NCBI GenBank assembly: GCA_037042915.1
Contig: CM073196.1
Span: 2,480,001 to 2,544,000 of the forward strand
Direction of reading: 5' to 3'
Source: Auricularia sp. M13
Taxonomy: Eukaryota; Basidiomycota; Agaricomycetes; Auriculariales; Auriculariaceae
Length of the DNA stretch: 64,000 bases
How positions within the stretch are numbered: the first letter of the stretch is position 1; each line of letters starts with the position of its first letter. The notes below the pieces were generated by a model. The model saw only the letters and a program-made list of their open reading frames with translations. It had not been told where the DNA came from and did not search any database. Below, piece by piece: positions 1 to 64,000 of this stretch. The translations under genes and the position numbers were made by a program.

Positions 1-735
1 CATTGCGCTCACTTCACTCGTCCGTCGTCGGCGCTAGTCTAACCTGTACGTCGTGCCATCCACGCGTCTAACATGCCCTATCCTCACGCTCGTGCATACA
101 GCCACGCATGTTCAGACACGCTCAACGCACGCATCCTTCTCGTGTCTTGTTCCATATTTGCATCTCAGCATTTCACCGTAACTATACAACACTCCCTGCA
201 TCATATATAGCATCGACTTTGCAATTCGCGATCGGGTGTGATTGACGGGCTTCCTTGTGTTCGGGAGACGGATATTTTCTCAGCATCAGGTTGAAATGAT
301 TGTTTGCATAGACCTCCCTGAATCCATGCCGCGCACGATGCGGAATAGTGGAAAATAGGGACAGTAGGCACCGTTTTACGGTCCTCCCGATGCAAAGTGG
401 GGATCGTGGGAACCAGGGCCGGTACATTGCGACTACGTAGACGTTATCAGAGCGTTATCCCCAGCTCTTCTTGAGTCGTATTTACTCCCATGACAAGCCC
501 AGGGCTCATCTCAGCCTCACTGTGGCACCTTCAGCGCTCATGCAACACGGAGTCACAAGTAACTCCAAATCCATACTGATTTGAACGGTTCAACGGTTGC
601 TGCTCAAAATAAAATATTCTCACGTATCTAGAAAATTTGGATCTGTACTTAATTGACGAACTCACGACTCTTTCTCAGGTCGAAATATCTCCTGCATGCG
701 CCGGCTTCCCGGGATCATCCGACGGGATCATCGTC
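1..735. other. No gene recognised
   Basis: I see only short open frames on both strands with no family resemblance and no convincing splice structure. The right-hand part is the presumed upstream region of the hydrolase that starts at 736. A gene running in from outside the window cannot be excluded, but nothing in the sequence supports one. Confidence 0.5.
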
Positions 736-1921
736 ATGTCGGCAACTTCCAACCCGCTCAAAGACGATGGACTCACACCCGAGCAATTCGTGGCACACGA
801 ACGCTTTAGACGCACCTGTCCTACCAACGGAGCCACCTACTGTGATGCTGGCGATCCGAATGGCGCCCCAATCGTGATGCTCTGTGGCAGCGCAATGGAC
901 AGCGTCCTCACGGGCGTGTTATTCCATGGCTACTGCAAGGAGCAGCATCTACGCCTAATTAGTCCCAACAAGCCAGGTATGGGTGGCACCCCAGCTTGCG
1001 CACTGCAAGATCGCGTGCGGACATTTGCAGGTGAGGATGGGCGAACACTACAATGTGGCGGCCGTTGACAGCGGCTACGGTCCAGAGTACGTCGAGGGCA
1101 TTCTGCGACACCTCGACGTCCAACCGGTCGCTCTGGTGTCAATATCGTCTGGGTTCATGTGCGTGGCTTATGCACTTGATCATGACTTGTGCTAACATCC
1201 TTTAAGATACGGACTGTACCTGCTGGCACACAAGCAGCGCATATTCGGAGACCGGCGGCCTGCCCTCCTCGCTCTCACGCCCTGGATATCCTTTGAAGAC
1301 GCGCCCTCCATGGGCTTCGCGAGCTTTGCCCCGGACGCCCTCATATCCGCTGTGCCGTCTTTCATGGCTACATTCACGTCGCCTACACTACAGCGTACAT
1401 TCGCTTGGTCAACTGGAATTTCCACCGCGGTCGGGGCAAGCGTTCGCTCTGCACTCGCTGGCGCGCCAGTAGTCGATCCAGGCCGAGCGAGCATCGCGCG
1501 CGCCTCGCGCCAGTCCAACGAGATCGCCGTTTACCAATCTGTACGGAATCCTGGCCTATCGGACGAGTATTTACTCTGTTTACGACGCGGGCCGCCTGGG
1601 ATCTGGGGATACAAGGATTATCCAGAGGTCCTTTCGTTGATAGCAGCGTCCGCAGGACGTCAGCGTGTGCTCCTGAGCCTCTACTGCGGTGACTCAGATG
1701 GCCTCGTACCCAGGAAAGCGCAAATCCGCTTTTCGGGCTTTTTCAAGGACTCTGGTCCCAGCGCGCTGCCGGATAACGTCCGCCAACGGTTCAACTTTCG
1801 CGAGCTTACAATCGTTCAGGGAGGGCATAACGATGTGGCTACGTTTAAGATGTGCTGGGACGACATTGTTGCGTATGTATCGAGCGCGTTCAAGGAGACA
1901 TCTAGGACGGCGTCATCTTGA
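736..1921 (+). CDS. Alpha/beta hydrolase-fold protein
   Basis: Exons 736-1030, 1086-1158 and 1207-1921 give 360 residues; intron lengths (55 and 48 nt) keep the frame and the second intron has a CTAAC branch site. The protein shows the alpha/beta hydrolase order: a PGMGG segment near residue 80 (oxyanion side), a nucleophile elbow SISSG near residue 118, an acid in GDSDGLVP near residue 275 and a histidine in GGHND near residue 325. The first position of the elbow is Ser instead of the usual Gly. No signal peptide is seen. The substrate is not predictable; the lipase/esterase or epoxide hydrolase-like superfamily is as far as the sequence goes. The start at 736 is preferred over upstream non-ATG codons. 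Confidence 0.8.
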
Positions 1922-2150
1922 ACCAATTGTAGACCATCGACCATGTACTATTGATTATTTCTGTACCAGCCCTGACTCGCTATCTGGTAGGCCGCAAGAG
2001 GTTTGCGAATTCCGGACCATGCTGGAACATGGCGTGCACCGCGTCCGAACTGACTCGAAGTTCCGATTGAAAGGCGCGTGGCGGAGCCTAAGGCGTTTGT
2101 GCACTGCAAGTTCTCTCTCTCCAACCAACACCCCGCACACATACTACACC

Positions 2151-2878
2151 ATGAGCAACGTTGACTGGGACTCGAAAACCGTCATTGGCAAGAAGGCTAG
2201 GGCGCCAGCGGTAACTCGCACAGAATCCGAGTTGAACTGTACGTCGGATGGCCTTTATCAACGGCCTTGCGAGCTGACGCTTTGCTGGTAGCTGTACGAC
2301 TTTGTCTCCATGTACAGGCGCATGGCTGATCATTGACATGCTATAGGCCCGCCGCGCTGGTCTTGTCGTCTCGACCGACAAGAAGTCGTCAGCTGCCAAC
2401 AAAGCCCATGCCGCCGCTGCTGGTAAGCGAATAGGAGCTCTGCACTTCTCCCAAACATGCAGTCTCACGAATTGAAAGGTCCTGACCACCAGCGCATTGC
2501 TAAGCTCGACCGCGAAAACGAGGTTGCGCCGCCTCCCAAGGTTCCCCCAGTGTCGGGAAGGTGCGCACGTAATGAAGTACGAGCGTGGCGCGTGGCTGAC
2601 CACCATATGACTAGGCCATCTCGACAGCACGGCTAGAGCTCAAGTTGACGCAGAAGGACCTCGCTCAGAAAATCAACGAGAAGCCGTCCGTCCTGCAAGA
2701 TTACGAGTCCGGCAAGGCCGTGCCCAACGTGCAGATCCTCTCCAAGATGGAGCGCGCACTAGGTGTCAAGCTTCGTGGTATGTTTGGCTTGGACTATCTT
2801 CAACTGCTCGGTTTTAATGACCACGCAGGCAACGACATTGGCAAGAAACTTCCGCAGAAGGGCGCGGACAAGAAGTAA
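2151..2878 (+). CDS. MBF1: Multiprotein-bridging factor 1 (transcriptional coactivator)
   Basis: Exons 2151-2238, 2292-2293, 2347-2422, 2479-2560, 2615-2777 and 2829-2878 encode about 153 residues of a typical Mbf1: an N-terminal MBF1 domain (SKTVIGKK, then [13 protein letters not shown]) and a C-terminal Cro/C1-type helix-turn-helix ([16 protein letters not shown], then [10 protein letters not shown]) ending with GNDIGKK. Mbf1 bridges gene-specific activators such as Gcn4 to TBP in the nucleus. Two oddities: exon 2 is only two bases, and the C5 run at 2544-2548 must be six bases to read the conserved PPSVGKAIS; as sequenced the frame is lost before exon 5. The second break looks like a homopolymer undercall because both flanks are perfectly conserved. 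Confidence 0.93.
2292..2293 (+). other. Two-base micro-exon of MBF1
   Basis: The dinucleotide CT lies between two 53-nt introns, 2239-2291 (GTACGT...CTGAC...TAG) and 2294-2346 (GTACGA...TTGAC...TAG). With it exon 1 (phase 1) joins exon 3 in frame and yields LN-S-ARRAG, matching the family's LNAARRxG. Without it the frame is lost by two bases. Confidence 0.72.
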
Positions 2879-3022
2879 ACTCTCTTGCCGTGCCCTTCTG
2901 CTTTAGGTTCGCTTGCCCCGTAGCACGCTGTTCGTTGTTGCAATAGACTAGAGTGCATTGATTCCTACACACGACAACTGCAAAGTACACATGGCACAAC
3001 TGAAAGAAATCGTGGCATAGGC

Positions 3023-4780
3023 CTACGATCCATATGAGATGTATTCCGGCGTTTCGCAAGCCTTGTACTCCTTGAGGAGCTCCTCAACAGTTGCCCTATA
3101 ACCAAATGTAAGAATCAGGCGTCGATGGAGGCTCTGAGTGATACTTGCCTCGAGTCATCGAATTCCTCGAAGCCGTTCTCAAATATTTTCTCCTTCTTGT
3201 ACTGATCAAGGAAAGCGTTCCTCCTTCGCAAGCGATCGTATTGGTCAAGCATGCGTTGGAATAACTGTTCCTTCATTAGCTAGGGCGAATGTCCACTCTT
3301 GGACGACTACGCACGGATGCAATGCTTGTGTGATTCGCCAGCATGAGGCCACTGACGCGATGGCTCGCTGTCACGTAGGGAGACTTTCTTGTCAACGCGA
3401 CTTGGATTGAAGCTGGTCCCCAGGGAATGAAATTCGCAAGCTGCCTTTCGCGAATACGCAGAAGAGATTGATGGACCTGAATACCACTTTAGATGGGCGC
3501 AGAGCGAACGAAGCATGGGGGGCGTACGTCTGTAGGATCCACATCGCCTTGGATAATGTTCAGGATGGATATGTAACAGGCGGTCTTATTCGGCATCGTC
3601 GACACCATGCGATTCTTAGGCTGTAGCAGTCGACGCATGACATCCAAGACGGTCGTCTTCCGCACAGATTTGGCCTACAAAAGATGTTGGTTAACCCTGA
3701 GGCCGCTCAAGCGAGGGAACGAACCTGGTCTATCTGATCGCCAGTAAACGGCGTGTACGATGTCATGAGGAAATGGCATCGAGGAGTGGGTATCAAGGAT
3801 GCTACGATGCCAACAAGATCATTGTTCATGTAGCCGGGGTATCTGAGTGTTTGCGTGCTCGCAGCCATGACAGTGGCAACCTGATGAGAGTCAGCGGTTT
3901 AAGACATTGGGATGGGCGGCATGTAGCGTACGAGCTGATTGGTCTGGTCAAAACTAGGGTTCTGTAGATGTAAACGGTCTGCGGCGATACGCGCTAATGC
4001 GCCATTGTCGAGGACGACCACAGAGTCCGCGTGGTTGGTCAGGCGTTTCAGTGTGAGTAACGAGTTGTATGGTTGTACGACGACGTCCGGTTCCTGGTGA
4101 TTGGGGAAGACAGAATATGTTTGGATGAGCTTCTTTGGAAACTTGTCGTTTAAGCGCTCCAACATGTATGAGCCTAATCCAGAGCCCGTGCCGCCCGCTA
4201 TGGAGTGCATGAGCATGAAGCCCTGTGTGCATGAGAATGAGTGGCCTGACAGCGACGAAGTAACGGCGTACCTCCAACGAATCGCTGCCTTCAGCCTCGC
4301 GTTCTATCATCTCCATGACCTCTTCATATATTCGCTCCCCGGCTGCGTAACCTGATGCCCAGTTGTTGCCCGCGCCGCCGCCATCCTTGGACAAGTAGAT
4401 GTTCTCCGGGTTGTAGAGGTTCGCGTGCGACGAGGAAAGGATGTTGCCAATGACCTGAGCCAGAATCAGCACAAGTGCCTTGAAAGCATGGTTGCAGGGC
4501 CCCGCACGCGTGGTTCAAGGTCGATCAGGATCGCGCGGGGAATGTAGTGCTCGTCGTCCGCCTGGTAGAAGAAGACATCTTTGCGGTCGCCGCCTTCGGT
4601 CGCCCATTCTTCGAGGATGCCGTCTTTGCTAATGCCGTGCTCGGCGCATAGGCGCTGCCAGAACACCGAGCTCACTACAAACGGCCGCTTAGAGAACGGT
4701 GGCACGGTCAATTGCGAGCGTCCATGCGCACTTTGGTTTCCACATTGGCCTAAAGATACCGTAACTATTTCGCGCGGCAT
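3023..4780 (-). CDS. Gamma-tubulin
   Basis: Nine exons (4732-4780, 4508-4674, 4272-4454, 3932-4222, 3725-3880, 3528-3674, 3315-3476, 3149-3264, 3023-3095) give 447 residues, the normal length for the family. It starts [16 protein letters not shown] and carries the tubulin GTP-binding loop [19 protein letters not shown] and the gamma-type ending [10 protein letters not shown]. Gamma-tubulin nucleates microtubules at the spindle pole body as part of the gamma-tubulin complex. All eight introns are 49-57 nt; seven are GT-AG and the last is GC-AG (3096-3148). The reading frame is intact throughout. Confidence 0.97.
3096..3148 (-). other. GC-AG intron in gamma-tubulin
   Basis: The donor is GAG|GCAAGT on the minus strand and the acceptor is TTATAG. 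It joins DDSR to [14 protein letters not shown] in phase 2 and no GT donor nearby keeps that frame. Confidence 0.88.
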
Positions 4781-5234
4781 TTCGAGGAAAAGAAACGCGT
4801 GCGAGAGGTACGCGAGTGAAGAACTGTGCAACCAACGGCGGAGTTCATTTTCGCGACTCGCGTTCTCCAACTCATCTCTTGAGGACTCGACTCTTAGGCA
4901 AGGAGGCAAAATTCCCGCACGAAAAAATGGGGGGAAAGAAGCAAGAGCAGTTGTGTATGAATATGCAATGGGAAAGTACATTGGTTGGAGACACATGCGC
5001 ATTGTGAACAACAGAAAATGGTCCTCCCTTGCCATTCCCTCCTTGTGGAGGACAATAGTCTACGGGCGGTAGATTTAGGGATGATGCAGACGAGAGCGTA
5101 GGGAAGCAAGAGACAATACCAAGTGAGCACGACACGACGACACCACACGCAATAACCTGGCAAAGGCCAGAAGAAAAGGGGAAAAGTCATAGCAACTCGG
5201 CATATCAACATGGAACCCCGAAGGAAAGTAAACT
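4781..5234. other. Intergenic, tail-to-head between nucleoporin and gamma-tubulin
   Basis: This 454-bp stretch lies downstream of the nucleoporin stop and upstream of the gamma-tubulin start, both on the minus strand. Open frames here overlap each other on both strands and resemble no protein family. It should contain the gamma-tubulin promoter and the nucleoporin terminator, but I recognise no defined motif. Confidence 0.5.
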
Positions 5235-8200
5235 CTACCGTCTTGGCTGAGTTCTCCGACGAGGCATGGGTTTTTTCTCTCTGTCCGGTGCGCCAATGCT
5301 GAATCCAAACCCAGCAGCAGCAGCTCCTGGAGCAGCGCCGCCAGCTGCGGCACCAGCAAACGGATTATTTACACCGCTCGGGGGCGCAAACGAGAAGGAT
5401 GGGCCGGCGGTGGGCGCAGGAGCAGCAGCAGGTGCTCCAAATGGATTCGGAGCGGGCGCAGCAAACGGCGACGCTGGCGCGCTAAACGGCGACTGTTCAC
5501 GCGGCGCAGAGTCTACCTTGGGCCCACCGAATGAAAACCCGGTCGAAGCAGGCGGCGCAGCAAAAGGGCTCGCGGCCTTATCCGTGCTGGCCGCACCAAA
5601 GGCAAACGGGCTCGCTGCAGGCTTTGCAGCGTCGCCGGAGTTGCCGAACGCGAACGGCGATGCGGCCTTGGTTGCGTCGCTTGGGGTAGCGCCGAACTGG
5701 AAGTTGGGCGGCCCAGTCGGAGTTGCGGGTTTGCTCTCGCTCTGCTGACCGAAAGCAAAGACATTCGTCGCAGGCTTGTTAGCATCACTTGCTGGTGCAC
5801 CAAAAGCAAAGGCAGGCGGCTTGGAAGCATCGGTAGACGGTGCTCCGAAGTTGAATACTGTCGACGCTGCTGGTGGCTTTGGCGCCTCCGTCGCTGCCGG
5901 CGTGGGGTTGAAACTGAAGGGTGTCGGGGTCGCAGAAGGAGCGCCAAACCCAGATATCGGGGGTTTTGTTGCATTGAAGCTGAATCCGGAAGAACCACCT
6001 GCCCCGAAAGCATTCGTACTTGTCGTCGACGGGCCACGTTCGGGACTCTCTTCCATCCTCATTTCGCCAGAGTCGGACTGCGGAGGCGTTTTCAACTTCG
6101 GTGCCTCCTGTTTCGCCGTGGGAGCAGGAGTACCAAAGGTGAACGGCGGCTTAGCAACTTCAGCTGCAGCTGCGGGAACCTTCGCCGCCGCGTCCCCAAG
6201 TGGCGTAAAGAGGGCTGGGGCACTCGGGGGAGTGCTGGAGCTGGGAGTAGTGAATCCGCCGAATAACGGCTTGGGTGCCTCTTCTTTCTTGTCCGCCGAA
6301 GCTACAGTGGGAGCAAAAGCACCAAACGAGAATGCAGGTTTGTCGACAGCGGGTGCAGCAGCAGGAGCAGGAGCCGGCGGGAACGAGAAAGCGCCTGCCT
6401 TAGTAGGCTCGCTGTTCGTGACAGTAGGCGCACCAAAGGCCGGTTTCGAAGCGCTGGCTGTGGGCTCATCCTTCTTCTCTGCTGCTGGCACACCAAACAG
6501 TTGCACAGTAGAGCTCGTGCCGAATTCAGGTGGCTTCGAAGGCGGAGCAGCCGGCGTGAATGAGGGGATGTTGGAGAAGAATGTGGGAACGGTCTTTCCG
6601 TTGGTGCTCGTCCCAGCCTTGTGTTCACCGCCATCCATCGGATTCTCAGCATCTGCTACCGGATGCGACGAGGCGAACGACGACGAAAAGATGGACGCAG
6701 GGATGGACTGTCCCTTACTTGCCTCAGGGACGGGGAACGGTGTCTTGGAGGCGTCGACGCCGGCAGGTGGCGTAGCAAAGAAATCACTACCGGGCGTGGA
6801 ACCAGGGGCAGCGGCCGGGGATGGCTCAGCTGACTTGGGTGGACTGGGGAGGGGAAAGCCATTTGTCGGCGGCGGCAACGGGATCGACGTTGCCGCCGAG
6901 GCAGTCGTGTCCATAGCATCGGTCTTGGCAACCTGAGGCGACGTCAGCAAAATAGTTACAATCGAAACAGTCGTACGCACGGCTGGCTTGAAAGCAAATC
7001 CCTGAGGGATCTTGAATTCGACGGGTTTGACAGCCAAGAGCTCCTCTTCGGTGGGAAGGCCGGCCAATGCATCGTCATCGTCTTCGGTGACAGCAGAAAA
7101 CTTATTCTTGGACGAAACATGTGTCCGTTTTGTCAAAGCCTTGGCGGCACGAAGGGACGAGCCTGGCTGATTAGCAGGAGGACGAGGGGCTGCGGCAGAC
7201 GCGGGCTTCGAAGCGTCCTTTGCTGCGCGGGACGACAATGGCTGAACTTTCGGAGCCTCGTCGTCATCGACATCCATTACCGAGGCTTTGCGCGATACCT
7301 CGGCAGCGGTCAGCGGCTTCTTCGCCGGAGGTGCGGGTGGAGACTCCGGCTGTGGGTCCGTGGCAATGGCAACTTCCTTGCGGCCAGTCGATTCCCCTTC
7401 ATCGCGTTGACGCGCGAGGAGTCGCTTTAAACCGCTCTCCCCACTGTAGGGATGCACCATACGGGCAGTCTTCGGGTCCAGCTTATGTTTATCGCGCACC
7501 GAGGTCTTTCCCCAGTCGTCGATCAAAGCATCTGGCATGGGGATAGGGACGTGGACCTTCTTCGGTTTAAGACGAGCGAGAACCGGACTTGGGGCATTGG
7601 GTCGAGACGGTAGGAGGGGTGTGCGGTAATTCTCTAATTTCTGAAGTGCAATGTCGGCAGCATTAAGTTGCGGTGCGGCAGAATGCTCTGAGAGAGCCGT
7701 GAGCGGTACGAGGATCGGAAGAGTGGAGCTGGGCGTACTCGGCGCATCAGAGCTCTGGCTGGTAGTCAATTTCTTGTTCCACGGCATCTGCGAGAGATCG
7801 GTATGCGAGGTGGACGAAGCCTGAGGGAAGGACTTGAGAGAATGCTGCGTCGAAGAAAGCGAGAGACCGACCATGGAGAGCGAGGGGGCAAGACTGGGTG
7901 TGGTGGCGAAGTTGCTTGTGGAGGTTGTGCGGGTGATGGCCGACTTGAACGGCGAGCGACGGCTGTCGATGGTCCCAGCCAGCAATGGCGGGGCCGATGG
8001 GTCCCGGGATTTCCTTGGAGGGAGGGGCCCAAACGTGGCCCCCGAGGGCTGCGGCGTGAGCGTCGCGCGTAGGCGGGATGGCGAGCGCGGCGGGCCCATG
8101 GACGCGTCACGCAGTTGGCCCTGCGACAGGGACTGGCCGCGCGTGACGAAAACCGGGCTGCCTGCTGCGCGCACGAACGAGGCGCTATGACCGAAGCCGG

Positions 8201-8659
8201 GAGCGTCGACGGACATCTGGCGGTCGAGTGCGACAGCGCTGCGGGATCCGGCGCGGCCGTTCGACTGCGGCAGCGCCAGGGACTGAGAGCGGGCCACAAG
8301 GCTGCGCGCGGGTGTGAGCACGCTGCGGGGGGCGGCGTGGAACATGCTGCTGGGCGGGTCTCCGACGGACTGCAGCGGCGGCGGCGAGTGATGTCGGGCG
8401 CGCTTGGCGGTCGGCGGCAGCGAGCCCTGCTCGGGTGGAGAATGGTGGCGGCGCTTTTCGCCGGCCTCCTCGAGGACGGGGTCGCCGCCGCCGCCGCCAA
8501 ACCAGGCCAGCGGCGCCGTCACGACCGACCTGATCGCGCCGAACAGCCCCGAGCCCGCCGAGCCCGTGCCCGCCCCTCCGGCTGCGGCGTGGCTACCGCG
8601 GCCATACGGCTTCGGCCGCGCTGCTTGCTGCCCCGAGGCGTCCGCACCGGCAGCGACAT
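5235..8659 (-). CDS. FG-repeat nucleoporin (Nup1/Nup60/Nup153-like)
   Basis: About 1,120 residues. The N-terminal half is Ser/Pro/Arg-rich with a short conserved start (ARPKPYGR, then LFGAIRSVVTAPLAWF) and a central HPYSGESGLKRLLARQ segment. The C-terminal 500 residues are Ala/Pro-rich FG repeats (FGAP, FNFGA, FAFG, FSFG) ending in a basic MPRRRTQPRR tail. FG repeats form the permeability barrier of the nuclear pore and bind karyopherins; the basic tail and layout resemble nuclear-basket Nups. A 48-nt in-frame phase-0 intron (6933-6980) is likely. The only good ATG (8659) is one base out of frame with the rest; one extra G in the G4 run at 8631-8634 would join them, so the start depends on an assumed undercall. 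Confidence 0.78.
6933..6980 (-). other. In-frame 48-nt intron in the FG nucleoporin
   Basis: On the minus strand the segment begins GTGCGT, has a CTGAC branch-like site and ends CCTCAG. Its 16 codons (VRTTVSIV...) are hydrophobic and unlike the surrounding charged and FG sequence, so it is probably spliced although it keeps the frame open. Confidence 0.7.
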
Positions 8660-8820
8660 GCGGGCGGCGGAAGAATGCACAGGAGAGGGATGGAAAAACC
8701 CGCGCGGCCGCAAGCGGTCTTTTTCAGGCTCAGACTCCCAGCGCGTCCCACTTAAAGCTCGCCGCGCACGGCTGCCCTCCCTGCGCCCCCCACGCCCCTT
8801 GCCCTCCTACCACCACCATC

Positions 8821-11800
8821 ATGGCCGTGCAGCTCAATGCCGTCCAGTTTACCCACCGCCTGAACGCGTTCCTCAGCGCGTGGAATGTGCGCCAACGCGA
8901 CTTCTCTACCCGCCCAATACTGACACCACTGCACGTTAGAACGCGACAAAGCGCGATGGCGCCGAGGTCTTCGCCGACATGGACGGCTTCCTCCATGTAT
9001 ACGGCGAGCGCACCTCCGACGACGAGCAGGTCAAGAAAGGAACCGCGTTCCAGGCGCGTATCACACCAGCTGCCGCATACGCTCGGTACTCACACTGCGC
9101 CGCCCGCAGACCTGGCTGCTTGGATTCGAGTTTCCCTCGACCGCGACGCTCATCACCAAAGACAAGGTCTACTTCTTGACGTCCCAAACGAAGGGTATGC
9201 GCATCTTGCTGTTGCCACCACGCGTTTTTTTTATTCTGACTGCTCCTATGTAGCCAAATACCTCAAACAGCTGAAAGAAGCCGCTACGACTGTGCATATC
9301 GAGATATTCGCGCTTGCAAAGGGCAAAGAGCCGGCAAACGATGCCCTGCCCAACTTCGCGGCCGTTTTCGGCGGCCTGAGCAAGGCAGGACACGTCCTGA
9401 AGGACATTCCCACTGGAAAATTCGCCGACGACTGGGCGGCGGCGGTTGCGGGTCTCGCTCATAAACCCGAGATGATCGATGTTACGGTCGGCATCTCGAC
9501 TGTCCTCAGCGTGAAGGACGAAGAAGAACTGGTACGCCATTTGCCCAGTGTGGGATGCACAGCCTGAGCTCACGACGGGTGCAGAAACTTGTTCGGGCTG
9601 CCGCAAACTTGACGTCGACCTTGATGAGCCACCATATCGCATCGCGTCTCGAAATCATCTTGGACAAGGAGACTCGCATTAGCCATGCAGCCTTCGCCGA
9701 GCAGATTGAATCTCGCTTGGGAGCCGGCGAGGGCGACAACGCGCGCGGCCCAGACATGAAGGTTTGGTCGAAGGGCCGTGGATTGACGGACGTGAGTAGC
9801 CTGGAATCTTATCTACTGCAGCTCGTCTGACTGTCGTAGATTGAATACAACTCTGCTGAGTTTGTCTATACACCGATTATTCAATCCCGGTCGACCGCCA
9901 ATGGCTATGACTTGCGCTCATCTGCTGAGTCGACTCCGGACTTGCTCGCGCACAAGGGCGTGGTCCTCATTTCTGTGGGGATGAAGTACAAAGGCTATTG
10001 TGCAAATCTCGGACGCACATTCATCGTGGATCCTACAAAGGTGAGTCTTGGATTATAGGAGAAATCCATTTTACGAACGTACTTTCAGGAGCAGGAGCGT
10101 GTGTACCAGCTGCTGTTGCAGCTTCAGACGGAACTCCTTCAAAAGATGTGCGATGGCACCCCCGCAAAGGACGTCTATAATCATGCCCTGGCATATATTC
10201 GTGAGAAGAACCCGGATCTTGAGAAGCATTTCGTCAAGAACATCGGCTTTGGTGTATGTGTACTAATCACTACCATTTCGCGCTCGCTTATGTTTGTTGC
10301 AGATGGGCATTGAATTTCGCGACGGCTCGTTCCTGCTGTCCGGAAAGAGCAATCGGATACTCGCAACAGGCATGGTATTCAACCTGTCTCTCGGTTTCCA
10401 AGACATGGACGAAGGCAACGGCCACAAGTAAGTGTCGCTCATGTTAGACTGCGGGTCCAGTGCGTCTGAGCATCCGCATAGATATGCTCTGCATCTCATT
10501 GACACCGTCAAAGTCAATAAGGAGAAGGCTGTCTGCCTCACGGAGGGTACCAAGGCCGCCAAAGATGTCTTCTTTTACATCAACCAGGATGCCGAAGAGG
10601 CCAAGGCTAAAAGCTCGGACAAGAAGCGCGCAGCTGCAGCCAGCAACGGGCGCACGTCGCCTACAGTAAACAAGACTGCCGGCTCGAAGGTGTTGCGCAA
10701 CAAGACACGCAGCGCGGCACAGTCCGACGTCGCGACCTCCGTGGCTGCAAGGATCGCGGACCATCAACGGCAAATCCACATGCAGCTGCAGGAGGAGGGC
10801 CTGAAGAAGTATGCGGACGGCGGCAAGGGCGCAGGCAATAACGAGGGCAAGGGCTGGAAGAGATTTGCCAGCTACAAGGGCGAGGGCGGTCTGCCCAAGG
10901 AAGCCGAAATGCTCAGAATCTTCATCGACAAGAAGAACATGACCGTCATCCTGCCTGTTTACGGCTTTGCCACGCCCGTTCCATATCAACACCATCAAGA
11001 ACGCGAGCAAGAGCGACGAAGGCGACTACACCCTTCTCCGGATAAACTTCCAGACGCCAGGTCAGGTTGCGGGGAAGAAGGAGGATACGGTATGTGCTTT
11101 ACATTTCTGACTGAGCTTCAAGCAGATGGCTGACTGATAATTTACAGCCATTCGAGGACCCAGACGCGACTTTCTTGCGCTCCATCACGTACCGGTCGAT
11201 GGACAATGGTCGCTTCGATACGCTTTTCAAGCAGATTACCGAGCTCAAGAAGGAAGCCAACAAGCGCGAGCAGCAGAAGAAGGAAATGGCGGACGTCGTC
11301 GAGCAGGATAGCCTTATCGAGATCAAGGGTGGCCGCAGGGCGCTGAAGCTGCCCGAAGTGTTCATCCGACCCGCCCTCGACGGCAAGCGTCTACCCGGTG
11401 AACTCGAGATCCACGATAATGGTCTTAGGTATCAATCGCCGATGGGCTCACAGAAGATCGGTACGCCCACCGGTTGCGTCGAGACTGCATATATATTGAT
11501 TCTTGGTGTAGACATTCTCTTCTCGAACATTAGGCACTTGTTCTTCCAGCCCTGCGACCATGAGTTAATCGTGCTTATCCATGTCCACCTCAAGTCGCCT
11601 ATTATGATTGGCAAGAAGAAGGCTAAGGTATGGCTGCACGATGCCGATCCCTGCGTGCTGACGTTCCCTCTAGGACATTCAATTCTACCGCGAAGCATCA
11701 GATATGCAGTTTGACGAGACCGGAAACCGGAAGCGCAAGTTCCGATACGGCGACGAGGACGAGCTCGAGCTCGAGCAAATGGAGCGAAAGCGCAGGCAGG

Positions 11801-12843
11801 CGCTCAACCGGGAATTCAAGCACTTTGCAGAAAAGATTGCGGAAGCTGGCACCAAATCTGTACGTTCGCATGCTACCCCAATGTCGCCTGGCGCACTGAC
11901 CAACCAACGACGCGAAGAACGGCGAAGAGATGGAGGTTGACATTCCATTCCAAGACATGGCTTTCGAAGGTGTACCGTCGCGCGCCAACGTCAAGCTGTA
12001 CCCAACAATGGACTGCCTCGTACAGCTCTCCGATCCACCGTTCCTCGTCGTTACGCTCAGCGACATTGAAATTGCGTCGCTAGAGCGTGTCCAGTTTGGT
12101 CTCAAGCAGTTCGACATGGTTCTCATCTTCAACGATTACCAGCGACCGCCACTTCAGATCAATTCTATACCAACAACACAATTGGATCCCTTGAAGGAGT
12201 GGTTGGAGTGAGTTAGCATTTCTCTATCGTGGCCTGGCAGTTACTCACCCTGATAATAAAGCTCGGTCGATATCCCGCTCACAGAAAGTGGCGTCAACCT
12301 GAACTGGTCGCAAATCATGAAGATGATCAACGAGCATCCTCATGATTTCTTCCAGAATGGCGGATGGAGCTTCCTTGGTGGTCCCGGCGAGAACGCCGAT
12401 GAGCAAAGCCTGTCTGAGGATTCGGATACTGAATCCGAGTTTGAGGCAGAAGTTGAAGACTTCGAGGAGTCGTCCGAGGACGACGATGAGAGCACTTTTG
12501 AAGGTTCCAACGCTAGCGACGACGAAAGTGGCTCTGACTTCGACGATGAGAGTGAAGGTGCGCGAGGAGTTGCGTCCATGCTTCATATTTCACTCATCGA
12601 CCATGTTAGGCGAAGATTGGGACGAGCTCGAGCGCAAGGCGGCCAAGTGTAAGCCACAAACTCTGTCTATAAAGTTCGAAAGGTCTCTAATGCTTTTCAG
12701 CCGACATGAAACGAAACGAACCGAATGGCAAGTCAAGAGGGCACGAATCCGACGATTCGGACCGTCCGAAGAAAAAAGCTCCTCCCAAGAAGAATGGCGC
12801 TCCGGCTAAGGGCAAAGCCCCTCCTCCAAAGGGAAAACGGTGA
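8821..12843 (+). CDS. SPT16: FACT complex subunit Spt16 (histone chaperone)
   Basis: Sixteen exons: 8821-8886, 8940-9053, 9110-9194, 9254-9531, 9585-9791, 9840-10040, 10089-10253, 10303-10427, 10482-11089, 11148-11460, 11512-11627, 11674-11859, 11918-12207, 12262-12557, 12610-12648, 12701-12843. They encode about 1,076 residues: N-terminal inactive aminopeptidase-like domain ([27 protein letters not shown]), middle domain ([40 protein letters not shown]), tandem PH-like region, and an acidic tail (residues ~960-1020) followed by a Lys-rich end. Spt16 with Pob3 moves H2A-H2B dimers ahead of polymerases. Exon 9 holds one surplus base near 10978, between GFATP and HINTIKN, which breaks the frame; both flanks are conserved, so an error is likelier than a mutation. 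It is divergent from the nucleoporin gene with 161 bp between ATGs. Confidence 0.95.
9054..9109 (+). other. Prob. GC-AG intron in SPT16
   Basis: The donor reads CAG|GCGCGT and the acceptor CGCAG. Splicing here gives the conserved [12 protein letters not shown] in phase 0; the only in-frame GT alternative (9030) would delete conserved residues. Confidence 0.7.
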
Positions 12844-12912
12844 AAAAATATAGGGCGCGCAACCACATCTCGTGTAACATACTATACTCTGCTGTCCTCT
12901 ATCGAGTTTGTG

Positions 12913-14265
12913 CTACTCTGCAGATTGAGATCGCTGCCGGCCCTCATCGAAGACACGCTCCAGCAGAGCATGGAAGCGATCTGGCCATTGAGCGCTCAAA
13001 GCATGGCCGGTACCTTCCCACTTCACAAACTCGGCCTCGGGCATGCATTTGGCAAGGTATTCGGATTTGCTAGGGTGGACTAGATGGTCTTGGTCCCCTG
13101 TAAGGATAAGGACTTTCGGAATGGCCTTCGAAATCTGTCGCAATCGTTCAGGAGAAACGTTGTGCGTCAAGGCGCTGCTCTGCAAACTTATCATCAGCCC
13201 GTGAAACAGTATAGGGCAGACCGTGAACGGACCATTTGACTCAGAACTCCCACTAGTTTCTGCGGCCGTGTGATTTCGAACCTACGCATATGAGACTACG
13301 GCAATGAATGAGCAAAGTTTACAGGCAGATAAGTTGATGAACGCACAGCAAACTGCTCTACACGATTAGTTCGTTCACTGTCTTCGCCCGATGCTGCTGC
13401 GTCGAGCCATTCTTTGGGAAACAGCATATCCAAAATAATGGGAATCTACGCAGGCTTGTATTCATTTATGCCTTATACCACCAACACCCCTCACTCACCT
13501 TCTGGGCCGGATCGGTCATGAAAGTCAGGCGGGTCAAAGAAACCAATCCTTTCCAAGGGGGCAGATTATTCCACGGCCTGCCGCCTGCGGTTGTCACGCA
13601 TAGCGAGAGGGACGCAATTCTATTGCAGATATAAAAAGGGTCGACAGAAAGCATATGTAACTCACCTTTCGCTCACAAGACTAGCAAGCTCTACGACCCC
13701 GAACATTCAGTTGACGGCGCCAAGGAACTCGCTCGTACAGCGCACCTTGAGCCACCATACCCCCAAGCGAAACGCCAACGACGTGAATTTCCCTTGGACC
13801 CTTCCAATCCAAGCTATCGAGCAGGACTATGATGTCCTCAGCCATGCCGCGAGTGGTGTAAGGACCTCTCGGAGTCCCGCTATTCCCTACGCCGCGGTTA
13901 TCGAACACCAGGACAGAGTATTTGCCATTGCGAGCCCGAGAAAAGTATTCAACCTCGCAGAAGCATTAGCCGCTGCGTCAGTGTTAGGATACTCATCATA
14001 CCTGCGGCAACCACGAGAAAGAACTCGAGTTGAGTCCCATAATGAAAACTATCTTTTCTGGCCCAGATCCATGTTGTTCTACCCGCGGCGCGTCGATGTC
14101 AGTCAATACTCGAACAACGCACACGATCCACGCACCATAGTATATCGAATGTTTCTCCGCAAGTTCGCTTTGGCCTCTGGCTTGCGAAACAGGACACAGG
14201 CCCTTGCGTACAAGTGTGTCGGGCGAGAATATGGTAGGTAATGCCACCTTGGAATCGTCCGGCAT
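12913..14265 (-). CDS. Alpha/beta hydrolase-fold protein
   Basis: Multi-exon gene convergent with SPT16 (69 bp between stops). Recognised exon products in order: an N-terminal MPDDSKVALPTIF segment, KIVFIMGLNSSSFSWLPQ, VFDNRGVGNSGTPRGPYTTR with HVVGVSLGGMVAQ, a lid region WNNLPPW and TRLTFMTDPAQK, and a C-terminal half with LILTGDQDHLVHPSKS and GTGHALSAQWP. These supply the nucleophile Ser (GVSLGG), the acid Asp (GDQD) and the His (GTGHAL) of the catalytic triad, so an active hydrolase is likely. The N-terminal exon joins between residues 20 and 45 are uncertain. Substrate unknown; the HGSGPEKIVFIMGLN start resembles fungal cytosolic or mitochondrial hydrolases rather than secreted lipases. 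Confidence 0.82.
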
Positions 14266-14571
14266 TGACACTGACAGAGAAGAAGGAACTGGTTTATCAC
14301 GGTCTTGCCGATCTCCGTCATACGGCCATTACATAACCCTACTAAATCACCGATTGACTCCTGCAAACATTCAAAGCGCACAAAAACCTGGAGAGAAATA
14401 ACAGATGGTCACTCGTCTGGACTCTGGGGTCTATTGTCATATCGCCGCTTGCCCTGCATGTAAGTATTCCAGAGCAATTCCGAGACTAGATATCCTGGCC
14501 ATGTTACATATTTCTATTCGATGCCAAGCTTCCGGCGTACAGGCGGGCACGTTTTAGACTACAAGAGAAAT

Positions 14572-16438
14572 TTACAGGCACTGGGAGTAATAGTCGTTCA
14601 AACGCTGGCAAGTCGTGCCGGACGTGCAAACAGTCGGACCCCTGCAGACCCGCTTGATAAATCGGTTGCATAAGAGCTGAGGAGCACTCACGAGTAACCT
14701 TGGCCGCCGCATTGCCCGTATTTGGTCTGCGTGGCCTGAGGCGCGGATGTCGTCGACGTCGGGGTGCCGGTTGAGGTCGTGGGGCTACCGCCGCCGCCCC
14801 CGAAGAGCCGGTGTAGGTCGTGCCGATATCGCCAAAGCGGATGTTTGAGTAGGTGACCACTGCGTCAGGAGAGTTCTTCTCAACATCCTCGGGCTTGCCA
14901 GAGGTCGTTGGGCAAGTACCACGAGCGATGCCGGGCTTTGCGGGGTCGGCATCGGTAGGGTAGTTGGAGTCGAGCCAAAGCATGTTGACTCTGCGATTTG
15001 CTCTGAGCAAAGGAGAATGATGCAAAGGCAGACGAAGCTCACGCATGATCGTCCCAGACGGAGAGAACGAGAACCATGCCGCGACCAGCGGCGGCGCCCA
15101 TGCCGCTGAGCCCACCCTTCTGCTGGAAGCTATTGGTGTCGCCAAAGAGAGTCTTCTGGGCAGTGCAGAAATCGGTCGAGATGGAGTCGTAGGCAGAAAT
15201 TCCAGCGAAGTTAGTCTTCGAGTTGGCGACGACTTTGCCGTTCTGAACGTAAACACGACGGATTTCCGACAGAGTTCCACTGCTCGAGTTGTTGTTGGTG
15301 AGGAATTGAGTGACGACAGTGATTTTCTGCTTGGTGTCGATGGTCTTTCCTGGACCGTAGAACTCTTTGTCGCCCATGCGGAACGAGTTGAAGTCGCAGC
15401 CATCCTTGTCGCAGATGCCGCCGTAACGATTGTCGCCATCGCCGCAATCAGTGCCAGAGCATTTGGTGATACCGGACTTTGTGCAAGGATGGGGTGTGTA
15501 CTGATCACCCAAAGCGTCAGTCGTCATCGACGGGAATATGTAAAGGCTGTGGCTTACCGCGCGGAGACGCTATTGGCTTCCCAGATGTCCATCTCAGCGC
15601 AGCACGCGCCGTACTTGCCCGAGCCAGCGTTGGTGTCATTGGGCGACGCGGTCCAGCCCTCGACGTTTGCCTGCATAGAAATGCGTAAGATACGAGAGAC
15701 AACGAAGATGCGGCCAAAGTCACGACGTACCTCGCCGTTAATGAACTTGATGTCATGCGGGCACTGCGAGTCGCAGTAGCCAGTGCCGTACTTCGCACCA
15801 GCCTTGTTGGCTGCATTCGCAGCCATGCCACCGTCGGCCTCCATTTCAGAGAAGTAGACGGCACCGTTGAGACCGCAAGGAAGTTGGGAAACGTCGACGT
15901 CAAAGGTGAACTCTTGGTTCAGCAGGTTGAACACCTGATACTTCTCGTCGCTCGCCATGAGGTAGACACGCGAGCCGATGTTGGTCTGCTGGCCCTTAGT
16001 GACGAACTTGAGGGACAGCGCATTGCCGCTGGTCGTGATGCCGTAGGTGCCGGAGTAGTCTGCACCATCGAGAGCGCAGTTCTGGGCGCACGTCTTGCCG
16101 TCGGGGCAGAGAGTGGTGTTCCAAGTGTTGCCTGCATATCTATGAGACGCGGCTCAGAAATCGGCGGTTGGGGGACACACCAGTGTAGCAATTTGTGTAA
16201 CCCGACGTCGTGTGCAGCCAGCGCCAGTTAGCATCAAGCGTGACAGAGGCTGAAGTGCGAATGAGCTACAGGCGTGGCGTCACGTGATCAGCGACGCACC
16301 TTGTTGCGTAGTGCAGCCGCTCTTCGTGCATTTCTGCCACGATATTGCAGGATGCTTCTCCGCGATCTGAGTGCCGACCTGCTGGCCCCGCACCGTAGCG
16401 AGTAGAGCGAACGAGAGGAGAGCTGCGGCTTGGAACAT
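14572..16438 (-). CDS. GH7 cellobiohydrolase with CBM1 (Cel7/CBHI)
   Basis: Seven exons: 16300-16438, 16181-16249, 15731-16131, 15558-15670, 15043-15500, 14692-14990, 14572-14641, about 516 residues. A signal peptide ([18 protein letters not shown]) precedes QQVGTQ; the catalytic core carries the GH7 active-site EMDIWEAN (nucleophile and acid/base Glu with Asp between), then a Gly/Ser/Thr linker and a C-terminal CBM1 (YGQCGGQGY...[11 protein letters not shown]). It releases cellobiose from cellulose chain ends outside the cell. Two single-base breaks occur: one G missing at the exon 4 end near 15559 (restores SVSAAYTPHPC) and a C5 run at 14797-14801 that must be six for the linker. Both flanks are family-perfect, so I infer sequence errors; a decayed gene is the alternative. 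Confidence 0.93.
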
Positions 16439-16494
16439 CTGAGGTAGGCTGACTGGTGGGACCGGCAAGGGACAAGTCCTCGTCTGGTCGCCTA

Positions 16495-16504
16495 GCTTTT
16501 ATAG
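16495..16504 (-). promoter_or_regulatory. TATA box of the cellobiohydrolase gene
   Basis: On the minus strand the sequence reads CTATAAAAGC, ending 57 bp upstream of the ATG at 16438. The position and sequence fit a strong TATA promoter, as expected for a highly inducible secreted cellulase. Confidence 0.7.
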
Positions 16505-16515
16505 CCGTGCGCAGA

Positions 16516-16521
16516 GCGGGG
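16516..16521 (+). promoter_or_regulatory. Possible CreA/Cre1 (carbon repression) site
   Basis: GCGGGG matches the SYGGRG consensus of the carbon catabolite repressor and lies just upstream of the cellulase TATA box; another match, GCGGAG, is at about 16977. The motif is short and may be chance. Confidence 0.3.
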
Positions 16522-17583
16522 AAATATCCAATACTATGCCTGCATGATGGCTACCGGATCGTCCGCCTGCACCCGAGAAGTGTCCGCCTGTAGGAGAGCG
16601 TGCACTTGTGCTCGTTGCCAGATTCCCCGTGATTATAGCGCCGTCCTGGCTCGTGCACCAGGTAATAGTCGGAAAAACTCCATCTCCTTCCAATATGAGG
16701 GAGAGAAAGGAAGCTAGGCTCCTGACCAGGGGAATACCCATTTTATGTTACCAAGTGTCAGGCGTGGCAAATCATATCAGAACAGAAGACCTGGGAGTCT
16801 CTGCAGACAGTTGCAGACTTGCCGATTTTGGCGCTAACCCATGGTTGCAAGCAATGGTCAGGATATTCAGACGAGATGGCCTATTGGTAGTCCAAGCAGC
16901 GACAAAGCCAGAGTTGCAAGAGAAAGCAATAGCATTGAGTAGGGCATGCGGCGACAAGACCAGGAAGGCGAAGGGGCGGAGGTATGTCCGGTGCCGCATT
17001 GGAGACTGGTCAGCTGGACCGGCTTCGCTGGCAAATTCGAAAAACCCCGTGAGCGGCGTCCTCGAGCAAATGCTTGAGATAGGGCGCAAGGATGATTATC
17101 GGAAACTCTTGTGCCAGCGCCGCTCGAGCAGGGCGCGAGCTCTGGGTAAGACCGGCGCGAGTGTCTGCGGACTCGGAAGGCAGGCATTTGCCAGGGGGGG
17201 CTCGAATCAACTCTCCTGTGGTGCAGAACGGTGTCTACATCAAAATAAGCTTCAGACTACACCACTCGAAGCAGAGAATCTTGGTCACGTTGCACGACGG
17301 CTGCTGCAAGGAAATGCGTGCGTCATGGAGCAAGGAAGGAAGTCGCATCCAAAACGAGAATGTCCGACGGAACAAATTTTCTGACTATCCCGCTCGCCAA
17401 GCTGCTCCCTCTTCAGTTCAAGTCCCCGAAGTTGTTGCTCAGTGAAAGACAAAATTCAAGACGCCGTCATATTCGATACGAGGTAGCAGCGCCAGACGGC
17501 CGTTGCCCAATGCGAGGACGACAAGGAAAAGTACAAACCGAGCGCGAACTTACGCCGTGACGCAACGAACTCAAGGAACACAC
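16522..17583. other. Long upstream region of the cellulase gene, no gene recognised
   Basis: About 1.06 kb between the cellulase promoter and the stop of RPC82, both on the minus strand. A 258-codon open frame on the plus strand (16608-17384) has no recognisable domain and no splice signals, so I treat it as chance. The extra length fits a regulated upstream region. Confidence 0.5.
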
Positions 17584-19685
17584 TTAGTCTACATCGCTGC
17601 CTCCGAGTTCCTTCAGCACAAAGACCGATTGCAGGATCCGCGTCTCGAGCACGGTCAGTCGTCGTCTTTTCTCCTGCCAGTCTGCCAGCATCTCTCGCTC
17701 GGGACGCGTCAGCTGCGACTCGTCGCGGATGCCTCCACGCTCGCACTTGTCCAGAATACCCCGAATGAGCGCATTGTCTTCCTCTTCTGCTCGCTTTCGC
17801 ATCTGGACGTTGAAAAGCGTCTTGTAAAGATTTCGCAGCAAAACTGCATAAGTCTTGGGAAGGTCGACATGCCTGCCCGTCGGTCAAATACGGAGACAGA
17901 CACGCAGACTGTCGCCACTGACCAGAGGTAAAACGTGCGTAGTGGCTGACGATCTGCGCCTTTGGGTACCTCTTGCAACGCGATGATGCCAGCCGAGTTC
18001 AGGCCAGAGAGCACTGTTCGCACTTCCTTCGGCGGTTTCATCGCGACTTTGGCAATCTGCATTAGCATGAGATGCCACCCGCCGACCAACAATGCGGCCT
18101 GGAACAACTCACATGTTTATCGTCCATTTTCCCTGTACTGAGCAGAACTCGGATGATCCGAACTCCATCGTCGCCAAAGCGCTCACGGACAACGGCTTCT
18201 AAGACGCGCCGTCGTAATCGTCGATGTATGATGTCGTATTCGACCTGCACCTTCCCGGCAGAGGAAGATGTGGACAGAAAGGAACCAGCGACACCGGCAG
18301 GCGTTGGGTTATCGGCGGCGGATAGTATACCGATGAACTCTTTCACGAGATTTGCTGTGGAGGGGGCCTTTGGCGTCTTGGAGGATTTCGATGATCCATA
18401 CGCGAGACCAGCAGCCAGATCGTGATGTTCTGGTATTGCACTCATAATAGTGTTTATAGTCACGGGTTCTACAACAGACGTTAGAGGTGGATCTAGGCAC
18501 ATAATGTGCACTACTTGCCTGAGCGCACATCAGAAAGCTGCGATTTGACTTCCGCGGCGGTTAGAGTTGCTCGCATAACCTCGGCGGCGGCATCATTGTA
18601 TCGTTCCGCTGCGGCTGCCACAATGAGCTGCAGAATTATCAGCAAGATGAACACTGACAGTGTGCATGCGTACATTATTGCGTATGCGCACGTTGAATTT
18701 GGAGTGGTTGACTCTGAAGTAGACTTCCTCGTCAATGACTTCCTCCTCGACGATTTGCTTCTGAATTTGGCAAATCAGTACGCGCCGCAACAGTTGGCTA
18801 CAAACAGCAAACCTTGGAGGCACGGCCAGACAAAGCTTCTTTCGCCTTGCGTTTCTGCGAAGGAAGCGTTAAAATCGATTGTCTTTGCAGGCACAGGTAA
18901 ACGCACAAGACCGATTTTCTCTGCTTCCTCTTCTTCTTTTCGCAGGCGTGCAACCGCCAAATCTTTTGCCTCTCGTATGTCTTTTGCAGACAGGATAGCC
19001 GTCTTTTTCTTCTTGAGTTCATCCGCCTCATAGTTGATCAGCTTGTCCCTTGGACATATGTGGGACAGGACAGTGGACGGTTTGAGATGCCCGCTGCTAA
19101 TAAGCTTGTGCACCGTCTGTGTATACACCGCCTGCTCTGCTCATACTACCTTCAGTCGTTGCTGAGGAAAACTCATAAATCGCACCTTTTGGCTTGCTCA
19201 AGAGCAACCGCGAGTGTATATCTGGTAAGCGAAGCTTGCCATGGTCCAGGAGGAGTGACACTATTTCTGACGCCTGAATATATCAGTATCATTTGACAGC
19301 TAACTAGATGAGACCACCTCTGGACCAAATGCTTCTCGTGCGAGTGAAATGTAGTGGCCAAAGCGAAGACGAGCGATGCACTCGTCGACGTTGATTTCCA
19401 TGACTTCGGTTCTGTCATCTGTCTCTGCGTGCCACAGAATATTGTGCTGGACCAGGACGAGTACGGCTGCGCGAACTGTTTGCGGCTTGAGGCCCAGGGC
19501 ACGAGTGAGCTGAGGCATGGACAAGCGACCGCGGTGCAGCAACACCGACGCGAGTTGCTATACGGCGATGCTGAGCTCTATGTCAAACGGCCAGACGAGT
19601 AGCTGCGACCACTCACTGCAGTCAGCGGCCCGAAATGCTCGTGAATGATCTGGACACATAGTTTGCCGCTTTCGCTGTCGGCCAT
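17584..19685 (-). CDS. RPC82: RNA polymerase III subunit Rpc82/RPC3
   Basis: Multi-exon gene starting MADSESGKLCVQIIHEHFG, followed across an intron by QLASVLLHRGRLSMPQL and LKPQTVRAAVLVLVQHNILWH, the first extended winged-helix domain. The middle carries YFRVNHSKFNVRIRN, a hallmark of RPC3, and EYDIIHRRLRRRVLEAVV. The C-terminal part has PPKEVRTVLSGLNSAGIIALQEVPK and LRTFYLW, then a coiled coil ending GGSDVD. Rpc82 is in the Pol III-specific Rpc82-Rpc34-Rpc31 trimer that contacts TFIIIB and opens promoters for tRNA and 5S genes. One intron is GC-AG (18469-18518). Its ATG is 86 bp from that of the divergent membrane-protein gene. Confidence 0.92.
18469..18518 (-). other. GC-AG intron in RPC82
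   Basis: The minus-strand donor is TCAG|GCAAGT and the acceptor TTGTAG. It joins LSDVRS to EPVTINTIMSAIPEHHD in phase 1, and no in-frame GT donor is available. Confidence 0.82.
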
Positions 19686-19771
19686 GCAGGGAGTCACTGG
19701 TCAGACGCGAAAGAAATCTGAGCGGATCACGAACTTCGGACCGGACGCATGCGCCTTGTCTTTGCACCACC

Positions 19772-20389
19772 ATGTCCTCCGACGAGATATACTCGCGCGA
19801 CTTGGACGATGTTGTCAGAAACGCGGCCCATACTGGCTGGCAGGTCGCTTCCATTGCAGTGCCGCCATTTTATGTCGCGCTCACGCTCGCGCGACGCGGA
19901 CGCTCCGCACTCACATTGAACTCTGTTTTGCGCGCTCAATGGATAGGTGGCATCGCTGGCACTGGTCTTGGAGGTGTGCTCTGGATACCACTTCGTCTAT
20001 AATTCTTGGCGGCTCAGCTGGGACTGTAGCTGGGACTGGCTATGCATGGCTCTCCCGACGCGATCGTTCATCCGTCCATGACTTGGCTAACCGGCAGAGA
20101 TACGACGTGCGTCTTTATCAGTATCTCTGACTCAGCGATTGACGCGTCCCGCAAGGCTGCACGCGTGAGACGAAACGACTATTCAATGGCTGGCGCGGTT
20201 CTCGGTGCCGCATTGTCGCCTGCCTTGTTCTGGAACTACGGACGCGCCTTTGACCTCATTCTGGGCGGTGCATCGTTCGGGTGTGCTGCTGGAGTACTCA
20301 CACATGTGGGTAAGGCTATGCCCCCCAGAGTTCCTGCTCCTGCACAACCTACTCCTGCATCTCCTGTACCACCATCGCCGGCGCCGTAA
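19772..20389 (+). CDS. Small integral membrane protein, function unknown
   Basis: Exons 19772-19973, 20018-20106 and 20156-20389 give 174 residues in frame; introns are 44 and 49 nt. The protein starts MSSDEIYSRDLDDVVRNAAHTG and has about three Gly/Ala-rich hydrophobic stretches: VASIAVPPFYVALTLA, WIGGIAGTGLGAGTVAGTGYAWL, and AGAVLGAALSPALF followed by LILGGASFGCAAGVLTHV. The Gly-xxx-Gly spacing suggests packed helices as in mitochondrial carrier-like or TIM-type small membrane proteins, but I recognise no family. It ends in a Pro-rich tail. It is divergent from RPC82. Confidence 0.72.
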
Positions 20390-20527
20390 TTTCGTGCATC
20401 TCTTTCGATACACGCAGACCCGCGGTACATACTGAGGAAACGCTTCTTGTTGCAAGGACGCGAAGTGTTGCGCTTCTTGATGATTCGCATTTGGGTGCTC
20501 ACGAGTACGGTCTGTAATCTACGACTG

Positions 20528-23308
20528 TTACTTGTCCCTCGCCACATCCTTCATCCGACCATCCACGACGGGATGAATCGAGATTACGTCGGTGGTAGCG
20601 TTGCTAGCTGTCTTGTCGAATTGCGCACCCTTTCTAGCAGCCTGGCCGTCGTACTGTCCTAGTTATCAGCTTGGGTCGCTCATTACTGGATAGGAAAAAG
20701 CGTACGCAGTCGACGTCCGACATGTGCTCCCGATTCGCGACATGCATCGCATCCTGCACATTGTTCTTCTGGGCGCGGAGGACTCGTGCAGCAGCATTTC
20801 TCCAACGATCCCGAGCGTTACGGATGATCCCTCCCGTGCGGTCGCTCAGGTGCACTTGCGCATCCGCCGTCTTCTCCTCCATTTGTCTGAGAACATGGAT
20901 ATACTGCGAGCCTGTGTATGTGTAAGGACGTGTATCAGGCGTGGACTCAAGCTGCTCACCCAAGAGGTAGCGCCGCACAATGGTGCTCATAATTATCCCG
21001 TTTTCGTCGTCGATGAGGTATGGGTATCCTTCCTTTCGTCAGCCCAGTGCAGTCGCCGATGGCTCATGCGACCAACCCTTGAACGGCTCAAATCCATCGT
21101 GACCTTGTGCCAGGTACTCTCGTGTAACAACACGATACTTCTCCCCGCCCTTGTCCCGCTTTAAATCGCGCCACTGGGCCGCGGGATGAGGCGTTTGGTC
21201 TCCGGGTTGGTGCGGACGCTCAGGTGGTAATTCGATCTTAATGCTCAACACGCGGCTTCCTGGTGGCTTGCGTGAGTCCCACTCGACGCGCAGACCGGAT
21301 ACGATAGGGAAGCGTCTGCACAAGTGACATCTTGGTCAAATGCAACAGTCTGTAACGAAATACTGCGTACCCTTCTTGTGCCGGCCATTTCGAGAGGGCG
21401 CCTTCCATAGCGGCCCAAATAGCTTCCCCGTCGAGTTCTATGTGCGGAGGCTCACTGTGAAGCACTTGCTATGAACAACGATAGACGTACCAAGCACTAC
21501 AATAGGATCTTCGAACGGCAGAATCTCCATGATATCGCCAAGAGTCATAATGCCTTGACATCACAAATTAGTCGTTTGACACGCGGAGGTCTAAGTAAGA
21601 AGATTTACCTGGTCCGTACGTCGAATCTCCGCGGAGCGTGCCAGCGCACGAGAAGACGCAGTGGGCGCCGCCTCCGGTCTTCATGCACAGCGCTTCGTCG
21701 TAAGTGTGCCGCAAAATGTCCGAAAACCAGTTCCCAGCGGCGGACTATGTCAGATCCGCGGAAATCATCAACCTGCGCGTGGTGGCAAAGTCACGGAATG
21801 GCCCTTACTTCCTGTGTCCGAATGAGCTCTGAGTGGCAATCCAACGGGACATCCGTGATGCATATGGGCGCCTGAAAAAATAGGTTCATTGGCGTCAATG
21901 GCGTATGAACCGCATGACTCAATACCTTGAGAGTCTCGGATACGTCCGAGAGAATGCCTTTGAGGATAGTCTGAAGGGACTCGGACTTTGGGTCATCCGG
22001 GGAAGTCTCGTGATGGATACCTAGACGGTAAATGCGAGTTAGGCCGCGGTATGTGTAAGTCACGATGTTCTGACCAGTAACGGACTTGATGGTCTTCGCC
22101 CGGACACTGTTCGGCGGCGAGTCGACGAGCTCTATGGTCATCTCGCTGGAAAGTGGTCAAATGCAGCTCAGATTTGACCTGTGAGCTCACCTGAGGTCGC
22201 GGAAGTCCGTCCCACTTTTTACTACAAGAACCCCGTCGTCCTTTTCCGCTCCAAGGACATCCCCGTGGAGATCGTAATTCTCCCACGACTTGGCACCCTT
22301 AGCTATATAGTAAAGGTGATCGTGACCCCCGTAGATGATGTCTACGCCGTGTTTATTCGCAACGTCAGGGTTGCCATCTGAGGGCCGCGCGAAGAGAGCC
22401 TGCGCGAGAGCTACGTCCTTTGGAACGGTCTCAGATCAGCTATCAAATACAGATAGACGGCGACGTGTTCTCTCACATTGGGGACTCTTGAGATTGGTTG
22501 AGAGTGAATATGTGAGACGGAAATTTGACGGAGCATACCGTGCGTGCGTGAGGGCGACGATAATGTCGCATTTGTGCTCCCCCACGGGGTCTCTAAGTTT
22601 CTGAGACAACTGAGTGCCGATTTCTTCCATCTTGTGCCATTCGAAATTTGCGGGCCAGGAGTTGATGGTGGCAATCCAATCTTCCTCGATGAGCCCGACG
22701 ACACCAACGCGCACGCCGCCCCGGTCGAGTACGATGAACTCTTTGAACGGTTCTGGTACCTTGCCCGTGTCTTTGTCGATGACATTACTGAGAAGCCATG
22801 GCTAGTGGGGGAAAGGGTCAATTATGTACTGCAGTAACGGCTCACTGCGTGCGCACAAAGTTGCAATCCTTGATGAGCTTGGCGAGGTGAGGATGACCAA
22901 AGTCCATGTCGTGATTGCCAACGACGGTGACGTCTGGCGCGAGCTCATTCATGACTGGGACCTATGCGCGCCGCGGCGGCAGTAGCAAATGGCGATGCGC
23001 GTAGATGAGATGCTGCAGTTCCCCATTTGCGTTCATAGGCACACACCATATGGCTTCCGCGCGTGACGCTGCTCTCCACGCTGGGCGAGAAGACATCGCC
23101 GCTGAACAGCGTCAAGGTCCTGCGATGCCGTGTGATTACGCTGCCCTGGCTTAGTATTGGCCGCGAACCTCGCCGGGTCCTTTGCGCGCAGCGACGCGAG
23201 ACGGGCGGCGAACTGGGTCACGTCGATGGTCTGGCCGGAGTTGCCGAGCTTCTGGGGGCTGACGCGGTAGACATCGTTGAAATGCAAGACGTGTAAGGAA
23301 TGGCTCAT
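20528..23308 (-). CDS. 5'-nucleotidase family metallophosphoesterase
   Basis: Multi-exon gene starting MSHSLHVLHFNDVYR. The calcineurin-like phosphoesterase half shows the metal-binding motifs in order: HFNDVY, FSGDVFSPS, VVGNHDMDFGHPHL, LTHAR and YGGHDH. The C-terminal 5'-nucleotidase domain contains SRKPPGSRVLSIKIEL and YRVVTREYLAQGHDGFEPF. A late 53-nt intron leads to an ending VVDGRMKDVARDK. There is no signal peptide, so a cytoplasmic enzyme is likely, unlike secreted UshA. Family members hydrolyse nucleoside monophosphates or related phosphate esters; the real substrate cannot be read from the sequence. Confidence 0.9.
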
Positions 23309-23498
23309 GGTCGTACAGGTCCAACACACACGCACGCGCCCGACTCATCGCGCCGACGCCCACCCGCAGCACCCCACTGCCCATTGACCCCCATAAACTC
23401 CCGCCTCTACATACAGCATTCACCGCGTGCTCTAGATGAATGCGCGTGCCGTTGCGCGCGGCTTGGGTCGCAGCAGTCAGCGCAGGACGACCGGCGGA

Positions 23499-23771
23499 TT
23501 ATTTCGTTGTGCGCGCGTCGAGCACGGCCTTAAGGCGTTTTCTGATGTTGTGCTTTAGTCTCGACCACTCTGCCTCCGACGGCAGCTGCTCTATGCGCAG
23601 GTTGGCCGGGAACTTGTCTGGCGACGCTCTTTTCCGGGCCAGTAGTTCGTCGATTAATGTCGGCCTGCGGCTGCGTGGCAGCACGGCCTGTGCGGACGGT
23701 ACTATACGCGCCGCCTGGGGAACGGCGTTGCGCGCGAGGACGCGGACGAGTGCAGGCGCGCTGGGCCGCAT
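23499..23771 (-). CDS. Small basic protein, probably mitochondrial
   Basis: A single uninterrupted frame of 90 codons from ATG 23771. The first 30 residues (MRPSAPALVRVLARNAVPQ...) are rich in Arg and Ala with no acidic residues, like a mitochondrial presequence. The mature part has IDELLARKRASPDKFPANLR and EAEWSRLKHNIRKRLKAVLDAR, a charged helical segment. This looks like a small ribosome-associated or assembly protein of mitochondria, but I do not recognise the family. It lies between the phosphoesterase and HRQ1; its ATG is 88 bp from the HRQ1 ATG on the other strand. Confidence 0.62.
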   Translation of the reverse strand: MRPSAPALVRVLARNAVPQAARIVPSAQAVLPRSRRPTLIDELLARKRASPDKFPANLRIEQLPSEAEWSRLKHNIRKRLKAVLDARTTK

Positions 23772-23859
23772 GCGAAGAATTTGGCGACGCTGAGTGCGGT
23801 CCGAGTCGGAGATCGAGACCGTTCCTCTCCAGCCACCGCAATACACGGCTCGCCACACA

Positions 23860-26800
23860 ATGCCCAAGAGACGCGCCCCAGACCCTCCCAATGAGTCCAG
23901 CAGCCCTTCTCCTGGCACTTCCGGCGCGTCAAAGCGCAAGAAGGCAAAGACTGCGGCCGAGCCTGCAGCAGAGCAGCAATGGCCCGAGTACTTTCACACT
24001 GTACGCCTACTGGCTCAGTGCTCTTCGCGGCGCCTCATGACTCGTGCATCTACCAGTTATATAAGGTGCGCTTTCGCGTAGTCGATTCACAATCATGTTG
24101 CTGAAATGGCGCGTCAGACCTTCAAGGTACGTAGCTGTCGATAATGCCTAGGATACTTGGAAACGCTGCGCCGACACATGTCCAGGCCCTCAACACAGTG
24201 TTGGCATTCTGTTCTGCTCGCAAGCACATGGCTATCACATTCGCGTCCGTACGCAAGTCTGTGGAGAGCATTCTGAGACAGTGAGCGTCTTACATTGCCT
24301 GGTGGACTCGGCCTCAACGCAGTAGACCCCTTGACATGAGTAAAGTCGCGGAAATCAAGTTGAACATCCTCCTATGTAGTGCAAACAGTCTCTGACTACT
24401 GTGCATCTCAGAGCTCTCCTGCCAGACCTCGTCAAGTTCGCATACATACCGGCCAACGACTTGCGCATCAATTCGTCTGTCACGGGCTCAGCGGATAATG
24501 CTCCAGATATCTACGAATCGGCTGCGTCGGGCTCAGGCTTGACATCAGATGGCGATGAACATGTTCTCGTCCTTGAATTTCTCGAAGGCGCCGCGAAGAA
24601 CAAGGAGCTGAAGAAGCGCGTCATTTTCTCGCATTTCTCTCGCACTTCATGGCTCAACCTTCTGTCTCATGCAGTCAACCTATATGGGCCCTCTCGTACG
24701 CACCTGCGCTGACTCCCGACGCATTGAAGAAGTTGGTTGAGAAGCGCAACGCTCGTTTGTTGAAGCAGTCGACGAGTTCGTTCGACCCAGCCGTGCGATC
24801 TCCGCGAGCGTTGACGACTAGCATAGACTTCTTGCAGCAATTCCGCCAGGTGATGATCCCGTTCAGCTCGTGCTGAACGCGGCCAGGGACCACGTCCCTG
24901 TGGACCCGATGGCACCTCAGCCTGACACAGGCGACGGTCATGAACTCCTCGGACCCACTCGCCGCCCAATCGCAGAAATATTGGATGACTTGCAGCAGCA
25001 GGACTGGTATGCTGATCAAATTGTTGCCCGGAAGGTTTATGAGCCCAGAGAGGCCACACTCGGTACTTCGCAGCGCTTTCCACTCGTAACAAGCTGACCG
25101 GTAATACCAGGCGACGTAACGCTCTCGAGTACAATATGGGCCGCCCTCAGGTCGTCACGGAAGATTTCATCGCTCTTCAGCCACCAGGCTGCTGCTATCA
25201 AAGCAGTTCAAGCCGGGAAGAACGTTATCGTTTCGACTGCAACTGCATCAGGCAAGAGCGTGGTTTATCAGGTGGGATTTCCTTGACAATCGCCCTTCGA
25301 TATGGTGAGTTTACTGATGTTGAATCGTTATAGGTTCCCGTTCTCTCGTTCCTCGAGGAGTCCGTAGAAACTACCGCGCTGTTTATTTATCCGACCAAGG
25401 CCCTGGCCCAGGATCAGAAGCAGGCAATGGAACAATTGCTGGTGTCGTGCACAGGTCTGGAGAACGTGAAGGTGGGACCTGCATATCTAGTTCAAGCGCG
25501 ATATTGACTTCCACGACGAAGGTCGCTGCTTACGATGGCGATACGCCGTCTGAGCAGCGTCGGGGCATCCGGGACAATGCCTCCATAATCTTCGCCAATT
25601 TTGTGAGTTAACGCACCTCTCCAGTTGTTCTTTCCGCTCATGTTGTCTGGGAAGGATATGTATGTCGGTGCTGCATGTGCACAAGCCGTTCTAATTTTAC
25701 TGTGCGTGTATACAGGATACACACCGCTATTCTTCCTCATGAGGACTTGTGGAGACGGTGAGAACGTCGTCCATCGCCTGCTTGCAGCTCTGAACAAATT
25801 TGTAGTTTCCTGAAGAATCTCAGGATTGTTGCTGTGGATGAGCTGCATTACTACTCTGGTTTATTCGGAAGGTTAACATATATGCTCGTGATGCCGAATT
25901 TATATTCATGTTATACGCAGTCACGTTGCGCAAGTTATACGCCGCCTACGCCGTGTTTGTGCCGCGATAGGGAGTAAGTCCTCCGCATGAGCGCAGTATC
26001 CATTTACACTCAAAACCATAGACCACAGCGTTCGCTTCGTCTCGTGTAGTGCAACTATATCCAACCCTCTCGTTCGTTACTCCTCTCGAACTGTAACATC
26101 GACTTAATGTGCGGCTTTCGTTTCAAGGGTCATATGAAGAACCTTTTTGGCATAGAGGTACTACGCGACCTGTAGATTTTATTCAACCTTGACGCGTTTT
26201 CCAGGATATCGAAGTGATTACGGAGGATGGGTCGCCATCTGTGCGTGGAATACCTTGCCGCAAACTTGCGCTCACGCGCCCGAGTGCGCTAGGGTCAAAA
26301 GGATTTCGTTATTTTCAATCCACCTCCGAGGGACGCTGGGGATCCGACTCTGGGCCATCACAGCGCAATGACACAGGCTACTGCACTCATGAGGTAGACC
26401 CATTTTCTTCGTCGTCATATCACGGTTCTGGATTAATGAGCGTGGTCAGATTTCTCATGAAGCGTGGTATGCGTGTTCTCATGTTTACTAAAGTTCGTTT
26501 CCCTCCACTACTTGCAGCAGATTGAGCTCACAGCATTTTGCTAGATCAGAAAAATCTGCGAAATGGTACGCAAGCTGGGGCTTCATTTAATCCCGGCTCG
26601 CTGACTTGCGAGGCAGGCGATGAAGACGCTTCGGACTGAGCTCACGGAAGAGGGAAGGCTTGACATACTCGAGAAGGTCATCTTCAATTTATCCCCTCCC
26701 TTCCGACTTCTAAGAAACGACGAAGGTGATGGCTTACCGTGGAGGCTATTCCACAGCGGACAGGCGCAGGATTGAAACGGAGGCATTCACTGGGAAGCTG

Positions 26801-28720
26801 CTTGGAATAGTCGCAACCAATGCTTTGTGAGACCCCCTCTCAGTCAATCTAAACCTCAGCCTGACCAGTACAGGGAGCTGGGCATCGACATTGGCGCGCT
26901 CGATGCCGTCATCATGTTGTCAGTACCCCTGGGCGGAATTGCGAGCATTGTCAGCAACGAAATTTTGCTGCGCTCCTCCCTCTAAACCTATTGGCAGCGC
27001 CAGCAAGGTGGTCGAGCCGGTCGACGCTGTCAAGATTCATTGGCGGTGCTTGTTACAGATAATTCCTCGGTCGACCAGTACTTCGTGCAAAATCCGGATG
27101 CTCTTTTCACGATGCGCGTGCCCGACCTGCTCGTAGACTTGCACAGTGACATCATTCTTGAAGCCCATCTGCAGTGTGCTGCATTTGAAATGCCACTAAA
27201 CCTAGCCGACGAAGTGTACTTCGGCCCATCTCTGCAAAAATCTGCGAGACTCGCCTTGTCAAGGACAAAGACGGCTGGTCAGTGTATGTGACATCTGATG
27301 GCCAGCATATTCAAGGTCACGCAGGTATCATACGCATGACAAATTCATGCCATACCCGGCCAAAAAAGTCTCGATTCGTGGCATAGAAGAGGATCGTTAC
27401 GCTGTGGTCGACATTTCTAATTTATCCCGCGGTGGAGTGGCCAGGATACTGGAAGAGATTGAATTCTCTCGAGCTCTGTTTGAGGTGAAATGTGCGGTTC
27501 AAGATGTTCTTCAGCCGCTGACCATAAACTGTAGACCTACGAAGGGGCAGTGGTACGCATTTTCCCAACACGCGGACGGCGAGCATGCTAAACGGTGTTG
27601 TAGTTTATTCACCAGGGCCTTACTTTCATCGTGACAGAGGTCAGCCACGACTCAAAGGTCGCGCGCCTTGTTCGATCCGATGTCAACTATGTCACACGGC
27701 CACGAGACTTCACAAATGTCGATGCACTGCAGACTTACAGAATTCGGGAAGTACGAGCTTCGCCGCATCGCGCTTTTTTCGGACGTACGTTCCTCATCGC
27801 CCTGTCCATACGGTGACTGACGAGCATAGGCGTCGGACTGCTGACCATCGTCTTCGGTACGCGGAGCTTATCAAAGTATCATTACATGCTGTTATTCATC
27901 GCTTGGAAATAGGTTTCTACAAGGTATGACTTTGCTGTTGTACAAGTACGTGGAACAATACTGACGCTCTGAGTAGCTCAGAAATGGGCAAATATTAGAA
28001 TCAGTGGGAATGGAGACACCGCCATTCGAACGTGAAACCACCGGTTTCTGGCTGGACGTCCCCAAGCCTGTCCTCGACATTATGAATACCAAAAACATCC
28101 ATGCGGCAGAGGCGATCCATGCCGCTTCACATGCCATCATCAATCGTTTCCCCATGGGCCAAGATCTCAAGACCGAATGCAAAGTCGCCGTCAAGGAGTA
28201 CAATCCTTCAGAGACTTCACGCAAACGACCTGCTAGGTTAGGTGGAATAGCACACTAAAATTCGCTGACACTTGCTCAGGTTGATATTTTTCGATGCTGC
28301 CGGTGCTGGCGGCGGTCCTGCTACTAGTGCATTCGAGCACGGTCAGTTGTATCCAACATACGTGTTTGCGACTGGATCTCGTCAACTGATTTACACAGTG
28401 TCCGATCTTGTGCACTCGGCATATGAAACGTGGAGAGCTGTCCTTGCACGGACGGCTGCTTGAAATGTGAGTACCATATTCCTCATTGCGCGTTTTCCGT
28501 ACTCACGTAAACAGGCATTCACAGCCCGGGCTGCAAGGAGCAGAACGAGGTCGCTTCGAAACTAGGTGCACAACTGGTTCTTCGCGGGCTCCTCGGGCTC
28601 CCCATTCAAGTCGACGACCTTCCCGATCTTGAAGATGGGCCGCACTTTCCACGTACCATCGTTGAGGCAGCATCTGTCGGTACTATCGCGAATGTGCACG
28701 TAGAGACCGATTGCGATTAA
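23860..28720 (+). CDS. HRQ1: RecQ4-like DNA helicase Hrq1
   Basis: Large multi-exon gene. N-terminus: basic tail SKRKKAKTAAE, then WPEYFHT-LYK-TFK-ALNTVLAFCSARKHMAITF, the conserved Hrq1 start. The helicase core shows SHQAAAIKA, Walker A TATASGKS, YPTKALAQDQ, YDGDTPSEQRR, DEAH-type AVDELHYY and SCSATISNP. The C-terminal DUF1998/MZB region has Cys-rich CPCTDGCLKC...HSPGCKEQNE for zinc. Hrq1 is a 3'-5' helicase in crosslink repair and telomere maintenance. Early exons 23860-24000, 24057-24065, 24118-24126, 24186-24280, 24323-24358 and one starting 24412 are phase-consistent. The T3 run at 24756-24758 must be T4 to link KRNAR to EAVDEFV; the exon join at 24635-24700 is unresolved. Confidence 0.88.
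24057..24065 (+). other. Nine-base micro-exon of HRQ1 (codes LYK)
   Basis: TTATATAAG is flanked by a 56-nt intron (24001-24056) and a 52-nt intron (24066-24117), both GT-AG. The residues fill a gap in the conserved Hrq1 N-terminal motif. Confidence 0.72.
24118..24126 (+). other. Nine-base micro-exon of HRQ1 (codes TFK)
   Basis: ACCTTCAAG sits between introns 24066-24117 and 24127-24185 and is directly followed, after splicing, by ALNTVLAFC, matching the KALNTV motif of the family. Confidence 0.72.
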
Positions 28721-28812
28721 GTTCTGGACCCTTTAAAAGTGCTCTATGATACTGTACTGTCTAAATTGTAGTGTACACGCGATACCGTGCGAAGTGAACA
28801 GCCTTGCCCACG

Positions 28813-31800
28813 TTATAGAAGAGGATCGAAGTCGCTCCACTGCTGCTGCTTTTTCGCTGTCGAAGTATTGTTCCAGGACGTCGTGGGCTGCATGGGAGCG
28901 AAAGACATGGAAGGCGTGACAGGCGCAGAAGGCGTTGTTGGCAGCGCAATGTTGTAGTTGGGTTTTTGAGGCTCCAACTGCGGCGTCATACTCCTTGGTT
29001 GTAGAGGGCTGGCTGTAAACGATGACGCTCGCAATTGCGGCTGCAGGGTCGCCGTGCTGTACGTCGGTGGAGTGTACGGTCGGATAGGTGACGTTTGGGC
29101 GACGATAGGCGACCGAGCAGGAGCCAGGGGCGGGGATAACGCAGGTGGAGAAATCGACGACGTCGAAACTGATGATGCTGGTGGCGGCGGAAACGCAGAA
29201 CGCAGAGAAGATGACTGAAACTGCGAAGATATAGACGGCCGCGAGACGTGTTGCGACATAGGTGTGCCGTTTGGAGGCTTCGGCGTTCCCGGTAACGACT
29301 GTGTCTGCATTACCGAGAAACTGGGCGGCGATGTCGGACGCGAGCTCTTGGGTTGCTGTGCCACGATATTCAGATCCACATTCGCGCTGCCAGTGCTAAC
29401 TCACCTCATCGCCGAGGATACTACCCCAAACATCGTCATCCCAGGATTTTGCCACAGGAGAACCCGCTCCGACGGCGCCTGGGCTCGTCGCGGCGGACGC
29501 ACTGGCGCCACCGACGAGACTCTGGAAGTTAATCGAGCCTGTCATAGCGGCGCTGGTAACCTGTACGCCGTTCGTCGTGACCGTTGATCGATCCTCCACG
29601 CGCTGAGAATCTTTCAGGAACTGCGTATGCTCCTTCTCAACACGGTCTCCAAGAATCCGAATGACGCGCATGAACCGTGCAAATTGCTCGACATTCAGCA
29701 ACGGGCCTATGCTCATGGTCCACAATTGTGGCAAGACGAGAGTTGCAACAGCTTCGCGATCGACCTTGAGGCCCATAGCTTCTTGAACGTCTAGTGTGGC
29801 CAGCTGCAAAGTGTCAATATCTGATTTCGCTCGTGCATCCGGATTTGTACCATAACGGAGGGCTCTGCAGGGGATTATTAGCGACGAAATGGGTTGAAAA
29901 TTATGGGACAAACCCTTGGTCCTTATCTACGTCGATAATAAGCTTTATGGGCTAAGGGACAATGATTTAACACACCTTCGACAACAGTGGTACAAGTTTC
30001 TGGGTCAAGCTCGTCTACAAATCCAGTCAGCCCACGTAGTGCCGAGCGGGATGGAGGACAGTCTCCCAACCTGATCCAACGTCTGGACCATGCCTGCAGG
30101 GCATCAGCTCCATCCAATAACAATACAGATTTCCAACACACTCTTGAAGCACACCAAGGAGCTGACTTTGACGCTCAATATCCGCGTTTTTGTGAAGACC
30201 AGCGCAACCCGTGGGAACAGTACGCTTTGCACTTCCGCATAGTCGATGGTATCGCACAATCCGGGAACGCAACTGAGCGCGCGCTCGACCACTACGGCGT
30301 GCTCGGACTCGAGAGCATGATATACAAGCGGAAGGACATCTAAAGACAGTTCGCGGTGAGTTTGAAGGATCAACCCAGCCGACACTCACGTTCTTTGAAG
30401 ACAGCTTTGTCCGTCTTGCCCTGAAGCAATTCCAAGTTCTCCAGAAGCGTCAGCATGTTCTGTGGCGGCTCCTTGACCATGAATAACGGTTTGAGGCTAG
30501 GCAACACAGTGGAAGCAAACTGCGATGGGGAGAGATGCGCGCTAATGGCGAAGACGTTCGGGAGGATGGCGGGTAGGAGATGGGTATCTTTCATCTGTCA
30601 CTGCAGGTGAGCGGTACAAGCCAGAATTTTGGTTGACCTGCACCTCTTCAAGCAACGAAGGCAGAATCTTTCTTGTCTTGAGCCCCTCAGAGAACCGATC
30701 CAATACACCTGTTAAACCTTTCATAAAGATAATCTAGACGCAGGAGACTTGTTGAGCAGATATGTCGATCTATGGGAATCAGTGCTGACCTTCTCTTCTC
30801 GCGTCTTGGAAGCAAAGTTGGCGCGGTCGAGAAAGTTAAGGGTTGATATTGGCAGAGACGAGACTGTATCATATATCATATCAGCACCTTGACCGGGAGC
30901 GGTTCAAGGGCACTCACAGGCGGAGTATGATGGTAGAGAGCTAGGGGATGGCCGCGATGATACGTTGGGTGTTACGAGTGCAGAGACAAGGCCTGCGAAA
31001 CGGCATGAGCAGCAGAAGAATTGGTAACAGTTAGGCCACGCACTGCGCAAGTCTGGATCCCAGGATTCCATGCCAGTAATTGGTTTGTTTGCGTTTTCTC
31101 GCAATGTTGTGAGGCTGCCATGGTTCCTATGAGGCGGCATGCCTTTGTTATGCACCGCATAGATCAGGCAGCCCAGGCTGTACATGTCCGATGCGGGCGA
31201 AATTTGCGTGTCGGCATTGTATTCGGGCGCTGAAGAGCGTATCAGTGGGTAGCCGCAGGCAGTAGCTGACAATGCGTCTTACGCAGGTAGTCGAATGAAT
31301 GTTGAACGGAGGACGGCATTCGCGAGTCGTATTGGATGTATTCCCAACGCGATGGGGTCCCGTCAGTGCCCACCAGCGGCATGGTCAGACCGAGACCCGA
31401 TATCTTCCAGTCTCCCTGCGTCAAGGCTCTAGCAGGTCGTCGTGCGCCGTAAAGGAAGCAAACGTACAGCAGCGTTGATAACCACACTGTTGGGCGTGAT
31501 GTTGCTGTGGATGAGGCGCGCCGATGTATGCAGAAACGAAAGACCCTTGCATATTTGCAGGATGCCTTTAAGAATCTTGGAAATGGACTGAGTGTCCACG
31601 ACATATGCTGAGCGAGAGACAAACCTCGGTCTCGTCTAGCTCGACTGCTAGCGGTCGACCTCCGGTTGGTATGGCAAGCTGCAGTGATGACAAGAGCATC
31701 TCGGTCGCGAAGACGAGCTCAGAGCGCGTCTCTTCCAAAGGCTCGACTATGGTAGGACGCGATCAGAGTCTGCATGCGATGATAACGGGTTCAGGCGCAC

Positions 31801-32226
31801 CCATCTCTACACGCAGGCATTAATAAACAAGTATTATACTGAGACTGGAGAGCACAGGTACCTAATATACACGGGTGTCGCAGGCGCCCAAGCGCAGAGG
31901 CCTTGCGAGTGCGTCCAGCGTTGGGAAGATCACTATCACATTGCACGCACCTCGGCCTTGAGCACCTCGAGCACGCGCTCTTTGGCGGGTCCAGTGAGAC
32001 GGTCGATCTCCTGGCTCCGCTTCTCGAATGTCCAGACGCTGACGCGCTTGCCGGTCGTCTTATGTGCGGCATTGGCGACCTTCCAGAGGCCTACACTGAA
32101 CGGCTGGGCGGGCGGCGGCGCTGGCAGCCCGTTGGCCGGCGGCGGCAGGGCCTGTCCTGGGGCGGCCACGACATAGTTCTGGGAGATATTGGTGCGCGCA
32201 AATAACGAGCTGGCCGCGGCGAACAT
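28813..32226 (-). CDS. SCY1-like pseudokinase (SCYL2/Ppk32 type)
   Basis: Multi-exon gene starting MFAAASSLFARTNISQNY. The kinase-like domain includes FSVGLWKVANAAHKTTGKRVSVWTFEKR, LGRLRHPCIL, LIHSNITPNSVVINA, GDWKISGLGL and DMYSLGCLIYAV. HRD is replaced by HSN and DFG by GLG, so it should not phosphorylate. A helical HEAT-like region follows (VLPSLKPLFMV; LPQLWTMSIGPLLNVEQFARFM) and then a long Ser/Pro/Thr-rich tail ending WSDFDPLL, like clathrin- or adaptor-binding tails. SCYL2-type proteins work in clathrin-coated vesicle traffic. The ATG is 60 bp from that of the divergent proteasome gene. Confidence 0.9.
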
Positions 32227-32286
32227 GACACGGAGACGATCGGAGTTTGGTGCTCTCCTCGACGCGCGTTTCTCCTCGCTCTCACA
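32227..32286. promoter_or_regulatory. Very short divergent promoter region
   Basis: Only 60 bp separate the start codons of the SCY1-like gene (minus) and the proteasome alpha gene (plus). I see no TATA box; the two 5' untranslated regions must be extremely short or overlap. Confidence 0.6.
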
Positions 32287-33422
32287 ATGTCCAGGTCCTA
32301 CGATCGCGGTGCGCATCCTCGCGTCTTGACCGTCTCGCCTAGCGACTGACCCCAGGCGCCGTCTGGCAGCCCTCACCGTCTTCTCGCCCGACGGCCATTT
32401 GTTCCAGGTCTGCCAAACGCACGCTGGACCAGGACGCGTCACTCACTGCCGCCCAGGTTGAATATGCGCTCGAGGCCGTCAGGCGCGGCACCTGCGCCGT
32501 GGGCGTCCGTGGGAAGGACGTCGTCGTGCTCGGTGTCGAGAAGAAGTCCGTCCTCCAGCTCCAGGACCCGCGCACCGTCCGCAAGGTCGTCATGCTCGAC
32601 GACCACATCTGCCTGGCCTTCGCTGGTAGGTATTGGATGGGTCTTGCTATATCTTGCTGACCGTGTTGCGTAGGCCTGACTGCCGATGGCCGTGTGCTCA
32701 TTGACAAGGCGCGCATCGAATGCCAAAGCCACCGCTTGACCGTGGAGGACCCCGTCTCCGTCGAGTACATCACGCGGCATATTGCTGGTATCCAGCAGGT
32801 GTGCATCTAAGGTCGTCACCCTGAAGAAACGCGCTTAACGCGTGCTGCAGCGCTACACGCAATCCGGTGGTGTCCGTCCTTTCGGTATTTCCACCTTGAT
32901 CGTCGGCTTCGACCCCCAAGACCCCCGCCCTCGTCTCTACCAAACTGAACCTGGAGGCATCTACAGCGCGTGGAAGGCGAGTGTAGTCTCTTGAACGTCA
33001 CTGCTATACTGACTTTCTTTCATGAAGGCAAATGCCATCGGCCGCTCGTCCAAGACAGTGCGCGAATTCCTGGAAAAGAACCACAGGGACGACATGACGC
33101 GCGACGACACCATCAAACTGACTATCAAGAGCTTGCTCGAGGTCGTCCAAACAGGCGCCAAAAACATCGAAATCGCCGTCATGGAGAGCTTCGGCAAGGT
33201 CACCAACCTCGATCTTTCGCAAATAGAGGCTATCGTGGCGGAGATTGAGCGCGAGAAGGAGGCCGGTGTGTATAATTTCTGACATTTCAAGCAAACATTG
33301 CTGATAGTTCATTTGCAGAGGCGGAGCGCAAGCGTTCGAGACTGGCTGCGGCAGCGTCTGCTCAGGCTGCGATGACGGCTGGCGTCGCCGCTCCCGGTCC
33401 TTCCGACGCACCGGCGTCGTAG
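32287..33422 (+). CDS. 20S proteasome alpha subunit (alpha 4-like)
   Basis: Exons 32287-32308, 32370-32407, 32457-32625, 32674-32798, 32851-32976, 33028-33265 and 33319-33422 encode 273 residues. The N-terminus [24 protein letters not shown] is the alpha-subunit signature; further landmarks are [34 protein letters not shown] and [28 protein letters not shown], which best match alpha 4 (PRE6/PSMA7). The C-terminal [17 protein letters not shown] tail is Lys/Ala-rich and longer than in yeast. Alpha rings gate the 20S core in cytoplasm and nucleus. The fifth intron is GC-AG (32977-33027). The frame is intact. Confidence 0.95.
32977..33027 (+). other. GC-AG intron in the proteasome alpha gene
   Basis: The donor is AAG|GCGAGT and the acceptor ATGAAG, with an ACTGAC branch-like site. 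It joins YSAWK to ANAIGRSSK in phase 0; the nearby GT would shift the frame. Confidence 0.85.
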
Positions 33423-33491
33423 TGTTGACATATCGTTCGAGAATAATGAACTTTCTACCCATTAACTATTACAATCCCAGCCGAGCCCACT

Positions 33492-34767
33492 CTAGAACAG
33501 CTGCATCTTGGAAAGACGCGCGCGGGAATACAACCCGAATAGTATAGCGGCGGGCGCGATGTTGAACGCGATGATACGCGTCAGAATCGACGTGTTCTTA
33601 GGGAAGAACGTCGTGTAGTGGACGCCGAGCCAGATCACGACCTGGAACAGTAGGAAGAGAAGATAGCCACTGGCGCCTGATGTCGAGCTATGCTTAGCTT
33701 GGCCCTCGGGAGTGTGCGTGCATACGTACGATGCCATTTCCAGACCCGCTTTGGGTCGGGAGCGAAGAGCCTGCCGTTGAACCACACGCTGAGAGGAGGT
33801 GAGCTGGATGTGCGTCATGCGTACTTTATACACACCTCCCACCGCCGAGAACGACTTGGGCAACCTGTCGCGCTGCGTGAGCTTGTTTCAGAGGTATTTG
33901 AAACACCCATACAAGCCACGCTATTGCGAGGAGACCGAGCCACTAAGAGGAAGGTCCGTCAATTTCGACACCGAATGTATGCGCCGACGACTTACTGCAT
34001 GCCAACTGTACATATGATTGTACCCATGCGAATACTTGTACCACACAATGGCACCAGAGCCGAAGAGTAAAGCAGGGATCCCCAGTCCAAGCATGATGAT
34101 CTGGTGGCGGGCGAGTCCACGAGCCTTCGTGCGAGGATGCATCGTCGGCTGCAGTGTCAAAATTCCTAGTTGAAGATGAGAGAAAGCAGTTGAGCAAGGT
34201 AGAAGAACATTCTCACCAAATGTAAAAACGCAGATAGCGAAGACATTGGCCGTGGGATGGAACATGAACGCTCCGAGGGCGCCGAAGCCTGCGCCGAACA
34301 CCTGGTTGCGCAATCCAATTTCAGTTAACCCCGCTTGCAGCGCCGTGGCCGCGGGATCTATGTAAGCGCAATGGCGTACCTTAATCCAGGTGGTGAGCAG
34401 CATTGCCTGCACGCAGCATGCATATTAGTGTTGTGCTGCAAATACTCGAGAACGCGGCGTGTGCGTACCAGCACGCCCGCCTGCAGCGACCAACCGCAAC
34501 ACGCGCATTTGTCAGCCCCCAAGTTCAGCCTGGCCGCACACGACGTACCACAACGAGGCCTGTGCCCAGCCCGTCGCCCGCGCGCGACTCGCTGCGCTCC
34601 TGGACCTTGGACATGTCAAGATCTTCCTCCTCAACCAGGAGGGCGCTGTCTAAGGACATTTACCGTCTGAGGCTCCGCTACCGGGACAGCGTGTTCTTGA
34701 ATGCCATCCCGGCTTCCGGCACTGAGCAGTCGCTCGCGCTCCTCAGCCTCCGGCCTTTGCTCTGCCA
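33492..34767 (-). CDS. Cytochrome b561-type transmembrane protein
   Basis: Multi-exon gene convergent with the proteasome gene (69 bp between stops). The N-terminus MAEQRPEAEERERLLS is hydrophilic and carries a LL motif. Several membrane spans follow: VFGAGFGALGAFMFHPTANVFAICVF, GLARHQIIMLGLGIPALLFGSGAIVWYK, SWHAV, and YLLFLLFQVVIWLGVHY. Histidines in MFHPT, MHPRT, ARHQ and SWHA are spaced like the haem ligands of the b561 domain, and LTLQPTMHP is close to the family core. Such proteins transfer electrons across internal membranes to ascorbate or ferric iron. Exon ends in the first 60 residues were not settled. Confidence 0.75.
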
Positions 34768-35024
34768 TCGTTGCCGGTCGGTGAGAGACTGAATGTAAAG
34801 GGTGTGTTGTGTGAGGGGCGACAGACGAAGCAACTGGTGGGCTATACATGTCCCCGGCGGGACATTTTATGTGCACCGGTCTGCACTAGAAGTGACAGGA
34901 TGACAAGCCAGCATTGCGCCGCGTATCGACGGTCAAGCGCCCAAGCGAAACAAATATTAGTGTACACTCTATGCAGATGAATCGTTATACTACATGCTCA
35001 AAAGTTATAAGACGTCACCCTAGG

Positions 35025-37167
35025 TCACTGCGGACGCATTATTTTCCGCTGCTTGCTGGTCCCCAAGATAAAGTCCATGGACTTGCGGTCTTCGCTCATA
35101 ACCCGCACGTACTCGATATAAACGCGCCACATGTATGCGATGATATCCTGTGGACACAGTTAACTCATGAGCCACCCAGCTTCGCGCCATTGCTCACCTC
35201 CTGCCGCCAAAATTGCTCTGCCCACAAACGTCCTGCGGTCGCTATCTTTTCTGCGAGGTCGTCATGTGCGCCCGCGCCGTCGGGAGTACCACGGAAGAAG
35301 GCGAGGATGTCGTAGAGATCCGAATAGTCGACGTTCACCGGGACGTAGTGGACGTAGGCCATCGCGCGGTCCGTCCACCTGTGGGCAACCCAATGAGAAA
35401 ATAGCTGAGTACATAGGGAATTAACATACCATTCGGGATGAATGGTAGACTTGAGCACAAGCGAGTTGGTAAGCATGAGCCGTTGAAAGCGTGAACTCCA
35501 TCCATTGCCGTCGATCTGAGAAATGGATTAGTGACCTGTCGGTGGGTCAAGGAGGGCACATACATCCATAACATATTTATACCGTTTCGCGGTTTTCGCG
35601 TATACGGACTTGCCCATCTTATACTCCCTCTGTATCCGTTCGCAGATGGACTCCTCAGAGCACTGATGGGCCAGAGTGAATGCGACATCCATGTACGCCT
35701 CGTTGAGTTCGGCGAGACTCCATTGCTGGGGCTCGCCCACTATGTCGTCTTCATTCGCGGTCGGAGGAAGGACGTCAACAGTGCCATCTTTGCGATTCGC
35801 CAACTGAACGAAGCGCAGACGATGCGACATGTTCCAGGCCGTATGCGGGGCATGCAGCATTCCTGTCGTGCTTCCGCGCCATAACAGTCGGTTGTCAGGC
35901 TTCTCTGCCCACGGCAGGTCGTCGCTGGAATCAGGCATGCCTTCGACAGGGATGCCGAGAATGTCGGAATGCAGCGTCGTCTTGGACTGTGTGAAGGCAG
36001 GGATGAAGGCGCGACGCGGGACAGGCGCGATGTTGTGGTTCGCAAGATATCCGTTGATGTGGACAAGATGCGGATGGTAGCAAGGGTCCATGCTGCGACC
36101 ATGATCGAAGATGAAGGTCTTGGGACGTTTATGTAGGTATGCGTCCAGATCGCGGTAGCGTTGCGAGACGTTGTAACTATGCAGCGGCGCAGAGGGCTCG
36201 CATTCAGATGCCCACAGCGATGGCTGGCGAGAGAACTTTGAGAAATTGATGTCTGTGCGGCAGCGGGTCAGAACCTGGAACGACGTACAGAATGGATCTA
36301 CGCACATTCCCCGGCTGCTATCTTTTTGCGGGCCTCCTCGAGGGTCTCGTGTGCGACGACAAGATATGGGCCGTCGTGTGCTGTCCAGGTCGCACGAAAG
36401 GGCGGGAGATATTCCTGTATGGGCTGGAGAAGTTGCACTTGCAGCAATGCCCGAGCGTAACCGTCTTCCTCCATTGAAGGTTGTAAGTTCGCGGTTAGGA
36501 TGTCGATGGGGTCGTTCTTGGAGACCTTGCCAATAGTAAATGTGTCTTTCTGGTTTTCCCAGTCCATTTGGGTCTCTTGCAAGTCGTGAGGCGCCACTGC
36601 CCAGAATTTCTCCATGTCGGCATTGATTTGGTCGTACTCGTCCGGCAAAAGCACGTTATGTGCACTTGTCCACTCCCACCTATCAGGTATTAGGTGTCCA
36701 TGGGCTGAGAGAGTTGGCCGGACGCATACCATTCGTCGAAACCCTTGGGCGGCCGGCGTTCTGCAGTTCGCCGCGTGAGATCTTGCAAGCAAGTACGGGC
36801 AAGGACGCGTACTGTATCTGCGCTCATATTCCTCGCAGGCCTCGCGAAGAGTCTTGCTCTGCCTGCTGAGCTTCTGCTGCCAAAGCTGCTCGCCGCGTGC
36901 GATCAAGTCGTATAGGGGATGCCGACCGTTCGCGCTCTCATTGAGTACGAGAAGGCCTTCTGTAGCGCGAAACTCGTGTGGCGGACGCTGTATGCGCTGT
37001 TTCGGCCTGGAAGTGCGTGCCGGCCGCCAGTACTTGCTCCATCCCTGCTGCGAGTACGGCTCGCGGGTTGCTGACCAGGACGAGTAGAGCCAGTAGAGCC
37101 AGACGAGCGCCGCCAGCTGACCAAGCAGCAGCCAGTATCGCCTTGGTAATGAGAGCCGCGGGGCCAT
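35025..37167 (-). CDS. GT90 (CAP10-type) glycosyltransferase
   Basis: Type II membrane protein starting MAPRLSLPRRYWLLLGQLAALVWLYWLY, a single N-terminal anchor as in Golgi enzymes. A stem region with WTSAHNVLLPDEYDQINADME follows, then the CAP10 catalytic part: DHGRSMDPCYHPHL, HSDILGIPVEGM, DNRLLWRGSTTGM, FTLAHQCSEE, KYVMDVDGNGWS region, HPEWY, HYVPVNVDYSDLYD and AGRLWAEQFWR. Four or more short introns interrupt it. Family members such as Cryptococcus CAP10 and xylosyltransferase 1 add xylose to polysaccharide or glycolipid; cell-wall or capsule-like glycan synthesis is the likely role. Its ATG is 136 bp from that of the divergent dehydrogenase gene. Confidence 0.88.
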
Positions 37168-37303
37168 TGGGGGGACGACGGTCACACGGCTCAGTAATAG
37201 CTGCGGTGCGAGGAAGAGCACATGACGATTCGCAATAGAGTCGGAGCTCGGGACGCGTTGTGCTCCCCATTGAGCCGACGCCGACCCGCTCTGCTCTGCT
37301 GCA

Positions 37304-38734
37304 ATGTCGCTGCCCGCCCACGTCCTGCGCAGCCGTACGATGGGCTTTGTGGGCCTCGGGCGCATGGGCTTTGAGATGGCCCGCAACCTGGTGCGCGAAG
37401 TAGCCGAGTTCCATAGCGAAGGCGCATTAATCAGTGATCATATCCGGGCCCCAGTTCATGAAGCAGCCTGCGGGCACATCGTTCGTCGTATGCGACACCA
37501 ACCAGTCTGCGGCGGAGGCCCTTGTCCAACAATTAACAAGCTCGCAACCGCGTGTCAACATTCTCGTCGCGTCCACGCCTGCTGAGTATGGCGCCCCGCC
37601 GCTCCTCCTCCTCCTCCGCCGCCGCCGCCGACGACGCTACTTGCAGGGTCACTCGTGCCTCGCGTACCGTGTTCACCATGCTCCCATCGACGCCGCAGGT
37701 CCAGAGCGTTTACACTGGCGAGTCCGGCGTGCTCTCAGCGCTGAGAGAGCTTCAAGAACCACGCGACACGCTGTGCATAGACTCGACGACTCTAGACGTG
37801 GAATACGCGCGCGAGGTGTCCCAGCTGGTTGCAGCGTCCGGCGGGACCATGGTCGACGCGCCGGTGTCTGGAGGTGTGCCGTCATGCTGACCCCACGCGC
37901 AACTTGCCACTTTGCCGACACCACAGCCATCGCCAGGTGTGGCCGGTGCAAAGGCAGGCACGCTGTCGTTCCTTGTCGGCGGTACACAGGAAGCGTTCCG
38001 GTCGGCTGAGCCGCTTCTTGCAACCATGGGCAAGCGGATCATCCATTGCGGGCCTTCGGGCGCTGGACTCGCGGCCAAGATATGCAACAACCTGATGCTC
38101 GGTGTCCAGCAGATCGCGACGGCAGAGGCCATGCTGCTTGGTCAAGAGCTTGGCCTCGACCCAGGTGTGTACCATCATGTTACGGCGCTCTCGTCTGGCC
38201 TCGCAACGGCGGCGGAGGCCGCGAGGGCCGGACTTGCGCGCGCGCGTAAGTGAATATCTTTTCATTAATTGGTTGCCAGCCGTCCTTGCGTCGGTAATCA
38301 ATAGCTCGACGGGCGCGTGCTGGGCCTCGAGCGTGAACAACCCGGTTCCAGGCGCGTTGCCAGACAAGGAGCCGCCATGCGTGCGGGATTTCGAAGGTGC
38401 GCAGAACGCTGGAACGCTTCTCTTTATCTGTATACTCGGCGAGCTCGGGCTGAATTGTGCACATTGTCTGTCAGGTGGCTTCGCAAGCGAACTCATGCTA
38501 AAGGCAAGCGATGCGACCTGGACTTTCGAATAGCTCCAACCCGTCATGCAGGACATGAACCTCGCTACGCGAGCATCGGCTGAAGTTGACAGCCCGATGC
38601 CCCTGGGAGAAGCTGCCAAGTACCTGTATGAGGAGGTGGTCAAATACGACGGCGGACGGCTTGCTCGCAAGGACTTCTCAGTGGTGTACCAGTTCCTACG
38701 GGAAGTCAACGCTGAGCCCGAGAGCAGCGAGTGA
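37304..38734 (+). CDS. 3-hydroxyisobutyrate dehydrogenase
   Basis: Multi-exon gene. It starts MSLPAHVLRSR then TMGFVGLGRMGFEMARNLV, the GxGxxG Rossmann motif near residue 15. Further landmarks are ASRTVFTMLPSTPQVQ, CIDSTTLDVEYAREVS, GGTMVDAPVSGGVAGAKAGTLSFLVGG, GSGLAAKICNNLMLG-like GPSGAGLAAKICNNLMLG (the catalytic Lys), NSSTGACWASSVNNPVPG and KDFSVVYQFLREV. The enzyme oxidises 3-hydroxyisobutyrate in valine breakdown, normally in mitochondria; the basic N-terminus is short. One intron (about 37592-37650) holds a run of CTC and CGC triplets, and another at about 38166-38279 is unusually long for this locus (~115 nt). Confidence 0.92.
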
Positions 38735-38928
38735 CGTTATTTGTAATGAGAACACCTGTCTGCGGGTGTTTGGGTGCAGGAGTGCTAATAGGATACGTAT
38801 GTATACGACGTCCGATCGCCGAGATTGATTTGAACGAGAGGAGATAAAAACCTTTTCAGACCCGTCTCCGTCCCTCGAGTTCGTCCAACTTCTTTCGCTC
38901 CCGCACTGCAGCTCCCGTTCCGCTGGCC

Positions 38929-40838
38929 ATGTCCTCAAAGCCGTCTGTGCTCATCTGCGGTGCGCACGACTGGTTATAGCTGTCAGCCAGGGCACGCGTG
39001 CGAGCTGAGCACCGCTGCAGGTGGCCTGAATACGTTCTCGCGCGCGATCGCCCACTATCTCGTCCCGGACAACGGAGAGCCGCTGGTCTCAGTACGCGCT
39101 CGCGCGCACTGCACCCTGTCTGCTAACGCCACAGCAGCATCTGCGCATCGTGGACAAGTATGCGGTCGCAGCCGGCACCTCCACAACGTCCGTGCCTCGC
39201 CCTGTGCCTGCTTTGCCGTCCTGCTCACCGCTGCTGCAGATTCGTGGGACACGAGTTCCCCAAGCTGCTCAACAAGCCGAATGTGGTGTACCAGCAGACA
39301 AACCTGACCGCACCTGGTTCGTGTTGCGACGCGCCCCGCGCTAGTGCCTTGGCCTGATCGCGCATATTTCGCCGCAAACAGGGAAGGTCACGCAGGCGTT
39401 CGAGCCAGATGCAGGCCAGGAGCCCTTCAGCATCGTCTTCGACTGTACCGGAGACATAACGTTCGATCGCCACGACGAGGTGCGTCTCTGAACGACGTTT
39501 CCCGCTCGCGTTCGTGCCATTTCGCTCATGTCTCCCATCAGCACCAACAGGTGCATACGGCCGCGCTTGCATACGGTCTCGGCCAGGAGGCGGCACGGCG
39601 CAAGGTCGCTGCATATGTCCGTTTCCAGCCCCCGTACTACGAGTGCACGAACGAGAAGACGGACAAGCCTGCGCATACGGAAAAGGATGCGCTCAAACCT
39701 GAAGGCGTCCGCGGCGCATGGTTCCACGAGACTCTGCGGCTGTTGGCCGGCATTTCCGAGTGAGTCTCCCACAAGTCTCCCACGCGCCCGTTGCGTTGAT
39801 GCAGCACGACCTGATCCCGCGATAGTTTGAACCTTGTCATCCTTCGTGTCGGCTCCGTGTACGGCCCGAGTACTCTTTGTGCAGAAGGTACGCAGCGATC
39901 GCCTTCGACGCGCCGGCTGCGCGCATGAGCAGACCCGCATTGACCGTCTCGGTGATCTCCAGTCACGTACTGCCTCATCCTGGGTGCGGTTTACAAGAAG
40001 GCCCAGGAAGAATTCCGGTTCCTGTGAGCGTTCACAATATTCTGTTCGCTTCTTCTGTTATGCTGATTGCGCTCGCCCGCAGTTATCCTGGTATGGGCAC
40101 CTCATGGCAGGGTCGCGTGCACCGGCGGCTGACGCATTTGGACAGCGAACCGAATTAACACGATTCACACGGAGGACGTTGCAGGCGCAGGATGGGCTGC
40201 TGCGCAATGGATATCCAAAGTCGGTCGTGAAGAGGCGAACAAGTTAGCCGGGGAGAACATCCACTTCGCCCTGGATAAAGATCTTGCGAAAGATCTCAAG
40301 GGCGAGCCAGGCCCCAAGGAAAAGGTCGTGGCGCCGTTCTTCAACCTCGTGAGTGTGACGTTCGCAATTTCTGCCCCAGGCTTCTTATATATATTCAGGT
40401 GGACGACACGGACGCGACACAAGGCGCCATCTCCGCCATGGTCGCTGACATCTTCGGCATCAAGGCTGGCACATACAACTTGTTGATTGGCACCCTGGCG
40501 AAAGTGCGTCATCTTCTGCGTTCCTGCGCTTCTCATTTAGCTGACACTGCGTGCTACTTGCGCAGCTTTCCTTGAACGACGTAGCCTCGCAAGCCAACGA
40601 AGAGCACAGCGCTACCTGGATGCAGATTATCAGCGAGGCCGACCCGCCCATCGGCTGGACACCCTTGACGGCTTACCTCGACCCGCACTTGTTCGGAAAG
40701 CGGGCAATAGCGTATAACGGCTCCAAGATCAAGAACGTCGTAGGGTACCAACTTCGTCGACCCAAGATCACCAAGGAGGCCATTCAAGAAGTGCTTGACT
40801 CGTACAAGGCGGATGGCATCTGGCCGAGTCCCGCATGA
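38929..40838 (+). CDS. NAD-dependent epimerase/dehydratase-like protein
   Basis: Multi-exon gene. MSSKPSVLICG joins across an intron to GLNTFSRAIAHYLVPDNGEP, a degenerate Gly-rich dinucleotide motif. Next come LRIVDKYAVAAG, RFVGHEFPKLLNKPNVVYQQTNLT, IVFDCTGDITFDRHDE, YGLGQEAARRKVAAYVRFQP, LNLVILRVGSVYGPSTL and ICHTEDVAGA-type IHTEDVAGAGWAAAQW, in the order of extended short-chain dehydrogenases. The usual YxxxK catalytic pair was not located. The end reads GYQLRRPKITKEAIQEVLDSYKADGIWPSP. Related basidiomycete proteins are uncharacterised; substrate unknown. Confidence 0.78.
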
Positions 40839-41112
40839 TCCCCACGTCCGTGTGTTCAACCCATGTTCATTCTCCAGGTCGGCCTTGCAGTCTTGTTGCC
40901 ACATTTGCACATTTTCTGTATCCATGTTTGTGTCGCACTCTCGCTCCTCGGTATTCCCACCCGCCGCCGTCATTACTTTATAGACTAACTCTCTCTCCCG
41001 CCGCACCGCTAATATCTCCCCTCACAACTGCTATTTCTCTATTACGATACCCTTGCACTGTTACCTACATAGCGGTACAATAATGTGTGCACAACGAAAG
41101 GAAATTTGATGT

Positions 41113-42394
41113 TTATGCTGTGGACATTACAATGTCTGGAGAGTCTGTCACCGGCGGGATATCAAGCGCACCAACGGCGGAACAAATGGCCCGCTCCCAG
41201 GCCTGTTCGACGCGGTAGCCACCCGCACGAAATATGCCGTGCGTATCCGCACGAACGGCGTCGCTGAAGGGATCGTCGTACGACCGTAGCAGAGTGAAGC
41301 GGTCTGAGTAATCCCACCAGTCGTCGGTGAGCGGGACATGCGGGGGGTCGGCCAACGCAATGGCGGCGCGAGAACGAAGCAGTTGCGAAGCCGAACGTGA
41401 GAAAGACCCGCTAATGGCGCGTTGCGCAAGCTTCTTCTGGGCCTCTGTGCGCGCCTGCTTGATAACTTTCGACGCAGGGGCGTCACTGGACTGCAGCTTG
41501 TCGATCAGCTCGCGGCGCTCTTGCTCGCGTGCGATGCGCTCCGCGTCCTCCTCAGAGCGCATCTCACGGGCGCGTGCCTCGCGTTCGTTGCGCTCGCGTT
41601 CCTCTTCCTCGAGCAGCTCCTGGTTCAGGCGCTCGTCGAGTTGCAGGTTTTGTTCTGTAATGGCCGCGTTTTCTGCCCTGAAGCGCTTGATGCGCTCCTC
41701 GGTTTCTTGAACGTCGATGTCATTAATCAGGTTGAACGCTGCGAAGGCACTGTCATGAAACTAGTATGTGCGTGAATAGAAATGGCGCATACTGATGTCT
41801 TCAACTTCTTCCAGATAGTCGTTATACGCCTTGAGGTCCACGAAATCTTCGCGTCGCTTGTTGAACCTGAAAGGACGCGTAAATAAGGTGGTCCCGACGC
41901 GTCACAGACATGCGCACTCTTTATGGATACGGCGACGGACGGCAACTTCCTTCTCGACAGTCAAATCCTCAAACGTCTGAGGCGCAAAGGCCATCTTGCG
42001 CGTCGTTACGTGGCAAACGGGGCAGGGCGCGGGTCCCAGCGTGAAGATACGGTCGATGCAGGATTCACACCTGGTCAGTGTCAGCTGCGTGGTGGGCGCA
42101 ACGGAGGACAGCGCACATCTTGTGGTAGCAGGCGCTGACGAGCAGACGCAGCTTTGGATTCAAGTATCTGTCGCTCTTGCACACCGGGCACTGGTCGTCC
42201 TGGGACGAGTACTCCTGAGTCTTGCCCGTGCTGTCCTTGACCCCGCCGGAGAACAGGCTGATGGACGACGGCTGCGATTGCTGCGTCGACGTCGAGGCGC
42301 GCGCCGACGTCAGCTGCGAGGACATGCCGCCATTGCGCTTGACGGTCGTGCCCTTGAGCCAGCCGCCGACTTTGGTGCCTGTGGCGGACATCAT
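41113..42394 (-). CDS. TFB3: TFIIH subunit Tfb3/MAT1 (CAK assembly factor)
   Basis: Multi-exon gene starting MMSATGTKVGGWLKG. A Ser/Thr-rich segment precedes a C3HC4 RING finger (CPVCKSDRYLNPKLRLLVSACYHKM-C, then CESCIDRIFTLG and CPVCHVTTRKMAF). The MAT1 core follows (TFEDLTVEKEVAVRRRI; FNKRREDFVDLKAYNDYLEEVEDI), then a long Glu/Arg coiled coil (AENAAITEQNLQLDERLNQELLEEEE) and a C-terminal part ending DSPDIVMSTA. MAT1 assembles Cdk7-cyclin H and docks it on TFIIH for transcription initiation and repair. It is convergent with the epimerase-like gene and divergent from the LigB gene. Confidence 0.92.
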
Positions 42395-42613
42395 GGACGA
42401 GGTCAGAGGCAAGCGCCGGAGGTGTCCGGATCGACGCCGGCGGCTGTACATGCCGCTTGATCAGCACCGGTCCTACTACAAAGCAGCATTTCTCCTGCTC
42501 ACTCTCGCCCTGGCTGGTGCGTGGGAAAGCCTACCCACGCTGGGTGCTCTGCTGAATCAGCAGCTTACAGTGCCACTGGCTTTACACCGTAAAGCCGCTT
42601 ACTCGACCATTAC

Positions 42614-42620
42614 TATAAAG
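42614..42620 (+). promoter_or_regulatory. TATA box of the LigB dioxygenase gene
   Basis: TATAAAG lies 48 bp upstream of the ATG at 42669, which favours that start over the longer upstream open frame. Confidence 0.6.
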
Positions 42621-42668
42621 TTCAACCAACTGCGCGCCAACCACCGTTTACTGCACAACGCTACTGCC

Positions 42669-43876
42669 ATGTCAAGCCGCCCTACAACGCGCGAACAGTG
42701 GACACGCGCTCTTGACGAGCTGCCTGCGGGACCCAAGATCCCTGCGTTCTACTTTGCTCATGGCCGTACGTGCAATCTGTCCTGTCCATGCGCCCAATCC
42801 ATCTCACCGATCTCCCAGAGCCGCTTCTCGTCTGGCCAGATTCTGCAGGACCTCCCTCATTCTCTGCGGACGTACAAGCTCCAAATGGTCCTCTCGTCCA
42901 GTTTCTCAAAGACTTTGGTCCTGCGCTCCTCAATAAGTACAAACCCAAGGCCATCGTCGTCTTCAGCGCACATTGGGAAACCAGCGGAGAGACACTAGGT
43001 TTGGGAGGGAGGAATATTAGACACTCATGCTCATATCTCCGCAGTGTCTGATTACGGTGACGAGGAAGGTTCCAATCCGCTTTTGTACGATTACTTTGGT
43101 TTCCCTCGCGCAGTACGTGTTGCGAAACGCGTTCTTGACGATTTTCCTGATCAATACTATTCATAGCTGTATACCGAAGTCAAGTTCTCCTCTCGTGGGA
43201 ACTCTGCGCTGGCCCACAAGGTCGTAGACCTCTTTAGAAAGGTGCGCATCTCGCTCCGTCGCATTGCCTGTAGTCCTGAACATATGATCATCAGGCTGGG
43301 ATACGCGCCCGAACATGTCCCAAGACTGAAGCCCGTGGACAAGACGGCCGTGGCTTCAGCGGCCCTGGATTCGATCACGGCGTCTTCGTCCCCTTCATTC
43401 ACATGTTTGGACCTGTCTTCAACGACATCCCCATAATTCAGGCCTCAATCGATGAGAGTCTCGATCCTAAGAAGGAATGGGCTCTGGGGAAGGCGCTGGA
43501 AAGTCTGCGTGAGGAGGGAGTGTTGATCCTAGCCGGCGGTCTCCCCGTGCACACCTTCCGCGAGCCCGCGTCGTTCTCCGAGAAGACTGCACGGCAGCCG
43601 TTCAAAGACTGGTGTAACGCGATATTAGACGCTGCGGAAGTGCAGGATGTGAGTTCCCCTCATTGATTAGATGACAGCAAAACTAAATCGCCGCTGCAGC
43701 CCGACAAACGACGCGACGCTCTGTATTCTCTGACAAAGCATCCGGGCTTCCGTCTCAGCAATCCACGCGAGGAGCACTTCATTCCCATTTACGTCGCCGC
43801 GGGGGCGGGGGAACAGGGAGGCTCGAAGGTCCTTGCGGCTCTATATGGCGCACCTACCATCGCATTCGGCATATGA
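42669..43876 (+). CDS. LigB-type extradiol dioxygenase (DODA-like)
   Basis: First exons 42669-42765 and 42819-42998 are phase-checked; further exons follow to the stop at 43874-43876. Landmarks of class III ring-cleavage dioxygenases: FYFAHGQP near residue 32, WPDSAGPPSF, IVVFSAHWET, LLYDYFGFP, GPGFDHGVFVPFIHMFG, ILAGGLPVHTF and YVAAGAGEQGGSKVLAALYGAPTIAFG. The His residues in AHG, SAHW, DHG and PVHT are the expected Fe(II)/catalytic ligands. It is the plant-DODA-like branch that opens catechol rings such as L-DOPA or lignin-derived phenols. The frame is clean, unlike the second copy 1.4 kb downstream. Confidence 0.9.
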
Positions 43877-44024
43877 TAGCTGCGGAATAGACATTTTTAC
43901 AGTATGCATACTGTATGCATCGAGGAAATCCCGTCCCACGCAATACTGAGCTCACTCTCCGATGCTGCTGACAATACTCTGTGGATAGCTAGGGCTCCGT
44001 GCATATCGCGCTTGATCAGCAACG

Positions 44025-44366
44025 ATGAACGCCGCGGGGACTGGACCTTATGAGATCCAGAGGGGCGTGGAGGCGCATTCCCACGGGTGCAACTGACTTT
44101 AGCACGAAACCCAGCAACTGTCCAGCGCATATAGAATTATTCCAGACGATGCGAGCAATGAAATTAACTGAAGCTCAACTTTTGAGGAGTACGCCCAGGA
44201 AAGTTATTTCCGTGGTTCAAAGCCAGAGCAAGGCGACAAGAATGCGCGAGTGCACGCGCCGATTACGCGCAGAGATGCGCGCCGACACCTGCAGCAGGAG
44301 GACAATGCGGCCGAGGACAAGACAGTGTTCCAGGCATTGAACCGCTTTATGCAAGCACTAGCATAG
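44025..44366 (+). CDS. Possible small gene, unknown product
   Basis: The second part (about 44187-44366) reads EEYAQESYFRGSKPEQGDKN... and HLQQEDNAAEDKTVFQALNRFMQALA before a TAG, with composition and codon use like real coding sequence. A first exon from ATG 44025 (MNAAGTGPYEIQRGVEAH) is plausible, but I could not find an intron that joins the two cleanly; an in-frame TGA lies between them. The start and splice are therefore open. No family is recognised. The product would be hydrophilic and about 80-90 residues. Confidence 0.4.
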
Positions 44367-44551
44367 CAGTCAGGCAGACAGAATTCGATGCATCTTCCGT
44401 TCGGGAGGGACTAGGGAGGGGCTGGACAAGATACCAGTGTCGGAGTTTGACGCGTTGAACTTCAACTTGCTCCTCGTCTTGCACGTGCTCAACTGTCTGA
44501 CTGTTCGACGTCCATTCTTCGACGTATCGACCACTAGATGCACTGTCGTAA

Positions 44552-44831
44552 ATGAGCTCTCCACAACAGAAGAAATCGCTGGTCGATAGCTACAAATGTG
44601 TGTCAACTTCGTGACTATTCGTGCCATATGAGCTCACTCTGTTTGGACGCAATTCTCGTAGCTCTTGGGCGTGGAGGTCGCCTTGCGTTTGGCATCTTTC
44701 TAGGGGCCACCAGCTTGGCGGGCATATGGGTTTCGGACCAGCTTGAAAAGAGGATGCCTCCTCCAGCTTCTGCTGACAGTGCTGACAGCACTGCGAGCGA
44801 TGGCACCCCTCAGCCACATTCAAAGATCTGA
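44552..44831 (+). CDS. 71-residue single-span membrane protein, unknown
   Basis: Exons 44552-44597 and 44662-44831 join in phase 1 across a 64-nt GT-AG intron with a GTGAC branch-like site, giving 71 residues. The sequence starts MSSPQQKKSLVDSYKSLGRGG, has one hydrophobic span LAFGIFLGATSLAGIWV and then a charged end EKRMPPP with a Ser/Ala/Asp-rich tail. The layout (short basic N-terminus, one span) resembles small mitochondrial inner-membrane proteins, but I do not recognise it. It lies between the two LigB copies. Confidence 0.6.
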
Positions 44832-45279
44832 ATTCCAAGTTATAAGAAGGCCAAATACCTTGGCCTTTTCATCTGAATTATTGACATGAGTACTTGGTAT
44901 GCCTTCTTACTTCGTGATTTTGTGTTAAATTTCATGACCTTGATATCCAGATGCTCAGCCCCATCGACGAAGCATGCTCGCCAGCCTGCCATGACGGCTC
45001 CAGGCTGCAATGCTTGACCTTCATGTTGGTCCATGGACATCTTTCGAGTCTCCTGCACCATTCTTCGGCGATGACGGCCACAACAGCCATCTACACGTCT
45101 TTTGTACGCTCCGGCCTACCATGGAATATAGAGGCGGCCATCCGACCAAACTTCTCTTCTCACCCGCTAAAGCCTGTATCTCCAACGGTCATGTTGCGGT
45201 CACGGCCATTCGTGCAACGTATCATAAAAAGGCGATGTCGCGAGTGAAAGATGCCCTGCACTCTCAGCACTCCACAGCA
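44832..45279. other. Intergenic between small gene and second LigB copy
   Basis: No gene recognised in 448 bp. A TATA-like CATAAAAAGG at about 45223-45232 lies some 50 bp before the ATG at 45280 and probably is the remnant promoter of the second LigB copy. Confidence 0.45.
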
Positions 45280-46500
45280 ATGATGAATCGTCCTGTTACG
45301 CAATAAAATGGAGGAAAGCTCTCGAAGAGCTCCCCAACGGACCTAGGATCCCGGCGTTCTACTTTGCGCATGGTCGTAAGTGCAGTTACTGCCCATACAT
45401 ACAATTAAGCCACAGCTCAACGTCTCTCCTCCCGTCCACACAGGCCCTCTACTCATCTGTCCAGACTCCGCTGGTCCTCCGAAAATGCCTTCCGATATTC
45501 AAGGCCCAAAGGGCCCTCTCGTCCAGTTTCTCAAAGACTTCGGGCCAGCACTCCTGAACAAGTACAAACCGAGGGTGATGGTCGTGTTCAGCGCCCATTG
45601 GGAAACGAACGGGGAGACTTTGGGTGCACGATGCTTCAAGATCCTATGCGCAGATGCTCAGGCCTCCATAGTCTCTGATTACGGGGACGAGGACGATTCG
45701 AACCCACTCCTCTACGACTATGGATTCCCTCCCCCGTGCGTGTTTCTGGCGTTGATTTTCCAGCAGATAAGGCTGAGAAATCAAATCCGTTAGCTGTACA
45801 ATGATGTCAATTTCTCCTCTCGCGGGGACTCAGCTACGGCTCAGATGATCGTAGACCTCTTTGAAAAGGCGTGTTTCCGTCTTGTCGCATTGTCTTCTCT
45901 TTCGAACCGATGCAACGATATGTCGGTATACGGGCACGCACAACATCAAAGACAGAGCCCCGCAGCCAGGACGGGCGCGGGTTTGCCGGGCCTGGACTTG
46001 ATCATGGTGTTTTCGTCCCGTTCATCCTTATGTTCGGGGCCGTCTTCAACGACATACCCCTCGTTCAGGTCTCGATCGACGGCAGCCTTGACCTAAGAAG
46101 GAATGGGCTCTGGGGAAGGCGTTGGAGAGCCTGAGGGATGAGGGAGTGCTGATTCTCTCGGGCGGGCTGCCCGTACACACCTTCCACGAGCCGGCGGCGT
46201 TCTCGGAGAAGACGGCGCGCCCCCCGTTCAAGGATTTTTACAAAGCCATTTGGATGACTCCGACGTGCAGGATATAAGTGCTGCGGTCTAAGCCGTTCAA
46301 CGAGCGGGCTGATGGACTTCGTCATAGCCGACCAAACGACGCGACGCGTTGTATGCCTGAAGGAGCATTATGGGTTCCGCCTCAGCAACCCGCGAGAAAA
46401 GCACTTCGTCCCCATTTACGTCGCAGCGGGAGCAGGTGAACAGGGAAGTTCGAAGGTGGTCGCGGCGCTGTATGGTGCACCCACTATAGCGTTTGGCTGA
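45280..46500 (+). pseudogene. Decayed second LigB-type dioxygenase copy
   Basis: The same exon order and motifs as the gene at 42669 are present: ALEELPNGPRIPAFYFAHG, PLLICPDSAGPP, VQFLKDFGPALLNKYKP, VVFSAHWETNGETL, GPGLDHGVFVPFILMFGAVFNDIPLVQ, LPVHTF and YVAAGAGEQGSSKVVAALYGAPTIAFG. But a TAA at 45304-45306 and a frame offset separate the start from ALEEL, one base is missing at about 46091-46095, one in the T3 run at 46249-46251, and a +1/-1 pair lies within 46320-46370. Some single-base losses could be sequencing undercalls, but their density is much higher than in any other gene here, so I call it a pseudogene. The catalytic His codons are still present. Confidence 0.72.
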
Positions 46501-46797
46501 TGATACGTTCGACGACGTAGAGTTGCGGAGATTTCCAGAATGCTGACAATGTAATCTGAAGAGCATGCTGCACTTTCTTGGAGACTTGATAGCTCTGCAT
46601 CGGCGTAAGATAATTGTGTGACGAAACGCCATCGCGATGATGCATCGTGCCATGCGAAACGCGCTTCGAACTCCGACGTACGAGCTCGTGACACATCCAC
46701 CTACTGGCTCAACACAATAAGTGGGAGGTTTATCGCGGTGATTTGATCATATTCCCAGTTCACATATGTGTGATTGTTGTTTGTTGTGATTATTGGG

Positions 46798-48119
46798 TCA
46801 TTCTCCTCCGAGAATCACCATTAGCGGCAGCCACCAGCCCCTTCCAGACACAAAGTCAGCACTGTGGACAGCAATTAGAAGTATCACTCACCCTCCTCCA
46901 CCTTCTGAATGCCGCGAAAAGAAGTCAAAGTCCACATTCACGCTGAGCGCTAGCACCAGTGCGCGTTCCTGCAAATCAAGATGCCGAAGTTGCGCGGGAT
47001 CGATGTCTGCGTTTTCTGGGCGCGATAGGTCGGGTGCAAAGCGAATGGCATATTGGCCGGTGTCTGTGAAGATTTCCCTGCCAAACCCGCGGAAGGCACG
47101 TTCGACGCTGGCGATCTCTTGGTTCTCATCCGCGATGGGGAAGTTCCACGCGAGAAAGCCAGCGTCGACTGCCGCGAATTGGTTATATACCTCGTCTGAC
47201 TCCTTTCCGGAGAGCAGCGACGACTCCCTGGGGGGTGTATTTGTTAGCAGGACCTTCAGGGAAGCAAGATTGAGGGAGTCATTACTTTAGGTATAGATCA
47301 TATTTGCGTCGCCAAACGTGCCAGCGCTGCTGAACCACACCAAATGATTCCAGTGTAGGTTCATGCGCCTCCCTGAGCGCCTCCGGTTCTTCGTCAAACT
47401 TCTGGTGCTGAACGTACATACGCGAGTTGATCCATGAAAAAGGTCGCCTCATCTATAGCCTCATAAGTCGAAGATAACCTGGCCAGGAATCAACTCACCC
47501 AAAGAATGGGTGCACCCTCGGTGTCCAGGACCAAGGCACGGAATGGACGGTGTGTTCGGAATAATTGTCGCGTCATTGTCTGCAACATGCCTCTGCGTAC
47601 ACGGTCAACTCTCGAAAGATCTGCTGACATAGACGATAGCACACCTTGGCTCCTCAATGATATAACCGAGTGCTACGCCTTCAGCATTATTAATCGCATA
47701 TTTGTTGCTCTGTTCGAACCTAGTGCGGGCATTAGCGACCAAATGGATGGCGAAGAGAAGGCTCACCCAAGGAAGATGTTGAGCATTTCTAGCTGGCGCG
47801 TGACATAGAGCGTGTCGTTGTACATGAGCAACGCTTCAAGACTGGCACGCGCGTCGCGTCGAGGCGGGAGGATGGTGCCGTCCCAGACCCCAGGGTCGGC
47901 AGGAGGCTCCTGGGCGGGGGCGTCGTTCCCGGACAGGCTAACCGGCAGCGTCGCGGGCTTTGTTCGCCGCGCTGGAGGCGGCGCGCGTTTGACAAGGCGA
48001 CTTTCGCGTTCAGGATAGCGCGTCCAGGCGAATCGAGCTTGGCTGGCGGTGGGCCTGGCTGAGGACAGCATCTGCAATGCTGGCCGGCGTGCCGCCAGCG
48101 AGCGAGAGAGCAGCGACAT
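46798..48119 (-). CDS. Phospholipid scramblase family protein (Aim25-like)
   Basis: Multi-exon gene starting MSLLSRSLAARRPALQMLSS, an Arg/Ser-rich sequence like a mitochondrial presequence. The scramblase domain has NTLYVTRQLEMLNIFLG-FEQSNKYAI, GVALGYIIEE, RPFRALVLDTEGAPILWV, RRPFSWINSRMYV, FGVVQQRWHVWRRKYDLYL, FLAWNFPI, DTGQYAIRF and ALALSVNVDFDFFSRHS. Fungal members such as yeast Aim25 are mitochondrial and affect membrane lipid distribution and stress response. Introns are about 50 nt. It is divergent from the casein kinase gene (148 bp between ATGs). Confidence 0.9.
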
Positions 48120-48267
48120 GGTACGCACGGACGCCCGTGCTCGGCGGCCAGATTACAGAATGGTGGTTAGGAGGGCAAGCGCCCGGCAGCCGGTAGGTTT
48201 GGTCCGAGTTTGCCTGGGCTCTGCTCTTGTCGCTCTTCGCCCACTCGGCCGCCGCACGTGGGCCCAG

Positions 48268-50339
48268 ATGTCGAGCTCGCAGTCCATCGTCGGCGGGGGC
48301 ACGTTCCGCGTAGGCAAGCGCTGCGGCGAGGGCAGCTTTGGCGTCGTCTATGAGGGTCAGCCAGCGTCCACGCTGAGTGACGCGGTCGCGGCCTGACGCT
48401 CCAATGCAGGCACCAACATCACCAACGGCCAGCCCGTCGCGCTCAAATTCGAGCCGCGCAAGAGCGAGTCGCCGCAGCTGCGCGACGAGTACAAGTCGTA
48501 CAAAATGCTCTCGGGGATGCGTCAGTATCGCCGTACATGCCCGCCCAGCGTGTTGCTGACGCCCGATCGCTGCCTGCCACAGCGGGCTTCCCCCAAGTCT
48601 ACTATTTCGGCCAGGAAGGTGTGCACCTCATCATCGTATATGCCCGCCAGGATCACGGCCAACGCTCGCAGGCTTACATTACGTGCTTATCATGGACATG
48701 CTCGGTCCCAACCTCGAGGATCTCTTCGACTTGTGTAGCAGGAAGTTCAGCATCAAGACTGTGTGCATGCTTGGTACGCATTTCATTTTCTTCCATCTCT
48801 CAGCATCTCATCGGATTCGCAGCAAAGCAAATGGTATGAAATTATCACCGCCTACGATCGGCATCCTCTTATGCACCTATTCGCAGATCACCAGAGTACA
48901 AGCAATCCACGAAAAGTCTCTAATCTACAGAGGTCTGCACTCCCCCTCCCATTGCTTCGCTGCACGCATGCTCTGACTAGGGGTCAGATATAAAACCGGA
49001 CAATTTCCTCATAGGTTTGCCGCAAACGAAGCTCGCGAATGTTGTGCATATGGTGGATTTCGGCATGGCCAAGGCTTACCGGGACCCAAGAACGCGTGTG
49101 CACATGTGAGCGCGCCAGGGAGACGCCCTTACTGTGAACACTCAAGCCTGGTCAGACCGTATCGTGAAAAGAAGTCGCTTAGCGGTACAGCACGCTACAT
49201 GAGCATCAATACGCATCTGTAAGTGCTGGTTCTGGTTGGATAGTACGTGTATGCTCATTGACTTCGTACAGTGGCCGAGGCAAGTCTGTCCCTATGGCTA
49301 AAAATTGCAACTAACGCCCACCGAAGAACAGAGCAGACGAGATGATTTGGTTTGCACCCTGTATCTGGTGGGAAGACGGTCCCTAACCTCCGTTCTAGGA
49401 AAGTCTCGGGCATGTGCTGATTTACTTCCTGCGCGGCTCCCTTCCTTGGCAAGGCCTGAAGGCACAGACGAATAAGCAAAAGTACGAGAAAATTGGCCAG
49501 AAAAAGTCCGAAACCCAGATCCTTGATCTGTGCGAGGGCTTTCCTCAAGAAGTCGCCTTCTATCTCACGTGTGTTGCCTATGATATCGCAAACGCTCAGC
49601 TATTGACCGGGTTTCTTGCGATAGTTATGCACGACGGCTCGGTTTTGAAGAGACACCCGATTACGACTACATGCGGGAATTGTTCACCAAGATCTTGCAG
49701 GATTCCAACACTCCAGAAGATGGCGTTTTCGACTGGATGTTACTGAACGCAGGGAAGGGTTACGACGTTGATCTGGTGAGCGCCCGCGTCTCTCTTACTC
49801 TCTATCCATAGGCCCCGACTGACGCATTGCAGTATAACCCTCAAGTTCTACAACAAGCGCATCTACAAGCTTGCACACTATCAGCGTTTGACCCCATGCG
49901 CAGTTCTCGGCGACAGTCGCACCAAATGCAACCAAGCATAAGCTCGACTACGTCTGCAATTGGAACGCACCCTGCCATGGCGCAGCCTTATGATCCCGCG
50001 CACGCCTCGCGCCGTGATCTACGCGTCCGCACAGAATCCCCCTCCGCGGGTGCGCACCTCACAGCCCAACCTGTGCGGGGCAGCCCACAACGGTACCACC
50101 CGTATAATCCCCATGCGCGCGGCGGCTCCAATGTCGCCATACTCAACGCTTCTGCTCAAGGAACAATGCGTAGCGCGGGCGGCACACCGCTGACTGCTGA
50201 ATACAATCCCGCGCTGAGTCAGTCTCGCAGCGCCGCTCCCCGGGCCGCGCAGAATGGCGCAGTCGGCACACGCGGGATGCACGAAGACGAGCAGCATGGC
50301 CGCTCCAGCGGCGTGCGGCGCTTTCTATGCTGTGGCTAG
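48268..50339 (+). CDS. Casein kinase 1, membrane-anchored type (Yck-like)
   Basis: Multi-exon gene. [30 protein letters not shown] contains the Gly-rich loop; then [25 protein letters not shown] (catalytic Lys), [24 protein letters not shown]-type loop, [14 protein letters not shown] (DFG), [41 protein letters not shown] and YMRELF, all typical CK1. A Gln/Ser/Pro-rich tail ends in VRRFLCCG, a C-terminal Cys pair that is the palmitoylation site of yeast Yck1/2. It probably acts at the plasma membrane in nutrient sensing, endocytosis and morphogenesis. Confidence 0.93.
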
Positions 50340-50582
50340 AACACACGACGATTGGGCATGACTTGGTTTTGAATTTGTAATATCTCTCCGTGTAGCATCC
50401 TCCGATTTGCACTCTCCCTTCCCCTCTGGCCATGTACGTAGCTGTCACTATCCTTTTGTTTTAGTACTTTCCATGTCGCGCTATGTGCTTAGTATGCTCC
50501 GTGTTATGCACATGTTTGCTCCCGCGATTTTCACGTCAGCTGCACCTTTGACGGGCCGATATAAGATGACGTTCCGAATCCC

Positions 50583-51838
50583 ATGTTGCGTGCTTTGCGC
50601 TCCTTCGCGACAGCCAGTACTAGGATGCCTCGCATACTACCTGTAGGAGCTCGTTCGGACAATTATATGTGAGTTGCTCAGGCGCGTAGGTGCTCACGAA
50701 CGAGTGCTGAGTTGCGCACAGGTACATCATCGCAGCGGGAGGGGGCAAAGCCGTTGCAGTCGACCCGTTCGATGTACCCAAGATTAAGGCTGCTGCTGAG
50801 AAGGAGGGCCTTTCGTTTGCAGCTGTCCTGACCACACATCATCATTTTGACCATGCGGGAGGGAACAAGGTACGTTCTAGCAGCGCCTGCGACAAGTCGA
50901 CGCTAAAAAGCTACAGCAATTCGTGCGCATCCAAAGATCCTTCACAGCTTACTGCAACTCATGCTGTCCTAGGTGCAAACCTTTCCTGGCACGCCCGTTT
51001 ACGGAGGCTCGGATAAGTGCGAGGCACTGACGGACGACGTCAAGGTGCGTGCCACGGTCCGAACTCGCTCATTTCTCAAACCGTTGAGTCTCGCAGGACG
51101 GTACTACTCTTACCATTGGAGACCTCGAGATCAAGTATTCCTCTGGGTATCGCCAAATGAACTCTTTCTGACGAGGTCGCAGATGCATCCATACGCCGTG
51201 CCATACTCAAGATTCCATCTGCTACCTCGTCCACGACAAGACGAATCCAAGTGAAAAGGCCGTGTTCACAGGGTGCGTTTGTGACGCTGTCATTGCAACA
51301 CGCTCATAGTTTCCTAGTGACACACTCTTCACTGGGGGTTGTGGTCGTTTCTTTGAAGGCACCGCGGCTGAGATGCACGCGGCGCTCTCTAAGTTGGCCG
51401 CGCTGCCAGATGACACCCTGGTTTATAATGGTCACGAGTACACTGCTAGTGCGCATAGACTATTCACCTTGACATCTTCGAGCTGATTCAATATCTGTCT
51501 CGCCAGGCAACCTTGCATTCGGCCTTCATGTGCGTACACCTCAAGGCTTTCTTCGTCGGTACTCACCGATGTGCACCAGGTGGACCCCGATAATACGGGC
51601 CTTGCAAGGCTGAAGAGCCTAGTTGATAAGCATGCAGTCACCACTGGCAAGTCTACCATTGGGGACGAGAAAGATTGGAACGTTTTCATGCGCCTATACA
51701 CGGACCCCATCAAGTGCGCAATTTCTCTCGTCGTATACTAATCGCACTTATGCTATTATAAGGAAAGCAACTGGTGAAAGCGAGACGACCAAAGTCATGG
51801 ATAAGCTGCGAGACATGAAGAACTCGTTCAGAGGGTAA
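50583..51838 (+). CDS. GLO2: Hydroxyacylglutathione hydrolase (glyoxalase II)
   Basis: Multi-exon gene starting [22 protein letters not shown], a likely mitochondrial presequence with a second Met that could give a cytosolic form. The metallo-beta-lactamase motif [11 protein letters not shown], the substrate loop [16 protein letters not shown]-type segment, [17 protein letters not shown] and YNGHEYT supply the binuclear metal ligands. The C-terminal GLO2 helix region ends [15 protein letters not shown]. The enzyme hydrolyses S-D-lactoylglutathione in methylglyoxal detoxification. Its last two exons are duplicated 1.4 kb downstream. Confidence 0.92.
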
Positions 51839-52995
51839 ATGTGCAGTCCTCCAGTTCTGAATCTGTAACATGCTCCCAGAGATGCTAGGCTGTGAGCTGC
51901 ATTTGTAGCAGTAGAACGATCAATTCAATCCGGCTCAACTTCAACGCGTCAGACTTCAAACTCGAAGTCCGCTGCCGGTGGACAAAATCCTCCACAACCC
52001 AGGGTACCCAGTACCGCGGAGAGGATTGGTTGTCACACTAGTCAACAAAAGGTTTAGTCGAATCTGTACAACACACCTCTACCATACTGCGATCCTCGCC
52101 ACATCTTCGCACGCAAACAGGTTCCTCTGAACATTGGATCTGAATCCAGGTTACGCGTCGCTCGTGAAGGCCGTCGCTGTTGATGGGCCCTTGAAGGCTT
52201 TTCTGGCAATCGCACAATACCTGGCGAAGTTTGCTGAGGTGCAGACTCTCAGCATGAACATTGACGCCTTCAGTGGGACGTCTCCTGGAGAGGAGTTCAG
52301 TATGGCCATGCACAACGATGCGCTGTACCTCGGCAGTGGCACTGTAGCTATACTCAAACCCCGAACGGTTATCGTCGCAGACCCACAGAGCGATCTGACT
52401 ACCTCGGAGAGCCGAAACCTTTCGACAGCCAAGGCGCGCTGGGGGGAAACTTGCTTTGGAAATGCGAAATTGGACGCAGACGGCACGTTGTCTCCTTTAA
52501 AATCGTTACAGTAATAAGCTGCTCACAACCTTCACACAGAAGCATCTACATCTCGACCTGCTCATCATGGCATGCGTCTACAATTTTTTGAATTGCAACA
52601 TACGCCGCCTGTGAACTTCACCAGCATCTCGCTCCGTCTTGACCTTGGGCAGGACGAACGAGAGCATCTGCGGGCTTTTGCTTCGAAGTGGTGAGTTAAA
52701 CATATCAGTATAGCACCCCATGGGCATTCTTCGACATTCCTGCCGGAATACCTTCACGAGTGGAGCAAAGACCACGAGCTTCGTAAAAGCGTGCCCTTTG
52801 AGCGGCGAGCAAGTTGGTTTGAATGTTCGTGCGTTGACGCCTAGAAGGCATATGATGTCGAGTCGAAAGCAAAAGCTACGCGAGGAAGGCAGGAAACAGT
52901 CTAGGACACCCTTCGCGGATGCTGCAGCGACAGGTCGCCGATGGGAGCTGTGACGGCATTATCACTCGATATCCGTCGATGTTGGTTCCAGCGAT
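51609..52995 (+). repeat. Segmental tandem duplication, unit A
   Basis: This unit runs from inside GLO2 ([13 protein letters not shown]) through its stop, a shared 3' flank, a truncated F-box-like copy and a common end near GTTGGTTC(C/T)AGCGATG. The same order recurs in unit B immediately downstream. Coordinates are approximate because the copies differ by many substitutions and indels. Confidence 0.75.
52029..52870 (+). pseudogene. Truncated F-box-like gene copy (unit A)
   Basis: The frame LDLNPGYASLVKAVAVDGP..., FAEVQTLSMNIDAFSGTSPG and LKPRTVIVADPQ is about 75 percent identical by eye to the intact copy at 53440. The N-terminal F-box part is deleted: sequence matching LANKTFNRIC follows the GLO2 3' flank directly. 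A TGA replaces the codon for Gln before TLDLNPG, and the later part (FTSISLRLDLGQDEREHLRAF) has lost the frame. I infer a dead copy. Confidence 0.75.
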
Positions 52996-53009
52996 GATCG
53001 ACCTGTCAG

Positions 53010-53238
53010 CACGAGTCGGCGTTAGAAAGTCTGGTCGACAAGAATGCACTCACCACCGGAAAGTCCGAGACGAGAAAGACTGGCGCGTCTTCGTGGGCCT
53101 TCACACAACTCACTGAGCACGCAACATCACTTGTCTTATATCGCTCGCATATATTATATCAGGAAAGCGACCGGCGCATACGAGTCGTCACAAGTCATGG
53201 ATAGGCTGCGAGAGATGAAAAACTCATCCAGAGGGTAA
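53010..53238 (+). pseudogene. Glyoxalase II 3' fragment (duplication relic)
   Basis: It contains LESLVDKNALTTGKS, a damaged DEKDW segment, the last GLO2 intron with a preserved acceptor, and the final exon KATGAYESSQVMDRLREMKNSSRG with its TAA at 53236-53238. There is no promoter or N-terminal domain, so it cannot be a working enzyme. Confidence 0.8.
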
Positions 53239-53439
53239 ATGCCCGGTGGTGAGATGCCAGGCTGTGAACGGTTTCGTAGCAGTAGTGCTATCGATTCTAC
53301 CCTGCCAAATGTCAAGCGTCGCTTCCGCTACCGGCAGATAAACCCTCTGCCCAGGGTATTGGATGCCGTTTGCAGATATAAGACACGATTGTGCCGTAGC
53401 GTCCTGTCACACAACCAACTGTGTAGGTGCATCGCTCGC

Positions 53440-54508
53440 ATGGTTCAACTGGCCGAAGAGCTCCTGGAAGCTATCTTCTCCGAAGTCTTTCTTATCGCAG
53501 ACGAGGAACTTATGAAAGTCGTCCCCGCACCGCGGAGGGGATCGGCTCTTGCACTGGCCAACAAAACATTCAACCGCATCTGTACACCGCACCTCTATCA
53601 CACTGTGGTCCTTCCCACATGTTCGCACGCGGACAAGTTCCTTCAAACACTGGACGCGCATCCGGGTTATGCGTCGCTCGTGAAGGCCGTCGCTGTTGAT
53701 GGCGCCTTCAAGGCGTTTCTGGAGATCGCGGAGCACCTGGCAAAGTCTGCTGAGGTGCAGACTGTCAGCATGAATATTATGGCCTTCAGCGGGACGAGTC
53801 CAAAAGATATTTTGGCCATGCCCAGCGCCGTGCCGTACCTTGGTAGTACGGTAGTCATGCTCAAACCTCGAACGGTCATTGTCGCAGACACACAAGATGA
53901 TTCGGCAACGGTGAGCTCGATATGGTCAGGCCCTCGCCTCAACATTAGGCAGCCAGACTACGAAGTTCTGCGCGCCAGAGGCCGACTTGCTTGGGAAATG
54001 CGGGAGTGGACACAGACGGCACGTTCCTTCTTGACAAACATCAGCGAGCACTCATCTCGTTAACACAGAAACACGTACATCTCAATCTGCTTATGCGCCT
54101 TCAACTCTTTCAAGTGCCATTATCACCGCCTGTGAACTTTACCAGCATCTCGCTCCGCCTCGACCTTGGGCAGGACGAACGAGAACACCTCCGAATCTTT
54201 GCCACGAAGTGGCGAGTCGAGCATATCAACATCGCGCCTCATGGGCATTCCATGACATTCCTGTCTGAATACCTTCACGAACTTAGCAAAGATCCCGAAC
54301 TTCGGAAACGCGTCCATTTTGAGAGGTGAGCAAGTCGATTTGACGGTTTTCCGCGCACTGATACTTTGCTAGCCACTTCATGCCGAGTCGAAAGCAAATG
54401 CTACTGGGGAAGTCAGAAAACTACCCAGGACACCGTTCGCCGATGCTGCGGCGACAGGTCGTCGATGGGAGCTTTAAAGGCGTCGATATCCCTCGGCGTT
54501 GGTTCTAG
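53440..54508 (+). CDS. F-box-like domain protein
   Basis: Starts MVQLAEELLEAIFSEVF, a short F-box-like helix as in the expanded Agaricomycete F-box families, followed by ALALANKTFNRICTPHLYHTVVL, a leucine-rich-like body (DAHPGYASLVKAVAVDG; KSAEVQTVSMNIMAFSG; LKPRTVIVAD), then LTQKHVHLNLLMRL and FTSISLRLDLGQDEREHLRIFATKW. F-box proteins recruit substrates to SCF ubiquitin ligases. The frame changes between about 53910 and 53985; a short 38-nt intron (53911-53948, GTGAGC...TTAG) restores it, but a frameshift is possible. A second intron after HFER leads to the TAG at 54506-54508. Confidence 0.65.
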
Positions 54509-54553
54509 CGATGTACACGCAGTGGCACATGGAATAGTCCTACTCCGAGTCGC

Positions 54554-55400
54554 TTACATGCCGAAAACCTTCAGGACGGCAGTCCTTGCGTACGGAATGT
54601 AGGACAGGCAGTACCTGAACTATGTTAATATAAAACATGGGTCTTGCAGATTACATACCAGGTGTACGCAAGGTACTCGACAATGACGAGGACTACGAAA
54701 GGGAATCTTCAGCTGAAGACGATTTGCACATGGAGCGCGATGCGTACTCAGACATAAAATCTGAAAACGGCTTTAGCGTTCATATTGGAACATCATGATA
54801 TCAAGTATACGCACGTCATTGTTCAGAAGGAAAGCAGTGAGGAACACTGCTACCATCGTCCCCAAGAAGATGAGCGTGGCGACTACACGCACGGGTTTGA
54901 ACATCTGAATGAAGGTCAACACTCAAGCTCAGCCGCTTTGCAATTCCCATACAAGCTTCAATTGCTTGAAGAACCTGGTCCGCCATTAACTTCACCTGAG
55001 CGTATACGTGCAAAACGTACCCAATCAAAAACCCGGTGCCTATGAGAGAGATGATGAGGCCCAAAGTATACAGCACTGCAGCGCAAGCTCAGATCGCTAT
55101 CCTTGAAGACTGCACCAAGAGTATGCTCACAGACAAACGACGTGAGGAAACCGGGCAAGAACAGGAGAATCGTGGCCAATAACGACAGCACGAAGCCGAT
55201 TGCAGAGCTAACACGCGTCAACGCGAGCTTAGTTGTGAACACAGCGATACACATTTTATGGCGCACCAGATTATGAAGCCCCATATGCGCTGCATGCGCG
55301 TGAGGCCCAGGAAGGAGAATGCAGATTCATTCTCGAAGAGTTGGTTCTCTGGGAGTGCGCTCGTTGCCGATTCGAGGTTAAACCACCCTTGGCCAGCCAT
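54554..55400 (-). CDS. SFT2: Sft2-family vesicle transport membrane protein
   Basis: Starts MAGQGWFNLESATSALPENQLF, then the family core SAFSFLGLTRMQRIWGFIIC. Spans follow: AIGFVLSLLATILLFLPGF, LLYTLGLIISLIGTGFLIGFFKQLKL-MFKPVRVVATLIFLGT, MVAVFLTAFLL and IVVEYLAYTWY, ending SYIPYARTAVLKVFGM. One internal exon is only 22 nt (FFKQLKL). Sft2 is a four-span Golgi protein that helps fusion of endosome-derived vesicles with the late Golgi. The frame is intact across at least five introns. It is convergent with the F-box-like gene, with 45 bp between stops. Confidence 0.9.
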
Positions 55401-55767
55401 TAGGTAGCTTTTGGATTCGTGAAAGAGGCGTAAAGATGTTTGAGACTAGGAGTAGTGAACCGTAGCAATGGTGTGTGAGCAAGGCGTTGAGGGCAGCACA
55501 CTGGCAGGCACGGATGTTTACAAGGCGCTTGACAGCCGTGCTCAGCCGGAGTTGCGGACTGCGAAAGTGTACCACACGCGTCGCCAGCGGCCAATTGCAG
55601 CAATCAAGCAGCAATGGTAAAATCTCTGTTCTGGTAGTCTTTCGAAAAACGTAATTGTGACATGCGGCGCGCCGTAACCCTTCGTAGAAGCAAATCGTGA
55701 CATGGACATGAGAAACATGAGGTAGAATAACGCAAACGCTTCAAGCGTCGAGCCTTGGTCGCCGCAA
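55401..55767. other. Intergenic between EDC4-like gene and SFT2
   Basis: This 367-bp stretch separates the EDC4-like stop from the SFT2 start on the same strand. I see no gene and no clear motif. Confidence 0.5.
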
Positions 55768-58700
55768 TCAAGCGGGAATCAGGTTTATCTTTCGGCCCAC
55801 AAGGTCCGTCAAGTCGGAAATGGCGCGAGAGGCCTCGCCCGCCTGGGGCACAGGGAGGATGCTGATGCGTTGCCTAACCTGCGTCAACATGTGGACGACG
55901 GCGCCCAGCACGCGATTAGCGTAGGAGGAAATAACAGAATCCTGATACCGATATCAGTCGCTGCTCTCCATGATAGTGTGAAACATACATGAACGTTGAG
56001 GACAGCCATGGCCCGCTGGATCCACCAAATGGCAGACTTGAAAAACTCGTCACCGGGGGACACTTCGGGTAACGCTGAAGCAATCTGAAGGACGGATGAG
56101 AATGTTTCGTAAAATCCTTCTCGGAGACGGCTTACTCTGTGCGAAAGCGTCAAGACGACGGCCTGAGAAAGCGGGATGTGGCTGTCCAATGGCATGACCA
56201 CATCAGGGTTCGAGCGCGCGAGTAAGTCGCGCAACTGTCCGGCGTCCTGCGATGCCAGCACCGCGATGTAGGTCTCGTCCCACTCCTCCGGGGCCATAGG
56301 TTCCCGGGATACGGTTGGCGGCGTTGGCATCATATGCCCCTGACTGGAAAGTGAACCGTGGCTCGTTGGGAACCACGGTTGGTTATTCTGTTGCTGTTGC
56401 TGTTGGGGGGCGGGGGCGGCGGTGGAGCGTACGGCGAGGACTGCGAGTACATTGGCTGCGGCGGGTTGGAATGCATGACGGGCATTGTGCCTTGGCGCAT
56501 ATGGGAACTACCCTGTTGCGAATGCGAATGTATTGGAGACATCCGACGGAGAGGTCCCTGCACAGGCAGCGGCTGCATGCCAGGAAGGAGATTGGTCGTG
56601 AGGAACTTGACCTGTTCGGATAATGTCTTGATGGTCAATTCCATCTCGCGGATGACGGACTGACATGCATTGTCAGTTCTACATTCCGTGCCGTGAGATG
56701 TGGGCTGTACCTCTTGTCCCTTGAGCGCCTCGCCCTGCCATGTGATGATCTCCTTCTTGACATTGACAATCTCACCGTGCAGCTCGCGCGAGAGGTCCTG
56801 GTGCATCGCCTCGGTTTGTTGCATGTACGCGGGAATCAAAGTCTTGGTGACCGCTTCCTTGACGTGACGCTCGACCTGAGGCGTAACACTCAATGAAATC
56901 GTGCGCGCAACATGGTTCGCGACGTCTGGGCGCAGCAGGAGCCTTTCTATCTCACTCGGCAGGGTCTGCAAGCAGATCAGCATTTCCCGCCGGAAAAAGA
57001 AAGCTTGGGCACTGGTCTGACCTGAGCGAGCGAGTCTCCCAACCCCTTCGCAATTTGGTTATTGAGCGCAGCTCTGACCTCGTTCTTCGTGATGGTCTCC
57101 AGCGACGGGAGCACAGAGTTCTGCACAACTCCCTTGACGGCGGCCTCGACGACACGCGTCGTGTTCTTGGTGAGCTCTGTCGAAATGAGTTTGATGATCT
57201 TTTCCTGCCGAGCAAAGTCGGCCGCCGTGTCCTGCGCGCGCAAATCCTCGAGGCGTTGCTCTTTAGGGGGGGTTGACATCGTGAGCAAGAGAGAAGACGC
57301 GTGCAAATAGATAAACATACGTTGTTTCTCGAGTTCCTTGGTGATCAGGCGCCCGATCTTGGTCTGCAGGTTGTCCTCCGACTTGCGGAGTTCCTTGGTC
57401 AACATACCACCTAGTCCATCGCTCGCGGAAGCTGAACCCGACCCTGACGCGACGACGGCGCCCGCGACATCAGATCTGCTAGACGCGTCCTTGTCGGTGG
57501 TCTGCTGCTGCTGTTGCTGTTGTTGCTGCTCCTTCTGCTTGTTCTTGTCCTTCGGCCCACCTTTCGGCCCGCGGGGCTTGACCTCAGCCAACCGGTTGTC
57601 AACCGCGGCCGCGACTTCGGCTTCGATGTCCTCAGAGGACGGTGTCCGCGGACGCGCAGGGACCGCGGCAAGCGGGTTGTGATGCAGCGGGATTGGTTGT
57701 GGGTGGTGTAAGTGTGCCTGGTGCTGCATGCGCCCCGGCTTGTTATCGCTCGAGGACGGGGATGACGTAGGGGCGACAGCCTGCGTTACGGCAAGCGGGG
57801 CAGCAGAAAGCATCGGCGGAGGTCGAGGAGGTACAGAAGACAGGGCCATCTCAAACCACTCGCTACGGATAAGGACCTGGTCCACGCCATGAGCATGTAC
57901 GGAGTACGCAACGAGGGCGAGGCGACCAGGATCAAGTTTAGCTGCAACGCATGCTGCATCGGCCTCCTCGCCGCGTGGGTCGGCATCGGCGGAGAGGATC
58001 ACGAAGTGGATAGTGGGCTTGAGGCCGGGGAATTCCACCAATTGGTCGAAGTACCCGCTGTGCGGCTCTGCAGGGTCGAGCGAGATGCGAAGAGCGATCA
58101 GGCTCTCCCTGCGACTGTTTGCCACCCACAGGGTGCGAATCCGATGATCGTATGCGACGTGACCGAACATCTCACGGTCCTCGCGCGCGCCGTTAACGAA
58201 ACGCGCGGTAGCCAGTACGTCAGCCGAGTAGGCAGGAAGTAGCTGAAGGACCGTGCCCTGCTTGCGCCCGATGACGACCCCACCGTCGATGACATCTATC
58301 GACGAGGGAATTCCTTCACCAAGAATTTTTGCCGTGAACGCTGGCAGCTTGTCCATGTTGCTCCAGCTGGACAGCGTTGAGTCCTCCGAAATGGCCATGA
58401 TTGTGTAGTTGGCAGCATCGAAGGCGAAGCTCACGAGAGGCTACAACAATAATGAGAATAGGATTATCTTGAGGCGAGGACACGAACCGAGACAAGGTTA
58501 TAAACCGTTCCGAGGCGCGCGAGCTCGTTCTGGGTGATGGGGTCGCCGTGGTAAGCGTTGATGGCCTCCGCGACATTGATGAGGAAAATTTCGCTGTTCG
58601 ATCCAACGGCGAGAGTATCGGCTTGCTTTGGATGCCACTTGACGACTTTCAGAGGAGGGTTCTCTTCTGACGGCACAACACAGAGAAGGAGTTGGGCACT

Positions 58701-60629
58701 GACGGAGCCGTATGTTAGATTTTGACCAGCTCAGACAGTAAGGCACTCACGGCGCATCGTCTTCCACTACTCGGGGGACCTCCCAGATGACAAACCCACC
58801 GTCCGAGGTTACAGCTGCCAAGCGATTGCCCGTTACGACCATGTCTATGACGGTCGTCGTCGGGGGGAACAGTGGTGGCAATTGCAGCAGCGTGCGTTCA
58901 CCGTTTGCGCGACCAATGACGCGGACACGGCCTTAAGGTCGTCAGGCGCGTATTTAAATAGTAGCATACACGAGACAAATACCTCTTGTCATGGCGTACG
59001 CAACCCACGATGTAACGCCAATTGTGCATCCCGGCACGAAGATGGGGTCAATCTTGAGCAACGCAATTGCGGTGGACTTGACCAGGTCACTGGATGCCTG
59101 AGTTGGCACCTCAGCCTGGGATACATCGAAGACAATGGTTTGTGGCTGGGGACTAGACACAGGGAATCAACTTTAACGCGCGAAGCAGACATGGTTTCAA
59201 CATACGCGATGGGAGCAGGCGCAGCTTGCTTCTTTCCACGCCCACCCGCGCCCTTTCCCTGACCGCCATTGCCGCCGTTATTGTTCCCACCACGCGGAGC
59301 GGGCGAGGAATTGCGCTCTCTGCCTGCAGGAGGCTGAGCTGCTGGAACGATGTGAGTGAGGGACGAGGCCTCAGATGAGCGCAGCGGCGGGCGCTGGGCT
59401 AGCGTACGCGGGGGCGACGCGCGGGGCGAGGCCTTTTGCTGCTGCTGCTGGATCGTCGCGGGCGCCTTTGTCTTGGGTTCCGGCGCCGGGCCAGGCAGGG
59501 GCTTGCTGATTTCCTGCAAAAGGTTTTCTACCGACTTGCGGCGCGGGTCCTGCGCGGCAGCCCCTGGCGAAGGCGGATCCTCAAGACCGCCGATAAGACT
59601 GAGGCCACCTGCGCCGGCGCCGGCCTGCGGAATGGGCTTCTTGCGCGGCCCGCTGGACGAAGACGCGAGCGCGTCGAAGGGAGAATTGAATTCGAACATT
59701 GACTTGCGACTTGGGCTAGGTTGCCTCTGCTGCTGCTGTGGGCGCTGGGCCTGCTGTTGTGGCGGAGTCGGAGGTTGACTGGGCGGGTGAAGGCCGCGTT
59801 CGAGGTCCGGCGTCAGGTTGGGCGGCGTGGGGATGGAGGGCATAGGTTGGGCTATGCGGTGCTCCAGGTGTTGCTGCTGCTGCTGCTGCTGGATGTGCTG
59901 CTGCTGCTGGACGGGGATGGGGGCCTGCTTGGGCGCGGTGCTTGAAAACGGAGAGAATATAAGCATGGGACTATTGAGTACGCGCAGGAAACGCGCGGCC
60001 GGCGCCAGGCCCGTGCGGGGCGTCGTGTGACGGCTTTCCCGGGATTTCAACCCCAAAGAAAACATGCTGCAACCACGCGACGGTGCAAGTGACGAGCACA
60101 AAGATGAGAGCACTCACCCAGCCATAAGCGTCTCGAGCAGCATCTTGCCGGGGTTGTTATCTGCGTCGGGCGATCGCTGGGCCTGCGTAGGACTGGGCGG
60201 CCGGTCCTGCTGGCCGAGGTTGTGCAGGCCGATGGGCGGGATGCCCTGGCTCTGCGGCGCGCCGTACAGCGTCGAGAGGAGCGCCGAGGCCTTGTCTGCA
60301 TTGGACTGCTGCTGCTGCGTCGTGCCGGCCGAGGTGTGCGAGAGCGGGGTGCTGGACGCGGTACCGGACTGCAGCGGCTGCGGGCCGTATTGCAATGGCT
60401 GCTGTTGCTGCTGTTGTGGCTGCTGCTGACCGATGTTCCTGAACAGCGAGTCGATATGGCCGTTATCGACGGCCGAGCTGGGTTGGTTGCTCATCGAATG
60501 GACGGACTGGGGAGAGCCTGGAGGCTGTTGCTGGCCTTGAAGTTGTTGATGCGGCCCTGTCTGCACGGGAGGCTGCTGCTGGGAGCCGGGAGAATTGCCC
60601 CTGGAGAAGAGCCTGCCTGCGCGATCCAT
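55768..60629 (-). CDS. EDC4/Ge-1-like mRNA decapping scaffold
   Basis: Long multi-exon gene. N-terminus (MDRAGRLFSRGNSPGS) opens a 350-residue Gln/Pro/Ser-rich region with several polyQ tracts and LLSTLYG and MLLETLMAG short motifs. A WD40-like beta-propeller follows (KVVKWHPKQADTLAVGSNSEIFLINV; ISEDSTLSSWSNMDKLPAF; TLWVANSRRESLIALRI), then a second Pro/Gln linker, coiled coils (LTKELRKSEDNLQTKIGRLITKELEKQ) and a helical C-terminus ending ISDLTDLVGRKINLIPA. Order and content fit EDC4, which bridges Dcp1-Dcp2 in P-bodies. Introns are scarce for the size. The exact exon ends inside 56300-59000 were not all mapped. Confidence 0.85.
57502..57530 (-). repeat. CAG-type polyglutamine tract in the EDC4-like gene
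   Basis: On the coding strand CAG/CAA codons encode nine Gln in a row after KNKQKE. Mixed CAA interruptions suggest selection for the amino acid rather than a pure microsatellite. Confidence 0.85.
59872..59910 (-). repeat. Second CAG-type polyglutamine tract
   Basis: Two runs of four to seven CAG codons, separated by HIQ on the coding strand, lie in the N-terminal low-complexity region of the EDC4-like protein. A further mixed CAG/CAA run is at about 60397-60427. Confidence 0.8.
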
Positions 60630-61465
60630 AAAGACTACAGCGAGCTGAGCGACAAGTATGTGGACAGAACGGCCAAAGGACTATGGAACAAGAAGAGAGC
60701 TCGACTCGTGTATAACGCGGTTGATCGTACAACACGTGTAGAACACGAGGCGCGAGTCGGAGTTCCGAGGACGCAACGAGCGACTGCAAACTCTACTGTC
60801 TGATCCAGACTGCGTTTCGCACAATTTCAGAAAAATTTCAGTATTTTATTGATTTTTCTCGAGATTAATGGGGGATGCGTGTGGGGTACGGACAACGGTC
60901 ATTGGGCAGTGTTCGGCGTCAGTTGACTTGCCATTGTGCTTGACAATGGGGAAGCCCCACCGGCGTATGAGCGGACGGAATGTACTACGACCCTCAATGG
61001 CCCATGCCATGGCTAGGCACGAGCTGCGAGCGAGGCTGCGGACATCAGTGCGCGAGTCTCCACGCATATGCTTGCAGCAGCATGCGAGAGAAGTCTGCGA
61101 ACGGAATGTGCAGCCAGGCCGCCGTCGCGCGCCACCAGGGAATGGACATTCTCTTCTCTCTTCTCAATCTCCTCTGGCTGCAATTGCTAATTAGAGTGCC
61201 TACCGGAGGCCTCGACGACGCACGAGTCCGGGGAGGGAAGTCCACGCTTGCGCATGTGGGACAAGTGCCCCTGACCAATTCGGATATCGCCCCCGGTGGC
61301 GCGGCTTGGGTGCAGGAGCTCCCACTATAAATGCCTTAGCATCACAGGCTCGGCCGCCCAGGCATCTCAACCTCTCTCCACTCTCAATCCACCTACTCAT
61401 CGTTCGTCCCGTTCTAGCATCCGTCCTCGCCGTTCGTCATACTGATTGTCCCTCTCATACAGAAC
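60630..61465. other. Divergent upstream region of EDC4-like and metallothionein genes
   Basis: 836 bp hold the promoter of the EDC4-like gene and, at the right, a TATA box at 61326-61332 followed by a CT-rich leader typical of fungal transcription start regions. Open frames of up to 116 codons exist on both strands without family resemblance. Confidence 0.5.
61326..61332 (+). promoter_or_regulatory. TATA box of the metallothionein gene
   Basis: TATAAAT lies 133 bp upstream of the ATG at 61466, followed by a CT-rich leader. A TATA promoter fits a strongly inducible stress gene. Confidence 0.55.
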
Positions 61466-61658
61466 ATGTCTGGAACCCAACAAGGATGCGGCTCGACGTC
61501 GTGCAGCTGCGGAACTAGGTTCGTCGCCGTCGTCCATTTCGCCGCCGCCGGGTATTGACGCAACCATTACAGCTGCGGCTGCAAGCCCGGAGAGTGCGTT
61601 CTTTGCCGCGTCTATTCCTAGATATCGTCGCTGACATCCTCGCAGGTGCAAGTGCTGA
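61466..61658 (+). CDS. 28-residue, 7-Cys metallothionein
   Basis: Three exons, 61466-61518, 61573-61593 and 61646-61658, joined by GT-AG introns of 54 and 52 nt with TTGAC and CTGAC branch sites. The product begins MSGTQQGCGSTSCSCG and ends GCKPGECKC, giving Cys at 8, 13, 15, 19, 21, 26 and 28: seven Cys in C-x-C spacing with no aromatic residues. This is the fungal copper-metallothionein pattern, and the KPGECKC end is typical of mushroom proteins. It should bind Cu(I) or Zn/Cd in the cytosol and protect against metal stress. Exons 2 and 3 are 21 and 13 nt, so simple ORF calling misses the gene. The frame and stop agree exactly. Confidence 0.88.
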
Positions 61659-61768
61659 ACGGACCAACATCACCAAGCATTTGCTCTTCATGTTCATAGT
61701 GTTGCAAGCCAAGTAAATGTGTACACTGTGTTCGTGTTGTACAACCCATCGAGGTCATTCCTCGCCGT

Positions 61769-63167
61769 CTATCTCTGTGCCTGCGACCCAGCGTGAGCAA
61801 GCGTGAGATCAATCGATAAGGCATGGGACGCACGGAGATCCTGGTACCGCTGTCTACGTATCGGATCTATCGTCTCGAGCTTCTTCAAGATCCCAGCGCA
61901 TTCAGCCCTCAGCGCCCGGGCTCCTTGAATCTCCAATGCTCCGTCTTGCCGCAGCAGAAGGCGCTTATAATGGACAAGAGAATCCAAACACCCTGCGTGG
62001 GACGTTGTCAGCGCGGCGCCCCAGGAACACACAGGAAAACATACATTTGCTGTCTGGTTCGACTTCGAGAATTTCCGCAATAACGCCCAGTTCGCGCTGC
62101 AGAACTGGCACATCTGAACCGTCGCCGATGAGCCACCGGTGGTATAGCCAACCGCTCTGGTCGTTTGGGTCGATGAATAGCGCATTCTTCACCAGTTCGA
62201 ATTCTAAACAGAGCAGGAACATGTGAGCATGACGATACGGCATGGCATGAGAAATATTTAGCTGTCAACACACCGGCATCCTTCGTCGCTCTCACGTCTG
62301 CAGGTTGCTGGGTCGCCCAAATGGTGGCATAGACCTTTGCGCGCTGATGCCATGCGCTAAAGTTGGAAAAGTTGGCTTCTATCTTGCGCTGGGTGTATGC
62401 AATCTCGTCTGAAGGCGGACGAGGAACGACGAGCGAGGCGAGCACGTAGCGCCGGTAATTCCACGCGTGGACTGCAGAGATCTTGCGGTCAGCCACCACT
62501 CCAGCTGCTAAAGGAGAACAGTCATACAGTTTCGGGCGTCCGCATCGAGCATCTTCTCGACGACGAAGAGTTCCTTGTGCCAGTTGGCAGTCTTCCAGCC
62601 GTGAACGTCGCGTTCGTCGCCTTCAGCACCAGTTCCCGGGCCGTCTGGCACCTTCTCAAGACACCATCGCCGGTGGTTCCATATCCAGTAGACTTTGGGG
62701 TGCTGGCGGAGCGCGGTAGAAGTGAAGGAGAGCTCGGTGCTGAGGATGTCGTTAACCCTCTCTGGCGGGCTGGTTCTTGCGCGTCAACCACGGCATCTGG
62801 TTGCAGTACAACGCATCCGCTCGCCTGTTGGGGAACGTCGCACGCTCGAGGATGTGCCGACGGTAGTTCCAGACGGTGTAGTACTCGAAGTTGAGCTTCA
62901 GCAGCTTCGTTGTCAGGTCAAAGGCCCCTTCGCTGTAGTCATTTGCCCGTTTCTAGTTTACAGGTCGGTCAGCTGGAAGGACTGGTATCGGGCTGCCGCG
63001 CACGCGTTCAAGCACATCGCTCTCGAGTGCCAGATACGCGCTGAGCAACGCCTCTTCCTTCTTCTTTCTCGCCGCAATAGCTTCCGCAGACTGGCGGGCG
63101 CGCTTGACGTTGTGCTGCGCTGCGTCGTGAGCCGCTGAGTATCGAGCTGCGAGTCGCGACTGACCAT
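61769..63167 (-). CDS. BET4: Rab geranylgeranyltransferase alpha subunit (Bet4)
   Basis: Multi-exon gene. After a start-codon-only first exon (63165-63167) and a 50-nt intron comes HNVKRARQSAEAIAARKKKEEALLSAYLALESDVLER, then prenyltransferase alpha repeats: LTTKLLKLNFEYYTVWNYRRHIL, HAWNYRRYVLASLV, NFSNFSAWHQRAKVY and NDQSGWLYHRWLIG. The N-x-x-x-WxYRR pattern is the PPTA signature. The C-terminus ends IDPIRRQRYQDLRASHALSIDL. With Bet2 it attaches geranylgeranyl groups to Rab GTPases presented by the escort protein. The ATG is 64 bp from that of the divergent SYF1 gene, and the 3' end faces the metallothionein gene. Confidence 0.88.
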
Positions 63168-63231
63168 TGCGAAGCCAAGCGCCGAGTTGGCGCGCCGAAC
63201 TCCGCTGCAACGCGCCTCAGCCCCGTCCGCC

Positions 63232-64000
63232 ATGGTCAACCTGCCCGAGGCGTCGCCGCTCACGATCGAGGGCCTGACGGCCCAGTTCCCCGTGTCATGG
63301 CCCGTGCCCACGCCCGTGAACCACCCAGACATGCTGTCTCCAAAGGACATGCACAAGGAGGAGGACCTACTGCGAAACCCGCATTCGTTCAGGCACTGGT
63401 GGGCCGCCATCACCGCCGCACGCGACACGGCCCAGGCCATCCTCAAGGCCGAGCCCGCGCCGCCGGGCATGCACGAGGACGTCGCGGCGCTGCTGGGCCC
63501 GCTTGCCAATCCGGAAGTTCGCACCGCGTTCCAGCGCGTCGTGTATCTGTTCGAGGCCGCCCTCGAGGTCTTTCCGACTTCCTTCAAGCTCTGGAAGGCC
63601 TATCTCCAGACGCGCTCGTACTATGTTCTCGGTCGCGCAATCAAGCCCAAACGCGCTGGCGGCAGGAAAAAGTTCGCGCCCATGAAGGACGACCTCGAGG
63701 CCGAAATGGAAGATCTCGAGAAATGGGACGGTGGCCTCGACGGCATCATTGGTTGGCCAGAGTGGAAGGCTTTGGTTGCGACGTTCGAGCGCGCTCTCAT
63801 GTGGCTACCAAACGTTCGTCCGATGTTACCCTCTTTGCTAACGCTCATGCAATTCTCGCGTAGATGCCTCGATTATGGTTGCTATATTTCAACCTATTTT
63901 TCCACCCCAAGTGCCCGCCCGCAATTTCCGTCACGCACGCGCGCCGCACATTCGATCGCGCCTTGCGCACATTGCCGCCGTCTCTACACTCGCGCATCTG
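63232..64000 (+). CDS. SYF1: Pre-mRNA splicing factor Syf1 (5' part)
   Basis: The gene starts in the window and runs off its right end. Exon 1 (63232-63813, 194 codons) and exon 2 (from 63864) are joined by a 50-nt intron with a CTAAC branch site. The protein shows VNHPDMLSPKDMHKEEDLLRNPHSFRHWWAAI, FEAALEVFPTSFKLWKAYL, KRAGGRKKFAPMKDDLE, WPEWKALVATFERALMWLPN and RLWLLYFNLFFHPKCPPAISVTHARRTFDRALRTLP, which are HAT repeats as in Syf1/XAB2. Syf1 is a scaffold of the Prp19-associated complex in the catalytic spliceosome and XAB2 also works in transcription-coupled repair. The remaining HAT repeats lie outside. Confidence 0.95.
   Translation, partial: MVNLPEASPLTIEGLTAQFPVSWPVPTPVNHPDMLSPKDMHKEEDLLRNPHSFRHWWAAITAARDTAQAILKAEPAPPGMHEDVAALLGPLANPEVRTAFQRVVYLFEAALEVFPTSFKLWKAYLQTRSYYVLGRAIKPKRAGGRKKFAPMKDDLEAEMEDLEKWDGGLDGIIGWPEWKALVATFERALMWLPNVRPMLPSLLTLMQFSRRCLDYGCYISTYFSTPSARPQFPSRTRAAHSIAPCAHCRRLYTRAS

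Follow-up and report, generated by a model that had tools for sequence, protein, structure and literature searches.

Internal exons of one or a few nucleotides have been described in both fungi and plants. A one-nucleotide exon of CYP621A P450 genes is reported in 20 Fusarium orthologs, for two species together with SRA reads (Nelson and Syed 2026, PMC12940212). The Arabidopsis gene APC11 contains a one-nucleotide exon that was shown by experiment (Guo and Liu 2015, PMC4674806), and when this exon was engineered to two bases (A to TT) the TT was reported in the cDNA of Arabidopsis protoplasts, with mis-splicing in rice (PMC4674806). Plant micro-exons of 1-15 nt, including a one-base exon of VPS55, are described by Yu et al. 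2022 (PMC8831610), and Nelson and Syed state that Arabidopsis, Drosophila, and humans are known to have exons of 2-5 bp (PMC12940212). Because one-base exons have been published and exons of 2-5 bp are known, a size of two bases is not new as such. Volfovsky et al. 2003 is probably the source of Nelson and Syed for the exons of 2-5 bp.

The window analyzed here is a stretch of 64,000 nucleotides from Auricularia sp. M13 (C4:2480001-2544000 in a genome of 52.1 Mb and 14 contigs). It contains an MBF1 gene on the + strand, which codes for a conserved protein and extends from the ATG at 2151 to the stop codon TAA at 2876-2878. Positions 2292-2293 are predicted from the DNA, with a probability of roughly 0.87, to be a constitutive two-nucleotide coding exon of this gene, and the splicing of the exon, its order, and its constitutive use are predictions of the same kind. 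The features of the gene are as follows, with a slash at each splice junction and with scores from the splice model described below.

2151..2238, + strand, exon 1: from the ATG, ending in phase 1 with a T (...GAG TTG AAC T); PF08523 positions 2-26
2239..2291, + strand, predicted intron 1: 53 nt; ACT/GTACGTC ... GGTAG/C; branch CTGAC (A2277); score 8.86, 87th percentile of 660
2292..2293, + strand, predicted two-base exon CT: with T2238 forms the codon TCT (Ser)
2294..2346, + strand, predicted intron 2: 53 nt; GCT/GTACGAC ... CTATAG/G; branch CTGAT (A2329) or TTGAC (A2336); score 6.97, 57th percentile of 660
2347..2422, + strand, exon 3: starts GCC CGC CGC GCT GGT in phase 0; PF08523 positions 28-51; end from the gene-finder parse
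2423..2478, + strand, predicted intron 3: 56 nt; GTAAGC...AAAG; 55th percentile
2479..2564, + strand, exon 4: gene-finder parse; 3' end uncertain, with an in-frame GC donor at 2565 and a strong out-of-frame GT donor at 2561
2615..2777, + strand, exon 5: helix-turn-helix domain; PF01381 match in the joined protein and alignment to yeast MBF1
2829..2878, + strand, exon 6: includes the stop TAA at 2876-2878; gene-finder parse

The identity of the gene was clear from its 154-aa product (with the GC donor at exon 4), in which both the N-terminal MBF1 domain (PF08523, 89.2 bits, cut-off 22.2) and the helix-turn-helix domain (HTH_3, PF01381, 53.8 bits, cut-off 23) scored above the Pfam cut-offs. Two conserved coding blocks, exon 1 ending in phase 1 and exon 3 starting in phase 0, are separated by 108 bases. 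These exons matched PF08523 separately, at profile positions 2-26 and 28-51, and because of the gap between 26 and 28 exactly one residue is owed, which corresponds to two bases after T2238. Within the 108 bases, the sequence TAG/CT/GTACG at 2289-2298 places a very short candidate coding exon directly between an AG acceptor and a GT donor. The Ser encoded by TCT falls at position 27 of the MBF1 profile, at the LN-x-ARRxG site, and the alignment to yeast MBF1 was free of gaps there (INAARR in yeast versus LNSARR, or IN-A-ARRQG versus LN-S-ARRAG). The Pfam MBF1 score was 89.3 bits with the Ser and 80.9 without the residue. If CT is skipped by a single intron at 2239-2346, the frame shifts and a stop is reached after 56 residues. 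CT is required for both the reading frame and the conserved protein, and since skipping it breaks the frame, its inclusion should be the productive form.

The preliminary description of this DNA had placed two 53-nt GT-AG introns at 2239-2291 and 2294-2346 with CT at 2292-2293 between them, and these coordinates and bases were confirmed, as was the product LN-S-ARRAG, with one residue where the PF08523 profile and yeast MBF1 require one. It had also held that the 108 bases could not be one in-frame intron, which is correct for 2239-2346, where a frameshift results, but too general, as six in-frame, stop-free parses with a single intron were listed along with 51 with two introns (GT or GC donors, introns of at least 35 nt). 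All six end at 2346 and take their donors from inside exon 1 (GT at 2160, 2181, and 2211, and three GC). Of the branch sites it named, CTGAC stands for intron 1, while intron 2 is ambiguous: CTGAT (A2329, at 18 nt) scored 2.41 and the named TTGAC (A2336, at 11 nt) 1.41. The equal lengths of the two introns carry little weight because the median intron of this DNA is itself 53 nt long, and 51 of the 660 predicted introns have that length.

Splice signals were learned with a gene-finder that was trained without homology on 264 kb, made up of the window plus two flanks of 100 kb. Training yielded 93 genes and 665 introns with a median length of 53 nt (5-95% range 46-68 nt), a GTRNGY-like donor, and a CTGAC-like branch site about 14 nt before the intron end. 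These introns are predictions rather than cDNA-verified, and since intron seeds were 45-70 nt and lengths of 40-160 nt were allowed, the length curve is biased toward short introns. The five introns of MBF1 were excluded from the splice signals, leaving 660 introns for the percentiles. MBF1 was kept among the 93 genes of the coding model for the percentile, shuffle, parse, and nested-intron tests, and the branch sites were picked by a model that had seen the MBF1 introns; in a later control the MBF1 gene model was also dropped from the coding model, and a flat length term was tried.

The gene-finder arrived at the two-base exon without prompting, and did so once more in a stricter rerun that penalized GC donors. 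A different 2-nt exon in the first run vanished in the stricter rerun, while that of MBF1 was present in both, which indicates that a tiny exon called elsewhere in one run of the model should not be trusted. In the stricter run, 23 of the 545 internal exons predicted across the window and both 100-kb flanks were 12 nt or shorter.

The best gene-finder parse also fused MBF1 to its upstream neighbor, a mistake that reflects the simplicity of the model. In that upstream gene the model placed introns 977-1030 and 1031-1085 back to back around a zero-base exon with an AG/GT junction; this is possibly a recursive splice site, or simply one intron of 109 nt. No Pfam match was obtained for a 1162-aa open frame or for either of two overlapping stretches from the upstream gene.

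Both introns flanking CT are complete and typical of this genome. Among the 660 introns, the score of intron 1 (8.86) was at the 87th percentile and that of intron 2 (6.97) at the 57th, compared to the 9th for a single 108-nt intron (1.94) and the 7th for an intron from a donor at 2211 (1.17). The sites that face the two-base exon were weaker, with acceptor 1 at the 20th percentile and donor 2 at the 15th. When all parses of 2151-2422 with no more than two introns, each of 38 nt or longer, were scored, with GC donors held at 1%, the posterior of the two-base exon was 0.99994 over 1088 stop-free parses and 0.99995 over the 350 with exon 3 in the MBF1 frame; these posteriors are the model's own, and errors in the sequence do not enter into them. 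Dropping the MBF1 gene model from the coding model as well gave values of 0.99993 and 0.99994, respectively. Much of the margin stems from intron length, as the two-base exon received 0.944 (0.947 in the MBF1 frame) when the length term was flat.

The chance of such an arrangement was estimated by shuffling the inner 77 of the 108 bases while the first 6 and last 25 were fixed. A frame-restoring intron pair as good as the one found arose in 25 of 20000 mononucleotide shuffles and 23 of 20000 dinucleotide shuffles, or about 1 in 800. Two introns at least this strong and two bases apart occurred once in the 264 kb on both strands, and this case was MBF1; for spacings of 0 to 11 bases, the same scan gave five cases (two at a spacing of 9 and a single case each at 2, 5, and 6). 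Taken together, the sequence evidence for the two-base exon, the best of the parses tested, is strong.

Several other readings of the 108 bases were weighed. Predicted introns of 100 nt or more do exist, though they are rare (8 of the 660), and when the length term is left out the signals of a single 108-nt intron at 2239-2346 match those of either short intron (7.25 versus 6.54 and 4.55). These could be the true signals if an assembly base error or a real frameshift allele at the junction had upset the frame and the inner AG-CT-GT were there by chance. Such a reading needs a rare length, an error within a few specific bases, and the roughly 1 in 800 configuration all together; with the length term it scores 1.94 against 8.86 and 6.97, and there is no homopolymer around 2238. 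In its favor is a second one-base frame discrepancy within MBF1, at exon 4/5, on which the preliminary description was silent. The strongest intron there, 2561-2614 (score 8.5; donor AAG/GTGCGC), is out of frame by one and leads to a stop after 89 residues, while the best in-frame choice uses a weak GC donor at 2565 (3.9) and adds a Cys with no counterpart in yeast MBF1. This junction is either a real GC-AG intron or a one-base fault in the sequence or allele. Its frame problem points, if only as a hint, to an erroneous base or a damaged allele, which makes a fault at the first junction somewhat more probable too. However, a fault at exon 4/5 alone leaves the inner AG-CT-GT and two good introns unexplained, and a single intron with a fault at its junction appears unlikely.

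The runner-up among the parses was one intron of 136 nt, from the donor GTAACT at 2211 to 2346, which is in frame and stop-free and received 0.041 of the probability when length was ignored. Its donor, however, is at the 5th percentile and its posterior with length is 5e-5. The resulting MBF1 would be without ten residues of the conserved N-terminal block, LN included, and the drop in Pfam score from 89.3 to 63.6 bits is evidence separate from the splice model; this intron is very improbable. Still less can be said for a longer micro-exon, of 14 or 20 nt from position 2274 on, that would follow a first intron of 35 nt. Either length would be in frame and stop-free, but the 35-nt intron scores -6.27, below all 660 training introns (training minimum 40 nt), and the 20-nt exon inserts residues into the conserved site (Pfam 79.8). 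Equally hard to credit is a stwintron, a type of intron established in fungi (PMC12403724, PMC8469720), in which an internal intron would leave first to rebuild or join the signals of an external intron, with none of the 108 bases kept. The 43 in-frame, stop-free nested parses (GT donors, internal score of at least 0) reach at most 10.5, compared to 15.9 for the adjacent pair, and all ten of the 43 that were displayed delete residues. In addition, both introns at this locus already have full signals, and neither interrupts a splice signal of the other.

The equal lengths of the introns prompted the idea that a 55-nt unit of CT and intron had been duplicated in tandem, which was rejected because the introns were no more alike than shuffled sequences: 22 of 55 positions match, and the alignment score was attained in 22% of 2000 shuffles. 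An introner-like element was also rejected, as a search of the genome with the 121-bp region turned up no further copy. Neither a second MBF1 copy nor a second haplotype was found in the genome, and a search of the genome-contig collection for orthologs found no relative. The viral-contig collection gave only four MBF1 matches, at 36% identity and to the C-terminal part only, which are uninformative about exon layout, and an intron-blind Pfam family search over the same genome gave no match, the controls likewise being unmatched. Independent insertion of two introns two bases apart would be the simplest reading. For the Fusarium exon, Nelson and Syed propose the loss of an exon base and its rescue through a cryptic exon (PMC12940212); a similar origin is possible for the MBF1 exon but would need an ancestral intron of 108 nt.

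If CT is a two-base exon, two complete and ordinary introns would lie two bases apart, one in phase 1 within a codon and the other in phase 0 after it. Each has a donor, branch site, and acceptor of its own and would be recognized through them across the intron, and because acceptor 1 and donor 2 are too close together for two spliceosomes at the same time, the introns would be removed sequentially, leaving CT joined to T2238 in the Ser codon at profile position 27. The score of donor 2 is nearly equal before and after the removal of intron 1 (2.72 and 2.84), so either order is possible; intron 1, with the higher total score, may be the first to leave. Fungi mostly use intron definition. The suggestion in the preliminary description that the exon challenges exon-definition models was overstated, since the introns are ordinary short ones and intron definition with sequential removal suffices, as Guo and Liu argued for APC11. 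These authors considered intron definition with successive intron removal more plausible for a one-base exon, and they cite a 9-nt exon of potato invertase for which the second intron is removed first (PMC4674806). The U1 component PRP-40/PRPF40A is reported to be globally required for micro-exon splicing in C. elegans (PMC8378409) and in mouse cells (PMC11463390). It is conceivable, though doubtful, that sequential splicing acts as an obligatory frame check that keeps a natural constitutive two-base exon, that departures in site use would give frameshifted transcripts, and that, with the strong out-of-frame donor of exon 4, MBF1 output is tuned by unproductive splicing.

The MBF1 exon can be set beside several described systems. 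In stwintrons, as is predicted for MBF1, a pair of introns leaves a single site in succession, but one member of the pair breaks up a splice signal of its partner (PMC12403724, PMC8469720), whereas the predicted MBF1 introns are complete and have two coding bases between them. The Xlr2 gene of Trichoderma virens, likewise a filamentous fungus, has a functional micro-exon that is included alternatively depending on glucose, as a switch between two proteins (PMC11121469); skipping in MBF1 breaks the frame, and no switch is expected. The P450 genes of Phanerochaete chrysosporium, also a basidiomycete, have frequent introns of 45-55 bp and short exons, and the shortest exon given for them is 6 bp, compared to 2 in MBF1 (PMC1184071). 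Like the MBF1 exon, plant micro-exons are tiny, needed for the frame and for a conserved protein, and those of plants were missed by annotation; unlike it, they are supported by RNA-seq and RT-PCR and form conserved clusters (PMC8831610). APC11 resembles the MBF1 prediction in having a constitutive exon much smaller than the size once supposed to be the limit, for which sequential, intron-defined splicing was proposed (as is inferred for MBF1), but it is a plant gene with a combined intron of 422 nt (PMC4674806).

What distinguishes the MBF1 case is a predicted exon of exactly two bases between two 53-nt introns, and no fungal exon of exactly two bases was among the matches listed in the open-access literature, where the search aimed most closely at such exons gave a single unrelated paper. 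A natural two-base exon would be a compact and genetically tractable test of how an acceptor and a donor share two bases, and of whether the order of intron removal is fixed, and it illustrates how annotation pipelines could lose the frame of a conserved gene. CYP621A of Fusarium differs from MBF1 in that its exon is one base, belongs to Ascomycota, and has a G that fits the splice consensus, which the CT of MBF1 does not (PMC12940212). Both cases nevertheless come from fungi with short introns, were found through mismatched phases of the flanking exons, and place the exon inside a conserved protein motif, and in both the combined intron is more than twice the median (139 nt in F. graminearum; PMC12940212).
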